A stretch of DNA of 64,000 bases from Sorex araneus. Taxonomy: Eukaryota; Chordata; Mammalia; Eulipotyphla; Soricidae. Positions 1-64,000 of the stretch are shown here, one piece after another. How positions within the stretch are numbered: the first letter of the stretch is position 1; each line of letters opens with the position of its first letter. The notes under the pieces were generated by a model that worked only from the letters and a program-made list of their open reading frames with translations, did no database searches and was not told the DNA's origin. A program made the position numbers and the translations under genes. The stretch is from the NCBI RefSeq assembly GCF_027595985.1, contig NC_073311.1:33697557-33761556 (forward strand). Reading direction: 5' to 3'.

Positions 1-95
1 TGCCAAAAACAGTAACAGTTCACACTGGAGATGTTACTGGTGCCCGCTCAAGCAAATCAATAAACAACGAGAGAAGAGTGCTACAGTGCTTCAGT
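1..95 (+). mobile_element. F2 SINE, 3' part (cut by window edge)
   Basis: It begins inside the element with TGCCAAAAACAGTAACA, followed by GAGATGTTACTGGTGCCCGC and CAAGCAAATCAATAAACAAC. This is the RTE-derived tail shared by all F2 copies in the window. The tRNA-like head lies outside the window. Confidence 0.85.
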
Positions 96-107
96 GCTAC
101 CCAATTG

Positions 108-240
108 TGCTTACTCCTGGCTCAGCTCTCAAAGATTATTCCTGATAAGTACTGGTCCCATGCATGATGCTAGGGATTGAATATGACTTGGCTGAGTGTA
201 AAGCAGGGGTGCCCTCCCACTGTACTCTCTCTCCAATCCC
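108..240 (-). mobile_element. F1 (SOR-type) SINE, diverged
   Basis: Read on the minus strand it follows the F1 order: a degenerate head ending at 240 (CTCCAATCCC on plus), then a body recognisable on plus as CTTACTCCTGGCTC and GATTATTCCTG. It lies directly before the RTE fragment. Confidence 0.65.
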
Positions 241-269
241 AAGAACATTGTTGAACCTTAAAAAAGTAC

Positions 270-1330
270 AACAGCGAAAAGGATTTAGCAGGATTGATCA
301 TATCCACACAGTGACCAAGCTCATTGAGGTTTTGCAAGAGTTCAAGATGCCACTGTCTAATGTTCATTGATTTAAAGAAGGCTTTTGATTCTGTTGAGAC
401 TGAAGTGGTCATCAAAGTCCTAGCCAGACAAGGTGTTCAAACTCAGTACATCAGGATCCTCTGTGAGCTCTGTACGGATTCACCACCAGGATCTCACCAT
501 TCTGCAAAGAAGTGATCATCAACGTAAAGAGAAGGGTTTGGCAGGGCAACACCATTTCACCGAAACTCTTCAGTGCCACACTCGAGAACGTCATGGAACA
601 ACTGGAATGGGAAGGAATGGAAGTGAAATAGATGCTCAGCAACTACACCACTTCACTTCGCTGATGACAAATAACACCAAATATTAGCCAAGCGGCATGA
701 ATGCTGGCTGACTTCGACCATGAGTGTGGAAAGATGATACTACAACTGAATCTCATGAAGACAATGTTAATGAGAAACGAACTTGTTCCTTATGTTCCAT
801 TTGCCCTCAATAGAACGAACATCTCTGAATGCGGCAGCTATGTGTACCTAGGTAGAGAACTCAACCTGACAAATGACCTGGTGCCAGAACTGTGCAGGAG
901 GAAGAGAATGGGGTCAAAGAAGTTGTTAAGAGGACAAAGAACCTCTGGCTCAGGAAACATCTTTTTGACTCCACCATTCTTCATGCACTAACATATGCCT
1001 CAGAGACCTGAACCCTACAAAAAGAGAATGAGAAAGTTATTCTGGTATCTCAAAGAGGAATCGAAAGAACTATGCTAGGAGTATCATGTTTCACTCAAGT
1101 TAGAGAAGGAATCTGGAGTTTTGACCTCCATCAACGATTAAGAATCAGGGATGCTGTCTTGTTTGCTAAGATGTCGAAAATCAGATGGGCTGGACACATA
1201 ATGCAATTTCGAGACAACCGCTGGACTAGAGTTGTTACCAACTGGATTCCACGGGATGTGAAAAGACCCCTTGGCTGCCCACCTACAAGATGTTCAAACC
1301 CGGAACAAACGGTTTGAGGCTCTTTGTGTT
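270..1330 (+). pseudogene. Broken RTE reverse-transcriptase ORF (copy 1)
   Basis: Blocks in different frames match the RTE reverse transcriptase in the correct order. They are the finger and palm segment ending FKMPL, motif A with FIDLKKAFDS, a thumb-like block with SECGSYVYLGRE at about 820, and the C-terminal block with DNRWTR near 1215. Frameshifts occur around 350, between motif A and the FADD box, and after about 985 and 1300. In intact relatives the protein is an apurinic endonuclease plus reverse transcriptase. The endonuclease half is missing here. Confidence 0.8.
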
Positions 1331-1447
1331 CCTGGAGCAAGCAGAAGCCATTGGGCTACACTAGCGACAGGGATGAATGGAGACGTTACTGGTGCCCACT
1401 TGAACAAATCTATGAACAACAACATGACAAATGACAAGTGACAAAAA
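270..1447 (+). mobile_element. RTE-type LINE, 5'-truncated copy 1
   Basis: This is the 3' part of an RTE-clade non-LTR retrotransposon: the reverse transcriptase domain and the C-terminal region, then the terminal sequence GGAGACGTTACTGGTGCCCA and a degenerate TGACAA repeat tail near 1425-1445. Palm motif A is readable at about 360-390 (FIDLKKAFDS). The FADD catalytic box survives as DNA at 657-668 but is out of frame. Further C-terminal blocks read MLGVS at 1072 and SKIRWAGHIM at about 1175. At least three frame changes separate these blocks, so it is dead. It is homologous to the fuller copy at 19.6-22.9 kb. Assignment to RTE1_Sar, the shrew RTE family I recall from the literature, is an inference. 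Confidence 0.85.
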
Positions 1448-1859
1448 GTACAATGATAAAATTAATACTCAGTTGGGTGGTTTTCAACCCCCATTGCAGA
1501 ATAGATTCGCCTGAAGAGATCTGAATGACTTGAGAGACTAATAATAACAGAGGGGTTTGAAAGAATAGAGAAGCCCAGACCTACAATAATGAAGTTTACC
1601 TGGCATGCAAAGAAACAAATTAAAATCTTGTCTAAATCCTTTAACGAGAAGATACAAACACTGAGGAAGAAAGATGAATGATTTAGTCATACGTGGTTTG
1701 GAAGATGTATTATTTATAAGATTTTAGTTGCTTGTCCAGGCTGCATGAAAGTGAACAATACACAACACATACACACACAATAAAAAGAAAGCAAAGGATG
1801 TGAGTAATAAGAAAGTAGAATTTAATTTATTTCTGAAGTTAGAAAATTAAGCTAGATGT
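1448..1859. other. Unassigned spacer
   Basis: AT-rich sequence with no open frame of note and no repeat that I recognise. Confidence 0.5.
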
Positions 1860-2022
1860 CTATAGCAGAGTGGGGACAGAACTTACCCAGCACACGGTCA
1901 ACCTGGACTTGGTCTCCAACACCCGATATGGTCCCCAGTGCCTACTAGGGGTAATCTCTGAGCCCAGAACCAAAGTAAATGCCGAGCACATGTGGGTGTG
2001 ACCCAAAAACAAACAAGTAAAA
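1860..2022 (+). mobile_element. F1 SINE, diverged
   Basis: TAGCAGAGTGG, CCCGATATGGTCCCCAGTGC, GGGGTAATCTCTGAG and GTGGGTGTGACCCAAAAAC follow the F1 order on plus. It is clearly older than the copy directly after it. Confidence 0.75.
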
Positions 2023-2027
2023 ATACT

Positions 2028-2206
2028 GGGGCTGGAACAATAGCACAGTGGATAGGGCATTAGCCTTACATGTGGCTGACCTGGGTTTGATTCCCAGCAT
2101 CCCATATGGTCCCCCGAGCACTGCCAGGGGTGATTCCTGAATATAGAGCCAGGAGCAATCCCTGAGCATCACCAGATGTGAACCAAAAAGCAAAAAAAAA
2201 AAAAAA
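2028..2206 (+). mobile_element. F1 (SOR-type) SINE, full length
   Basis: The head GGGGCTGGAACAATAGCACA, B-box GGTTTGATTCC, body CATCCCATATGGTCCCC and an A-rich tail are all present. AAGTAAAAA lies on both sides and is probably the TSD. The element sits at the tail of the older F1 copy. Confidence 0.9.
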
Positions 2207-2549
2207 GAAGTAAAAAGAAAATCAGAAAGTGTCGTTTTTTATATTCTAAGATAGACTGCTTGAAAAAGACCATTAATGACGACACATGTTTAAGTTAGTT
2301 CAATAATCAGAAAATAGATTTGTGCTACCTTAATTATAAGTAAATACTCTCTCCGAACATTGTGTTTCAAAGAGCTTCATTGACTTAGTTGCTTGCATCA
2401 TAGTTCATCAGGCCAAGAAACACATCTTGAGAAAGGCTCAACAACAGATTTAAATGACTTAATAAAAGAATATTTTAACAGCTATGTTATATCATTTTAT
2501 AGAACAGCATAAAAAATGTAAAAAAACCTGATTTTTTTAAATTAATCTT

Positions 2550-2715
2550 CATCATTAGAGCACAGAGCTTAACTTATTTGCCTGCCATGTGGCTGACTTC
2601 AGTTTGATCCCTGATACTACATGTCCCTTTTGGTTCCCTGACTACCTCTATAAGTTTTCTTTGAACACAGGCATAGAAGCATCCCTGAACACCATTAGGT
2701 GTGGTCCTCAAACCA
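2550..2715 (+). mobile_element. F1-like SINE, old
   Basis: A degenerate head (AGAGCACAGAGC), a B-box-like TTTGATCCC and a body ending TAGGTGTGGTCC are in F1 order with many changes. Confidence 0.6.
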
Positions 2716-4372
2716 TATTAATTAATTAAAGTCAAATCACCCACAATGTTTAACATATTGATTGATGGCTATGCTACAATTTGTGTAAATTGAACCATAT
2801 TCAGGTGTGAGCCTCTGGTGGTAGACACGCACCTGCATCAACATGTTTAATTTTTTTAAAAATCATCTAAAATTCATCAAATCCCAACAAGTATAACTTG
2901 GGAGAAGGAGTGTTTGTTTTTGTTGTCCAGGATTGAACACAAGACCTCATTTGTTTGAGGGATGCATCGTCAGCCTGGAAATCACAGTTGCTGTGTGTTG
3001 TTCATTAAAGGAACTTGGGGATCAGAGATGATGACTGCTTTTCGATGAAATTATAGAAATTTCCCAGCTGTAGTACTGTTCCTAAATCTCAAATACCTGC
3101 TCTGCAAAACTTGTACCGTAGGCCTATATAGAATTGATTAATGTGAAAACTGTGTAAGAAAGAGGGAGGATTCTAATGTTTTTTAATGCTTTGGGACTCT
3201 TTCCATCAAGCTTATCCTAACCTAAACATGGCTTGAGATAGGACAAAGGATAATAATACATGAAAGGCTGAGAACTCTGCGGCTGAGGCATGCACACTTA
3301 AAGTGCACAGAGATCTGAAAGCCAATTTCTAGCCCTTGCCTTAACATGTACGAATCAGCCAGTCCAAACATATACGCATGGTCTTTGATCTTTTGCTTTT
3401 GCTTTATCTTTTCTTTTCTCAGAGGAAACATCAATCCTAATAAACTTTTCAAAACCCTCCATGAATACCTGTAAATAAAGCACCATTCCAGCTTTAAACA
3501 GTGAGAACTTATAGTCTTCCTATTTATTATATATATATAAAAAAAAGACTTGTCTTTTTATCACAGTTTAGGTAGCATGGTTATAATAGTGTCATTTTTT
3601 TTTGTAGTATTAATGTACAAAGTCGCTTACCCACACTGCCACAAAAATTTTCAGGGTCTTCGAGATACCCCCTCTTTCAATGTAGTCCCTGGGAGAACTC
3701 ATTATCTTGCTATTGTTTTGCTTTATAAATTTATTTTCTTGCTTTATTAAGAATTATTTTTGGTTTAGGTGATGTTTTCCCACATGAGGAAATAGTTAAT
3801 TTTAAAATGAGTGTCTTTAGTATATTTGGTACAACCTCTTTCTTTTAGAACATTAAATTCTCCTTATTTTATTTTACTTTCAGTAAATGATAAATCCTAA
3901 GGCTCCTTGTCTGAGTAAGGCAATATGGAATTTTGTATTCAAAAACATTTCCCAAGATCCACCTATAAAAAAGTTTCAAACTCCTTAATGATATTATTCT
4001 AATTCATTATGCTCTTTGATATTTGCATAGTCATTTCATTGGATATTTTATGATAAATGGAAGATAAAAGATTTTCTTACACTGCCATTTGTCACAAAGT
4101 GTGCATTCTTACTAAAACACCATTAAATATAGGTTACCTCCTGAGATACCATCAGCTGGTCGAAACTTTCTGAGGAACCGTGGGGCTGCCCTGGCAGTCT
4201 GCTAATGTCTATCCTCTGCTCAGCATCCCTTCCATGTTGAATCCTTCAAAACTGTCTGTGAAAAATAAATCTTCAGAAAATTTCTATCTCTATTTAATTT
4301 AGCCAAAAGCACATCCACTTACGAATTTATTGCATTACATCCAAAGCCGCATCTTCTCATTTATTTTTTCTT
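2716..4372. other. Spacer without recognised gene
   Basis: AT-rich sequence. A short stretch at 2890-2985 resembles a decayed tRNA-SINE on the minus strand (GGATTGAACACAAGACCTC), but it is too eroded to call. I saw no supported open frame or RNA gene. Confidence 0.5.
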
Positions 4373-4553
4373 TTCTTTTTTTTTTTTGGTTTGCCATTGG
4401 ACCACACCTAACTGTGTCCAGGGTTTACTTCTGGCTCTGTGCTTAAGAATCACGTCTGGCAGTCTCAGAGTACCTTGTGGGGTGCCGGGGATTAAACCCA
4501 CATAGACTGCATGCAGAGGAAGCACATTATCCCCTGAACTATCTCTCTAGCAC
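4373..4553 (-). mobile_element. F1 SINE
   Basis: The oligo-T at 4373-4387 is the reversed A-tail. It is followed by GGACCACACCTAACTGTG, TTACTTCTGGCTCTG and GGGGATTAAACCC. The reversed head ends CTATCTCTCTAGCAC. Confidence 0.8.
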
Positions 4554-4649
4554 AAAGCTTCTTTGAGTGAACTGCTACTTCTTTTGCTGCTATTCTTGAT
4601 TGTGAACGGTAACACACTTCTTTTACTCATTGTGATCATACACAGTTGG

Positions 4650-4800
4650 CTGTTGTGCTCATCTATTTGTGGCACCAAGGATTCCAAACAGTAGAGCCAT
4701 TGGGATCATACTGCAGGCTCGTGGGGTAGTGCTGGAAATCAGACACCTGGTTTCATGTTTTCAAGACAGATGTTCTACCACTGAACTATCCACACGGCCC
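4650..4800 (-). mobile_element. Old tRNA-derived SINE
   Basis: A reversed B-box region (GTGCTGGAAATCAGACACC) and a reversed head (TTCTACCACTGAACTATCC) show a tRNA-SINE. It is more diverged than the nearby F1 copy and its subfamily is uncertain. Confidence 0.55.
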
Positions 4801-5039
4801 ATGACTGCTGTCCTTAGGGGGAAAAAAAAGCTCACAGAGAAAATGACAACAAGCAGAGGGACTTCAGAGGAAGTCCTCCTGATATCTTATCAGATTTCCA
4901 GACTCGAGGACAGAGAACAGATGAGCCTCAAGCATGAAGGAACCGGCAGAGGAACCCAGGTGTGCGAGGACTTGGGGCCAAGATCTCCAAGGCTGCTCGG
5001 ATCAGGACTGGGCCTCTTCCACCCAGATCCCCCATTTTC

Positions 5040-5515
5040 CAGTAGCTAGGCAGTAAAACCAGAAACTGCTCCCGGTGCCATGTAATCCCACCAATGGCCA
5101 AGATCTAGAGATTCTAAAACCAAGCTCCCGGACATCTAATAGCCTAGTTCTCCCTCTTGGAGAACCTGACAAGCTACTGAGATTCTATTGCCCACTCAGG
5201 AGAGCTTGGCAAGCTTCCCGTGGTGTACTCATATCCCAAATACAGTAACAGATATATACATACCTCTCGGAGAGCCTGGCAAGCTACCAACAATATTCTG
5301 CTCCTACGGCAGAGCCTGGCAAATTAACCATGGCATATTCGATATGCAAAAACAGTAACAATAGGTTTCATTCCTCTGACTCTGAAAGAGCCTACAATCA
5401 TTAGGAAAGACAGTAAAGAGCGGATGCTAAACTCTCAGGGCTGAGTGTAATAGAGATGTTACTGGTGCCCACTCAAGTAAATCTGATGAATGAGATGACA
5501 GTGATACAGTGATAC
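5040..5515 (+). mobile_element. Long F2 composite SINE with RTE 5' and 3' blocks
   Basis: The element has four blocks. First comes a poorly matched 5' stretch. Next come two successive copies of the F2 body unit (CTTGGAGAACCTGACAAGCT... ending AATACAGTAACA at about 5250, then CTCGGAGAGCCTGGCAAGCT... ending CAAAAACAGTAACAATAG at about 5365). A block from about 5366 to 5440 (CATTCCTCTGACTCTGAAAG through CTCTCAGGGC) matches the 5' region of the minus-strand RTE at about 22475-22565. The last block is the RTE 3' end (GAGATGTTACTGGTGCCCAC) with a TGACAG-like tail. No clear B-box precedes the first unit, so the true 5' end is uncertain. Confidence 0.75.
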
Positions 5516-7883
5516 AGAACAGAGAAAACAAATTTCTGCTAAGCCTCTCTGAAGATCTATAGGACAGTTCTGTCAAATGAATACAGAGGCCAGGGATGTG
5601 CTCCTGCCTTGCTTGAGTGAGGTTCATTGGTGTGATCGCTGAGACAAAAGCAAAAAGATCAAGTTAATTAATAACTCTTTTTTTTCTGTAGTTCTAATTT
5701 AAGCACCCATTAGAATTCAAGGGGGTGTGAATCAAAAAAGCAAAACTGGAGAGAAAGGCTAGGTCAAGACTGTGAATAGTCTTAAAAGTATAGAGAAATT
5801 AAATGTTTATTCAAAATGAGATGAAAAGAGGCTATGGAATTCATTACTAAAGACATATCTCCTTTAGAAACTCATATTTGAGCAATTTTGATCAAAGTCA
5901 GCTGATATAACTGAATTATAAATGCCGTGGTTGAAAACCAAACTGGCTAGAAAGAACATAAATTTAACAAGCATAGGTGAGGAAGCAGCTGATCTTTTGT
6001 CTCCAACAATAAGCCACTTAATGCTACCGGTATTCAGTAAGAGAAAAGAAATACAAATTAACTGTATTGATTTAGTACAAACATTTCTTCTGCCCAGTAA
6101 AAAAGAAATAGCAGTGTCTTGACAATTGATTTCCACCTATTACCTAAATGTGTGCAATCTTTTCTCTTATAAAATTAACTACTCAGATTATAATTTATCT
6201 GCATCTTACATCTACAATAAGCTAAAAATCCATTTTCGAAAAGACTGACATTTATTGACTCACAGCATGCTAGATAAACATAGAAACTGATGATACAGTA
6301 GGTCAGAAGATTTAATTTTTTTTTTCATTTTGCTGTTCAGGTATTAGATACTGTGAGATGTACATCCCCAGTGTTGCTGATATTTCACAAGTGAAAGCTA
6401 AAAATCATATTTATGGTACCTTATGTCGTTTTCTTTCTCACATTAAAATTCTCCTGTGATTATATGAAACCTTAAGTAGGTCATAATAATGGCCAGAGAT
6501 TATCATCTGCTTGCTAGTGCAATCTTGGAACACAGCACTACATTTTATAAATAGGAACTTTTGTTTCAGTTCACCTAACTGAGAATAGTTATAATACAAT
6601 TGGGATTTCACTTGAAAATTTGCAGTGAGAGGCAGACTCAAGTTTCCAACTTTTCCTGAGATGTTGTCAGAGTATATTAAATACCCTCCAATTTTTGTTA
6701 AGTGATAGTTGTGGCTTAGTCTTCATATTAAAATTCAGTGATAAGGTATGCAAAATGCTTGGTACAATATCTGGTAGATATTTAAAATGTACAATGGATG
6801 AGTGGTTCAAGAGTAAATGAATACATTATTTCAGCTGGCTATCCAGGAGACTTGAGCCATGTACTAGAAAACTATGAAGGCCCTCAGTCAAACCTTTTTG
6901 CCTTTATTTATGCTCCGTGGTTTCTTTTCCCTACTAACTGCTTTTCCTGCTGCTCTGTTCCTGGGGTGACTCACTGCTACTGCATTGGGTTTTTTAAACA
7001 TGGCGTATGCTCTTATTTACCTACTACTTAAAAACTATCTCTTATTCCTAGAGTGAAATCTCTGATATGATTTAATTGATTCAGCTGAAATCAAGTGTTT
7101 ACTCAAAGCCCAGTTAGCTATTACTAGATAGTTTTATACATAAAAAAGCATGATTCCTGAGTAAATTTCTCGGTAAATGGAAGCCCCAGAAAAAAAAAAG
7201 TAAATTCAGCATAAAACCAAATAATATCTTATTGACTGGGAATGCAGAGAGAGAGTGAAACTTTGTAGAATGAAGAAAGAATCAATGAAAATTGTCAGGA
7301 CAATCTGCAAGACAAAAATGAAAAATATGGTAATTTTGAATCAAAACGGAAAAAAGATTCAACATTAGTTTCATAGAATTTCACTTTGATAATTTAGAAC
7401 AGGACTTAAACTTCTTCCATTTATGGCCCCTTTTCACCCAAGAAAACATTATACAATCCCAGGTCTACAAGTACAAAAAGAATTAGGCATGCTAATCAAG
7501 CATATGCTGATAATAAATCATAAATTTATTTTAAAACACTTTTTAAAAAATTGCAATTTTTCTTTCAGTTATCCAACTCACTTGTGGTTATGACTCATGA
7601 TTTAGAAGCTATGATTTAGGCAGTTTCCCTGAACTGCTCTGGAATGATCCAACAGGGCAGTAGTAGGTCATTTCAAATTAGGGACACTTTTCATTTGTTT
7701 ACTTGAAGAAAGTAGACTTCCAAGGGCAAGAATTAAGTAATTTTTTTGCATGTTAAGAGGTGGAAATAGCCAAATGAATTTGGAAACCTTTAATTTGGCA
7801 GACTATAGCTCTGCCCATAGTTCCAAATGAACTTTATGGTATGGCAAATGCATATTTTTTAAATAAATACATAAAACATGTAT
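5516..7883. other. Spacer without recognised gene
   Basis: AT-rich, largely unassigned sequence. The open frames are short and show no codon pattern or domain that I recognise. A MIR 3' piece is listed separately at 6700. Confidence 0.5.
6700..6795 (+). mobile_element. MIR fragment (3' part)
   Basis: AAAATGCTTGGTACAATATC followed by TGGTAGATATTTAA matches the conserved MIR 3' segment (AGTGCCTGGCACATAGTA type) with substitutions. Confidence 0.45.
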
Positions 7884-7895
7884 TTTGGAAATTAT

Positions 7896-8140
7896 AGCAC
7901 TATAGCACTGTCATCCTGTTGTTTATCGATTTGCTCGAGCGGACACCAGCAACATCTCCATTGTGAGACTTGTTACTGTTTTTGGCATAATGAATACGCT
8001 ACGGGTAGCTTTCAGGCTCTGCTGTGCGGGTGGGATACTCTTGGTAGCTTGCTGGGCTCTCTGAGATGGACAGAGGAATCGAACCTGGGTCGGTCACATG
8101 CAAGGCAAATGCCCTACCTGCTGTGCTATTGCTCCAGTCC
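7896..8140 (-). mobile_element. F2 SINE, full length
   Basis: A perfect 12-bp TSD, TTTGGAAATTAT, flanks it (7884-7895 and 8141-8152). On plus it reads the reversed RTE tail (CACTGTCATCCTG), CTCCATTGTGAGACTTG, the body, the reversed B-box GGAATCGAACC and a reversed head ending TGCTATTGCTCCAGTCC. Confidence 0.93.
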
Positions 8141-8299
8141 TTTGGAAATTATGTTACATAAATTTCATTATTATATAACTTGTTTTCAAAAATGCATGCA
8201 ATAGTATATGATTGCAGAGGATTAGGAGTGTATGAATTCAACCTATTAATAGATTCACATTTCTTTTTGTAAATTTTAATTAAAAACTATGATTTCTGG

Positions 8300-8610
8300 A
8301 GTTATTGATACTTGAATTCTTGAATTTTAGGCATATAATATTTCAACACCAATCCCATCACCAGTATTAACTTCCCTCTACTAGTACCCATTTTCCATCC
8401 CTCAACCTTCCAATCCCAGTCATTAGCAACCTCCTATCATGCTTGACAGGCATATTATAAAATTAGATGGGTGCTGTTTAGATCTTATGTTTTCAGTGTT
8501 GTTGAGTCTGTGCCGTGCATGTTGAATGGTACCATTCTCTCACAACATAAGTATAACCTGGGCCCCTGTTTCCCATTACTTCACTTTCTCATCTTCTTCC
8601 TCTTCCTCTT
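8300..8610 (-). mobile_element. L1-type 3' end fragment
   Basis: The sequence CACCAATCCCATCACCAG followed by CCCATTTTCCATCCCTC is the reverse of the GGGATTGGTGTT and GGTGGTGGG motifs found just before the A-rich tail of the L1-like elements in this window. No TSD was identified. Confidence 0.6.
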
Positions 8611-8837
8611 GTTTTCTTTCTTTCTCTTTCTTCTCCCTAAATTCTGTTATTCTATTACTTCTTGAGTATACATAAATCAAGAGTAGCACAAAATCTACCT
8701 CAATACACTTTTTAATGAAGAGAAGCTTTTATCGATGTTTTGCACCCAATAAATGTGGGTTTTCTAGTGAAGGAGGTACGATTTCAAGATGTTTGAGGCT
8801 TCCAGTTAAAGTTTAGAAGAAATTCAACCTAATAACT

Positions 8838-9015
8838 ATTTTTTTCTGCTTTTTGGGTCACACCCAGAGATGTACAGAGATTACTCCTGGCTCTTCTCTC
8901 AGGAAATACTCCTGGTGGTTCTCTGGGGACACTATGGGATGCTGGGAATCAAATCCCGAGTCAGCTGTGTGGAAGGCAAACACCCTATCGGTTGTGCTAT
9001 ATCGCTTCAGTCCCC
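8838..9015 (-). mobile_element. F1 SINE, full length
   Basis: A perfect 13-bp TSD, CAACCTAATAACT, lies at 8825-8837 and 9016-9028. The internal order is T-rich tail, TTTTTGGGTCACACCCAG, GGGATGCTGGGAATCAAATC, and a head ending in reversed GATATAGCACAACC. Confidence 0.92.
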
Positions 9016-9224
9016 CAACCTAATAACTTTTATACTCTCTTTTGTATAAGATGGCTGTGGGTATTTGGGACCACTGACTATGAAATATAAAAATGTCTAT
9101 CTGCATTATTAACAGAAATTTGATAATCTCAACTAAAAAGGACACTTCTTTAAAGAAAATACTGAAATTTATTGAGACAAAAATAGCCAAATGGACACAA
9201 ATATAATGACATTAATGACAAGCA

Positions 9225-9430
9225 GATTACTTATGATGTTCTAGGTACGGCTGTTGAATGCCATAAGTGATTTATTCGATTTAAGACATAAATAACCCAA
9301 GGCATAGGTACTATTATGATCTCATTTTAGATTAAAAAAAAACAGAGCTATAAGTAACTGCTTAAGGCCAAGACATCTAAGAATAAGATGGAACTGAAGT
9401 TTCAGCTGGTGTAATTTTGTTTTAGAGCTA
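9225..9430 (-). mobile_element. MIR fragment
   Basis: On plus, GGTACTATTATGATCTCATT, AACAGAGCTATAAGTAACTG and CTTAAGGCCAAGACATC follow the reversed MIR core (ATTATCCCCATTTTACAG, AAGTAACTTGCCCAAGGTCA) with expected divergence. Confidence 0.6.
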
Positions 9431-9593
9431 TAATTCTCCCATAGGTATTAATTTAGACTTCATTGCATACTTTACCATTTCTAATCTTTCTTCCTCTCCT
9501 ATTTTATAAGAGAAAGATATTTTGGTAGATTATAAACCTAGGTGGACATTTACTTACAACTCTAACCATTTATGATAAAAACCCAAGAATGTC

Positions 9594-10555
9594 TGTAAAA
9601 AACTAAAGCACTCAGAGGGGCGAGTGCACTTGCAGGCTCTCTGGGCGGCTCTGTCTCACTGCCCACATTTGGTGCTCTGGAACCGCTCTGTATGGGCTGG
9701 ATCAGGACGGCCGTTGGCCAAGGGCAGGCAAAGGAAGAACGAGGACCAAACTGGTTGCTGATTAGTTACCGTTTATTCAATCTTCCATCTTTCCCATCTC
9801 CCACACTCCCAGCTCCGTTCTCTCTCTGGTTCTACTGCAGCCTCTCTCTCTTCTCTCATCTCTCCTTCCCCTTATCTCTCCCACCTTGCCCTCTAGGCTA
9901 CTTAAGGTTTTTTTCATTTCCTTAATCCAAACACTTATTAACATCTTAATACTAGTTATTTTTGTATGGACATAGCAAGAGATACATTGAGGCTTGCAAG
10001 GCAGCTCTCCTGGCAACATCTTGCCAAACTCAACTACAGCACTCAGGCCAGATTAATCATTCCTAACCCTAGGAGGGTCCAAATCTAGTTATCATTGTTT
10101 GGATCATGACAACATTTGTCCATAATCAAGCTCTTAACTTATAGTTAAGCATTAGGCACTTTGGCCAGGCTATCTCAATGCCAGGGTAGCACACAACACA
10201 CCACTTGCCCTGGGTCCGTCTCGTCCCTCGTCGGGACCCTGCTTTTGGGTGTGCTAGGAAGTAAGGGCAGTTGAGGCTTAGGTCGAGAGAACAGATGCCC
10301 AGGAGGAAAATATCATATAGAGTCAAATGACTTCCAGGTTACAAAAGCATAGCATTTGCTAAGTCTTCCTGTGTCCATACAAAAAGAACATTTCTCAGAA
10401 TAAACTATGCAAAGGACTCAAGGAGAAGAGAAAAACAATATTTACAAGTCAACAGAACACTAAGAAAAAAGCTACAAATAAACAAAGAGGAGTGGGAGCA
10501 CTGTAACGGGAGTAACCCAATAAACCTAAACTACCTGAGGCTATGTTATCCTACA
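9594..10555 (-). mobile_element. ERV LTR A (about 0.96 kb), no TSD seen
   Basis: It begins TGTAAAAAACTAAAG and ends ATGTTATCCTACA, matching both ends of LTR B. The poly(A) signal AATAAA is on the minus strand (TTTATT at 9772-9777), so transcription would run right to left. It contains a central segment of about 300 bp (about 9995-10320) that LTR B lacks and LTR C has. The 6 bp on each side, AATGTC and TATAAC, do not match, unlike the sites of B and C. No gag, pol or env remains beside it. A solo LTR of a class II-like ERV is the best call. Confidence 0.75.
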
Positions 10556-11560
10556 TATAACCTATCCATAATAAAAACATATACTAATTTTCTTGTGCTT
10601 TATTTTGAACAGAAGTGGATACCTGTTTTAATATACACATACAAAGATGTAGAAATAGTAAAAATATAAACTAAAGAAGGAATTTGAATATGTTATTTCT
10701 TATTCCTATATCTTACAGGTGAGATCACAATGATTTTGTACTGACATAAAATGCTCAAAATAATGGCCATATTCGTTTTTTATCTATCTATCAGAAGCAA
10801 AAGTTAATGCATTATTATGTCACAAGCATTTCAATTCCATTTGTTTATTTTCCCACTGATACCCATATATTTCCCCACCACAAGTGTCTAGATTTTCTCC
10901 TCATGAGTGAATGAGAATAAAAAGGAGACAGAAATCTTCTCCCAGGGGCACACTAAAATTGGGACAAGGAAAACAAGGTCAAAAGATTTTCATGGGAAAA
11001 AACAGATGGTTTTAGTTTTAGCACTTAAAACCAAAATCCTGAACCACAAGTTCTTTGAGCCCCACCACACAAATTTTTATAAAGAATACACTTTTTTTTT
11101 GTTTTTTTTAAAGTGAGCAGTATTCATCCTAAGTCTTTTCAAATGCATTTTTCAAGGTTCATGCATATATTAAAATATTAAAAACATAATAAAGTTGATA
11201 AAGTTGTACTCTATAAATTGTTCTATAACACAAATTTGAACAAACCATTAATATATTTATTGACTATTTCACTACTTTGTTATTTTTAATAATTGCTTTA
11301 AAATTGCAATATAGACATTTAACTTTTCTCAGATTTCTTATATTATTCAGAGTTAATGTGTCACTCCCCATAAAATGCAGATATTTTCAGAAATCTAGCC
11401 CTTGACCCTATCTTTCAACAGTCCTATTGATTACATCTTTATACAAAATATTTCATAAACTATGCAATAGCTTGACATGTATTTGCGTAAATTAAGAATT
11501 AAAATGTTTGTTACTTTTTCAAAACCTTTTCCGTGTTCCTTGATTTCTCCTCAAGAATGT
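10556..11560. other. Unassigned AT-rich spacer
   Basis: Very AT-rich sequence with only short chance open frames. I see no repeat signature. Confidence 0.5.
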
Positions 11561-11567
11561 GAGTTTT

Positions 11568-11756
11568 GGGGCTGGAGCGATAGCACAGGGAATAGGGTGT
11601 TTGCCTTGCATGAGGTCGACTGGGGTTCAATTCCCAGCATCCCATATGGTTTCCCGAGTATGGCCAGGAGTAATTCCTGAGTGCATGAGCCAGGAGTAAT
11701 TCCTGAGTACATGAGCCAGGAGTAACGCCAGCTGTGACCCAAAAAGAAAAAAAAAA
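11568..11756 (+). mobile_element. F1 SINE with internal 26-bp duplication
   Basis: Starts GGGGCTGGAGCGATAGCACA with B-box GGTTCAATTCCC and ends in AAAAAGAAAAAAAAAA. The body unit ATTCCTGAGTGCATGAGCC...AGGAGTA is repeated in tandem once, with one base difference. The flanks TGTGAGTTT and TATGAGTTT fit a slightly decayed TSD. Confidence 0.9.
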
Positions 11757-12237
11757 TATGAGTTTCTATCTGCCACCATTTTTTCTATTTCTGAAGCTTT
11801 CTTTATTCCGTTTTTAGCATAATAATATGAGTAATTGGTTTTTAATTTTTTTCAATCTATGTTTTTCTATTTCTTGGGAAATGTTGAATATATTATTTTG
11901 ATAAGAATTCCTCTAGGATAAAATTTCATTCTTTCAGGTCTATAAGAATGTTTTATACTGCCTTCACAGTTTTACTTCAGAAATTAGTGGAAACTCTGGT
12001 ACGTCTACAGAATGGAATAACACAAAGCCATTAAGAAAAATAAAGTCATGAAATTTGCTTCCAAATGGATGGACAAGGAAAGTATCATGCTGAGTGAAAT
12101 GAGCCAGAAGAAAAGAATCAGATATAGAATTACCGTGTTCATTTGTGGAATATAAAAAAAAAAAATTAATATGAGTCGAATATCCAAGTCCAGAAAAGCA
12201 GGGGCCAGGACGACTGGTCAAGGATTGGAAGCTTGTC

Positions 12238-12263
12238 ATGTGTGTGTGTGTGTGTGTGTGTGT
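12238..12263 (+). repeat. (TG)n microsatellite
   Basis: About 12 TG units inside the L1 3' UTR. Confidence 0.95.
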
Positions 12264-12429
12264 GGCAGGGAGGGGGGCAGGCAATGGGCAGTTAGGACAG
12301 AGAAGGGACCAATATAACAACAGTAGTTAGAAATGATCACTCTGGACAAGAACTGAGTGTTGAAAGTAGGTAAAAGGTATATTCATGATAACCTTTAAGT
12401 ATCTGTATTGTAATCATAATGCCCAAAAG

Positions 12430-12545
12430 GAGAGAGAGAGAGATAGAGCCAAAGACAGAGGCACACAGAGACAGAGAGACAGATACAGAGAGACAGAGAA
12501 AGACAGAGACAGAGATAGAGAGATAAGACAGAGAGAGAGAGAGAA
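12430..12545 (+). repeat. GA-rich low-complexity tract
   Basis: Imperfect GAGA and GACAGA repeats inside the L1 3' UTR. The minus-strand frame over it is a low-complexity translation, not a gene. Confidence 0.9.
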
Positions 12546-12663
12546 CATTATATAATGACAGAACATTATATGACTGAAACCCAATCAGAAACAACTTTGT
12601 AATGTGTATCTCACTGTGATTCAATTTTAAACAAAACATTTTTTAATAAAATAAGAAGACCTC

Positions 12664-12832
12664 TGGGCTGGAGATACAGCAGAGAGTAAGGAGCTTGCCT
12701 CTGTGTATGGCTGACACAGGATAGAACCCCAGCAACCTGTAAGGTCTCTCAAGCCAGCCACAAGTGAACCGTGAACACAGAGTCAAGAGTAAAACCTCAT
12801 CTCAGCTGGGTGTGGCTCCCCACAAAAAATAA
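12664..12832 (+). mobile_element. F1-like SINE, diverged
   Basis: GGGCTGGAGATACAGCAGAG, GGATAGAACCCCAGC and CTGGGTGTGGC followed by CACAAAAAATAAG give the F1 order. It sits right after the L1 tail. Confidence 0.7.
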
Positions 12833-12865
12833 GTGGGAATTCATAATTATTTCATTATACATGAT

Positions 12866-13127
12866 GGCTGGAGTGATAGCATATCGGTTGTGCATTTGCC
12901 TTTCATGTGCCCGACCTGAGCTGGATTCCTCTGCCCCTCTCGGAGAGCCCGGCAAGCTATTGAGAGTATTGCACCCCCGCAGAAGAGCCTGGCAAGCTAA
13001 CCGTGTGTATTGGATATGCCAAAAACAGTAACAATAAGTCTCTCAATGAGAGACGTTGCTGGTGCCCGCTCTATCAAATCGATGAGCAACAGGAAATAAA
13101 TAAATAAATAAATAGTAAATAAATAAA
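12866..13127 (+). mobile_element. F2 SINE with A-rich (AAAT)n tail
   Basis: The head, B-box (GGATTCCTCTGCC), F2 body and most of the RTE-derived end (GAGACGTTGCTGGTGCCCGC, ATCGATGAGCAAC) are present. After CAACAGG, however, the usual GATGACAGTGACAG is replaced by (AAAT)n. The flanks ATACATGAT and ATATATGAT (12857-12865 and 13128-13136) look like a TSD. This is the only F2 copy here with an L1-style tail. Confidence 0.85.
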
Positions 13128-13136
13128 ATATATGAT

Positions 13137-14245
13137 TGTCATTTTCCCCTTAGCTGATTTGTCTACTTTCTTCTCAAATTTTATTTCTTAGCAATTAACT
13201 AGACATGATTTTTCCACGCATTTATTCTTTTTAAATGCACAGAGCATTTTCTTTCTGAAAATAAAATTGAGCCTTTCATCAAGTTTGGTGAACTTTTCAA
13301 CCATTATTTCTTTAAAAGTATTCACTGTCCATAAAGTTTCTTCTCTCTTTCTGGAACTCCAATTACACACATACTATAAACTTTTGTATAGTTCCATAGG
13401 TCCATGGGTCTCTGTTCTTTCAATCCTCCCTCAGATAATATACTCTATATTATTGGATTATTTTTTAATTTATTTTTATCACTTCCATTTTCCATTTAGC
13501 CAATTCATTGCAGTTTAAGTTCAAGTTTGTTGTTTTATTTATAGAATTTACATATGACTATTGATAATGGTTCTAATCTCTCTAATTTTCTGTTTTTCAT
13601 TTCTTGCAAGTATATTTTCTTATTACTATGGTTAGTTGCAGTTTCTGCTTTAAACTCCATAGTTTGTCAATTATTCTGTGGTTTGACTTTGGTTGGGTAT
13701 CTTTTCTCTTGAGATAAACTCAGACTTCTGTAAATATTTAAACATCAAAAACGTTTTTAACTGTGTAGTGAACATAGTGAATTATTCAAGGATGATCCTT
13801 TTCTCCTTACTTCAATGGACAATTAATTGTGTTGCTCTTCAATGGAAAGATACGTCCTTTGAGTGGTGATTAAAATATCAGTTTTATTCTTTTATTCCAT
13901 TGTACTGTTTTATCTCTGTCCTAAAAATTTTAATTCAAGATTTTATTCAAATTTTTGGCAGAAAATATACATAATCATATAGGAATCAATTGGAACTTCT
14001 CTGCCCTTACTCTATTCTTTGCTGTCTTCCCATTTCATTTTTCTAACCATTGTAATTTCCCTCCTCTATGTCATCTCACTTTTCAAATCAGAAAGATCTT
14101 TGCTACCTCTGAAAACAGAATACTCACTCATTAACCCAAGTGTCATCTTTTGCTCAGAATTGACAAAATTTTCTTTACTCTCCAATCCTGAAAAGAAAAA
14201 AAAGATGTTTTTAGGGTCATAAAAATAGCTTAAGGGGTTTGAATG
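13137..14245. other. Unassigned AT-rich spacer
   Basis: Long T-rich stretches. Parts resemble the reverse of L1 ORF2 noncoding-strand composition, but I could not anchor an L1 motif. No gene is supported. Confidence 0.4.
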
Positions 14246-14251
14246 CATGCC

Positions 14252-14981
14252 TGTAAAAACTAAGGCTCGCCGACGGATGTGCGCTCGCACTCACAGGCTC
14301 TCCGGGCGGCTCTGTCTCACCGCCCTCGTTCGGTGCTCTGGAACCGCTGTGTGTGGGCTGGATCGGGACAACTGTTGGCCAAGGACAGGCAAAGGAAGAA
14401 CGAGGACCAAGCTGGTTGCTGATTAGTTACTGTTTATTCAATCTTCCATCTTTCTCATCTCCCGCACTACCAGCTCTGTCCTCTCTCTCTCTCAATCTAC
14501 TCTATCCTCTCCCCATCTCTCTCCTCCCTTTTTCCTCTCTCGCCCTTGCCCCCAGGTTACACACTGCCAGGTCATCATAAGAAAGCCCTTCCTGAGGGCT
14601 GTCAGGTTTAAAGGGAACACAACCTAGGGGCGTTCCAAAGCTTCCTGACTGCCAGCATGCAAAATACTTCTTAAGGGTGTTTTCTCCTCTCCCCATTCCA
14701 AACACTCATTAACATCTTAATACTAGTTATTTTTGTATGGATATATCAAGAGATACATTGAGGCTTACAAAAGCATAACATTTGCTAAGTCTTCCTGTGC
14801 CCATACAAAAAGGGCATTGCTCTGAATAAACTATGCAAAGTACTCAAGGAGAAAATAAAAACATTATTTACAAGTCAACAGGACACTAAGAAAGAAGCTA
14901 CAAATAAACAAAGAGGAATAGGAGCACTGTAAGGGGAATAACCCAATAAACCGAAACTACCTGAGGCTATGTTATCCTACA
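14252..14981 (-). mobile_element. ERV solo LTR B with perfect 6-bp TSD
   Basis: TGTAAAAACTAAGG... to ...ATGTTATCCTACA (730 bp), flanked on both sides by CATGCC (14246-14251 and 14982-14987). A 6-bp duplication and TG/CA ends are typical of class II (ERVK-like) integrations. The poly(A) signal on minus is the reverse of TTTATT at 14433-14438. The element lacks about 300 bp present in LTR A; the missing piece lies after GAGGCTT near 14765. No internal viral genes are present, as expected after LTR-LTR recombination. Confidence 0.85.
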
Positions 14982-14987
14982 CATGCC

Positions 14988-16274
14988 TTGTATTTATGAA
15001 GCCCCAACCATATGGTTCCAAGGACCACTGGGTGTGGCTCTGGTGGCTGTTTACAGGACCAGACTAAGCAACATGCAGTCTTAGGCACAGACACTTTTAG
15101 ACCCACAGTAGGCCACAAATCTCCAACTCTGATTCCTTGACACCCAAGGCTGCTATAATAACTTCTGTTAATTTTTTCATAGATATAATAATTATCTATA
15201 ATTCAACACAACTCACTTGTCTATAGCAGAAGTCAGCCTCTAGTTATAAAACATAAATGCAGATTTCTTTGGTTATTTCTTTTTCATCTTTCTTTTATAC
15301 AAAAAAAACCTTCCTTGATTACAGAAACAAACATTGAAGAATATAGCTTGAGGATTTGTGAGGATATTGATATTTTCCATTTCAGTTTCTTAAAATGCAG
15401 TTAGTTTCCTCAAAGTTATGAGACAAATTGACTGGAAGAATTGAGGTGTCTGGAAAGATTTCAAAGGGAAGGAAACTTCATAATGGAGTAGAGCAAGAGA
15501 TAATTCTAAACACATTGATGAGACATCAAATGATAGAGAAATGCAATGGATGTGGGAAAAAAAAGAACCAAGAAGAATTTGGCCAGAACTCAAACCTCAT
15601 TAAATCATTCCAAGGGCCATTTACTTGGCCACCCATGCTAAAAGGAAATGAGAACTAAAGATGGTAAATCCTGCTGAACATGAAGGGGGGGGGGAGAGAA
15701 ATTAGCTCAGGCATTTTTTCAAGAAACATGAGTCATGAGCACACATACACAAAAGTTACAATGGAAAATGGTGCTGCTTGTGTACTCTAGTAATAAGGCT
15801 ACTTTTGAGAACAATTTTAGTATTGGTTATATTAATAAATTCTGCAAATGAGTAAGTTCATTTGGTGTTTGTCCTTCTCCTGAATCACTTTGGACACAAA
15901 TCATTTTACTTTGAGTTACAATACTGATGACCCAACCATGGGGTAATGAGGGAGGAAATAATGAGTGAATTTGTGGTGCCCTAATCCCCGTGGTGGGAGG
16001 TCGTGTGTAACTAACTGGTGGTGAGCTGCAGCAATTTTACAAAAGTGCTTTGACCCTAATGTAACTAACCCAAACTATAATAAAAAAAAATTTAAATGCA
16101 AAGAAGGTGCATCACTAAATAGGTGAAAAAAATGTCTACCTTGTTAGATAGAGTGGAAATCTCACTAGAGAGGACATGGACAAGAATTTTGAATACTGTA
16201 GAGTAAGAACACCTTATTAAACACATTTAAAGAAGCATGCATCTTCTCTGTTGTCATTTATAAAAAGATTGTCC
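14988..16274. other. Spacer without recognised gene
   Basis: Mostly unassigned. Near 15000-15060, AACCATATGGTTCCAAGGAC and CTGGGTGTGGCTCTGG may be an eroded SINE. A G-run occurs at 15686-15695. Confidence 0.45.
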
Positions 16275-16286
16275 TTCCATAATCTG

Positions 16287-16524
16287 GAATGATAGCACAG
16301 TGGTAGGGCATTCGCCTTTCACGCAGCTGACCCATGTTCGATTTCTCCGCCCCTCTTGGAGAGCCCGGCAAGCTACCGAGAGTATCTTGCCCGCACGGCA
16401 GAGCCTGGTAAGCTACCCGTGGCACATTGGATATGCCAAAAACAGTAACAATAAGCATCACAATGAGAGACGTTACTGGTGCCCACTCGAACAAATCGAT
16501 GAGCAACGGGATGACAGTGACAGT
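16287..16524 (+). mobile_element. F2 SINE, full length
   Basis: A perfect 12-bp TSD, TTCCATAATCTG, flanks it (16275-16286 and 16525-16536). The order is a head with AATGATAGCACAGTGGTAGG, B-box GTTCGATTTC, two body half-units (AGCCCGGCAAGCTACC and AGCCTGGTAAGCTACC), ATGCCAAAAACAGTAACA, GAGACGTTACTGGTGCCCAC, ATCGATGAGCAACGGG and the tail ATGACAGTGACAG. It is the clearest F2 reference copy in the window. Confidence 0.95.
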
Positions 16525-16536
16525 TTCCATAATCTG

Positions 16537-17355
16537 CTATTATTTTGGAAAGCAAGGTAAAATATTTTGACCATCTACCAGAGCCTCAGTACTGTGAATT
16601 CCAAAGACAGACCCAGCAAACTCCTTAGGAATATTATTTGTTTCTCAATAGAAAAGCACTTTCTGGCCACATGTTTACACATATAGACTGTTGTCAAGAC
16701 ATCAGCACATTAAAGATCGAATTGATGCAGCTTGACAGAAACAACCTACTGATCAACCCAAACAAGTGTTTGCATTAAATAATAATTTATACTATGCGTA
16801 AGCAAAGGTAAGTGCTTTCTCTGTGGGGTGGCAGATAGAGAAACTAACAGTTTCTTGTTTAGACAGAAAGGCCTGACAAGGAAGAGCTCATTAAGGCCTC
16901 TAGAGAGGGCTGACAGCTGAGGAGCTGTCGGTGCTGTCAAAAGACCTTGGAAAATGATTCTTGTTTTTGAATCAGAATTTTCTGAATCACCAGCAGGATA
17001 CCAGGAGCACATTGTTTTCTTGCTTGCTTATTTCCTCCCCTTTCAATGCTATCAGAATCTTCCCAAAACCTTAACTGGCTTAGAAACTTTTTTGTTTTGG
17101 CATGCATGCCCCCACACAAACAGGAACCTGTTTTCTCAGAAATCTCTTCATTTGTTCTTGCTTCTATTCTGCTCAATTAATGTCAGGCTTGGCTTTGAAA
17201 GGCCTGTTATTGTGCATGTGTGTGCATGTGTGTGTGTGTGTGTTTGTATGTGCACGCATATGTGTGTTTATGTGTGATGTGTGTGAAAGTAAAAGACACA
17301 GAGAGACAGACTGACTTTGTATCCTTAGGAGGAGCAAAGAAGAAATGGGAAAAAT
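16537..17355. other. Spacer with (TG)n run
   Basis: No gene recognised. A TG-rich microsatellite covers about 17218-17285 and explains the cysteine- and valine-rich frames there. Confidence 0.55.
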
Positions 17356-17365
17356 AAAGTATTGA

Positions 17366-18269
17366 GCCTCACGCATGAGTGAAGTCCCACGGAACTCAGG
17401 TAATGTGGAGCTTTGTGACCTTGGACTCTGGGCTCAATGGGACCAGGAGCGGAGATCCTCTGCCTGTTTCCCCGTCTCCCAGGGGTCATGCCCATAAGCC
17501 ACCTCATGCCAGTGCCAGATCATCTCGTCATTGGCCACCTCCAGATCTCATGGCTGCTTCTCCCGAAAGGGAGCATAATATGAGGCCCCCATAACCATGC
17601 CACTGCCAGGCTATTTCACATGGGGTGCACCAGAGGGGGGCCGGTGAGATCCCTCCCTGCCCCAAGGGACCCAGTTCCAGCAGCCAAAAGACTCCACAAC
17701 CCAACTGCTGCCACACTCAAGGCTGCTTCTCACACTCAGGCTGAGCCTCACATAAGAGTAAACGTATTCCTGGACTGCACGCCCACTTTTGTAGCTGTGC
17801 AACATATCATAGCACACTACCTACCCATTCTCCATAATTACTACACTACACTTGATAGTTCAGATAGAGTCAACGCATCATAGAGGGAAATATATATATA
17901 TGTCTATATGCATATATATGCATATATATTTACTTTCAGATATATATACCAAAGCTCACATCACTTGGACTTTAACAACATGCTAGTGATATTCTATAGA
18001 ATGTCTTTATGGCTCCTGCCAAAATAGAACAATCTTCGCACTGTTTTCTATATGAATATTACTTTTATGTAAGCATGTCCAGCAGTTCTTTTTAACAGAC
18101 AATGTGAAATATATTATTTTGGTTGTGTTTTGGGCAGAGATTGGGGCTTGGGATGGAAACATCCTGAATTTTATGGTAGGAAGGTATAATGGTAGTGGGA
18201 TGGCCATTTGAATATTAAATGTAATCAAATATTGTGAACTAACTTATAAAATAAAAAAATTGAAAAAGT
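17366..18269 (+). mobile_element. Retroposon D, about 0.9 kb, L1-like tail
   Basis: The flanks AAAGTATTGA (17356-17365) and AGAGTATTGA (18270-18279) are a near-perfect TSD. The 5' half is a GC-richer, CCAC- and CCTCC-rich leader. An AT microsatellite lies at about 17888-17945. The 3' part has TTTATGGCTCCTGCCAAAAT, GGGGCTTGGGATGGAAAC, TTGAATATTAAATGTAATCA and an A-rich end. It has no coding potential that I recognise. Related copies are E (18333-23053), a 3' fragment at 51786 and a reversed 3' fragment at 33660. It appears to be a non-autonomous, L1-mobilised family. Confidence 0.75.
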
Positions 18270-18332
18270 AGAGTATTGACTTGCAAAACGAGAAATTTGT
18301 CAAAAGACTACTGTTACAAAAATATCCTGCAG

Positions 18333-18931
18333 TTCAACGGAACTGGGAATGGGTGTCCTCCCCCCATGTCCCCTCATTTCCAGCAACTTGGCAGTCATGC
18401 TGATAAAACACCTCTGGCTGGCGCAAGATAATCTCATCAACTGCCACCATACAGAGACTCATTGTTCTTCTCTCAGAAGAGAGCGTAAAACAACTTGCCA
18501 TAACCATACTGCCAGACCCCGTACCAGGCTGTTTCACTCAGGGCCACCCAGAGGGGGGAGGGTGAGGCACCTCCCTGTCCCAAAGGACTAAGCCCCAGCA
18601 GCTGAAAATCTCCAGAACTCAACTGCCACCATGCCCATGGCTGCTCTCCACATGCTTGGGTGGAGTGAACTTTTCCCTGGACATCCCATATCTCACACCA
18701 CTCCAACAGTAGCGCACATTTGAAGAGGTTAAAAGTAGAAGCCAACCAATATTAGGGGGAAATATATTTATACAGATATAGATATAAGCACACAAGGCTC
18801 AACCTTTAATAACACATTAATAATCTATTATAGAAGGGTTTAATGGCTCCTGAGTGAAATACAACAATCTTCATACACTCTTCCCTAAGCCAAGTTTTTT
18901 GGAGAATTTTCAGAGGTTTATTCATGAAAAC
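18333..18931 (+). mobile_element. Retroposon E, 5' part (D family), split by RTE
   Basis: It is homologous to D from its start (TTCAACGGAACTGGG against D's CCCACGGAACTCAGG) through the GC-rich leader (CCAGAGGGGGGAGGGTGAGG) to TTTAATGGCTCCTG. It breaks off at about 18931 and resumes at about 22861 on the far side of the RTE. CTGCAG lies just before its start (18327-18332) and just after its end (23054-23059). Confidence 0.7.
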
Positions 18932-18943
18932 AATACCTGTCAC

Positions 18944-19607
18944 ATCGCGGGACTGGGACAACTCCACACTGCGGGGGGGCACTGGAGTGGGGCGGTGCCA
19001 GCCCAGCCTCCAGGTGGCCCGGGCCGCCGGAAGTCACACCCTCAACCCACCCTCGGCGCCATCTTGCCACATTCAATAGAGAAGCCGGGCCTTGTGGTGA
19101 GCAACGCGGCCGGAGAATGCTCCGGACCTGAGACAGGGCCAGCAACACTGGGGATCCAGACGAAGGAGGTACAGCAGGCACACCTTCTCCAGATGGAGCC
19201 CCGGAGACACTGAGCAGCAACTAACACGGCTCCGGGATGCGGGACTGGGACAACTCCGATTAGCAGCCACGCGACCTTTTCTAAAATCCGAAAACATACA
19301 ATCTTTTAATGGAAAACTAATTATCAAATGCTTCCTTAGTAGGGTTATCTTGTTTGGGGGTATAACTCCCACAACAATAGTGAGTTTTGTGTTGAAATAT
19401 GGAACGTAATGAAGGTAAAGAGAAAATGAAGTGAAATTCATCAGTTATACAGTTGGGGAGGAGGGGCAGGGGAGGGGGTATACTGGGGTTTCTGGTGGTG
19501 GAATATGGGCACTGGCGAATGGATGGGTGTTTGAATATTGTATAACTGAGACATAAACCTGAGAAATTTGTAACTTTCCACATGGTAATTCAATAAAAGT
19601 TAAAAAA
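18944..19607 (+). mobile_element. Composite retroposon F: GC-rich monomer plus L1 3' UTR
   Basis: A 12-bp TSD, AATACCTGTCAC, flanks it (18932-18943 and 19608-19619), with an A-tail before the right copy. The first 300 bp are GC-rich. GCGGGACTGGGACAACTCC occurs at 18947-18965 and again at 19239-19257, as if one promoter monomer of about 292 bp were followed by the start of another. CGCCATCTTG (19057-19066) is the reverse of a YY1-like CAAGATGGCG. The 3' part (GGTGGTGGAATATGGGCACT, GTATAACTGAGACATAAAC) matches the 3' UTR of the L1 at 23.8-24.5 kb. It has no ORF of its own. Confidence 0.75.
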
Positions 19608-19623
19608 AATACCTGTCACCTGT

Positions 19624-22450
19624 CCTCCTGATGCTCATAGATTTGCTCGAGTGGGTACCAGTAATGTCTCCATTTGTCCCTGTCACAAACTAGTGTAGCC
19701 CAATGGCGTCTGCTCGCTCCAGGAACACGAAGAGCATCAAAGTGTTTACCAGGGTCTTGATGAAGCGGTCTGATCATCTCATTGGTAGAAGGCCAGCTAT
19801 TCTTTTGACATTCGGTGGAATCCAGTCAGTAATGTCTCTTGTCCAGTGGTTGTCTCCAGATTGCACTACATGTCCAGCCCATCTGATTTTTGATGCCTTG
19901 GCAAACGAGGCAGCATCCCTGATCCTCGATAATTGAAGTAGGTCAGAACTCCACATTCCAAATTCCTTCTCTCACTTGAGTGAAACGTGATACTCCAAGT
20001 ATAGCTCTTTCAATTCCTCTTTGGGAGACCCAAATAGCGTTCTCATCCTGTTTTTGTAGGGCCCAGGTCTCTGAGGTGTATGTTAGTGCAGGAAGAATGA
20101 TGGAGTCGAAAAGATGTGTCCAGAGTCAGAGACTCTTCTTCCTCTTAACCACTTCTTCGATGCTCTGAAAGGTGTTCCATGCTTCTCTCTTCCTCCTGTG
20201 CAGTTCTGGCACCAAGTTGTTCCTCATTGATGAGTTCTTGACCCAGGTACACATAACTGCTGCATTCAGAGATGTTCATTCCCCCAAGAACAAATGGAAT
20301 GGCAGGAACTAGTTCGTTTCTCAGGAACATTGTCTTTGTGAGATTCAGCTGCAGTCCATCCTTTCCACACTTGAGGTCGAAGTCGGCCAGCATTTGTGCC
20401 ACTTGGCTATGTTTGGTGTTATTAGAATGATGTCATCAGCGAAGCGGAGGTGGTGTAGTTGCCAACTGTCTATCTTCACTTCCATTCCTTCCCATTCCAG
20501 TCATTGCATGACATTCTTGAGGGTGGCACTGAAGAGTTTCAGTGAAATGGTATCACCCTGACAAACCTCTCTCTTTATGTCAATGATCACTTCCTTGTAG
20601 AATGGTGAGATCCTGGTGGTGTAATACAGCTCATGGAGGATCCTGATGTTCTGAGTTTGAACAACCTGTTTAACTAGGGCTTCGATGATCATTTCAGTCT
20701 CAACAGAATCAAAGGCCTTCTTTCTTTAAAACAATGAACGTTAGACAGAGCGGCATCTTGAACTCTCACGAAACCTCAATGAGCTCAGTCACTGTGTGGA
20801 TATGGTCTATAGTACTTAATCCTTTTAGGAACCCAGCTTGCTTGCATGGTTGTCCTTTGTTTACTGTTCTACCAAACCTATTCAGGAATGACTTCAGTGA
20901 AAAACTTGTAGATGACGAACAACAGAAAGTTCAGGTGATAGTTGCTGATGTTGTGGATGTCTCCCTTCTTGTACAACAGAATGGTCCTTCTGGTTTTCCA
21001 TAGGGACGGAAACTTACATTCAGACAGGTAGCATGTGAAGTGCCAAGCCAGTGTATTGATGAGTACTGGATTGATGAGATCTTTCAGGTGTTCGGGTCTG
21101 ACCTTGTCTGGACCGGGTGCTGTATGCTTCTTTACCTAGGATATGGCATGTCAGATTTCGGAAGAGAAAACGCTGGGAACAACATATCCATTCTGTGGAA
21201 TTTGGTATGTAGGTAGGTGAACATGGCTATTGAAGAGACATGAGTAGATAGAAGTCATGGATAACCTTCTCCATTGCCCTCTGGAAGATGTGATAGATCC
21301 ATCAGGACATCAGAGGGAATTCATCATGGTCTTATAGTTGGTGAAGGACAAGTGGGCGTTATTAATACTTTTCCTGGCTTCTGCCACATTGGCCAACACT
21401 GCTGCTCTTCTCTCTTTGTGGTCTTCCTTTATCACTTCTCTGCACAGCTTTGCTAACTTGGACGTTACCTTCTGATTGCCTGAGGCTCGCACCAAACCAC
21501 ATTGGTGAATGATCTTGAGAGTTTCCAAAGACAGGCATCTTTTTGTGGTTTTCTTACTCTTGGCATTCCTTGAGCAGTCATGGAGATGTTGAACCAGTTG
21601 ATTGTATTTCTCATCAATGTTGTCAACGACAGCATCTTCCCATATTGCCAGAATAGTGTCAAAGAAATCCCAGTTGGTAGTCATTCTGGGAATCCTCTTC
21701 TTAACCTTTGCAGCCCTTTTCCCTCACTCTGTGAAGTAGAATTTTGCATGAAGGAGACAGTGGTCTTATCCCGTTTGGAATTTTGGAACAGTGACATCAG
21801 TCAGGCAAAACTGTAGATTGAATATGATGTGATCAATTTCATTGTAAAACTGCCCACCGGGAGATGCCCGTGTCCAACATTTAGATTCAGCCTTCTGGTT
21901 CTGCGAGTTACCATGGATGGTCTTGGTCAACATGATGAACTCAGTCTTTCACCCTGTTCGTTCCATTTTAGTCCTGTGTCCTGATATGGAGTTCTTCAGG
22001 CTACCTTATCGGTCCTTATTTGGCATTAAAATCACTCACAATGACCTTGTAGAAGGTTTGTTCTTTATAGAACTTCTCAAGCTCCATGTAGAACTTCTCA
22101 ATTTCTTCTTCATTGTAGTTGGATGTTGGTATCTAGACAATGAAGATAGAAACTGCCAGCAATGAGCCACATCTTTCAAACGTAAGTGTCTGATTCAGGC
22201 TGTTAGATATTCAAACAAATCGATGCTCATGGACAAGTTCATGTTGAAAGGACACCGACACCACTGATGCTTCTACCGTCACATCTTCCAAAGAACAGTT
22301 CTTCTCTTGTGTCAAAAACAGTGTGATGTGTTCAATGCCTTCTAGTCTCGGTCAATCCAATGATGTCATACTTGATCTTCCGTGATTGCACCATCAGGTC
22401 CTCAATGAATGCTTCCGATGCCAGCATATGTGCATTGAAAGTACAGTCAT
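19624..22450 (-). pseudogene. Broken RTE endonuclease-reverse transcriptase ORF (copy 2)
   Basis: Blocks occur in the right order on minus. The endonuclease start has ASEAFIEDLMVQSRKIKYD followed by GLTETR (catalytic Glu at about 22345). SDFNAK (normally GDFNAK, about 22020-22045) follows. A linker has WEDAVVDNIDE (about 21640). The RT begins QAGF...STIDHIHTV (about 20800), then QGDTIS (about 20555), FADD (20432-20443), SECSSYVYLG (about 20255) and SKIRWAGHV (about 19870). The C-terminus reads WRHYWYPLEQIYEHQED. Several frameshifts and stops separate the blocks, so no intact enzyme can be made. In living relatives this single protein nicks target DNA and copies the RNA into it. Confidence 0.85.
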
Positions 22451-22569
22451 TTTAGTCCTTCATTTTGGCAGCCCAGTTTGGCCCTGAGAGCTTATCAGCC
22501 TCTCCTTGCTCATCCTTCCCAATGCTGCTGCCTTGGGGGCTCTTTCAGGGTCAGGGGAATAAGACTCAT

Positions 22570-22680
22570 TATTATTACTGTTTTTGGCACATCAAATACA
22601 CCATGGGTAGCTTGCTAGTCTCTGCCGTGTAAGCAGAATAATCTTGGTAGCTGGCCGGGCTCTCCAAGAGGGATGGAGGC
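22570..22680 (-). other. F2 SINE body embedded in the RTE 5' UTR
   Basis: On minus this reads CCTCCATCCCTCTTGGAGAG, CCCGGCCAGCTACC, GGCAGAGACTAGCAAGCTAC and TGTGCCAAAAACAGTAATAA. It is colinear with the F2 body, then continues without a break into the RTE 5' region. Upstream, GACTGATAGCACCTGTAAGG (about 22715) faintly resembles the SINE head, but there is no B-box. Confidence 0.75.
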
Positions 22681-22860
22681 TTTTGGGACAGTCTCTAATT
22701 GCCCTTACAGGTGCTATCAGTCTACCAAATGCAAGTTTTTGGTTGACTGTCATATTGTAATGATCTACACAATGGCAAACACACACCCGCCTGAATCTCT
22801 GGGCAGCATCTGTTGGTTCCCTCTTCATCGGTTAGCACCATTGCCACCCCCCGCCCAATC

Positions 22861-23053
22861 ACAATGAGGTGGTGACAAACAACACAAAATGAATGATTTC
22901 AGTTCTGCTTTGGGGCATGAGCTGGGGTTTGGGATGGAAACAATCAAAATATGGTGGTGGGAAAGTGTAACGGTGGTGGGATTGGTGTTCAAATATTAAA
23001 TGTAATTAAATATTGTGAACTACATTATAAAAATAAAACATAATTTAAAAAAT
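22861..23053 (+). mobile_element. Retroposon E, 3' part (D family)
   Basis: It continues the D-family order exactly where the 5' part broke off: AATGATTTCAGTTCTGC, GGGGTTTGGGATGGAAAC, GGTGGGATTGGTGTTC, AAATATTAAATGTAATTAAA and an A-rich end. CTGCAG follows at 23054-23059 and matches the 5' flank of E. Confidence 0.75.
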
Positions 23054-23059
23054 CTGCAG

Positions 23060-23540
23060 ACCAACTCAACTTGGGTTACATATATTTAATGGTTTTGCTG
23101 TTAGATTTCTTCTGCTTAATCTATGCATTTTCTAATTTTCTAGTGTGGAATTAGGCCCAAATTCCAGATATATACATGGTATTCTTTAACATCATCATTC
23201 CTAGACTTTTGTCTATTCAGTTTGGCATCTGACCTTTTTGTGTGTCTTCCTGCCTGCCTCCCACATGCCCCACTTAAAATATTGCCCTCACAGCATGTTC
23301 TTTGGAACTCTAAACAAAAGTTTCATATTTTGTGAGCGTTTATACCAACATTTAGCTCAGTTAAGAAGAATCATATTCATAGCTATATTTTAATTTATCT
23401 CTCATATTTGCCAATATATGTTGACATATCTTTCATGTATAAAACATAAATGAAAGTTACAACTAAAATATAATACTGACTATCCCCATTTTACAGCCTA
23501 CAAAACTAATTTTCATCCTTGATGCAAATATAGATAGTCA
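23060..23540. other. Unassigned spacer
   Basis: AT-rich sequence with no recognised repeat or gene. Confidence 0.5.
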
Positions 23541-23788
23541 ATAAAGTCACTGTCATTGTCACTGTCATTCTGTTGTTCATCGATCTGTTCAAGCAGGCAC
23601 CAATAACGTCTCTCATTGTGAGACTTAATGTTACTGTTTTTGGCATGTCTAATACGTCATGGGTAGCTTGCCAGGCTCTGCCATGGAGGCGAGATACTCT
23701 CGGTAGCTTGCCGGGCTCTCTGAGAGGGGCAGAGGAATCGAGCACGGAGGGTTGGCCGCATGAAAGGCGAATGCCCAACCGCTGTGCT
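23541..23788 (-). mobile_element. F2 SINE, head clipped by later L1 insertion
   Basis: Reversed tail CACTGTCATTGTCACTGTCA, CATTGTGAGACTTAATG, body and reversed head up to CCGCTGTGCTA. The final reversed GCTCCAGCC is missing where the L1 copy begins. Confidence 0.9.
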
Positions 23789-23803
23789 AAAAAGTTTAAA
23801 TTT

Positions 23804-24510
23804 ACTGTTTACAATAGCCAGAATCTGGAAAAAACCCGAATGCCCCAGAACGGATGACTGGTTGAGGAAACTTTGGTACATCTATACAATGGAATACTAT
23901 GCAGCTGTTAGAAAAAAGGAGGTCAAGAATTTTGTAGTTAAGTGGATGGGCATGAAAAGTTTCATGCTGAGTGAAATGAGTCAGAAAGAGAGAGACAGAC
24001 ATAGAAAGATTGCACTCATCTATGGTATATAGAATAACAGAGTGGGAGACTAACACCCAAGAACTGTAGAAATAAGTACCAGGAGGTTGACTCCATGGCT
24101 TCGAGGCTGGCCTCACATTCCGGGGAAAGGTCAACTCAGAGAAGCGATCACCAACTACATTGTAGTCGAAGGCCATGTGGGGGAAGGGAGTTGCGGGCTG
24201 AATGAGGGCTAGAGACTGAGCACAGCGGCCACTCAACACCTTTATTGCAAACCACAACAGCTAATTAAGAGAGAAAACAGAAGGGAATGCCTTGCCACAG
24301 TGGCAGGGTGGGGTGGGGGGGAGATGGGATTGGGGAGGGTGGGAGGGACACTGGGTTTACGGGTGGTGGAGAATGGGCACTGGTGAAGGGATGGGTTCCC
24401 AAACTTTGTATGAGGGAAGTATAAGCACAAAAGTGTATAAATCTGTAACTGTACCCTCACGGTGATTCTCTAATTAAAAATAAATAAATTAAAAAAAAAT
24501 AAAAATAAAT
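23804..24510 (+). mobile_element. L1 3' end, 5'-truncated, perfect TSD
   Basis: A 15-bp TSD, AAAAAGTTTAAATTT, flanks it (23789-23803 and 24511-24525). It holds the ORF2 C-terminal codons (GGAATACTATGCAGCTG, AGTGGATGGGCATG, ATGCTGAGTGAAATGAG) and a G-rich 3' UTR (GGGTGGGGTGGGGGGGAGAT, GGGCACTGGTGAAGGGATGG), and ends in an A-rich tail with TAAA units. It is a relatively young insertion by the quality of its TSD. The 151-codon minus-strand frame is just its antisense. Confidence 0.93.
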
Positions 24511-24525
24511 AAAAAGTTTAAATTT

Positions 24526-25520
24526 GTATTCAGTTCTGATTCTCAAATCTTTTCTTTGTTTCAATCATTCTACTAGACCATCACCCCTGGCACCAAAGCA
24601 GATTTACTTTCTTTGGTTAGTTGTAATGTCTTTCAAATGATAGATTGTTTGGACTCTTGCTGCTATGGTTCAGAGTAGTCCAATAATTCCTCGTCAGTAA
24701 CTCTACCTCTACTGGATTAATTCCTTCGACAAAAATCACAAAATCTCTGTCTGACTTTTGATGTCTGGCTACCTTGATTTTCATTACCCAGTTTCTTTGA
24801 AATATGGCACTGGTTGATCTATAGGTTAAATAAAAAGAGGTATAATCGTTATCTCAACATTATACATGAAAAAATTGGGTCACAGATGAGTCATGTAGAG
24901 TCACAATCTACTTGCCAACAATGTTGCTTGAGTATAAATACAAAGTTCTGGTTCATACCTAATAAATATGTTAACCCGAATTCCATAAATAACTATTTCA
25001 GTGCAATGTCTCCGATATTTATTCTTTCATTCTAAACAGGAACCTCTAGTTCCTAGTTCTACTCCAAAACATTCTGACCTATCTCAAAATCTTCTTTATT
25101 TCTTTTTGTACCAATAATAATCCTTACAATAAGGTGGATATTCAAAGGGTTTAGAGTTAGACATAAAAACTATTTCCTCAGAAATATGAATAAGGTTGAG
25201 AGCACCATGCTAGATAGAAAAGTTCACATCTACAAGCAATAGATGGCAACAGGCATCTATAACCATCAGCAATACCTAAAGAAACAACGTATTAATGGAA
25301 CCAGTGAGATCTAGAGCTTTGAAAGAGGGACTATTAAAAAAAATGCTGTGGAGATTAAATCTCAATAGTGGCAAGGCAGGGAATCAATGGATAGGATAAT
25401 CAGTAGGTACTGGTTTAATGGCTCATTTCAGGAGCCAAAGAACAAGAATAAGGGAAATAGAGCATTAGGACAATGAGTACAACACTGAGAAAACAGGGGG
25501 AAAAAACAGAAAAGAAAACA
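24526..25520. other. Unassigned spacer
   Basis: AT-rich with no recognised gene or repeat. It becomes A-rich near 25495-25540. Confidence 0.5.
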
Positions 25521-25524
25521 GAAA

Positions 25525-25705
25525 AAGAAACAGGAAAGATAGTACGGGCAATAATATGCTTGCTTTGCATGTGGTCAACCTTAGTTCACTCCCTGGCACT
25601 ACATGTGTACCCCAGGCACCTCTAAGAGCAACATCTGAGCTCAGAGCTTCAAGTAGCCCCTAAGCACTACCATAGTTCAAATTCCTTTCCCACAAAAAAG
25701 GATAA
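25525..25705 (+). mobile_element. F1-like SINE, old
   Basis: AAGATAGTACGGGCAATAAT, TTGCATGTGGTCAACC and a B-box-like TTAGTTCACTCCC, then TCTGAGCTCAGAGC. The order is right, with heavy divergence. Confidence 0.6.
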
Positions 25706-25757
25706 TAACTCTAGAGGTACAAGCAGAGAATTACTAACTCTGCCATCAAAACTAGTC

Positions 25758-25910
25758 TTTTAGGTCGAGGTGATGACTCAAAGGGACAAAGTACACACTT
25801 TGCATGCGAGAACCCCCAGTTTAATCCCTGGCATCACATGGTCTTCCAAGCACTGTTGGGTTTAGCCCCTGAACAAAACAAAATAATAATTAAAAAATAA
25901 AATACAACCC
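25758..25910 (+). mobile_element. tRNA-SINE fragment, old
   Basis: A head-like AGGTCGAGGTGATGACTCAA, B-box region CCCCAGTTTAATCCC, CATCACATGGTCTTCCAAGC and an A-rich end. Confidence 0.55.
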
Positions 25911-25984
25911 TTCCAGTAAGCAGATTGTATGTTTCTTACTAAAACTAAATGCATATCTTTTCTGAGATCCAGTGAGAAATGGTG

Positions 25985-26440
25985 TTCATATAACCACCCA
26001 GCCATATGTGCAAGAATATTCATGCAGCTTTTTTCAAGAGCACCAAAAACTACAAGTCACCCAAATGATTATGCTGGATAAACTACATTTTGTTCATAGA
26101 ATAAAAGAGTACACAGCAAAAACAACAACAAAAATAAACAAGTCGCCGATAAACACAACTTGGATGAATCTCACAGATAGAATGTGAAATGGAAAAAAAA
26201 AGAGACAAAATGTGGCACATACTAAATGAGTCTATTTATAAGAAGTTGTCAAACAGACAAAAATCAAGCTGTGGTTAGAGACATCAGAATCATGTTTACA
26301 TTTCACTGTACATAGGAGTGACAGAGATGGGTATTGACTTGAAAGAAACAGGAAAGGGTCTGTGGGTGGAGGTTACTTGGGCATACACACATGTAACATT
26401 TTATTGAGCTGAACAATGAACTTTGCTTCCCTCCATGCCA
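25985..26440 (+). mobile_element. L1 3' region, old
   Basis: The order CAAGAATATTCATGCAGC, CAAATGATTATGCTGGATAA, TTGGATGAATCTCACAGA and ATGTGGCACATACTAAATGA corresponds to the end of L1 ORF2 and early 3' UTR in an older subfamily. Confidence 0.6.
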
Positions 26441-27409
26441 GTCCTATCTCTCTAGAAGCAGCAATAATGGCCACAACTACTGCTAGCCGTGCTCTCCCAT
26501 GTAATTAGAATGACAGATAACAGCAAGTGACAGAAAACAATATTTTCCGGTTTGCAAACTGGATATTGCTCAGTAAAAACAAAACAAAAAGACAAAAAGA
26601 AAAAAAAAACAGGCTATCAAAAACAAAGCAAATGGCAAAAACAAAACTAAAAGCTTTCAAGTCCAGAAGATATTTGGCAGTGACTCCAACTGCCAGAGTC
26701 AACAGAAAGACACAGTTAATAATTTAGGGCAGACAAGCCCATCTCAAATCAAGCCTGGTCACTAATGTTAGTATAAGATGGGCTCAGATCACTCTCCTAA
26801 AATGTTACTAAACTCACACAGAGTTAGAGCTTCAAAAGAAACTGTGACAGATAATCCATTTTAATGAAATGCTGCCAGAAATATTGCATAACTGGTTTTC
26901 AAACATAATTTATTTGTTTCCAGGTAAAATGGGTAGAACATAGAATTGAGTGTAATTATACAAACCCTCCTGGTTTGCTGCTTACTCATTTTCTACTAAG
27001 TGCATTTTCAATGCAACCATTATTCATATTTCTAATATTTCAGAACCTACAATTACATGGCATTTTAATGTCTGACCCAGAGATAAGAACTTAACAGGTA
27101 TCTTTGTTATGCTGCGCCCTCAGTAGTTCTGATCTTACAGCAAAAAAAAAAAAAAAATCATACCTTAGTAATAAGTCGTTCTCCATAAGAGTAAAATTAA
27201 TGTTTCTAAGCACTATAGCTCCATTTAAAAAAAAATTGCTTTCTCATGGTATATTATTACAAAACCAAGGAGCAATATATAGCATTGAAGCACAAGAGAA
27301 AAAACTAGTAATATATGGAAGAAAAATTTAATGAATTATTTGATTTGAAGTACTACTACATTATGGCATTATATAATTTTCAGACATATGTCATTAATAT
27401 ATCAACATG
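26441..27409. other. Spacer with A-rich patches
   Basis: No gene or named repeat seen. A-rich patches occur at 26575-26650 and 27140-27157. Confidence 0.5.
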
Positions 27410-27585
27410 TGAGGGCTTGAGAGATAGTACAGCAGGTAGCACACTTGCCTTGCAGGCAACTGACCCAGTTTCGGTCTCTAGAATCTTATACGATCCCCCT
27501 AATACTACAAGAAATAATTCCTGAGTGCAGAGTCAGGAGTAACAACTGAGCATTGCTGTATACATGGCCAAAAACAAACAAAAAA
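27410..27585 (+). mobile_element. F1 SINE, diverged
   Basis: GCTTGAGAGATAGTACAGCA, CAGTTTCGGTCTCTAG, ATTCCTGAGTGCAGAGTCAG and an A-rich end. Confidence 0.8.
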
Positions 27586-27611
27586 TTATTCTTTAAAAAC
27601 TCAGCATTTAG

Positions 27612-27783
27612 GGGGCTGAAGCAATAGCAAAGCAGGTAGGGCATTTGCCTTTCATGCGGCCGACCCAGGTTCGATTCTCAGCATCCCACTTGGTCCCCTG
27701 ATCACCAAGAGTGGTGATTTCTGAGTGCAGAGCCTGGAGTTAAACCTGAACAACACTGGGTGTGACCAAAAAAGAAAAAAAAA
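27612..27783 (+). mobile_element. F1 SINE, full length
   Basis: The flanks TCAGCATTTAG (27601-27611) and TCAGCATGTAG (27784-27794) form a one-mismatch TSD. The head GGGGCTGAAGCAATAGCAAA, B-box GGTTCGATTCTC and an A-tail are present. Confidence 0.92.
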
Positions 27784-27794
27784 TCAGCATGTAG

Positions 27795-28484
27795 ATATAC
27801 TACATTATGTAATGAAAGTGCGATTCTATGTAGAAGGCAAAATTTCTTTTTTTATTTAGAAAATTTGTAAGAAAAAAAGAAAAGAGAATTTGTAAGGGTT
27901 ATTCCCAGAAGTACTTAGGGGTCAGCACGTAACCTTAGAATCTCAGGGTAACACGCAATATTGGGGACCTAACTCAAAGCCTTATGCGTTTTGCGTTTTC
28001 ACTTGAGCTATGTAACTGATGTTAGGGAAGCAACGACTTTATGTATGTTCTCGAGACACAAAGGGGAATAAGAGCTATTATTTATGTCTAAATTTCATAA
28101 TCCATGAATGCAGGAGTTTGCATACTCACAAAGTACAGTATTTTCCTGATCTATTTCCAACCTATAACTCAACCCCAAATCCTCTCAAGTACATATGGCA
28201 ATCCCCAGGAGCCATCTCATCCTATGGTGATATTCACGCATGCCATAAACAATCCTGCAAGACTTCCATATGTCATTCACCATTTTCCTCTTTTCCTACC
28301 TCGCTCAATCTGGGCATGTCTCCTGTTGTGCCTGTGCTGTTCTCTAGTGCACTGGCATTTTCACTGAGAACAGTTTTCAGTGGGTGCAGAACTGTGAACT
28401 GTATCGCTGCTGATGGATTCTTGTTCTTTAAATGTCACAGAGAGATTTTAGGAAACTTGTTAATTTCTTTTACATTTTCATTAA
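27795..28484. other. Spacer; 179-codon frame not supported as a gene
   Basis: A plus-strand frame (28019-28558) crosses this stretch, but its end lies inside the following SINE and it shows no domain I know. A possible eroded SINE on minus lies at about 27895-28015. Confidence 0.45.
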
Positions 28485-28497
28485 CTACCAAATACAT

Positions 28498-28722
28498 GGA
28501 CTGGAGCGATAGCACAGCGGATAGGGCGTTGCCTTTCACACGGTTGACCCGGGTTTGATTCTCCATCCCTCTCGTAGAGCCCGGCAAGCTACAAGAGTAT
28601 CCCGCCCACACGACAGAACCTGGCAAGCTCCCCAATATGCCAAAAATAGTAACAATAAGTCTCACAATAGAGATGTTACCAGTGACCGCTGGAACAAATC
28701 GATGAACAATGGGACAATAGTG
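28498..28722 (+). mobile_element. F2 SINE, full length
   Basis: A perfect 13-bp TSD, CTACCAAATACAT, flanks it (28485-28497 and 28723-28735). The head, B-box GGGTTTGATTCTCC, body, RTE-derived end and a degenerate GGGACAATAGTG tail are all present. Confidence 0.93.
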
Positions 28723-28824
28723 CTACCAAATACATATAAAAGTATCATAAATATTCTTATATAATAATAATTGAATAGGTCTCCATTATAATCAGCACTT
28801 AGCTTACAAGATAAGACACTCTGG

Positions 28825-28950
28825 TGATTTTGCATTTGGGGGTTTTGTTTGGGTTCTTGTGTATTTGTTTTTATCCCGGAGCCATACTCAATGTGTACGG
28901 GGCTTACTCCAAGCTCTGTGCTCAGAACTCTTAGCAGTTCTCCAGGAACT
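28825..28950 (-). mobile_element. F1 SINE, partial
   Basis: On plus, GGAGCCATACTCAATGTG, GGGGCTTACTCCAAGCTCTG and GCTCAGAACTCTTAGCAG match the reversed F1 3' half. The head half is missing. Confidence 0.6.
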
Positions 28951-29695
28951 GTGTTAATTTGCCACACTAATCCAATTGGATTGACACCTTCGATCTCTTG
29001 CCAATGGGAGTCAGTCACAGAGAGTGAGACAAACACACAGGGACTGCCCAAGCTTTGAGGATGCCTGAGCAGCCATGTGTGAGCTCACAAGTAGGCCATT
29101 TATTTAATACAATATTGCTTCCTACCCAGGCTCCCAACAGTTGAACCATTGTTAAAATTAACAGAGCAGAGACATTAAGGGCAATTATTAAGCACATCAG
29201 AATTCAGTGGTTACACTAAGAGTAAAGGCTGGGATATTTTACATAGTCACTCACCAAGCACCCTTAAAGTATAGAATAAAATCCTGATTTTTCCTAGTTT
29301 ATTTTGCCAATATTTCCCTCTACATCTGAAAGACTCTAAAATGTCTTATTCTATCCATTACCTCTAAAAGACTTAAACTGTGTTACTCAGGGGACTCTCC
29401 CAACTTTTGGATTTTTGTTAAGAGGATGATTTCCCACAGGTGACCATAGACAGTGGCAGAGTCATGTCAGTGCACGGCAAGTATCTTAGTCCTTATACTG
29501 TGTCTTCAGCCAATTCTGGTGATTTTTGAAGCTCTTGTCTTCTTCTTTAAACACTTTTCTTTGCCCTGCATATTTACAACTCAAGCTTATTTTATTTTTG
29601 TTCATTTTAGATGGTGGTATCCTAGTTTACAATAGTAGTAAGAGCATTATTTTATATTTGCAATGCTGCTGTACTATGTCCACCACCATGGTGTC
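28951..29695. other. Unassigned sequence
   Basis: No named element or gene recognised. A moderately GC stretch with a minus-strand AATAAA (TTTATTTAAT near 29098) could be part of an old LTR; this is speculative. Confidence 0.35.
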
Positions 29696-29699
29696 AAGA

Positions 29700-30490
29700 T
29701 GGTGATGGCAATGCAGTCCCCATCAAAATTTCTGTGAGGTTCTTCAAGGATATAGAACCAGTCCAACTAAAATTTGCATGGAACTCTAAGTCTCCCAGGA
29801 TATCCAAATAATCATGAGATTTAAAAAAAAAAGACAATTGTCATTGTGTTCTCAGACTTTAATCTTTACTACAAAGCAATATTAATTAAAACTGCATGGA
29901 ACTTGAACAAAGACAGATGCTCAGATTAATAAAATAGAACTGAGAGGGGCCAGAGGTTAACCTTCAGATACATGAACAGTAAGTTTACAAAAAAAGGGGC
30001 AAGGTTCATAAGTGGAGCAAGGGGATCCTCATAAAAAGTAATTCCAATAAAACTAGATAACCAAATACAAAAAATTTAATAATAATAAAATGATAATTAG
30101 ATCCCTACTGTTATCTCCTGCTGAATTCAAAGGTTAATTCAAATTAATTCAAAATGAATTAAAATCTTTGACATCAGAACTATAAATCTATAATTTATAA
30201 TCTATAAACTATGGCTGGGAAAAGCATAAGCAGAACCCTCCCCAGTATTGACTTCATGGGTGTATCCAATACTATAACCCCACTGGCAAAGAATGAAAAA
30301 GCAGAAATAAACAAGTGGTATTATATTCTAACTAAAAAGCTGTTACATGGCAAAAGAAATAAGGGTTAAAATTTAAAAAGCACACCACTGACTGGGAGAA
30401 AATATCTGCATAACTAACCTTTAACAAGGACACACTCTTTGAAACATAATTGATTTTCAAAGCAAAAGAGAGGCATTTTCTGTAATCACC
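29700..30490 (+). mobile_element. L1 ORF2 3' fragment, old
   Basis: TTCTTCAAGGATATAGAACC, AATTAAAACTGCATGGAACT and AATAAACAAGTGGTATTATA are DNA counterparts of conserved L1 ORF2 C-terminal blocks, in order but with many stops and indels. Confidence 0.75.
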
Positions 30491-30499
30491 AAAAAGTTT

Positions 30500-30650
30500 A
30501 CTTGGAGCTGCAGCCATATGGCTCAAGTGTAGATCACATGCTTAGAATGTGAAAGGCCCTAAGTTTCCTTCCAGGTAGTACACAGTCCTCTGCAAAGCCA
30601 GACGTATCCCTGGCCTTCAGGTACTACTGGGTATGACACCTATATAAAAC
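30500..30650 (+). mobile_element. F1-like SINE, old
   Basis: GGAGCTGCAGCCATATGGCT, a B-box-like TAAGTTTCCTTCC and CTGGGTATGACACC. The order is correct but the match is weak. Confidence 0.45.
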
Positions 30651-31450
30651 ACCTATCAACAAATAAATAAAATATTAACATGGCATAAGTAGAGGGACAT
30701 TGAAAGTAGAGGAGAGGAGTTGGGAGGTTAGTGAGACAGTTTACTCTCGGCATAAAACCCAATAATACAATGACACATGAGATATTGAACATAGAACCAG
30801 CACATAGAGAAGCAAAATATGATATTACAGTGCTAAGCCTAAATTTCGTAGGGGTGATGTTTTATGGAAGGCATACTGGACAGTGTCCAGGGTCCAAGGC
30901 CACATCTGACTATGCCCATCGAATCATATAATGCCAAAAACCAAACTCATGGTCTCACATATGCAAGACTCTACTGGGATCACATCTCTGAATCCTGAGC
31001 CTTAAATATTAGGGGATGCTGAAATGGATCCATGTCTCTGGGAAGTCTCCAAAGAGAAGTTGAAATTGAAGCAGACACTCTCCAGATAAAAGCAACCTTA
31101 ACATAGGTGTGTGAGCTTCTGCATTTAAACATCAACCTATAAATTCAAAATCAAAGAATGCAAGTTCCCAAAAAGGCAAGATACCATGAATGAGCATCAA
31201 GAGAAAAAAACAAAAAATACCAACAGTATTTTATCATACTTCCTCCTTCAAGGACTGTGGATACCAGAGTTACTGGGTATGGAATATTAAAGAAATGTAT
31301 ATTAAATATTTAAATAACTCAAGGTCATGGAAAACTAAGAGAAACAAACAAGAATTGTCCACCTTTTCAAAGGGACTATACCGAGAGTATGTATTCCTTT
31401 TAAACTAATTCAATTTCATTGAGTCTTGTGGAATTTTATTTATATTCATC
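30651..31450. other. Spacer without recognised gene
   Basis: A possible eroded tRNA-SINE lies around 30850-31010 (CCAGGGTCCAAGGCCAC, GCATACTGGAC), too weak to assign. Confidence 0.45.
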
Positions 31451-31463
31451 ATATTTTATAATT

Positions 31464-31688
31464 CACTGTATCACTGTATCACTGTCATCCATTTGCTCAT
31501 CAATTTACTCAAGTGGGCACCAGTAATGTCTCCATTGTGAAACTTGTTGTTACTGTTTTTGGCATATCGAATATGCCAAGGGTAGCTTGCCAGGCTCTGC
31601 TGGGCTCCCTAAGAGGGGCGGAGGAATGGAACCCGGGTAGGCCGAATGCAAGGCAAATGCCCTACCCACTGTGCTATCTCTCCAGCCC
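31464..31688 (-). mobile_element. F2 SINE with body deletion
   Basis: A perfect 11-bp TSD, ATTTTATAATT, flanks it (31453-31463 and 31689-31699). About 30 bp between the two GCTTGCC-GGCTC half-units of the body are missing, consistent with slippage between those half-units. The head is complete. Confidence 0.92.
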
Positions 31689-31699
31689 ATTTTATAATT

Positions 31700-32369
31700 A
31701 TATATATGTATTATAGTATGCATGCATAAGATTCCAAATGGTGTTATGATATTGTTACCTTTTTTCAATCTCATTTTCTTGGCTGAATCTTTGGTTACAT
31801 GCTATTGTTTGTTGTTTTTACTTTAATGTGCAATAAATTTAATTGATTTTCCTTTTTCTTACTTGGAGTTCTCTGAGTCCTACAATTTTCCCAATGAATC
31901 AAAATTTTTTTCAGTTTTTTCTCTCCCACCAAATGCTCATAACCTGCTTTTATAAATGTGTGTTCTTTTCTTCTTGATTTCTACCATTTACTTTTATTTG
32001 GCTTATCCTATTACTATTTTTCAAACTTTATCCATTGAGCAACAAGCCGAATATTAGTTACCAAATTCAATACTATGCTTGATGATGACAGTTCTGCAAA
32101 CAGTTTTCCTTTGTCAGAAATCCTACTGTTAGTTCTATGACAAAGAAAGAGCTGGGAGAGGGAGAGAGTGAATGGCAGGAGGAGGATTTGCTCATTTATT
32201 CCTGCCTATCTTTGCTAGTACATTACCGTGCCAGAATCTTTCACCTTGTAGGCACTGTGGTGAAAGCTTACAGCCACAGCTCACAGGGGACAAGGGAAGG
32301 TCACGAGCCTCACCATCATCTTCTCAATTACCAGAACCTATTTAAGAGTACCCGTCTTTCTTCTTTTTT
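31700..32369. other. Unassigned spacer
   Basis: T-rich sequence with no gene or named repeat recognised. Confidence 0.5.
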
Positions 32370-32383
32370 TGTAATGATATCTT

Positions 32384-32807
32384 TTTTTAAATTTTTTAAT
32401 TTTTTAATTTTTTTTAATGAATCATCATGAGGTACAGTTACAGACTTACAAACTTCTGTGCTTAGTTTCAGTCATACAATGATCGAGTACCCATCCCTCC
32501 ACCAGTGCTCATCCTCCACCACTAATGTTCCCAGCATCCCTCCCATCACCCCCATCACCTCCCCCATCCTTGCCTCTGTGGCAGGTGCATGCCCTTTTAC
32601 TCTCTCTCTCTCCTTTAGTGTGTTGTGGTCTGTAATGCAAATATTAAGTGGTCATCATGTTTATAGTCTACTTTCAGCACACATTTCCCATCCTGAGCGG
32701 GTCCTCCAAGTATCTTTTACTTAGTGGTTACTTCTCTATCTGAACTACCTTTTCTCCCAGCATGTGAGGCCGACTGCCAAGCCCTGGAACAATCCTACTT
32801 GTCCTTA
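32384..32807 (-). mobile_element. L1 3' end, 5'-truncated, with TSD
   Basis: A 14-bp TSD, TGTAATGATATCTT, lies at 32370-32383 and 32808-32821. A T-rich reversed tail is followed by the reversed L1 3' UTR (ACCCATCCCTCCACCAGTG, CCATCACCTCCCCCATC). It contains no remaining ORF2 beyond the very end. Confidence 0.88.
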
Positions 32808-32821
32808 TGTAATGATATCTT

Positions 32822-33655
32822 CTAATGTCCACTTTTTCTTTTTCCAGTGCTCCAGTGCGTGATTTTTAAGAACTTCCTTTGAAATCTTTCTCTGCTGAAA
32901 TGCCTCTTTTTTGTTTATCCAAATGAGCCCCAACCAATAGAAATGTTCTGCTTGGTTTCTTACTTTTTCCCATTCTAGCTAGAGTCACTGTTATCACTAC
33001 ATCCCTGTCATGTGTGCATAGCAAGAGGGAATCTAGGAGCAATATCTCCCCGAGTGATCTCTGTTTGAGCTTGGATTAAAGTCTTCCTCAAAAACATACA
33101 TTACTGGAGCAAGGCCACATGCTTGGTATAAAATTCACTGTAGCTTCTATGTGGGCTTTGCCGTTTTTGATGCTTCAACCAGCTGAGAAAATCAATAGGA
33201 GCTTCTAGAGATTTTTGAGATTCTTGGTGGCTTCTCTAAAAGCATCTGAAAACCAAAACCTTCCATTTGTCATTATTTTTCCTTTCATTACACTTATTTA
33301 GGTAATATTTAGGCCACACCGATAGCTTCAATTTATTAACTTATAAAAATGCACTATTTTTTACTTATAAAACAGAGTTACACCAAGGTAAATGAATGAT
33401 ACCGATGTTGCTGTTTTTCTACTAGTAGACTTGTAGAATAAAAGGTTTTCAATATGGTTGTTCATAATAAATTATATTGAATCTCCAGACTGATGTTGAA
33501 CGTCTAAAATCATATTAAAGAAAAAAATGTGAGCTTATTCATTAGTATTACACAGCCCAATTAAACAAATATCTCTTTATCTATTCAGTTACCAATTGTT
33601 AAGCAGTAATTCTTAAGTAAAAGTGAAGATCAGAATAAATATAACTGTGAAGAAT
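32822..33655. other. Unassigned spacer
   Basis: AT-rich, nothing recognised. Confidence 0.5.
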
Positions 33656-33659
33656 TTTT

Positions 33660-33830
33660 TTTCAATTTTTATATATTTTATTTTCATAAAAGTAGTTCAC
33701 AATATTTCATTACAGACAATATTCAAACACCAATCCCACCACCGAACACCTTTCCACCACAATAAGAGGGAAGTGTGTGAAGGTTGTTGTATTTCATTCT
33801 GGAGCCATTTAAGACTGTATATATGAGAAT
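33660..33830 (-). mobile_element. D-family retroposon, 3' fragment
   Basis: On plus, GTAGTTCACAATATTTCATT, CACCAATCCCACCACC and CATTCTGGAGCCATTTAAGA are the reverse of the D tail and its ATGGCTCC motif. The middle of the tail region is deleted relative to D. Confidence 0.65.
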
Positions 33831-33985
33831 GCAAGCAAGTATGTTAAAACCAAACAACGGTGCCCTGCTTTTGGTAAGTAAATGGGCTAGAGTATAAGAG
33901 GTTGTGCAGCCAAGAATGTGGCCACACGCTCCAGAAAATTCTTTGTCACTCTCTTCACGGAGCTTTAGTTTAAAGTCTCTGGATC

Positions 33986-34181
33986 ATGGGGCCAGAGTGG
34001 TAGTACAGTGGGTAGGGCATTTCTCTTGCATGTGGCCAACCTGGGTTCGGTCCCCAGCATTCCATATGGTTCCCAAGCACTGCCAGGAGTAATTCCTGAG
34101 TGCAGAGCTAAGAGTAACCCCTGAGCATCGCTGGGTGTGACCCAAAAAGAAAAATAAATTAAAAAAATTAAAAATAAAAAT
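33986..34181 (+). mobile_element. F1 SINE, full length
   Basis: A perfect 14-bp TSD, AAAGTCTCTGGATC, flanks it (33972-33985 and 34182-34195). Head GGGGCCAGAGTGGTAGTACA, B-box GGTTCGGTCCCC and a long mixed AAAT tail. Confidence 0.94.
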
Positions 34182-34195
34182 AAAGTCTCTGGATC

Positions 34196-35009
34196 TTAAT
34201 CATTGATGAGATTACATGACGCTGGTGACAGTTTGTGGGTGTGATTGCCAAGCTACTGGAAAACTGGAGAGCTGGGAGGAGAAGGCCATTCCTGGTCCGA
34301 GCAGGCTTGAAGATCTCAGGGTCCCGCATACCTGGGTTTTTCTGCTAGTTCCCTCTTGGATGAAGTTCATTCGAGAGTGGGGAGAGTGGCCTTGAGCATG
34401 GTAGTGGTTGGGTTCAAACTGTGGAGATTTTTAATATAGAGATTCTTTAGTATTATTCCTTAGGACTCTGCTTGAAATAGTGTTCTGATATCTAAATATA
34501 TTTAAATTATTTCAAGTAAATTTGTATAAGCAGCTTTGTTTTAAATCAACATTTGAATTGCCTTTTAAATGACCTTATGATATTTTCAATCAATGTAAAA
34601 TTTTTCTTCCTCATTTAATTTTCTTCTTTATTCATCTCTATACTAAAATAATATTTGTTAGTCACTTACAAGTGAGTGTTTTAGAAGGTAGGAGTTAAAA
34701 AATAATAATAAAAAAATCTCTTCCTGTCTGACATCATCCCCCAAACAAGGATCTCTTATTTTGTACACAATGTACCTGGCAATGCTCAGTTCAAAACGAT
34801 GATAATGATAGACTTGTGCAATCAACATGTTGCACTACATATTCCTATTTTGTAAATGCAGAGTAAGTCAGGAGAACCAAATGGCAAAGTCATAAACCTT
34901 CTGTTTTCTGCCAATCTATTAGCTCAAATATGTTGCTCTCAAAGCAGATGGCTCTTCCTACTCTGCAGCTTATTACATAAGAAAGTGAGTTATAGTGAAA
35001 TGAGTAAGC
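34196..35009. other. Unassigned spacer
   Basis: No gene seen. CCTATTTTGTAAATGCAGAG near 34845 may be a MIR remnant on minus. Confidence 0.45.
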
Positions 35010-35225
35010 TTGATTTCCAAGAGGACTAGCACAGCGCATGGGACATGGCACCGGGTATGGGGAAAGCATAAACTTTGAGAGCCAGACATGCCTAGACTTC
35101 TTCCTGGCTCTGTCTCTTGATCACGAGAATGTTATCAACACAGCTATTTGGCCTCAATTTCCTTTTTTTGTAAAAATGGAAATAATAATATTTCCTGTGT
35201 GTGCATATGAGAAAATTAGGCTATT
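35010..35225 (+). mobile_element. MIR SINE
   Basis: TTTGAGAGCCAGACATGCC, TTCCTGGCTCTGTCTCTT, CCTCAATTTCC, then AAAAATGGAAATAATAATA follow the MIR core in order. Confidence 0.75.
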
Positions 35226-35261
35226 TTTAAAGCAACTGGTAAATGAAAATTGAACATTAAC

Positions 35262-35427
35262 TTTTTTTTTTTTTGCTTTTTGGGTCACACCTGGTGATGC
35301 ACAGGGATCACTCCTGGCTCTGCCCTCAAGAATTACCCCTGGCGGTGCTCAGGAGACCATATGGGATGCTGGGAATCGAACCTGGGTCAGCCGCATGCAA
35401 GGCAAATGCCCTACCTGCTGTGCTATC
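35262..35427 (-). mobile_element. F1 SINE
   Basis: An 8-bp TSD, ACATTAAC (35254-35261 and 35428-35435). A reversed A-tail of 12-13 T, TTTTTGGGTCACACCTGG, GGGAATCGAACCTGGGTC and a head lacking its first 10-11 bases, so it is 5'-truncated. Confidence 0.9.
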
Positions 35428-35689
35428 ACATTAACATATTTTTATTTAAAATTTTCCATCTGAGAAAACAGGAGCTCAACTAATCATTCTTCTGAAAGGC
35501 ATTGTTCTGAATGAAGAAGGTCATCTGATATGATTTTATGAAAGCACAAGTCAGAAATTCTTTTACAGAACCCATCACATTGGTTAGTATTGTTTAAAGT
35601 ACACAGACTAGAAATTCACAAGTACTCATGGACTTCCCTATCTCTGACATCAAACGCATGTAGAAATCTAGCTGGTATGAATGCATTCA

Positions 35690-35832
35690 GGTCACTGTCA
35701 CTGTCACTGTCATCCCTTTGTTCATCGATTTGCTCAAGTGGGCACCAGTAATGTTTCCATGTGAGACTTGTTGTTACTGTTTTTGGCATATAGATCATGC
35801 CACGGGTAGATTGCCAGGCTCTGCCCTGTGGG
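35690..35832 (-). mobile_element. F2 SINE, 5'-truncated
   Basis: The reversed RTE tail has three CACTGT repeats, then CATCCCTTTGTTCATCGATT and the body up to GCCAGGCTCTGCC, where it stops. The flanks GAATGCATTCA and AAATGCATGCA are a decayed TSD, so truncation happened at insertion, as in LINE-style target-primed copying. Confidence 0.88.
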
Positions 35833-36025
35833 AAATGCATGCATAAGTCTTAAATATCAGCAGCCTGGAGAGTAACCTTGGGATTAATTCTGAAATGTAG
35901 ACAGTCTAAAAATGTCTATCTTTTCTTCTCCTTTTCACACTGACAATTCAGAGGGCATTCTTCATAGTGTCTAAGCCGAACCACGTTGCTTGCTTGAGCT
36001 ACGATAGCACAAAGATTCAGCAATA

Positions 36026-36250
36026 TGACCTATAGTACAGTAGGTAGGGTGTTTGCCTTGCACAAGGCTGACCTGGGTTGGATTCCTCCGTCCCTCTCGA
36101 AGAATCTGGCAAGCTACCAGGAGTACCCCACTGGCTACTTGCGGCGTATTCAATGTCCCAAATACAGTAACAACAAGTCTTACAATGGAGACGTTACGAG
36201 TGCCCGCTCAAGCAAATAGAAGTACAACTTGACCACAGTGCTACAGTGCT
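36026..36250 (+). mobile_element. F2 SINE, diverged
   Basis: Head remnant CTATAGTACAGTAGGTAGGG, B-box GGTTGGATTCC, body, AATACAGTAACAACAAG, GGAGACGTTACGAGTGCCCG. The body has a deletion relative to the consensus. Confidence 0.85.
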
Positions 36251-36354
36251 CCTTCTTCAAGTCACTCTTCTGAGTCTTCCACTCATGAAAGCCTAAAATG
36301 ATACCTCCAAGTAAAATCCACTCATAAAGGAACCATTACAAACTCCTTAGTTTG

Positions 36355-36525
36355 GGACTGGTTGGATTTGGCGTTCTAGTCAAAAGTGCTCAGGCTCTGC
36401 TCCTGGCTCTGAGCTCAGGAGTGAATCCCAGCAGTGTTTGGGGGACCATACATGGTGCCAGCACTCAAATCAGGTTGATTTCATGCAGAACATGCTTCTA
36501 ACCTCATATTTTTTGCCTAGCCTCT
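36355..36525 (-). mobile_element. F1 SINE, old
   Basis: CTCCTGGCTCTGAGCTCAGG, GGGGGACCATACATGGTGC and reversed B-box region CACTCAAATCAGGTT. Confidence 0.65.
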
Positions 36526-36802
36526 CAGATTCTTCTTTGTCATGAAAACCCAAGACTAAAGCGGTGTTTCACTAAGACCTAAAAATCACCTAGGAAAATT
36601 GCCTGTTTCTTATTCTTGTATATTAAAACAAGAATAGTTTACTTTGCTAGAGCATGTGCTTTATGATTCTAAGATGGGTGTTCTTTATTTTCTCTCTAAG
36701 TTTCTGTCTCTCTGAAATGATAGAGAAATTGTTATGTTACATACTTTAGTAGTCAAGGCGAATGTTCCTTACACATTACATACTGAGTTTTAAAACAGAT
36801 TC

Positions 36803-36965
36803 AGACTCCAGAGCAATAGTACAGTGAGTAGGGCATTTGCCTTGCACATGAATGACCTGGGATCCTATATAGTCCACCAGAAGTTATCCCTGAGTGCAGA
36901 GCCAGGAGTAAGTTCCAAGCATCTTCAAGTATGACCCCCCCGAATAAACAAAAAACAAACAATAG
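36803..36965 (+). mobile_element. F1 SINE, body deletion
   Basis: GACTCCAGAGCAATAGTACA, CCTTGCACATGAATGACC, then the B-box region is missing and it rejoins at CCTATATAGTCCACCAG. Ends with ACCCCCCCGAATAAAC. Confidence 0.7.
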
Positions 36966-39150
36966 CAACAACAACAGCAAAAATCAAACCTCTTAGAATG
37001 TGGAGTCACTAGACTTCCTATGTAATACTCCATTTCTATGCTAGCAGAATTAACTAGGAGACTAGAGTTTAATCAAGTTATACACAATATTATAATTTCC
37101 CCTCAAGCTTTAGATTAGAGACTGTCTCTTACATCTTCTTTTGCCACCCTCTGGAAAACAATGCCATTTCCTCCCAAAATTTATGCTCGGTGTGGCTTTT
37201 GTGTCAGCTGGATAATTTGAGCACATGCTCAGAAATAGAAAATGATGTCACCCCTAGAACACTCATGACAAAGCTTTCCTTATCCCTTTACCTCTCTACT
37301 GTATGATTTCTGAAGACCTGCTGTCCTCTCTATCTGTTCTGAGCCAAGGATTACTGTCTCTGTAATCATCTTATTTTTATTACATAAGAAATTACTATAG
37401 TTATAATGTTTTTCCCTGGTATGTCCCTTCAGGGTAGGTGAGGAGAATTCAGTGCAAAAGGGTTGAGTCACCATGTTCCACATTCTTCGATCTGGCCTTG
37501 AAGATCTGCCTGCAGATGGGGTTTCTTTCACTCTAAGCTCTATTATCACCCAAAATAACTTCTGTTGTCTGGTGAGGCCAGCTTTGCTTCTTCCTTTCAA
37601 TCAGCCATATGTCTTTACTGGTTTGGGTTTTGTTTTCACCACAGATAATCCTCCTCTCTATTTTTAAAGACTAAAATTTTCCTCTTTACAGTTTTATTTA
37701 TCTTATCACCCAATATGACCTCCCTTGTTCAATATTCATTTTTTTTAACTACAACACACAAAAACAGAGAAAGAAATTGGCCTTTGGAATCAGACTGGCA
37801 TGTGTTATGATTCTAGCATTATCGGTTTCTCACTGTGACTTTTGAGTATTTGTTTCTACTTCTCCCCCTGGTAACCTTGCCCTTATAAAATAGAGAACAA
37901 CACAAATCAGGGAACCACTGAATTTTGCAAAGAATAAATTCTACACGAGGTCAACACTTAGAAAATAATTTTTATTTCTCTGCAATAATAGTTATATTTT
38001 ACTTGTACATATATAATCAGATCATCTTCTTCTCAGAGTATAAAAGAACAAAATCTACTTTCTCCCAACCAACTCTGCTTCCTTTAAGTTTGAAACTCAG
38101 TCTGACTCTTTAGTCAGTTTTTAAAGAATTCTCTTTGTCTTTAACAAACTGTTTTATGTGGTAGTGTATAAGTTATTTGTTCCTAAGTAAGAACAAGTCC
38201 CTTATAGTTTCTGAGGGCAGAAGAATCGTGGTGAGGCAATTCTTACTCAAGGGCTCCCTTAAGGTCAGCACCAAACATTTAGGGGTTGAGGGTGCAGGGT
38301 ATTCCAAGGCTCACAAGGGCTCAAGAACACAAAACACAGTGTCTGTCACTGAACCCATCTTAGCAACCAGGCAAACTGTGTGACCCCCAAATTGTAGTCA
38401 TATTAATGCTTACTGTTTGATTAATTGTGGGTTTACAATCTGGCTCTTCTCGTCTACATGAAAGCATCACTAGGTTTGGATCAAATTGTTTTCCTATCTT
38501 GGGGAATTAATGGCTTGGCATTCACAAAGCCTGGGAGTGTTTTTGACTCGTTAGTGTGCCCTGTCTTCACATACAAATGGGCCTGCAGGCAAAAGCCAGG
38601 ATTTTCCTCCGAAAGTCACTTTCCTGGATTCAGCTGCTGAAATTATGCCTAGAGGGGCCAGAATTCTGCATCATCTAGCTGAGTGGAGATGATCTGGGCT
38701 TGCAACACAGCCAACAATGATTTTAATGGTCCTACTATTGGCTAAATCCTCAGTGACTACGACGCTGACTGCCTTGTTTGCTCTTCTCTGCGCTCTGTTC
38801 ATTAGACTGAATTGCATGAATTTCATCAGCAGGTTCCTTTACTGAAGGCTTGTTGGTCAGAGTCTGGCTAATTTGCAGCCCTGGGAGAGTCGGGGACAGA
38901 ACACAGGGAAAATGCGATCAGGGTGTTTATCCCTAGTTCTTCCCAGGCCAGATTATGTCTGAAACCAAAAGTCATAATCCCTGTCTGAGGTCATCTCTGC
39001 AGAGCGATCCACTCTAACTTCTGTAATAATATCCTCCTTCTGCCCATTCAGATGTAGAATGGTGACTATTCTGTTACATTTGTTAACCCCGGGATGCTTC
39101 AGTATCACTTTTTCTTCTAGGTCCCTGTCTTTCCCCCATTTATTTGCCAA
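36966..39150. other. Repeat-poor spacer with one MIR
   Basis: Mostly unassigned. Open frames are short and without recognised domains. It could hold old single-copy sequence. Confidence 0.45.
37770..37905 (+). mobile_element. MIR SINE fragment
   Basis: GCCTTTGGAATCAGACTGGC, ATGATTCTAGC and TAAAATAGAGAACAACA resemble the MIR middle and 3' core. Confidence 0.5.
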
Positions 39151-39154
39151 AACC

Positions 39155-39305
39155 TGGTGGTGATCTATGGCTATTCCTGGTTTGTGTTTTGGTGATTCTC
39201 GGGGATTCTGGTGATGCTCTGGGAACCATGTGGTGTTAGGAATCGAACCAGGGGGTCCACATGCAAGGCATGTGCCTTAACCCCAATACTATCTCTCCAG
39301 CATCT
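39155..39305 (-). mobile_element. F1 SINE, diverged
   Basis: GGTGATGCTCTGGGAACCAT, GTTAGGAATCGAACCAGGG and ACTATCTCTCCAGC. The tail half is eroded. Confidence 0.75.
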
Positions 39306-40225
39306 CATCCCTAACTTTTTAAATAGTCCTTTATCCAACTCCTAGGTATAAAATACCTAGCTTGAATGTATCACCTCTCTTGACGAGATCTTAACTGATG
39401 GCTGCTGGGAAGTGACTGGCTTAAGACTCCCCAGTTTCCTGCAGGGGTACATAGCTTTAAGGTACATTTAATTGAATGTAATTGACAATTGATACTTGGA
39501 TTACCTGGCTGCTGTTTGAATACAGCAGAGTGACTCCGTCATTTGCATTTTCAGAAAATCTATGTGAACATTCATTTACACTGAAAGTGGCAGGGGCTGA
39601 ATAATCATTAACTGGGGATCATCCATAGCAACCTAGCAAAAACGCTCCAGAATTTGAAATAACAAAGAGCTTGCAAATTGTGAGTGGCATCACAAAAAAT
39701 TATTGTTTTGTTTTGTTTTGTTTTCATTCTCATAGTTCTGGGCTAGTGAGGCAGTGAAAGGAAGTAGATAGAACACGTTCTCCACACGTTCCATGGCGCA
39801 GGTCCTGCACTGGATCCACTGGACAAGACGCCTCCACTAGGTGGCCTGGTGACCTTCAGTACCAATGCCCGAGCAGCACTGCGGCCCAAGTGGTCCAGTC
39901 AGACTACTAAGACTTGAATAACCTGGCTTCCTAGAGTCCACAAGCACCACTGTGGTAGCCACTATTAAAAAAAAAATCTCACAGCCCTTCAAGCATTCTG
40001 CAAAGTAGATTTTTCTTTTTTGGGTCAATTAAAAACTATGAAAATTGAGGTTCATGGAAGTACCATGTCCACTGCCACACAGACAGCTGTTGGTGGGACA
40101 TATTCAAACCCAGAATCCACAGCCTCCCTTCTCCTTGTTTTTCTTTGTTTAATATGGAAACTACTAGAAAATAAAAGACAGAGGTATGCCTTTGTCTAGA
40201 TGGAACATATTTGCTAGTTCCTATA
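39306..40225. other. Unassigned sequence
   Basis: A TTTTG pentamer run lies at about 39703-39724. The stretch 39740-39935 may be an eroded SINE (GGGCTAGTGAGGCAGTGAAA). No gene recognised. Confidence 0.4.
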
Positions 40226-40344
40226 GGTATAATGGTACCAGAGAGACAGTACAGTAAGTAAGGCACTTGCCCTGCTTGTGACAGACCAAGGTTCAACCCC
40301 TGGTATCCATATGGTTCCCCAAACAACTACAATCAAGAGTAATT

Positions 40345-40704
<360 letters not shown>

Positions 40705-40844
40705 CTCTTTGGGTCACACAGGGGTTACTTATGGCTCTGCACTTGGGAATTACTCCTGGCAGTGCTCAGGGGACCATGTGGGATTCTGGGGAACAAACCT
40801 GCGTCAGCTGCATGCAAGACAAACGCCCTACCCGCTGTGCTATC
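40705..40844 (-). mobile_element. F1 SINE fused to U6 (3' half of a chimera)
   Basis: On minus it starts GATAGCACAGCGGGTAGGGC directly after the U6 T-run, so it lacks the first 10-11 head bases (GGGGCTGGAGC). It continues through the B-box region and body to GTGTGACCCAAAGAGC, then the purine-rich tail. Confidence 0.88.
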
Positions 40845-40952
40845 AAAAATATGGGATGCTTAACAAATTTGCGTGTCATCCTTGCACAGAGGCCATGCTA
40901 ATCTTCTCTGTATCGTTCTAATTTTAGTATATATGCTGCCAAAGCGAGCGTT
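40845..40952 (-). pseudogene. RNU6: U6 snRNA retro-pseudogene, full length
   Basis: Reading minus, it matches U6 from about its 5' end (CGCTCGCTTTGGCAGCATAT) through ATACAGAGAAGATTAGCATG and GATGACACGCAAATT to the terminal T-run (AAAAA on plus at 40845-40849). U6 is the spliceosomal RNA that base-pairs with the 5' splice site and U2. A handful of changes are visible (for example TTCGG to TTTGG, and CCCCTGCGC to CTCTGTGC). It has a TSD-bounded position and is joined to a SINE, so it is a processed copy and not a functional locus. The plus-strand flank has no PSE or TATA element expected of a U6 gene that I can see. Confidence 0.93.
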
Positions 40953-40992
40953 CAAAAGTAATTTCTGAGTGCAGAGCAAGAAATAATACCTG

Positions 40993-41168
40993 TTTTGTTT
41001 TGTTTTTGGGTCACACCTGGCAATGCACAGGGGTTACTCATGGCTCTGCACTCCAGAATTACTCCTGGTGGTGCTCAGGGGACCATATGGGGTGTTGGGA
41101 ATCGAACCCGGGTTGGCCACGTGCAAGGCAAACGCCCTACCTGCTCTACTATCACTCCAGCCCCCAAC
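40993..41168 (-). mobile_element. F1 SINE, young-looking
   Basis: The TSD AAGAAATAATACCTG (40978-40992) against AAGAAGTAACACCTG (41169-41183) has two differences. It is a full F1 on minus with TTTTTGGGTCACACCTGG, GGGAATCGAACCCGGGTTGG and CTATCACTCCAGCCCC. Confidence 0.92.
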
Positions 41169-41225
41169 AAGAAGTAACACCTGAGTAGTGCCCAGAGTGG
41201 CCAAAAAAACTAGAAGGAAAAAAGA

Positions 41226-41331
41226 AGGGGAAAAAAAACCAAAAGGACAAGAAGTCAGTCTCTGCATTTTAGATTTCTATCTCAAGTTTGATTTCAACTT
41301 TGCCAACAAATACAAATAATTCTGAGTTCAC

Positions 41332-41370
<39 letters not shown>

Positions 41371-42207
41371 ACACACACACCACATACACACGCATGTCAA
41401 ACTCTTCCAATGCTTGGCAATTTTTCAGCTTGGAAACAGTTGGGCTGCAGCCTTCTTATAAATCTTCTTATAAATAATGTTTATGTTTACAGAACCTGTA
41501 AGTGCAGAATTTTCCCCTGAATGAGTTGTTGTTTTGGAAAAGTGTAAACAGAGCCAGTGTTTTAGAAGACGATTTGTCTGGTAAAGCTCTGAGCATTTAA
41601 ACATCTGTTTGGTTTCACTCCAGAGGTATCTGTGCCTCATTGACAGATGGAGCAATTTTCTAATGATTTTCAATCAATATATACAAAACAAGTGGTGGGA
41701 ACTATCTCTTAAGGGAAAAAAATTGCAATTTAACCACGGTGTTTTATTTATTTTTTAGCATCTGTTATTAAATAACTATCACAAAAACACATGCTAAGTT
41801 GTAAAATTCTATGCAATAGTCTATATTTAAAGCTGTTTGTTTGCATGTCATTTGGTAGTTGTTGTTTATGTATTCTTGTTATTTTTTTCTTAAAGAGAAT
41901 ATACATCCTTTTACCTCATGTTCATGTTACTCTTTATTTTGACTCAGAGGCATCAGATTGTATTTCATATATAATACATATATTATTAATATTTTATATA
42001 TTTTAATGATTCAAAGAACATTATGTCACAATTTTATGCATTAGTTATGTTGGTTTACCTATGGTCACAAAACATAGTATCTGCCATAGAACTCAATTCA
42101 GAGGTAAAACAAACTGGCTGATCCTCAGCTGTAATCATCTTAATGGTCACCCAATAAAAAATATTAGTCTATTAAATGGGGAAGTGGGAGAGAAATAAAG
42201 GTCAAGA
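41226..42207. other. Spacer with (CA)n run
   Basis: (CA)n at about 41335-41382. The rest is AT-rich and unassigned. No gene seen. Confidence 0.5.
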
Positions 42208-42862
<655 letters not shown>

Positions 42863-43014
42863 CAGCCATCTCTGGATTCTTTATTTTTATTTTCACTCAT
42901 CTGATTATTTCCCTTTAGCCTTAAAGACATCTTCTTTAATATTTTTTAATATATTTTAGTGGCTATTTATAGCAATTGTACAGAAAACAGACAAAATTTA
43001 CAATGTGTATTTGT

Positions 43015-43190
43015 GGGGCCAGAGACATATTTCAGTGGGGAAGACACTTTTCTTGCATGCTGCTGACCCAGATTCCACTCCCAGTACCCCATATGTTCTG
43101 TGGAGCCCTTCCAGGAGTAATTCCTGAACAATATACCAAAAGTTCGAAGAATCTGCAACTGCTGGGTGCAGCAAAAGAAAAACAACAACA
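43015..43190 (+). mobile_element. F1 SINE, diverged
   Basis: GGGGCCAGAGACATATTTCA, CAGATTCCACTCCC, CCATATGTTCTGTGGAGC, AGTAATTCCTGA and an ACAACAA tail. Confidence 0.8.
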
Positions 43191-43380
43191 AAGCCATATT
43201 TACTTACATGTAGAATAAATCATGTAGAAAAGGACAAGGAATAGATAAATTTACTGTAGGATAAAATTGCTGCAAACACCATTAGTAGTCATCAATAAGA
43301 AATTCAATGATTTTTTAAAAATGCAAATGCTGTTATCGTCCACAAGTGCTGAATAAATTTATTTATTGTTGTCATAAAGT

Positions 43381-43594
43381 TGCTGTCACTGTCACTGTCA
43401 CTGTCATCCTGTTATTGATCGATTTGCTCGAGCGGGCACCAGTAACATCTCCACTGTGAGACTTGTTGTTACTGTTTTTGGCATATCGAATATGCCACAG
43501 GGAGCTTGCCAGGCTCTGCCATGTGGGCAAGATACTCTCAGTCAGGCTCTCCGACAGGGGCAGAGGAATTGAACCCGGGTCACACTGCTAAAAT
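43381..43594 (-). mobile_element. F2 SINE, head mostly deleted
   Basis: Four CACTGT tail repeats, ATCGATTTGCTCGAGCGGGC, body and reversed B-box GAATTGAACCCGGGTC are present. The A-box half is then almost wholly missing (CACACTGCTA). Confidence 0.9.
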
Positions 43595-43699
43595 TTGACA
43601 TTTGATTTGCATTAAAATGATCTACCCTCACATTTATATAAAATTAATATGCAAATGATGATGTAAAGATTCATCTGTCCCCAAAATGCAAAAACTTAA

Positions 43700-44180
43700 A
43701 TTAGAAATGATACATACTCACCTATGTTTATTGCCGCACTTTGTAAAATAGCTGAGAAATGGAAACAACCGAAATGCCCAACTACAGAAGCATGAATCAA
43801 TATGTTCTGTTATATATGCACAATAGAATAGTATGCAGCTCTAATAAAGAACAAAATCATATAATTTGCAGCAGCATAGATGGAACTTGGGGATATTATG
43901 CTGGGTGAAGTCAGTCAGAAGGAAAGTGATAGGAAAAAAATGATCTTATTTCTATGTGGCATTCATAGATTAAATATTGTGGTAGAAACAACGATCCAAG
44001 GCAACATAATATAAGAACAGATCCACACAATTGAGTTGTGGGAGGCGTGGTTTGGGAGGGAGAAGTATTGGGGCCGTTGGGAAAGGGAGGGATACACCGG
44101 TGATGGTGGTTGGAATTATGTGCATGAGAAACCATCATTTATAATATTGCAAGCCACAGAACCCCAATAAAAAGCTGAAA
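43700..44180 (+). mobile_element. L1 3' end
   Basis: ATGTTTATTGCCGCACTTTG, GAAATGCCCAACTACAG, AATAGTATGCAGCTCTAAT, TATGCTGGGTGAAGTCAGTC and a GGGAGG-rich 3' UTR, ending AATAAAAAGCTGAAAACAAA. It contains the end of ORF2 only. Confidence 0.85.
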
Positions 44181-44584
44181 ACAAAAGAAATGGAAAAAAT
44201 GCTACTTTCTGATTTCTGTACCCAAACTTTTCCACTTGTAGTCATATACTTAGGCACCTTTGACCTATGGGGCTTGAGGAGAATCTAGTGTTCAGAATAC
44301 CAAAAGCAGGAAGAAAATATATATTTTAGAACAAAATTTTTACCATCATAATGGATTCTTCAGCACATTCTTGAAGTATGTTTCATGTTAAGTAGGTTAA
44401 GCAGATGCCTTTGACATGACTGTTACATATTTGGCATGACCCACGGCTTGGTATCATCAAAAAAGCCAGCCAGAAAGTCCTAATTTATGTCCTACAAAGC
44501 ACCAATGAAGTTGATCTGTTTTTGACATTGTCCCACGCAATTTTTCACACAAGACACTGATATTTCTGTAGACTTATGTTTCGT

Positions 44585-44733
44585 GTTTTTTTGACTTAGG
44601 GCCACACCCAGCTGTGCGCAGGGCTTACTTCTGTCTCTGCACTAGGGTGATCCATATGAGGTTCTAGGAATCAAATCTGGATCACCACATGCAAGGTAAG
44701 TGCGTCTCCAGCTATACTGTCTCTCTGGCCCCA
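44585..44733 (-). mobile_element. F1 SINE, body deletion
   Basis: GGGCCACACCCAGCTGTG, GGGCTTACTTCTGTCTCTGC, a deletion, then TTCTAGGAATCAAATCTGGA and CTGTCTCTCTGGCCCC. Confidence 0.82.
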
Positions 44734-44881
44734 TGTTGAACCTTGATGCACTACAGTAGTGAGCTGGAATGGTATGGCTTTTAGAGGGCACACTCGTGTG
44801 GCTTTTATAGCTAGTTGTTTTTGGGCGCTTACTTCCTGTCAATTTTCTTCAGGCTGCTATGCTATGTGGAGTTATTGTAAA

Positions 44882-44883
<2 letters not shown>

Positions 44884-44914
<31 letters not shown>
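44884..44914 (+). repeat. (GA)n microsatellite
   Basis: About 15 GA units. Confidence 0.95.
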
Positions 44915-44918
<4 letters not shown>

Positions 44919-45027
44919 TTTATATGCCTTTTGTTCTTCATCTGAATCTAAAGTAATTAGAGGCAGAACCGATCCTGGAGAGTGAAGGCCATGTGACTGC
45001 AAACCTACCTTCAAAAACATACATTTG

Positions 45028-45170
45028 GATTTTGAGCCACACTCAGTGGTACCCAGGCCTTACTTTTTAGCTCTGTACTCAAGGACCCAGCAGGCTCTGG
45101 GGAACATGTGATGCTAGAGGATGAAACCCAGGTAGGGCACATGCAAGGCAAGCACCTGACTCGCTGACTT
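45028..45170 (-). mobile_element. F1 SINE, diverged
   Basis: GAGCCACACTCAGTGGTAC, CTCTGTACTCAAGGACC, GGATGAAACCCAGGTAGG and a partial head. Confidence 0.75.
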
Positions 45171-45884
45171 AACAGGTAGAGGGAACCTGACAAGATGTGT
45201 GGGTCAGCCATACCACCAGCCATCTCCCAGTGCCATGGTATATATTATATCTTAGGATCCAGGGAAACAGTGAGGAGAACGGGACTTAGAACAAAATGTA
45301 GTGTGCAAGTTTAATTTTGAATTAATGTGTGTAAGTATTAAGTAAGATGAGCAAGTTTTAACTCTGTTAATCCAGAAGAGACCATATTACTTTTAAGTGT
45401 CAAGAACTGATTTTTAATATCATAGAAATGGGCATGCCCAAGCTAAGTCCAGTTCAGTAACAAAATTTGTAACAGGTGAATTTGTATTTCTGTAACATTA
45501 AACCAGACCTAATTCAAAACACTATGCATATAATTTTGTATGCAGATACTGTGATAGTATAAGAGTCAAATGAGCTATTATAATGTCTCATTCTCGTGCT
45601 AAGGGAACATGACAAAAGGAAGAAAAGGTACATTTGCCTCATTTTAAAAGTAACAGTCTTTTTTATTTTTTTGCTACAGTTCAAATGTCCTTAAATGATT
45701 TAATCATAAAAGTAAACATCATTATAATAGCACTTAAAATTCTCAAAAACTCACCTCCATACATTCTAACAGAATGGTAAAACTTTTTGGCTTTTGTGGG
45801 AAGTACTTTGGTAGTTCTTCAACCACCTAAGCATGGTTAGAAGAACTTTACATTCAACTTACAGGCATGTAAAGAACTGAGAAA
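45171..45884. other. Unassigned spacer
   Basis: AT-rich, nothing recognised. Confidence 0.5.
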
Positions 45885-46085
45885 TTGAGAACATAAATTC
45901 CCACAAAAACTTGTACACGAATGTCACAGCAGTACTATTCACAACTAAGCTAGAAGCACAAATATCCATTAACAAAAGAATGGCTAGATAAAATGTGGAA
46001 TATCCATCCAAAATAATATTATACAATTATAAAAACAAAGTATACAAACTTCTAGCACAACTAAGGGAAGAAGTTAGACAAAATA
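45885..46085 (+). mobile_element. L1 3' region, old
   Basis: AAAACTTGTACACGAATGTC, AGCAGTACTATTCACAAC and GGCTAGATAAAATGTGGAAT match an older L1 ORF2/3' UTR junction. Confidence 0.7.
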
Positions 46086-46110
46086 TCTATCTTGGTTTAC
46101 TTGAAATAAT

Positions 46111-46362
46111 CACTGTATCACTGTCATCCTGTTCATCGATTTGCTCGAGTGGGCACCAGTAACGTCTCCATTTTTGAGATTTGAGATTTGTTGTTACTGT
46201 TTTGGGGCATGTTGAATGCGCCATGATAGCTTGCCAGGCTCTGCTGTGCAGGCAAGATACTCTCCGTAGCTTGTGGGGCTCTCCGAGAGGGACAGAAGAA
46301 TCGAAACCGGGTCAGCCACGTGCAAGGCAAACGCCTTACCCACTATGCTATCGCTCCAGCCA
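46111..46362 (-). mobile_element. F2 SINE, full length
   Basis: The TSD TACTTGAAATAAT (46098-46110) against TACCTGAAATAAT (46363-46375). It contains a small internal duplication (GAGATTTGAGATTTG). Confidence 0.93.
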
Positions 46363-46375
46363 TACCTGAAATAAT

Positions 46376-49300
46376 ATAAATAATGAATTAAATCATAATT
46401 TTTTTATTTAAAGTTTTGTAAAATATTGTAAAAAAGAAGCACAGACAAATTCATAGGAAAAAAAGGAAAATCCATCATTTTCAGGTACTACTGGGAGAAT
46501 GAAAATGGTAACTGACGTCTAATAGGTTTAAATTCTTTTTGGCAGAAAAAAGTGTTCTGAGATTAGTTAAAAGTGATAATCACCTAATGCCATTGAATTC
46601 TATTCTTTAAATGACTGAAATTAAACAATAAATAAATAAAAGCAACTATCTAAAGCTTAGTTAATAGGTACTTCTCCTCTTTCCAAACCCTTTTAAGTCT
46701 CAAGGAAAGTTTCCTACATTTGTAACAGAAGTGGGTCACCAGTTTTCCCTTGTGGGAGGCATAAAAGACTGATTGCAGTGAGTAAAGTTGGTCAGCTGTT
46801 TTACAAGGAAAACACCTGGCACAGAATCCGGGGCTCTTTAAAGAACTGCTAACTAAGCCTCTTCCCCAGGGTAAATTCAGGGAGAAGCGTTATGAGTCTG
46901 AGCTTGCCAGGTTCATAGGGACCACACCCAGCCGTTAATAAGTTGTTCCTAACTCCACAAGCCCATCTTAATAACAGGCTTCCCTCCCCGTTTGTAGGTT
47001 CCCATAATCATGTGGTCACTCAAATGAGAACAGTGAAAACCGCTAACAATTTGGAGATGAGACAGAGTCCAGAAAAGGAAGAAAAGTCATGAAAATATAA
47101 ATTTAGTTCGAGGTATTCCATGAACACAAGGCAGAGACCTAGAATTAGGGCTTGTTCTAAATTTCAAAATTGACAAAATAGTGGCTTCTCTGAAAGTAGA
47201 GTCATTTGCGTAAGGAAATTGCCCCAGTTGGCATCTGCGTGGGTGCAAGAGATTTGATCAAAAAATGCAAAACTTTTGGAAATCAAAACAAAATACTGAT
47301 CTATCTGGTGACAACTGACTAGGTCAGTTTACCATTATATAAACACATGAAAATTGACCTGCAAGTAGGGAAGGAAACTATAGACTCCTCTACCCTCAAA
47401 TGATAGAGTACCAACTTTTAAGTTAGAACCAAGTCAGCAGTCAGCAGAGAAAAAAATATATGTAAGTATGAAGGAGTCAACAGGAGTCAGACAATGTAAA
47501 ACCTTGAAGTCTAGGATTTCATCTAAGTCCAATTAAAAGATACTACAGTGTTTTAAAAAAGAAAAGTCATGTCTTATAATTCACATTATTTGATAAAATA
47601 CTTCCTGGTTGTGAGATGGAGAGTGAGTGAATTACAGAAATATAACAGCAGAAGCAACATCAGTTGTGTCCGTTGTCAGGACAAAAACTAGATGATGGCA
47701 TAACCATGAAGACAGAGAAGTGGATGTCTTTAAAACATACTTCGTAGAACCATAAAGAACATGATGAATAGTGGGGAAAGAATCCAAAGTGAGGATTCGG
47801 GATTGTAGGAGCCAAGAATATATTATTGGGTCTAGAAATCATGTAGGGCAGCCAATACCAATTCTATCCCCAGCATAGCATGGTCCTCCATCACCACGGG
47901 GGTGATCCTGGACCTTCTGAATCAAGACTAGAGTCATCAGTAGTGGCAAGTGGGTCCCTGGCCACCACTGGGGAGCCTGGCCCCATAATAAAGAATTATT
48001 TGTAGACAAAGAGGAAGAGTATAGGGCTTGAATTTTTGTTGCAATAAGCGCCCAGCCCATAGAAAACCTAATATGTTTGTCTATTTATTCTTGCAAAATG
48101 GTGCTACCCAACCCAACTGGATCCATGACATAACTATTTTTCTAAGGCTTTGCCAAAAGATAAATAAAATCGTAGTTGATTATACTCTACAGTATAGGAG
48201 TACAAGAGAGACAGTAGGACAGAGGTATAAATAGATCAAATGCAAATGAATTTGAAATATGTATCAATATATTTATATAACGGTTAATAGGCTATAAAAT
48301 ATCCTGTCTACAATGAGCATCTGCAAAGACTTTATCAAATAATATGCAAAGGTGAGATAAAAAATGAAATGGAATTAAAAATATGCTTTATTTCAAAATA
48401 AAAACATTTATAGTTCTCTAGATAAATAAGGTACTAGTAAATGATTTCCTAAATTCTTCTTATTACAAACATCATGGGATCAATGTTGTGAATTATTTCA
48501 TTATAATTGTTATTGTTGGATTTATATACATAATATATATTTTGTGTGTATATGTGGATATCTCTACATGTAGAATCATGTGTATATAGATATATAGGTA
48601 ACACTAAGATCAATCTAAAATATGTGTGTTGCTTTTGTTTCTTCTCCCAGGCTTGTCTCAAACAAAATTTTCTAGAGAATATATTTGTCTTCTTATATCA
48701 CCCCAATACAAAAGATTGTATGGTATGACAAAAGAACAACTTTAACAAACAATAAGAAACAAGAAGGGAATTACAAGAGGTTTAAATAACTGCTAAGACT
48801 TTTAATTTTAATTGAACAATATAATGAAATCCATTAAGATCTCAACTTATTTGTGAAACAATTTATATCTGCCTCAATGGGGTCCTATTTATTCACCAGA
48901 ATTATACCTCTATTTAACAGACTATGATTTATTCTAGTTATGTCTTAGAATTGTATTTCTTTTCACATAAAAATACATTTGTGTTTGTATGTAAGACATT
49001 TTTAAAAGTATAAGTCAAATTGATCTAAGATGGCAGCTACATTATTACCATAGTACATTTATTTTTAAGTACCTGGAAGTACCTAAAAGAGTAAAGCTAT
49101 TATTTCCCTGTTGTTACCATCGCTGCTATTCACAACACTGAGGAGCAAATTCAGGATAAAGGGCAAGGCTATCATTAGTACTCAATATGATTCCAAGTTC
49201 TCGGCCATCTTCCTGATAACTGACCTCCTCCACCTTCATTTTGGTTTCTCTTTACTGTGCAACACATCCCAAAGTTGGCAGGAAAGGTTGGGCTAAGTAG

Positions 49301-50229
49301 CTGCAGTATTGAGGAGGCAGTCTGTTTCTCACAAATCAGCCCTATTTCTCCTTTTTCAGGGAAGAGTTTAAATGTTCTGAATTTCTATACTTTCGTCATT
49401 CATTAGTCCTCTTTTTCTCAGAATACAATTTTTAGTTCCTTTAACTATTTTTCACCTGATATGAATTCTAGAAATAACAGTACATAGATTCTCATTTGTA
49501 CAAAATTTAACATAATTTAAAGTAAAATTCATCTTCCTTTCCCTCTATCTACATTCTATTTAATGCATTAATTTATACTTTTGTAAAAATCTGTTGAATT
49601 TGAGGACCTATTATCTCAATCAGGAGCAAGAAATCACTCAGCATCACACATTTCAAATTCTTCATGTTGTCTTGATATTTCTGGTAAGTTTCTGAGTTTT
49701 GTTATATACCCATCAAATAATAAAGAAAAGTTTATTTCATTTACACTAATAAAGAAAAATTAATTTGTATATGAAAGAGTTTCAAATATATAATTTTATA
49801 AAAGAACATTCATATAATAGATTATAAGGTATTAACTAATTTTCATATGAATATACCCTGTTTGTGTTATCTGAGCTATATTCACAATTTATACGTACAT
49901 TATAAAATGTAAACCCTACTGTTTGCTACTGTTAATGAATAAAATCATGATTTTTTTTCTAAAACCAAAGCAATTTTGACTTTTGAACACAATATCTTTG
50001 TAGATACTTTTCTTGCCTTTAGGTATTTACTTGTTCACGGTGCTTTAGAGTAATTGAAAATTTGTACTCTGAATATTTATGAATATTCATAAATATTCAT
50101 AAATAAATATTCATAATATGCATTCTTTCCATGGAAATAAATATATCCTCCACACTGGTTAATATATGTTCTGTTGACCTTTGGGGACCAAGTGAGGAAG
50201 GAGAGATGAAGGAGTACATGGAATTTATG
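46376..50229. other. Largest repeat-poor stretch
   Basis: In 3.85 kb I recognise almost nothing repetitive. A possible SINE scrap lies near 47850-47900 (TCTATCCCCAGCATAGC). Base composition is AT-rich and frames are short (under 75 codons). If the window holds single-copy regulatory sequence, this is the most likely place. Confidence 0.45.
50070..50099. repeat. 30-bp perfect palindrome
   Basis: Each 15-base half is the exact reverse complement of the other, with the centre between 50084 and 50085. All bases but two G and two C are A/T. ATTCATAAAT-type units repeat just downstream to about 50115. Confidence 0.9.
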
Positions 50230-50400
50230 CAATTGCACTGGAGAGATAGTTCACTGGGCTGGACTGCATGCTTTGAATGCAGGCGACCCAGGTTCGATCC
50301 CCAGCACTGTATGGTCCATCAGACACACTGAGAAGCAACTTCTGAGCCAGAAGTAGCCCATGAGCACTGCTAGGTAGCCACCCCCCAAACAAAGACTAAT
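50230..50400 (+). mobile_element. F1 SINE, diverged
   Basis: CACTGGAGAGATAGTTCACT, GGTTCGATCCCCAGCACTG, then AGCACTGCTAGGTAGCCACC and CCCCAAAC. Confidence 0.75.
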
Positions 50401-50426
50401 AATGTGGTTATGGTAAAAAAAAAAAG

Positions 50427-51769
50427 GCTTAGAGTTGTCATGTATCAAAATTTATATTTTGAAGCACAAATTTAGCTGTGCTAGCAATTGAAGCTATCTT
50501 AATTTTGATATTTATATTTTACATCACAAGTCACAATGATGTATGTTTTGTCATTCATAGTTTAAAACATATTACTGAAATAGTGATGTCATTTAGCCGC
50601 ATTATCCACATATGGAATATGTGGATATGTCATTAATATTTACTCTTATTAATAAAGAGGGAAATCTCTTAGGAGCTGAATAAATAATGTCAAAACTGGA
50701 AAGTGCTAGTCATCTATTCCCTAATTCTTTAATTCAGTTCATTATTTCAATTAAGCTACAATACAACAAGAATCTTTGTCTAAGCTTAGTACTTCATAAC
50801 ACCACAAACAAGATAATAGAACATTTTAGTTTATTTCATAAATCTCCAATTTAGTGTCACAGTTCTCAAAACATCAATGTATCCTGTTTCTGAGTGCTAA
50901 AAATATATCTAGCTCAGTCTTTTTTTTAACCTGAGTCAGATAGTTTTTTCTTGTTTAAAAAGTTTTCTCATTGTAAAGGAAAGCATATTTTAAATGGGTG
51001 CAACAAAAATAAAATATGCCACATATCTTCAAGTACATCACAGCTATGAATTTCCCCAGTGATGTACTATCTTCCTGCTTGGACATGCAATGATCTGTAT
51101 TTGTAACTCATCAGATGATTAGCCACTTTCCGTGACATTCAGAACTAACCCAAACAATATTTCATGACTAGAATAGTTTAAAATTTATTGAAGTTTTCTT
51201 CCTGAGAACTGTGTTCTTTATGTGTAAAAGAGATTAAAGTTGTATTATAATAATGTAAAAAGAGCAAAAAATACAAAGGAAACTTTGTTAAACCCTGAGG
51301 GAACTATTTGCTAGGCACAGAGTTAGAAAAACAATCTTTTCCCCAAAAAGTATAATCTGAGGGAGAAATAGAAATGGCTATAAGTTATGATCAGACTAAG
51401 CATAGTCTATGAAGCAGGAGCCATGCCTAAAGAGTGATCAATTTTCACAGGGAAAAGATTGAGAAGAGCCTCCCAGAATAGCAACATCAGATTTGACTTT
51501 GGAGGTCCAATTTAACACAGAGAGAGGAAAAGTCCAAAATCTTTTGATTTGTAAACTCAACCAAGTATAGAGTCATGGGAAAAACAAAAAGTGAGTCATA
51601 TTTAGGGAACAAAATTGATTATTTGGGGTAAATATGTGATGATTAAGAGAGTGCAGGCCAGAAATGAGAGTAGAAAAGTGATTGTGAAGAGACGGTGAGG
51701 GGCTTTGAAGACCAGACTGAAGAATATAAGTTTTTTCTAGAACTGATGCTTTAAGCAGAGAAATAGAAT
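50427..51769. other. Unassigned spacer
   Basis: AT-rich sequence without a gene. It holds a small inverted repeat at 50603-50627, listed next. Confidence 0.5.
50603..50627. repeat. Short inverted repeat (11-bp arms, 3-base loop)
   Basis: TATCCACATAT, then GGA, then ATATGTGGATA. No T-run follows that would suggest an RNA gene or terminator. Probably chance or a small fold-back. Confidence 0.8.
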
Positions 51770-51785
51770 AAATTTATGCTGGACA

Positions 51786-52080
51786 CTTTTAACAACATGT
51801 TAGTGATATCCTAAAGAAGGTCTTAATGGCCCCTGCCAAAGTAGAACAATCTTCACACTGTTTCCCCTATGGATAATTTTATGTAGCATTTTCAGCGGTT
51901 TTCCATAACAGACATTACAAAATAAATTATTTCGGTTGTGCTTTGGGACAGGGATTGGGGCTTGGGTTGGAAGCATCCCAAATATGGTGGTGGGAAGGTG
52001 TAATGGTGGTGGGATTGGTGTTTGAATATTAAATGTAATCAAATATTGTGAACTACCTTATAAAATAAAAAAATAATTAT
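51786..52080 (+). mobile_element. D-family retroposon, 5'-truncated, perfect TSD
   Basis: A 16-bp TSD, AAATTTATGCTGGACA, flanks it (51770-51785 and 52081-52096). It starts CTTTTAACAACATGTTAGTG, corresponding to D at about 17970, and ends in the same TTGAATATTAAATGTAATCA plus A-rich tail. This proves that the D tail is a real retroposition end. Confidence 0.92.
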
Positions 52081-52096
52081 AAAATTTATGCTGGAC

Positions 52097-52840
52097 AAAG
52101 ATAGTTCTGATAGCAGTATCTGTGGACAGTAACAGGAATTAGAAGCATGTCAATCTGTGAGAAGTCAGTAACAATTGTGTATAAAAAAGATTAGGCAACG
52201 TAGGTTTGAACTGAGGAGGTGTCAAAGGGAATAGAAGAGTGGGGATGACTTCAGAGAACTCGTGAAATGATTAGCAATAGGATTTGATGACAAATGTCAT
52301 TAAGTAAACAAAAATCAAACATATTTCCTGCTTTGTGATGATGTAAATCCCTTCTTTCCACTGACTAAGCCATTTGAATTCTAATAAATACTCCAGCCTT
52401 TCCTTAAGGTCTTAAAGCTTGAATCATGTTCCACTTCCCACATAAGCAGCCTCCCTAGTCCCTGCCCTTTATTTCATACACCCCCACTATTTACCACATT
52501 TTTGACTTGCACAAAATATTCTCTTTTACTTCTGCTTTCTACTCTAACTGATAACATATGTGTTTTCCCATGAATATGAAAGTGACTTGAAAAGTCATGT
52601 TTCAGTCACACTCTTCATAATAGCCTGTATGGTTATGTTCAGCTAATAACCCCCACAACTATTTCTATTTGTGATACTTATAGCTCTTGAACAATGGTTT
52701 TCAAGGTATCATACAATGTGTTTCTGGGGAGATATGGAAAATAATTTATACAGATAAATACTATTAATAAGTTGCATTTGATATTCATAAAAAAGGAACA
52801 ACACTCAGAAATTTTTAAAAGAATGAACTACTGAGATTAT
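52097..52840. other. Unassigned spacer
   Basis: Nothing recognised. Confidence 0.5.
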
Positions 52841-52844
52841 ACCC

Positions 52845-53010
52845 AAGTGAATGGAAGGGATCTCTCTACATTGGTGGCGCGAAGGGGATACTATGATGGT
52901 GGATGTGGTATTGGTGTTGGAACAACATATACATGAACACTATATGCGTGCAATTATCACTCACAGCAATGTAAATCATGGTACCTCAATCAAAATGAGA
53001 AGAAAAAATG
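52845..53010 (+). mobile_element. L1-type 3' end fragment
   Basis: GGGGATACTATGATGGTG, GTATTGGTGTTGGAACAACA and ATTATCACTCACAGCAATGT resemble the G-rich L1 3' UTR end of this genome. There is no clear A-tail. Confidence 0.5.
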
Positions 53011-53930
53011 AACTAATGATGCCTTTTAACTCTGTAGGTGAATCTCAAAAATGTCTAGTTGTTTCACTTCCCACCACCACCGTCATGTAATATATATATA
53101 TGCATATATATATATACATATAATCTGACATGTATGTCCTACTGACCTTGTTCGAGAGGCTCATAAATCAATCTCAAAAGAGATGAACTAGCTGCAAAAA
53201 TTTCTCAGACATCTGTTCCCAGCTGATTGCTCCGGGTCAATCTCAAGAGGGATTGGATCAGCTCCCTGAGTACCATAACCCAGGCAGCCACAGTCAATCA
53301 TGCTCCAAAGTTACCGCCGCGTCTCCAGACAGACTCCACCAGCTCAGGACTGAGCTTCCCAGGGTCAGGGTGGGGGAGCGATGGATAATGAATTCACCTA
53401 TTGCAGGTCAATGAGATTAAAATAAAGAAAAGACAAGATCTCAAACCAGAGAACTCGGGACTCTCCATTGGAGCCAGTCATCTCCCAAGTATTAATTCAC
53501 ACCTCTTTCCCAGGCAAGAAGAATTAAAACTGGGGGTGGATGGTAATGGAAGAAAACAGCCACGTTATTTTCTAAATGTACATGGAGAACAAGCTCCTAT
53601 TATGGGCCAAGAGAGAACTACTGGGAAAGTGATATAATATTTCCTGCCACAATGAAGATAATGATGATGACTATAATAAAGAAGATAATGATGAACTCTT
53701 TTCTATCCCCAATTCCCTCTAAGATTATCAGAAATGGATACAGAAAGATTATATAAAGACACTTTTTAAAATTTTTTTGCTTTTCTACTTACCAGAATTT
53801 CTATCACTTGTACTCTGAGCTCAAAAATCTCTGCCCACCCAATCACAGATATTCACACTAAGAGAACTGTGTTGAAGGAGATTAACCATTGAAGAAAGGG
53901 CACAGCTATGAATTAGTTAAGGCAATGATG
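53011..53930. other. Unassigned, with AT run and GC-richer segment
   Basis: (AT)n-like sequence at 53090-53122. A GC-richer segment at 53140-53400 (CTCCGGGTCAATCTC, CGCCGCGTCTCCAGAC) could be an element leader, but I cannot match it within the window. A 78-codon frame follows, with no domain. Confidence 0.4.
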
Positions 53931-53940
53931 TACAATATTT

Positions 53941-53991
53941 AGTGCTCACTCGAGCAAATCGATGAGCAATGGGATGATAGTGACAGTGACC
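53941..53991 (+). mobile_element. F2/RTE 3' tip, about 50 bp
   Basis: TGCTCACTCGAGCAAATCGA, TGAGCAATGGGATGATAG, TGACAGTGAC. It is the last 50 bases only, so it could come from either the SINE or the RTE itself; a strongly truncated insertion. Confidence 0.85.
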
Positions 53992-54034
53992 AATTGTGTA
54001 TATGTGAGAACCAAGATAGGTAAACTTTACAATT

Positions 54035-54240
54035 TATTAAATGCATAACTTTAGATGAACTACTTAACCTCACTGATTCAGTGTCTTTTGTATAATACCG
54101 GTAAGTAATAATGCCTTCTTAATAAAATTGTTCTGAAGAATATATATGCATATATACATATAGACATATAATCTGACATATGTATGTCCTATAAAACTGC
54201 CTGGAACATAAAATTTTAATTGCTATCAATTATTAATACA
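54035..54240 (+). mobile_element. MIR SINE
   Basis: GAACTACTTAACCTCACTG, then TCAGTGTCTTTTGTATAATA, TAATAATGCC and AAACTGCCTGGAACATAAA follow the MIR 3' half. An AT-rich insertion (about 54140-54175) separates the last block. Confidence 0.65.
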
Positions 54241-54434
54241 GCAAAGTTAAAACCACATAGGATTTAAAACCACTATGAAATTCCAAAGGATATAATTATA
54301 TATTTATTTAATAAGAGTAATAAATATTTTCCTTAATCAATAAAAGATAGAAATTATGCTTTGAAATTATTAATACCAGGGCTATTGTGTAACAAATAGA
54401 AAATCACAACATTCTTTTATTTCTTATTAGCAAA

Positions 54435-54440
54435 ATAAGA

Positions 54441-54477
<37 letters not shown>

Positions 54478-54637
54478 TTTGGGTCACACCCAGCGATGCT
54501 CAGGGTTTAATCCTGAATTTGCACTCAGGAATTACTCCTGGCCATGCTTGGGGGACCATATGAAATACTAGGGTTCGAACCCAGGTCAGCCACATGGAAG
54601 GCAAATGCCCTACCCGCTGTACTATCACTCCAGCCCC
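54435..54637 (-). mobile_element. F1 SINE with (GATT)n tail
   Basis: The reversed tail is a run of about nine GATT units (54441-54477), followed by TTTTTGGGTCACACCCAGCG, GGGTTCGAACCCAGGTC and CTATCACTCCAGCCCC. The A-tail has turned into a tetranucleotide microsatellite. Confidence 0.92.
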
Positions 54638-55757
54638 AGAAAAATAATATCTATTTAACACATTTTATACTAATTTTTCTAACTTATTTAATATGATAGT
54701 TTAGGTGTTATGAACTAATTACTTAAGTCACACAAAGTAATTAATTATAGCTTAGGTTATAGTAGTGATACATTTGTTATTTTCATATAGGTGGTTTCAT
54801 CTCACCAACATCAAAGTGCCCAGAAACCTCCTTACTGGAGGTTTGTGTCTTTATGTTATAGTTCACTTTTCATTCCCCTAATTATTCCTTTCCTTTGCTT
54901 GGTTTTTAAATTTTATAGTCTAGAGCCAAAGAGATATAATTTAACACTGACTATTCCCTCCTTTTATACCACAGATGAGTGAGATTATCCAGTTTTTGTC
55001 CTTTTCCTCCTTAGTTACTTCATCTACCTTGCTACCTTACATTTCCATTCAAGTTTTAACAAAGTTTTCTAATTTTTATAACATTGTATTGTTCTATTAT
55101 GTATATCTACCACAACTTCTTTATCCATTTCCTGTCACGGGGCATTTAGGTTGTTTCCAGATACTGACTCATGTACTTAGTTCCATCATAAACAACAGCA
55201 AGCACACATATATTTTCACATTAATTGTTTTCTGCTTTTGCATAGAAGTTACTTTTTTAATCACATCTATTCCCAAACTGGGTTTTCAGTCCTTCGTATA
55301 TACGCCAACCATTCTTACTGATTTGAGATAGCTCATTGTCATTTTTAATTCTGTTTTACTAAAAATGAGTCACAACAAGTATTTTTTCATACACATATTG
55401 GCCATCTATATGTCCTCATTAGGAAAGTGTTTCTCCATCTATTTCTCACCATTTTTTGGTGGGACTGTGGATTTTGTTTTGTTGCTTCTGAAAGTACTCT
55501 TTACATATTGGGTATTACGTTCTCTTAGATAAATTGTCTGTAAATATTTTCTCCCATTTAGTAGTATTTGTATTCTAGTCCTAGTTTCTTTTTTCACGAA
55601 AAAAATTTTAATTTGATATAGTTCTGTTTAGTATTGTTTTTCAAAACATTAAAGATACCTCTGCACTCTTTATCCTGGATATTTTTGCAGTTTACTTCAC
55701 TGAATTTTATTAATTCTTCTATAAATGTAGTAAAATCCACTTTAAATTAGTTTTGTG

Positions 55758-55925
55758 GGGGCTGGAGCAATAGCACAGAGGGTAGGGTGTTTGCCTTGCA
55801 TGTGGCCACCCAGGTTCGATTCCTCGCATCCTAAATGGTCCCCTGAGCACCGCCAGGGGTGATTCCTGAGTGCAGAGCTAGGAGTAACCCCTGGGCACCG
55901 CTGGGTGTGACCCAAAAAGGAAAAA
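55758..55925 (+). mobile_element. F1 SINE inside the L1
   Basis: The TSD AAATTAGTTTTGTG (55744-55757) against AAATTAATTTTGTG (55926-55939). A standard F1 with B-box GGTTCGATTCC. Confidence 0.94.
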
Positions 55926-56507
55926 AAATTAATTTTGTGTATGGTATAAGATAAAGATCCAGGTTCATTTTTTTGCATGCAGTTATCCAAGTTTGCCCAC
56001 ACCATTTGTTGAAGGGGCTTTCCTTGCTTCATTTCATGCATCAGCTCCTTTATCAATGAGTTCATAATCTGAGATTTTATTTAATGAGTTTTTCAATTGT
56101 GTTATATTGCTCTAGAGTATACAGTTATTCCAACAGTTTTTACTAATATAGCTCTATCGTATAATTTAAAGTGTATATATTATAATTTGAAGAAAAGGAA
56201 ATAACGCATATCTTTCTTTTCTTAGAACTGTGCTGGCTCTTTGTGATGTTTAATGATTCCATAAAATTTTCTGTAGAATTTGCTCTAATACTTTAAGAGC
56301 GTCACCAGAATATTTATGGGAATTGAATCTTTATAATGATTTGGATAGGATAGACAGTTTAATAATGGTAATTTTTTCAACATGGGATATTTTCCCATAC
56401 ATGATGCCTTCTATTTGTTTCAGTAATGACATGGATTTTTATTTATAATCTTTTCAACTATTTTGTTCAATTGATTTCTAAGTATTTAAAGTTTGAGTGC
56501 ACTAATT

Positions 56508-56716
56508 ATTAATATTATCATTATTATCATTATTATTATTATTATTTTGCTTTTATTGAGGGTCACACCCAACAATGCACAGGAGTTACTCCTGCTCATG
56601 CACTTAGGAATTACTCCTGGTGGTGCTTGGGGGACCATATGGGATGCTGGGAATCAAACCCAGGTTGGACATGTACAAGGCAAATGCCCTACCCGCTGTG
56701 CTATCACTTCAGCCCC
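56508..56716 (-). mobile_element. F1 SINE with (ATT)n tail, inside the L1
   Basis: The (ATT/ATC)n run at about 56508-56546 replaces the reversed A-tail. Then GGGTCACACCCAACAATGC, GGGAATCAAACCCAGGTTGG and CTATCACTTCAGCCCC. Confidence 0.9.
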
Positions 56717-56734
56717 TCTTTTATGACTTTCTTG

Positions 56735-56910
56735 ACTCAATACTTTTTAATTTTTCCCACAGTTGCAAAGTTGTTTAAGATTGGGTTTCTGTCATAAAGT
56801 GTTCCAACACCTATCCCTTCTCCTGTGTACACGAATGTATGTACACCACAAATGTCCACAGTTTCCCTTCCCCCAACCCCTCCACACCCTCCATGGGAAC
56901 ACTGTTTTAA
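56735..56910 (-). mobile_element. L1-type 3' end inserted in the old L1
   Basis: GTTCCAACACCTATCCCTTC, ACAGTTTCCCTTCCCCC and AACCCCTCCACACCC are reversed L1 3' UTR motifs, out of place within ORF2 of the host L1. Confidence 0.6.
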
Positions 56911-57924
56911 AAGGGATTGATTTTGTGGTCCTTTGTTCTTCTAGTTTATTGCACGTAGAAATGCAACTGATTTTTGTGCCTTGATTTTGTATGCTTCTAC
57001 TTTGCTCTATTGGTTTATTGTTTGTAAAAGTTTCTAGTGGTATCTTTAAGATCCTCTATAAATATTGTATCATCTGCATATAGTCATAGTTTAATTTCTT
57101 CTTTACCATTTCAGGTGTGTTTTATTTCTTTTATAGCTTAATTTCTATGGCGAAGATCTCCAAAACTACGCTTGCCTTGTGCTTGATCTCAGAAAATTTT
57201 CAGCTTTTTACCATTGAGTATGATATTGGCTGTGGTTTCTTGTGAATGGTAAATATGATAATTTATTTTTTTATCTTTTCATTATAAATAGATGATGAAA
57301 TATTATATGATCTTTCTTTTTCCTTTTGTTTATAAGCTATATTATATTAATTTGCTTATATTGAACTATTCTTGCATTCCTGAAATAAATCCTACTCCAA
57401 TCATGTGTATGATTCCTTTGATGTATTTGAAATTCAGTTCCCTAATATTTTGTTGATTTTTGATTGAATTATCATAAGGATAGCAGTCTATAATTTGTTT
57501 TCTAGTGACATTTCTGTTTGATGTTGGTACTTTAGTAATTTTAGGAATTTATATCCTATTGGGAAGGATTCCTGTTTCTTCAATATTTTGTAGGATCCTG
57601 AGGAATATAGATAACAAGTCTTGGAAATTTTTGTATAACTTACTAGAGAACCTGTCTGGATCAGGGCTTTCTTCAGGTTTTTTGTTTTGTTTTGTTTACA
57701 GTTTAAATTTTGTTACTTGATATTGGTCAGCTTAGATTTCTACTTCCTTCTGATTCCATCTGGGGAGATTGTATGAATCTGAAAATGCATCAATTTCTTT
57801 AAGATTCTTCTTTTTAATAAGAGTCATTCACTATGCCTTCTTATGACCTTTTGCATTTCTGAAGTGTCTGAAGTGTTGTAATTTTGTCCTGCTTATTTCT
57901 GATATGATTTATTTGGATTTCCTC

Positions 57925-58080
57925 CTGCTCCCTTTTTTGGAGGGGGAAGCACATCCAGCAATGCTCACGAATTTCTCCTTTCTTTGTGCTCAGGGATCAC
58001 TCCTGGCAGTGCTCATAGGACGGTATGGAGTCTTGGGAGTTTAAATTCATTTCTCACTATATCATCATTTTGATCCCTCA
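57925..58080 (-). mobile_element. F1 SINE, diverged, inside the L1
   Basis: CACATCCAGCAATGCTCACG, GGGATCACTCCTGGCAGTGC, TCATAGGACGGTATGGAGTC and a degraded head. Confidence 0.7.
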
Positions 58081-59009
58081 CCTTTTTGCCTCATGAGTCT
58101 AGCTAAAGTCTTGCCTTTTTATTTCCAAAAAAAAAAAAAAACCCAAAACCACAACGCCTGTTTCCATTGACCATTTTTGTCTTCTTTATTTCTGTTATTG
58201 ATTTTTACCCTATTTTTGTTCCTTTCACTTATTTTGGGGTTTAGTTGTTATCAATGTTCTAGTTTGTATGAGGTAGTTATCATTCTCATTCATCTCAGAG
58301 AGCATTCTTATTTTTTCATTGATTTACTCTTTGAACAATTGTTATTTAATAGTATGCCATTCCGTTTCCAAATATTGAAACTTTTACCAATTTTTTATGG
58401 TTAATTTCTACTTCCATAACAATGTTGTCTGAGAAGATACTTGCTAATGTTATTATATTTATGATTTTTGAACAGTCAAATTGTGTTCTAGCATGTGGTC
58501 AATCCTGGAGAATATTATATTCCATGTTCATTGTAAAATAATAGATTCATGTTGGGTGCAGGCTGAGGAGTTCTGTAAATGTCTATTGATCCCAATTCTT
58601 CCAAATCCTACCAAATTTGGGGTACTTATATCTTTATTAATTTTTATGTTGGGTTGATTTCTCAATAATGACATTGTTGTCTTTCACTACTATTGTCTGT
58701 CATTGACATCTCTTCTGGTCTATGAGCAATTGTTTTGAAGTTTACTGCCTTTTCATTTGGCACATATATGTTGATATAGTTAAGTCATTTTGATCTATCG
58801 ATATGTTAAATGGTGTGTAATGTCCATCCTTATTTCTTATTACTTTATTTCACTTGAACAGTTTGGTGTAACACAAACATGACTGTCTCTTTTCTTTAAA
58901 TGCGCCAATATTATGTGTCATGTTTTTCATTTTTTAAGCTTGCTTTTTACTGTGAAAATTAAAGTGTGTCTCCTATAAATAGTAAGAGGTTGGATTTTGT
59001 TTGCTGATC

Positions 59010-60167
59010 TATGAATTTCAAAGAAAAGTGTATGGGTGCTCTGGGCTCCAGTGTTCAGTGGCCAAGAGCCCTTCCACCTGGCTGGCCCACAGCAATGGAT
59101 GGACGAAGGATGGGAGTAGCGAAGAAACAGATCCTCAGACTGGTTGGTAGTCGGTTTATTTCTCTCTGCTTCTGAAGACAGATTCCTCCCTTACAGCACA
59201 ATCGTAGTCATAGTTTTGGTCCTATTCCTAGTTATCATAGTTCCATATCTTTGTCTCCTCACAGACCTCAAAGTCCTCTACTTCATTTTATTGTCTCTTT
59301 CCCCTTTCAGCACAGTTATATAGAAATCAAGAAGGGTGGGATATCAGAGATGGGGTTGAACATTGTCATAACAACAAACGAAGGTAAAGCCACTTCTTCA
59401 GGGGAAGTTCTAGGAGATTAATTCAAGGACAAAAATCTCATCTGAGGGTTCAGCACTCCAGAAAACTAGGAGATCTGCACAAGGGCGGGATTTCCATCTA
59501 GGGTATATTGCTTTCTCTTTTCCTCAGCTAGTAATCCATTTGAACAATCACAGAAAATTTACTTCTTATAATATTTCTAGTCATTTTGTATGAATACAGT
59601 AGAGATAAATTAAAATTAATGGTTTGTTCTTCCTGGGGACATCTCACTATATATTCCAGACCACAGTCCTCAAGCCAGGTTAGTCTTTCCTAACCCCACT
59701 AGGGTCCTAATTCAGTTACTTCTTTTTGGGTCGTGACAGAGTTGTCCACGACCATGCTCTTAACTTATTATACTTATGGTGCTTAGCTTGTTCCCTTTTG
59801 ATGCCAGGGTAGTTTACAGTTTACCCTGGGTCCAATCCAGTCCCTTTATCAGGACCCTCATTTTGGGGGTGTTAGGGCATCTGAGGCTTAAATCAGGTTA
59901 AGTAACATGGATGCTCATGAATGAATATTATTTTCTAGTCAATCAACTCCCATGTTACAAAGCATAGCATGAACTGACTTCCTGTGACTACAAAAAAAAA
60001 ACATTGCTAAATAAGCCATGAAAATGGCATAAAGAAAAGAGAAAAGCAATATAGGATTATTAGTTCTATATGGAATTGGGTGCGCCTCAGGGGCACTGCT
60101 ATGGGAGTAACTCAATGAACCTAAGCTCCTTGCAGGAGGAGCAAGGACAACACAATGTCATCCAATA
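59010..60167 (-). mobile_element. ERV solo LTR C, 6-bp TSD, inside the L1
   Basis: It is flanked by CTGATC (59004-59009 and 60168-60173), with ends TATGAATTTC and GTCATCCAATA (decayed TG/CA). It shares with LTR A the poly(A) region on minus (TTTATT at 59155-59160), CTGGTTG, ATGCCAGGGTAG (about 59800), CCTGGGTCC, GGACCCT and ACAAAGCATAGCATG. The flanking L1 joins cleanly across it (TTTGCTGATC then CATCTAGCAGC). No viral genes remain. Confidence 0.8.
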
Positions 60168-60969
60168 CTGATCCATCTAGCAGCTCTCCCTTTTGATGGG
60201 ATAATTCAGTCTACTGAGTTTTAGGAAAATCGTTGATATAAAGGAACTTGCTTTTTCAACGAAAATTTAGGTTGTTTTTTCCACTTTCTATTTTTATTTT
60301 TATCGGAGGCCTCTTCGGATTTGTAGCAGAGCCGGTTTGGCTACAACAAACATTTAGATGCATTTAGTTCATTTTTGTTGAAGAATCTTTTTATTCCTCC
60401 TCAGACCCGAGTAATAAACTTGCAGGGGAGAATTGTATTCTTTACATACAATCCTTTGAATTTATCATTTGATTCCATTATTGTTTATAGAGTTTTGAAA
60501 AATTCAATGTGAATTTTATGTTATTTCCCTTGGATTTGAGATTGTGTTTCTTTGTTGCCTCTTAGGTTCTTCCTCTTCTGATTACATTGTATCTCGGTGT
60601 TGTTCTGTGTTTATTTTGTTTGGCACACATTCTACCTCTTAGACCATTATAGAAATCTCTCCCTTCAAATGAGGGAAATTCTCAGCTCTTATTTCTACCA
60701 GTCATTCTTCCTCTTTATTTTAAATTTTCTTTCTATAATTTCTCAATTCAAAGGTTGTTCTCTTGCTACTGTCTATTTAATATTATAAATTTTCTTCATT
60801 TTTTTAAATTAGATCTAGTTTCTATTACCTCTTTGTTGATGCGCTTTGACTTCAGGCTTACTAATCCCATTTTCTATTTCTTCCATTCTATGTCTGAGTC
60901 CTGCTACACTGCTTCATTTAACTCCTTAATTTTTGTTTGAATGATTTTTTTTTCATATTTCTCATAAAT

Positions 60970-61221
60970 GGGCTGAAGCGATAGCACAGCGGTAGGACGT
61001 TCACCTTTCACATGGCTGACCGGTGTTCGATTCCTCCGCCCCTCTCAGAGAGCCCGGCAAGCTACCAAGTATCGGCCCACACAGCAGAGCCTGGCAAGCT
61101 ACCCATGGCGTATTCGATATGCCAAAAACAGTAACAATAAGTCTCACAATGAGAGATGTTACTGGTGCCCAATCGAGCAAATCGATGAGCAGCACGATGA
61201 CAGTGACAGTGTGACAGTGTG
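60970..61221 (+). mobile_element. F2 SINE, full length, inside the L1
   Basis: A perfect 11-bp TSD, TTCTCATAAAT, flanks it (60959-60969 and 61222-61232). Head GGGCTGAAGCGATAGCACAG, B-box GTTCGATTCC, body, RTE-derived end and the tail ATGACAGTGACAGTGTGACA. One of the best-preserved F2 copies. Confidence 0.95.
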
Positions 61222-61600
61222 TTCTCATAAATATTTTGTCAAGTTTATTGATTCTCCCTTTTTAATAATTTCCTCAGTTGAGTCAACATCAAGAGGTCTG
61301 TTTGTCTGAAATCAGTCTCAAGCAATGCTGAAAGTTCTGATGTACTTGAACACTCTTCGGGGTGTCTGTCCCCTCTGTTGAGGCCGCTGAATTCCTTTAT
61401 TTTTTTCTCATTATTCCCATTGTTTCTTAGGTGTTTGAGTTGTAGGAGGTCTGAGTATGGACTCAGTGCTCCCTTCACACTTATCGGGTTAGTGCTCTGA
61501 CTCAGACTCTACTAGCTTCTAGCAACAAAGATGGCCTTATGAAGATTTCCTGGCAGCATCTTCAGGGGCCGAGTGTAGTCAGAACTCTAAAAAGACAGGA

Positions 61601-63067
61601 TGGTGGAGAGATCTAGGAAACAAAGGAGCAAAGACAAAGCGAAGACTGTTAGGAAACAAGGCAAAAACAGGTCTCAGGTAAAAGTTGATCAGCAGGCCTG
61701 TTGATCAGGAGGCCTAACACCCGAAGTGGGAAGCTAAACTGGGACATAGAATTAGATCCAGGCAAAGGTAGGGCAGCAGGACTAGGATTAATAATCTGGT
61801 ATGCAATTTATCTGTGGCAGGAAACTCTCCTGGTATTCAATGATGAAAAAATTACTTATGCTATTACACCACCTTACATTAAAGATTTCATTTACGTTGT
61901 CTTTTTTTTTTATGAAGACATTAGGTAGAGCATTTGTGAGGGAGGAGCTGTAAGACAGTAGCTGTATTTAATTCATAAATTCCATCTGCAACTGAGTTAA
62001 CTGGTAGAAATCCTTAATTTTGGCAATTTGTAAAATAATACCAATAAGGCATTGGGTGATAGGATACTGCTCATCAACTCCAGAGTTCTAGTATAAGATT
62101 CATCCAATTAAATAATGTCAGTAAATAATTTGGATAGACTGAGAACAAATGCATATCTAATCTTCCAGTACCACCAAGAATAGTATGATTATGAATCTCA
62201 CTCACAATTGGGAATTAAAAAGATATGAACAAATGGGAGTATTGAACTAAAGAATACTGGCTACAACCAAAAATAAATGTAGAACTATATTTATACAAAT
62301 GTGAAATTATGAAAATAACAAAAGTTTTGTACAATGATTAATCATTCATCCCAATCATTTGCTAGGAAATGCATATACAAAACATTTTTTAAATATTTTA
62401 TGTCATCAAGAAAGAGAGAAAAATAAAGCTAATGGTGCAACAATTGTTATGCTCACATAAGCAGAGAGAAGTGTATGTAATTGAACTTAAGGCTAACCCT
62501 AATTGAAAAGGACAAATAAAAGTTTACTGGTGAAATAAAAATTTGAACTGAAAAGACTTGAATTACAGACATAACATGGTATGAAGCAACACACCGATAA
62601 AGCTAGTATGGTGTGTTCAGGAAAAGATTTTTTTTTAATGCTTTATAAAAAAGCAGTAAAATATAGGGCAAGAACCAATGAGACTATAGAAGCAGAGTGA
62701 GCTAAGAAGACTTGAGTAAAGACACAGGATTTAAAAACACAGGATTTGAAAAGCTAAAGCAAAGAGTTAAGCAAGAAGTAGCATTCTCAGATTTACATAT
62801 CATGTAGATAATTTGGGAAGTAATAAGAATAATTGTTTGATGATGAGAGAGAAAAGTGGGAAGAGGAAACAGAAAGAATACAAGCAATAACTTTAACTGG
62901 CCTAGTGTTACTGTGGGCACTCAAGGCTTTGTTTAAATAGAAGAACAGACCCTTACAGATAAAGTAAAAATAGAAGAGATCTACAGGTGAAACTGAAAAT
63001 GTCTTAAGAAAGAAAAAGTGAATTGTGGTATCAGTTGTCACACAAATAATAAGTACTTTAAAATAAC
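61601..63067. other. Unassigned AT-rich spacer
   Basis: No gene recognised. A 129-codon minus frame (62793-63182) overlaps the start of the next L1 in antisense and has no independent support. Confidence 0.5.
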
Positions 63068-63071
63068 CTTT

Positions 63072-64000
63072 GAGAAGTGGACCAAACCACCTAAAATTCA
63101 TATGGAACAACAAACCCCCATGAATAGCTGAAGTAATTTTGGGGAAAAAGAAGATGGGAGGCATCACCTTCCCCAACCTCAAGCTCTATAACAAAGCAGT
63201 AATAATTAAAACTGCATGGTACTGGAACAAAGGCAGAACAGTAGACCAATGGAACAGGGTAGAATACCCTTACACTAAACCTCAAATATATGAACATCTA
63301 ATCTTTGATGAGGGAGCAAGAAATGTAAAACAGAACAAAGAAAGCCTCGTTTACAAATGGCGCTGGCAACACTGGACAGCTACATGCAAAAAAATGGGCT
63401 CAGACTTATACCAAACACCATGCACAAAAGTCAGATCAAAATAGATTAAAGACCTCAACATTAGAGCAAGATACATAAGGTACATTGAAGATAAGATCGG
63501 CAAAACCCGCCACGACATTGAAGTTACAGGTATCTTCAAAGAGGACTCGCCACTGATCAGGGAAGTGGAAACAGAGATAAACAAATGGGACTATCTTAAA
63601 CTGAGAAGATACTTTACCTCAAAAGATACATCGACCAGATTACAAAGACAGTCTACAAAATGGGAAAGGATATTCACCTAATACACATCGGATAAGGGGT
63701 TGATATTAAGGATTTACAAGGCACTGGTTAAACTTCACAAGAAGAAAACATCCAACCCCATCAGAAAATTGGGCGATGAAATGAACAGAAACTTCCTCAA
63801 GGAAGAAATCCAAATGGCTAAAAGACTCATGAAAAAATGCTCCTCATCACTAATCATCAGGGAGATGCAGATCAAAACAACAATGAGAAACCATCTCACA
63901 CCAGAGACTGGCCCACATCCAAAAGAACAAAAGTGACCGGTGTTGGCGTGGATGTGGGGAGAAAGGGACTCTCTTTCTCCTGGTGAGAATACCGACCGGT
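63072..64000 (+). pseudogene. L1 ORF2 C-terminal region, few disablements, runs off window
   Basis: It opens at TGGACCAAACCACC and stays in one reading frame to about 63936. Conserved L1 ORF2 blocks are readable: MGGITFPNLKLYNKA, KTAWYWNKGR, DQWNRVEYP, HLIFDEGARN and [13 protein letters not shown]. Only three in-frame stops are seen (63121 TGA, 63442 TAG where other L1s have Trp, and about 63679 TAA). The frame is lost near 63937. The 5' part, with endonuclease and RT, is absent (5' truncation). The 3' UTR lies beyond the window, so no TSD can be checked. Confidence 0.9.

What the first reader, a model, noticed from the sequence alone, without database searches (positions are those of the whole stretch)
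19608..22860. F2 SINE looks like a tRNA-headed, internally deleted satellite of a shrew RTE LINE
Seen: the RTE copy carries the F2 body inside its 5' UTR (22570-22680), and its last codons and tail (19624-19676) are the F2 3' end. F2 copies therefore contain RTE 5' sequence joined to RTE 3' sequence, behind a tRNA-like head. Known: BovB with Bov-A/Bov-tA in ruminants has this design. Inferred: F2 arose in shrews by the same route independently and uses RTE enzymes. I do not know whether this pairing has been described.
Basis: partly seen in the sequence, partly recalled or inferred. Interest (0 to 1): 0.85.

Follow-up and report, generated by a model that had tools for sequence, protein, structure and literature searches.

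The report
Shrew SINE riding nematode-type RTE LINE
A very common short repeat in a shrew genome is a patchwork: its start comes from the shrew's ordinary tRNA-type SINE, and the rest from the two ends of a LINE jumping gene whose closest relatives are in parasitic worms, so it probably borrows that LINE's copying enzyme.

Summary
Of 30 RTE loci (one the window copy) found with a 5' ORF query that excludes the F2 body, 27 carry the body, whole or in part, just before the ORF; in the other 3 homology starts near or after its end. Of 20 copies fetched at length, chosen for having the body, 17 also have the F2 3' block. Consensus F2 matches the RTE 5' UTR at 104/111 and the 3' end at 67/75. F2 copies show target-site duplications (14 of 24 exact >=8 nt; 5.5% of 600 mismatched pairs).

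Additions: the F2 head equals the head of the shrew SINE SOR (62/63). The RTE is nematode-type: of the best 120 of 715 RT hits, those with a named organism are strongyle nematodes plus one Sorex protein. This fits RTE1_Sar, reported as horizontally transferred (PMC6542046).

The design is known (Bov-tA, Ped-2, AviRTE SINEs). My paper searches showed no description of this shrew pair; Repbase and Dfam were not searchable. New member of a known kind; mobilisation by RTE is inferred.

The parts
19613..22880 (-). RTE-clade LINE copy (RTE1_Sar-like), decayed, 5' UTR variant A
   Evidence: Pfam RVT_1 and Exo_endo_phos_2 on sister copies; 5' limit approximate, from rows of sister copies
22570..22680 (-). 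F2 body inside the RTE 5' UTR
19613..19674 (-). F2 3' block at the RTE 3' end: last ~19 codons, stop codon (19616-19618) and start of the tail repeat
22805..22883 (-). decayed remnant of an HDV-ribozyme-like 5' end of RTE variant A (candidate only)
   Evidence: this copy itself does not fit the descriptor
1..88 (+). F2 copy, cut by window edge
7906..8140 (-). F2 copy, both joins
12867..13094 (+). F2 copy, both joins
16283..16524 (+). F2 copy, both joins; query of the genome search
23554..23789 (-). F2 copy, both joins
28498..28722 (+). F2 copy, both joins
31470..31688 (-). F2 copy with internal deletion
35699..35832 (-). F2 copy, 5' part missing
36032..36248 (+). F2 copy, divergent
43393..43582 (-). 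F2 copy, head incomplete
46109..46360 (-). F2 copy, both joins
60970..61214 (+). F2 copy, both joins
5251..5515 (+). headless RTE deletion derivative (called FN here): body plus ~90 nt more of the 5' UTR joined to the 3' block
4991..5250 (+). 5' piece of a second FN-like element with a non-tRNA head
275..1444 (+). second RTE copy, 5'-truncated

Best explanation
F2 is a non-autonomous retroposon (SINE) made of three joined pieces: a Pol III promoter head shared with the resident SINE SOR; a 111-nt block of the 5' UTR of a nematode-type RTE LINE (RTE1_Sar-like); and that LINE's last ~60 nt, which are its final codons, stop codon and tail repeats. Shown: the three pieces, their colinearity with the LINE, the target-site duplications, and both LINE blocks in most sampled LINE copies. 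Inferred: Pol III transcribes F2 from the head; the RTE protein recognises the F2 3' block and tail repeats, primes reverse transcription at a nick and inserts the copy; and the chimera arose by RT template switching (short microhomology is possible at both joins).
For: Body in the 5' UTR of 27 of 30 RTE loci found by an ORF query, window copy included, 4 of the 27 with only part of it. 3' block in 17 of 20 longer copies. Consensus identities 104/111 and 67/75. Head identical to SOR at 62 of 63 aligned positions. Exact duplications of >=8 nt in 14 of 24 copies against 5.5% of 600 mismatched pairs. A box and B box matches, no TTTT (box patterns recalled). 40 of 40 scored genome matches to a whole F2, the query itself included, span at least 228 of 241 nt, on 11 contigs. 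RT domain above its Pfam cut-off and endonuclease domain just below it in sister RTE copies. RTE tails printed mostly repeat GATACAAGT; several F2 copies repeat GATACAGT, one base shorter.
Against: No expression, retrotransposition or binding data. The sampled RTE tails repeat GATACAAGT while F2 tails repeat GACAGT, GATACAGT or GCTACAGT, so the exact donor subfamily was not found. The RTE sample is the set closest to the window copy, not random; the 20 longer copies were picked for having the body. 10 of 24 F2 copies lack an exact >=8-nt duplication, and in 2 of the 14 positives (L016, L004_2596) the repeat is not well placed at the element ends. RTE upstream sequence of variant A is mildly head-like (41 of 500 shuffles reach its score).
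Confidence: 0.88

Rival explanations
1. The LINE captured the SINE: an F2 copy inserted in, or recombined with, an RTE 5' UTR and then spread with the LINE.
For: Body sequences of F2, RTE variant A and variant B are about equally distant (F2-A 104/111, F2-B 102/111, A-B 101/111), so sequence alone gives no direction. Upstream sequence of variant A is mildly similar to the F2 head (41 of 500 shuffles reach its score).
Against: In the aligned RTE copies of both variants the body runs on into shared 5' UTR sequence on both sides (36/44 identical just upstream between A and B). Variant B shows no head similarity (430 of 500 shuffles). No F2 3' block follows the body in those rows.
Confidence: 0.05
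2. F2 is mobilised by L1, like SOR, and merely carries RTE-derived sequence.
For: F2 shares its head with SOR, whose consensus ends in an A-rich tail as expected of an L1-mobilised SINE (L1 link recalled).
Against: The F2 consensus has no A-rich tail; it ends in short repeats close to the RTE tail unit. One window copy (12867-13094) does end in an AAATA-type repeat. The RTE 3' end is retained at 67/75.
Confidence: 0.07
3. A variant of the route, compatible with the best explanation: F2 came from the headless derivative FN (RTE 5' UTR joined to RTE 3' end) by a further deletion and gain of the SOR-type head, not directly from the RTE.
For: 4 FN copies were seen (window 5251-5515, L039, L052, L033). 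2 of the 4 (L039, L052) have GTCTCA where F2 has it and the RTE consensus has GCCTCA; 2 of the 4 (window, L039) have ACAGTG-type tails.
Against: The other FN copies do not share these letters, FN joins are not all identical, and the genome search for FN did not complete (and repeats).
Confidence: 0.3

Closest known systems
Bov-tA / Bov-A2 with BovB (ruminants)
   Same: Listed as SINE/LINE pairs: Bov-tA with a tRNA-Glu promoter, Bov-A2 with the 5' end of BovB (PMC3747384 Table 1, passages)
   Different: Partner LINE here is nematode-type; the head is that of SOR
Ped-2 with BovB_Pca (springhare)
   Same: Head from an existing SINE (ID) joined to LINE sequence (PMC3747384 Table 1, passages); the two-piece 5' plus 3' structure is recalled from Gogolevsky et al. 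2008, seen only as a citation
   Different: Different host, head donor and LINE lineage
AviRTE SINEs (ManaSINE1, GymnSINE and others; birds)
   Different: AviRTE has a ~40-bp 3' UTR; here the 3' block overlaps the last codons and stop. Different host and RTE
RTE1_Sar (Sorex araneus LINE)
   Same: RT piece closest to strongyle nematodes, Heligmosomoides and Nippostrongylus among them, as reported for RTE1_Sar (PMC6542046; abstract, outline and passages)
   Different: No letter-by-letter comparison with the Repbase entry was possible; the term SINE occurs 0 times in that paper's main text
SOR (shrew SINE; name recalled)
   Same: Head consensus identical to the F2 head at 62 of 63 aligned positions
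   Different: SOR continues into its own body and an A-rich tail; F2 continues into RTE sequence

Membership tests
tRNA-type SINE | Internal Pol III A and B boxes | tested here: met
   A-box pattern at 13 (a second match at 141) and B box at 56 of the F2 consensus, no TTTT
tRNA-type SINE | Dispersed copies with target-site duplications | tested here: met
   14 of 24 exact >=8 nt against 5.5% of 600 mismatched pairs; 40 of 40 scored genome matches near end to end on 11 contigs, query included
tRNA-type SINE | Transcribed by Pol III | not testable with these tools
   needs RNA data
RTE-mobilised SINE with bipartite LINE tail | Fragment of the LINE 5' UTR | tested here: met
   104/111 at consensus; body whole or in part in 27 of 30 RTE loci
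RTE-mobilised SINE with bipartite LINE tail | LINE 3' end and tail repeats | tested here: met
   67/75 at consensus; tail units similar, not identical
RTE-mobilised SINE with bipartite LINE tail | Mobilised by the LINE protein | not testable with these tools
   needs a retrotransposition assay
BovB / Bov-tA | Partner LINE is BovB | tested here: not met
   Among the best 120 of 715 RT hits those with an organism name are nematodes plus one Sorex protein; 5 have no name and hits 121-715 were not shown
RTE1_Sar | Closest relatives in strongyle nematodes | tested here: met
   against PMC6542046
RTE1_Sar | Sequence identity to the Repbase consensus | not testable with these tools
   Repbase not held

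The most novel reading that the evidence does not exclude
The 111-nt 5' UTR block is kept because the RTE protein needs an RNA signal at both ends, as proposed for R2 (recalled). It would be a near-minimal 5' signal: the block is shared by RTE variants A and B, FN and F2, and AviRTE SINEs (PMC4844689) and, as recalled, BovB SINEs kept 5' pieces too. A nematode-type LINE would then have supplied a complete two-ended mobilisation code that turned a resident SINE head into an abundant repeat (12 copies in this 64-kb window; simple extrapolation ~4x10^5 per genome).
Probability: 0.3. Interest if true: 0.72.

Novelty: new member of a known kind. Interest (0 to 1): 0.5.

Why it matters
If F2 is moved by RTE1_Sar, a LINE of probable nematode origin has shaped a mammal genome beyond its own copies, by pairing with a resident SINE head. 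It is a further case in which an RTE SINE keeps both a 5' UTR piece and the 3' end, which makes the question of a needed 5' RNA signal testable with a short, defined element. The 3' block overlapping coding sequence is a further constraint to test.

Tried and rejected
Chance match: rejected. SINE landing beside one RTE copy: rejected. LINE captured the SINE with its head: not supported (variant A 41 of 500 shuffles, B 430 of 500; 40 and 402 of 500 without the shared end). Structure: fold z = -2.17 for the body, -0.76 for the tail, -2.59 for whole F2, 200 shuffles each; all 13 sites that vary among F2, A and B consensus bodies are transitions, so I claim no covariation. Headless F2 copies: L002 and L028 start at the head/body join; I saw no clear duplications by eye, undecided. 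HDV-like ribozyme at the RTE 5' end: candidate only. A hybrid consensus fits my descriptor, 2 of 10 variant-A copies fit in full; background was 0 in 128 kb of window strands but 2 positions in 32.4 kb of locus flanks. Rfam on 13 loci gave 7 matches up to E 5, one of this type: L020, 25 bits against a gathering score of 44, E 1.4. PDB search of the RT piece: 2 distinct sequences, both 'Reverse transcriptase-like protein', best E 2.5e-05. ARAGORN's 2 tRNA calls overlap head-only matches. Whole-genome copy counts: not obtained; the tool scored 40 of 2949, 6744 and 4924 candidates.

Full report
What was checked. The window is part of a 2.4-Gb genome in 65 contigs. It looks like a shrew: a published Soricidae SINE primer (PMC8608897, passages) matches 8 times with up to 3 mismatches, 3 of them exact, and 0 in 100 shuffles, and one RT hit is a named Sorex araneus protein.

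The two blocks. Within the RTE copy on the minus strand, the F2 body (22680-22570) and the F2 3' block (19674-19613) match F2 copies across the window. By a junction criterion there are 12 F2 copies in the window, 10 with both joins. The 3' block covers the stop codon and the last ~19 codons, so F2's 3' end is largely coding sequence of the LINE.

The refutation test. A search with 621 nt of the 5' ORF region, which excludes the body, scored 40 of 6744 candidates; 30 were cut out as loci, one of them the window copy. In 27 of 30 the body sits just before the ORF; L019, L023, L025 and L026 have only part of it. In L015 and L021 homology to the other copies starts near or after the body's end, and L032 matches only from position 39 of the query, so these three look 5'-truncated. 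I fetched 20 of the 29 other loci at 4.4 kb, leaving out L015, L019, L021, L023, L025, L026, L032, L037 and L038; all 20 have the body, as they were picked to, and 17 of 20 have the 3' block, two of them in part (L042, L043). In L045, L052 and L055 the RTE match stops early. The sample is the set nearest the window copy, not a random one. The body query itself returned F2: all 7 loci cut out besides the window's hold an F2 at the matched place.

Consensus comparison. From 24 of the 30 RTE 5' ends, 17 of 20 RTE 3' ends and the 26 F2 copies that were near complete, F2 matches the RTE 5' UTR at 104/111 and the RTE 3' end at 67/75. Mean divergence from consensus: RTE body 11.8% (24, both variants pooled), F2 body 10.1% (26), RTE tail 13.1% (17), F2 tail 12.5% (26), F2 head 15.3% (26); SOR head 12.8% and body 10.8% (30). 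The families are of broadly similar, not recent, age.

F2 as a mobile unit. Exact repeats of at least 8 nt between the two flanks occur in 14 of 24 copies, against 5.5% of 600 mismatched pairings; 2 of 26 copies were dropped for lying at an edge, and in 2 of the 14 the repeat is not well placed. The consensus has A-box and B-box matches and no TTTT. A whole-F2 genome query scored 40 of 4924 candidates; all 40, the query itself included, span at least 228 of 241 nt, on 11 contigs. Twelve copies in 64 kb would mean about 4x10^5 in the genome; that is simple extrapolation from one window.

Origin of the head. The F2 head consensus equals the SOR head at 62 of 63 aligned positions. F2 is therefore a SOR-type head plus RTE 5' block plus RTE 3' block. 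Which of SOR and F2 had the head first is not settled. The name SOR is recalled.

Which LINE. Pieces of sister copies match Pfam RVT_1 (E 4.1e-11, above its cut-off) and Exo_endo_phos_2 (E 5.1e-06, 26.8 bits against a cut-off of 27.4). The RT piece, from L050, gave 715 protein hits with 120 shown. This agrees with RTE1_Sar, which Dunemann and Wasmuth (PMC6542046; abstract, outline and passages seen) found in S. araneus and nine nematodes but no other mammal.

Variants. The RTE 5' UTR comes in at least two forms, A and B, which differ further upstream but share the body (101/111) and about 44 nt before it (36/44). A headless derivative, FN, joins a longer piece of the 5' UTR to the 3' block; 4 copies were seen (window 5251-5515, L039, L052, L033). 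Headless forms are listed elsewhere (Bov-A2, RTE1-N1_LA; PMC3747384 Table 1, passages).

Direction. At body level F2, A and B are about equally distant, so direction rests on continuity: in the aligned LINE copies the body is unbroken with its flanks and no F2 3' block follows it. Similarity of the upstream sequence to the F2 head is weak in A (41 of 500 shuffles reach it) and absent in B (430 of 500). LINE to SINE is the simpler route.

What is known. PMC4844689 (passages) describes AviRTE SINEs with a bipartite tail from parts of the 5' and 3' UTRs, in birds that share the LINE with nematodes. PMC3747384 (passages) lists BovB and RTE pairs in mammals; 'shrew' occurs 0 times in its main text. 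Searches whose listings showed no description of this shrew pair. Some listings were capped (20 of 26, 20 of 22, 30 of 219, 20 of 1157), I opened only some papers, and the library lacks most subscription journals. Gogolevsky et al. 2008 was seen only as a citation. Repbase and Dfam could not be searched, and a repeat this common may well be listed there.

Verdict. The finding is real and the reading is right in outline. It is a new member of a known kind, with a SOR-type head, a nematode-type partner LINE, and a 3' block in coding sequence as its particular features.

Noticed in passing
L020:1149-1220 and, as rows, L010, L014, L022, L029, L036, L038, window 22883-22805 (-): The 5' end of RTE variant A looks like an HDV-like self-cleaving ribozyme; weak Rfam hit only, descriptor fit of a hybrid consensus and 2 of 10 copies. 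RTE ribozymes are mentioned in PMC3774820 (passages).
   Followed up: partly
L031, upstream 880-1200 (oriented): RTE variant B 5' UTR may contain a tandem repeat: L031 carries, further upstream, a stretch like a downstream 5' UTR part of the other B copies.
   Followed up: no
window 4991-5515; L052; L033: FN-like elements carry long non-tRNA heads; the window and L052 heads agree over more than 100 nt, L033 differs upstream.
   Followed up: partly
F2 consensus, join of the two LINE blocks: The join holds a 5-bp hairpin, GTCTC to GAGAC, with one arm on each side of the join.
   Followed up: no
F2 copies: F2 seems to have subfamilies: heads with TTTCA mostly go with (GACAGT)n tails, heads with TTGCA mostly with (GATACAGT)n or (GCTACAGT)n; there are exceptions (L005_1429, window 28501).
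   Followed up: partly
window 40845-40951 (-): U6 snRNA match at 99.6 bits, perhaps a retropseudogene.
   Followed up: no
L002:1434-1609, L028:2541-2714: Two F2 copies start at the head/body join, without clear duplications by eye.
   Followed up: partly
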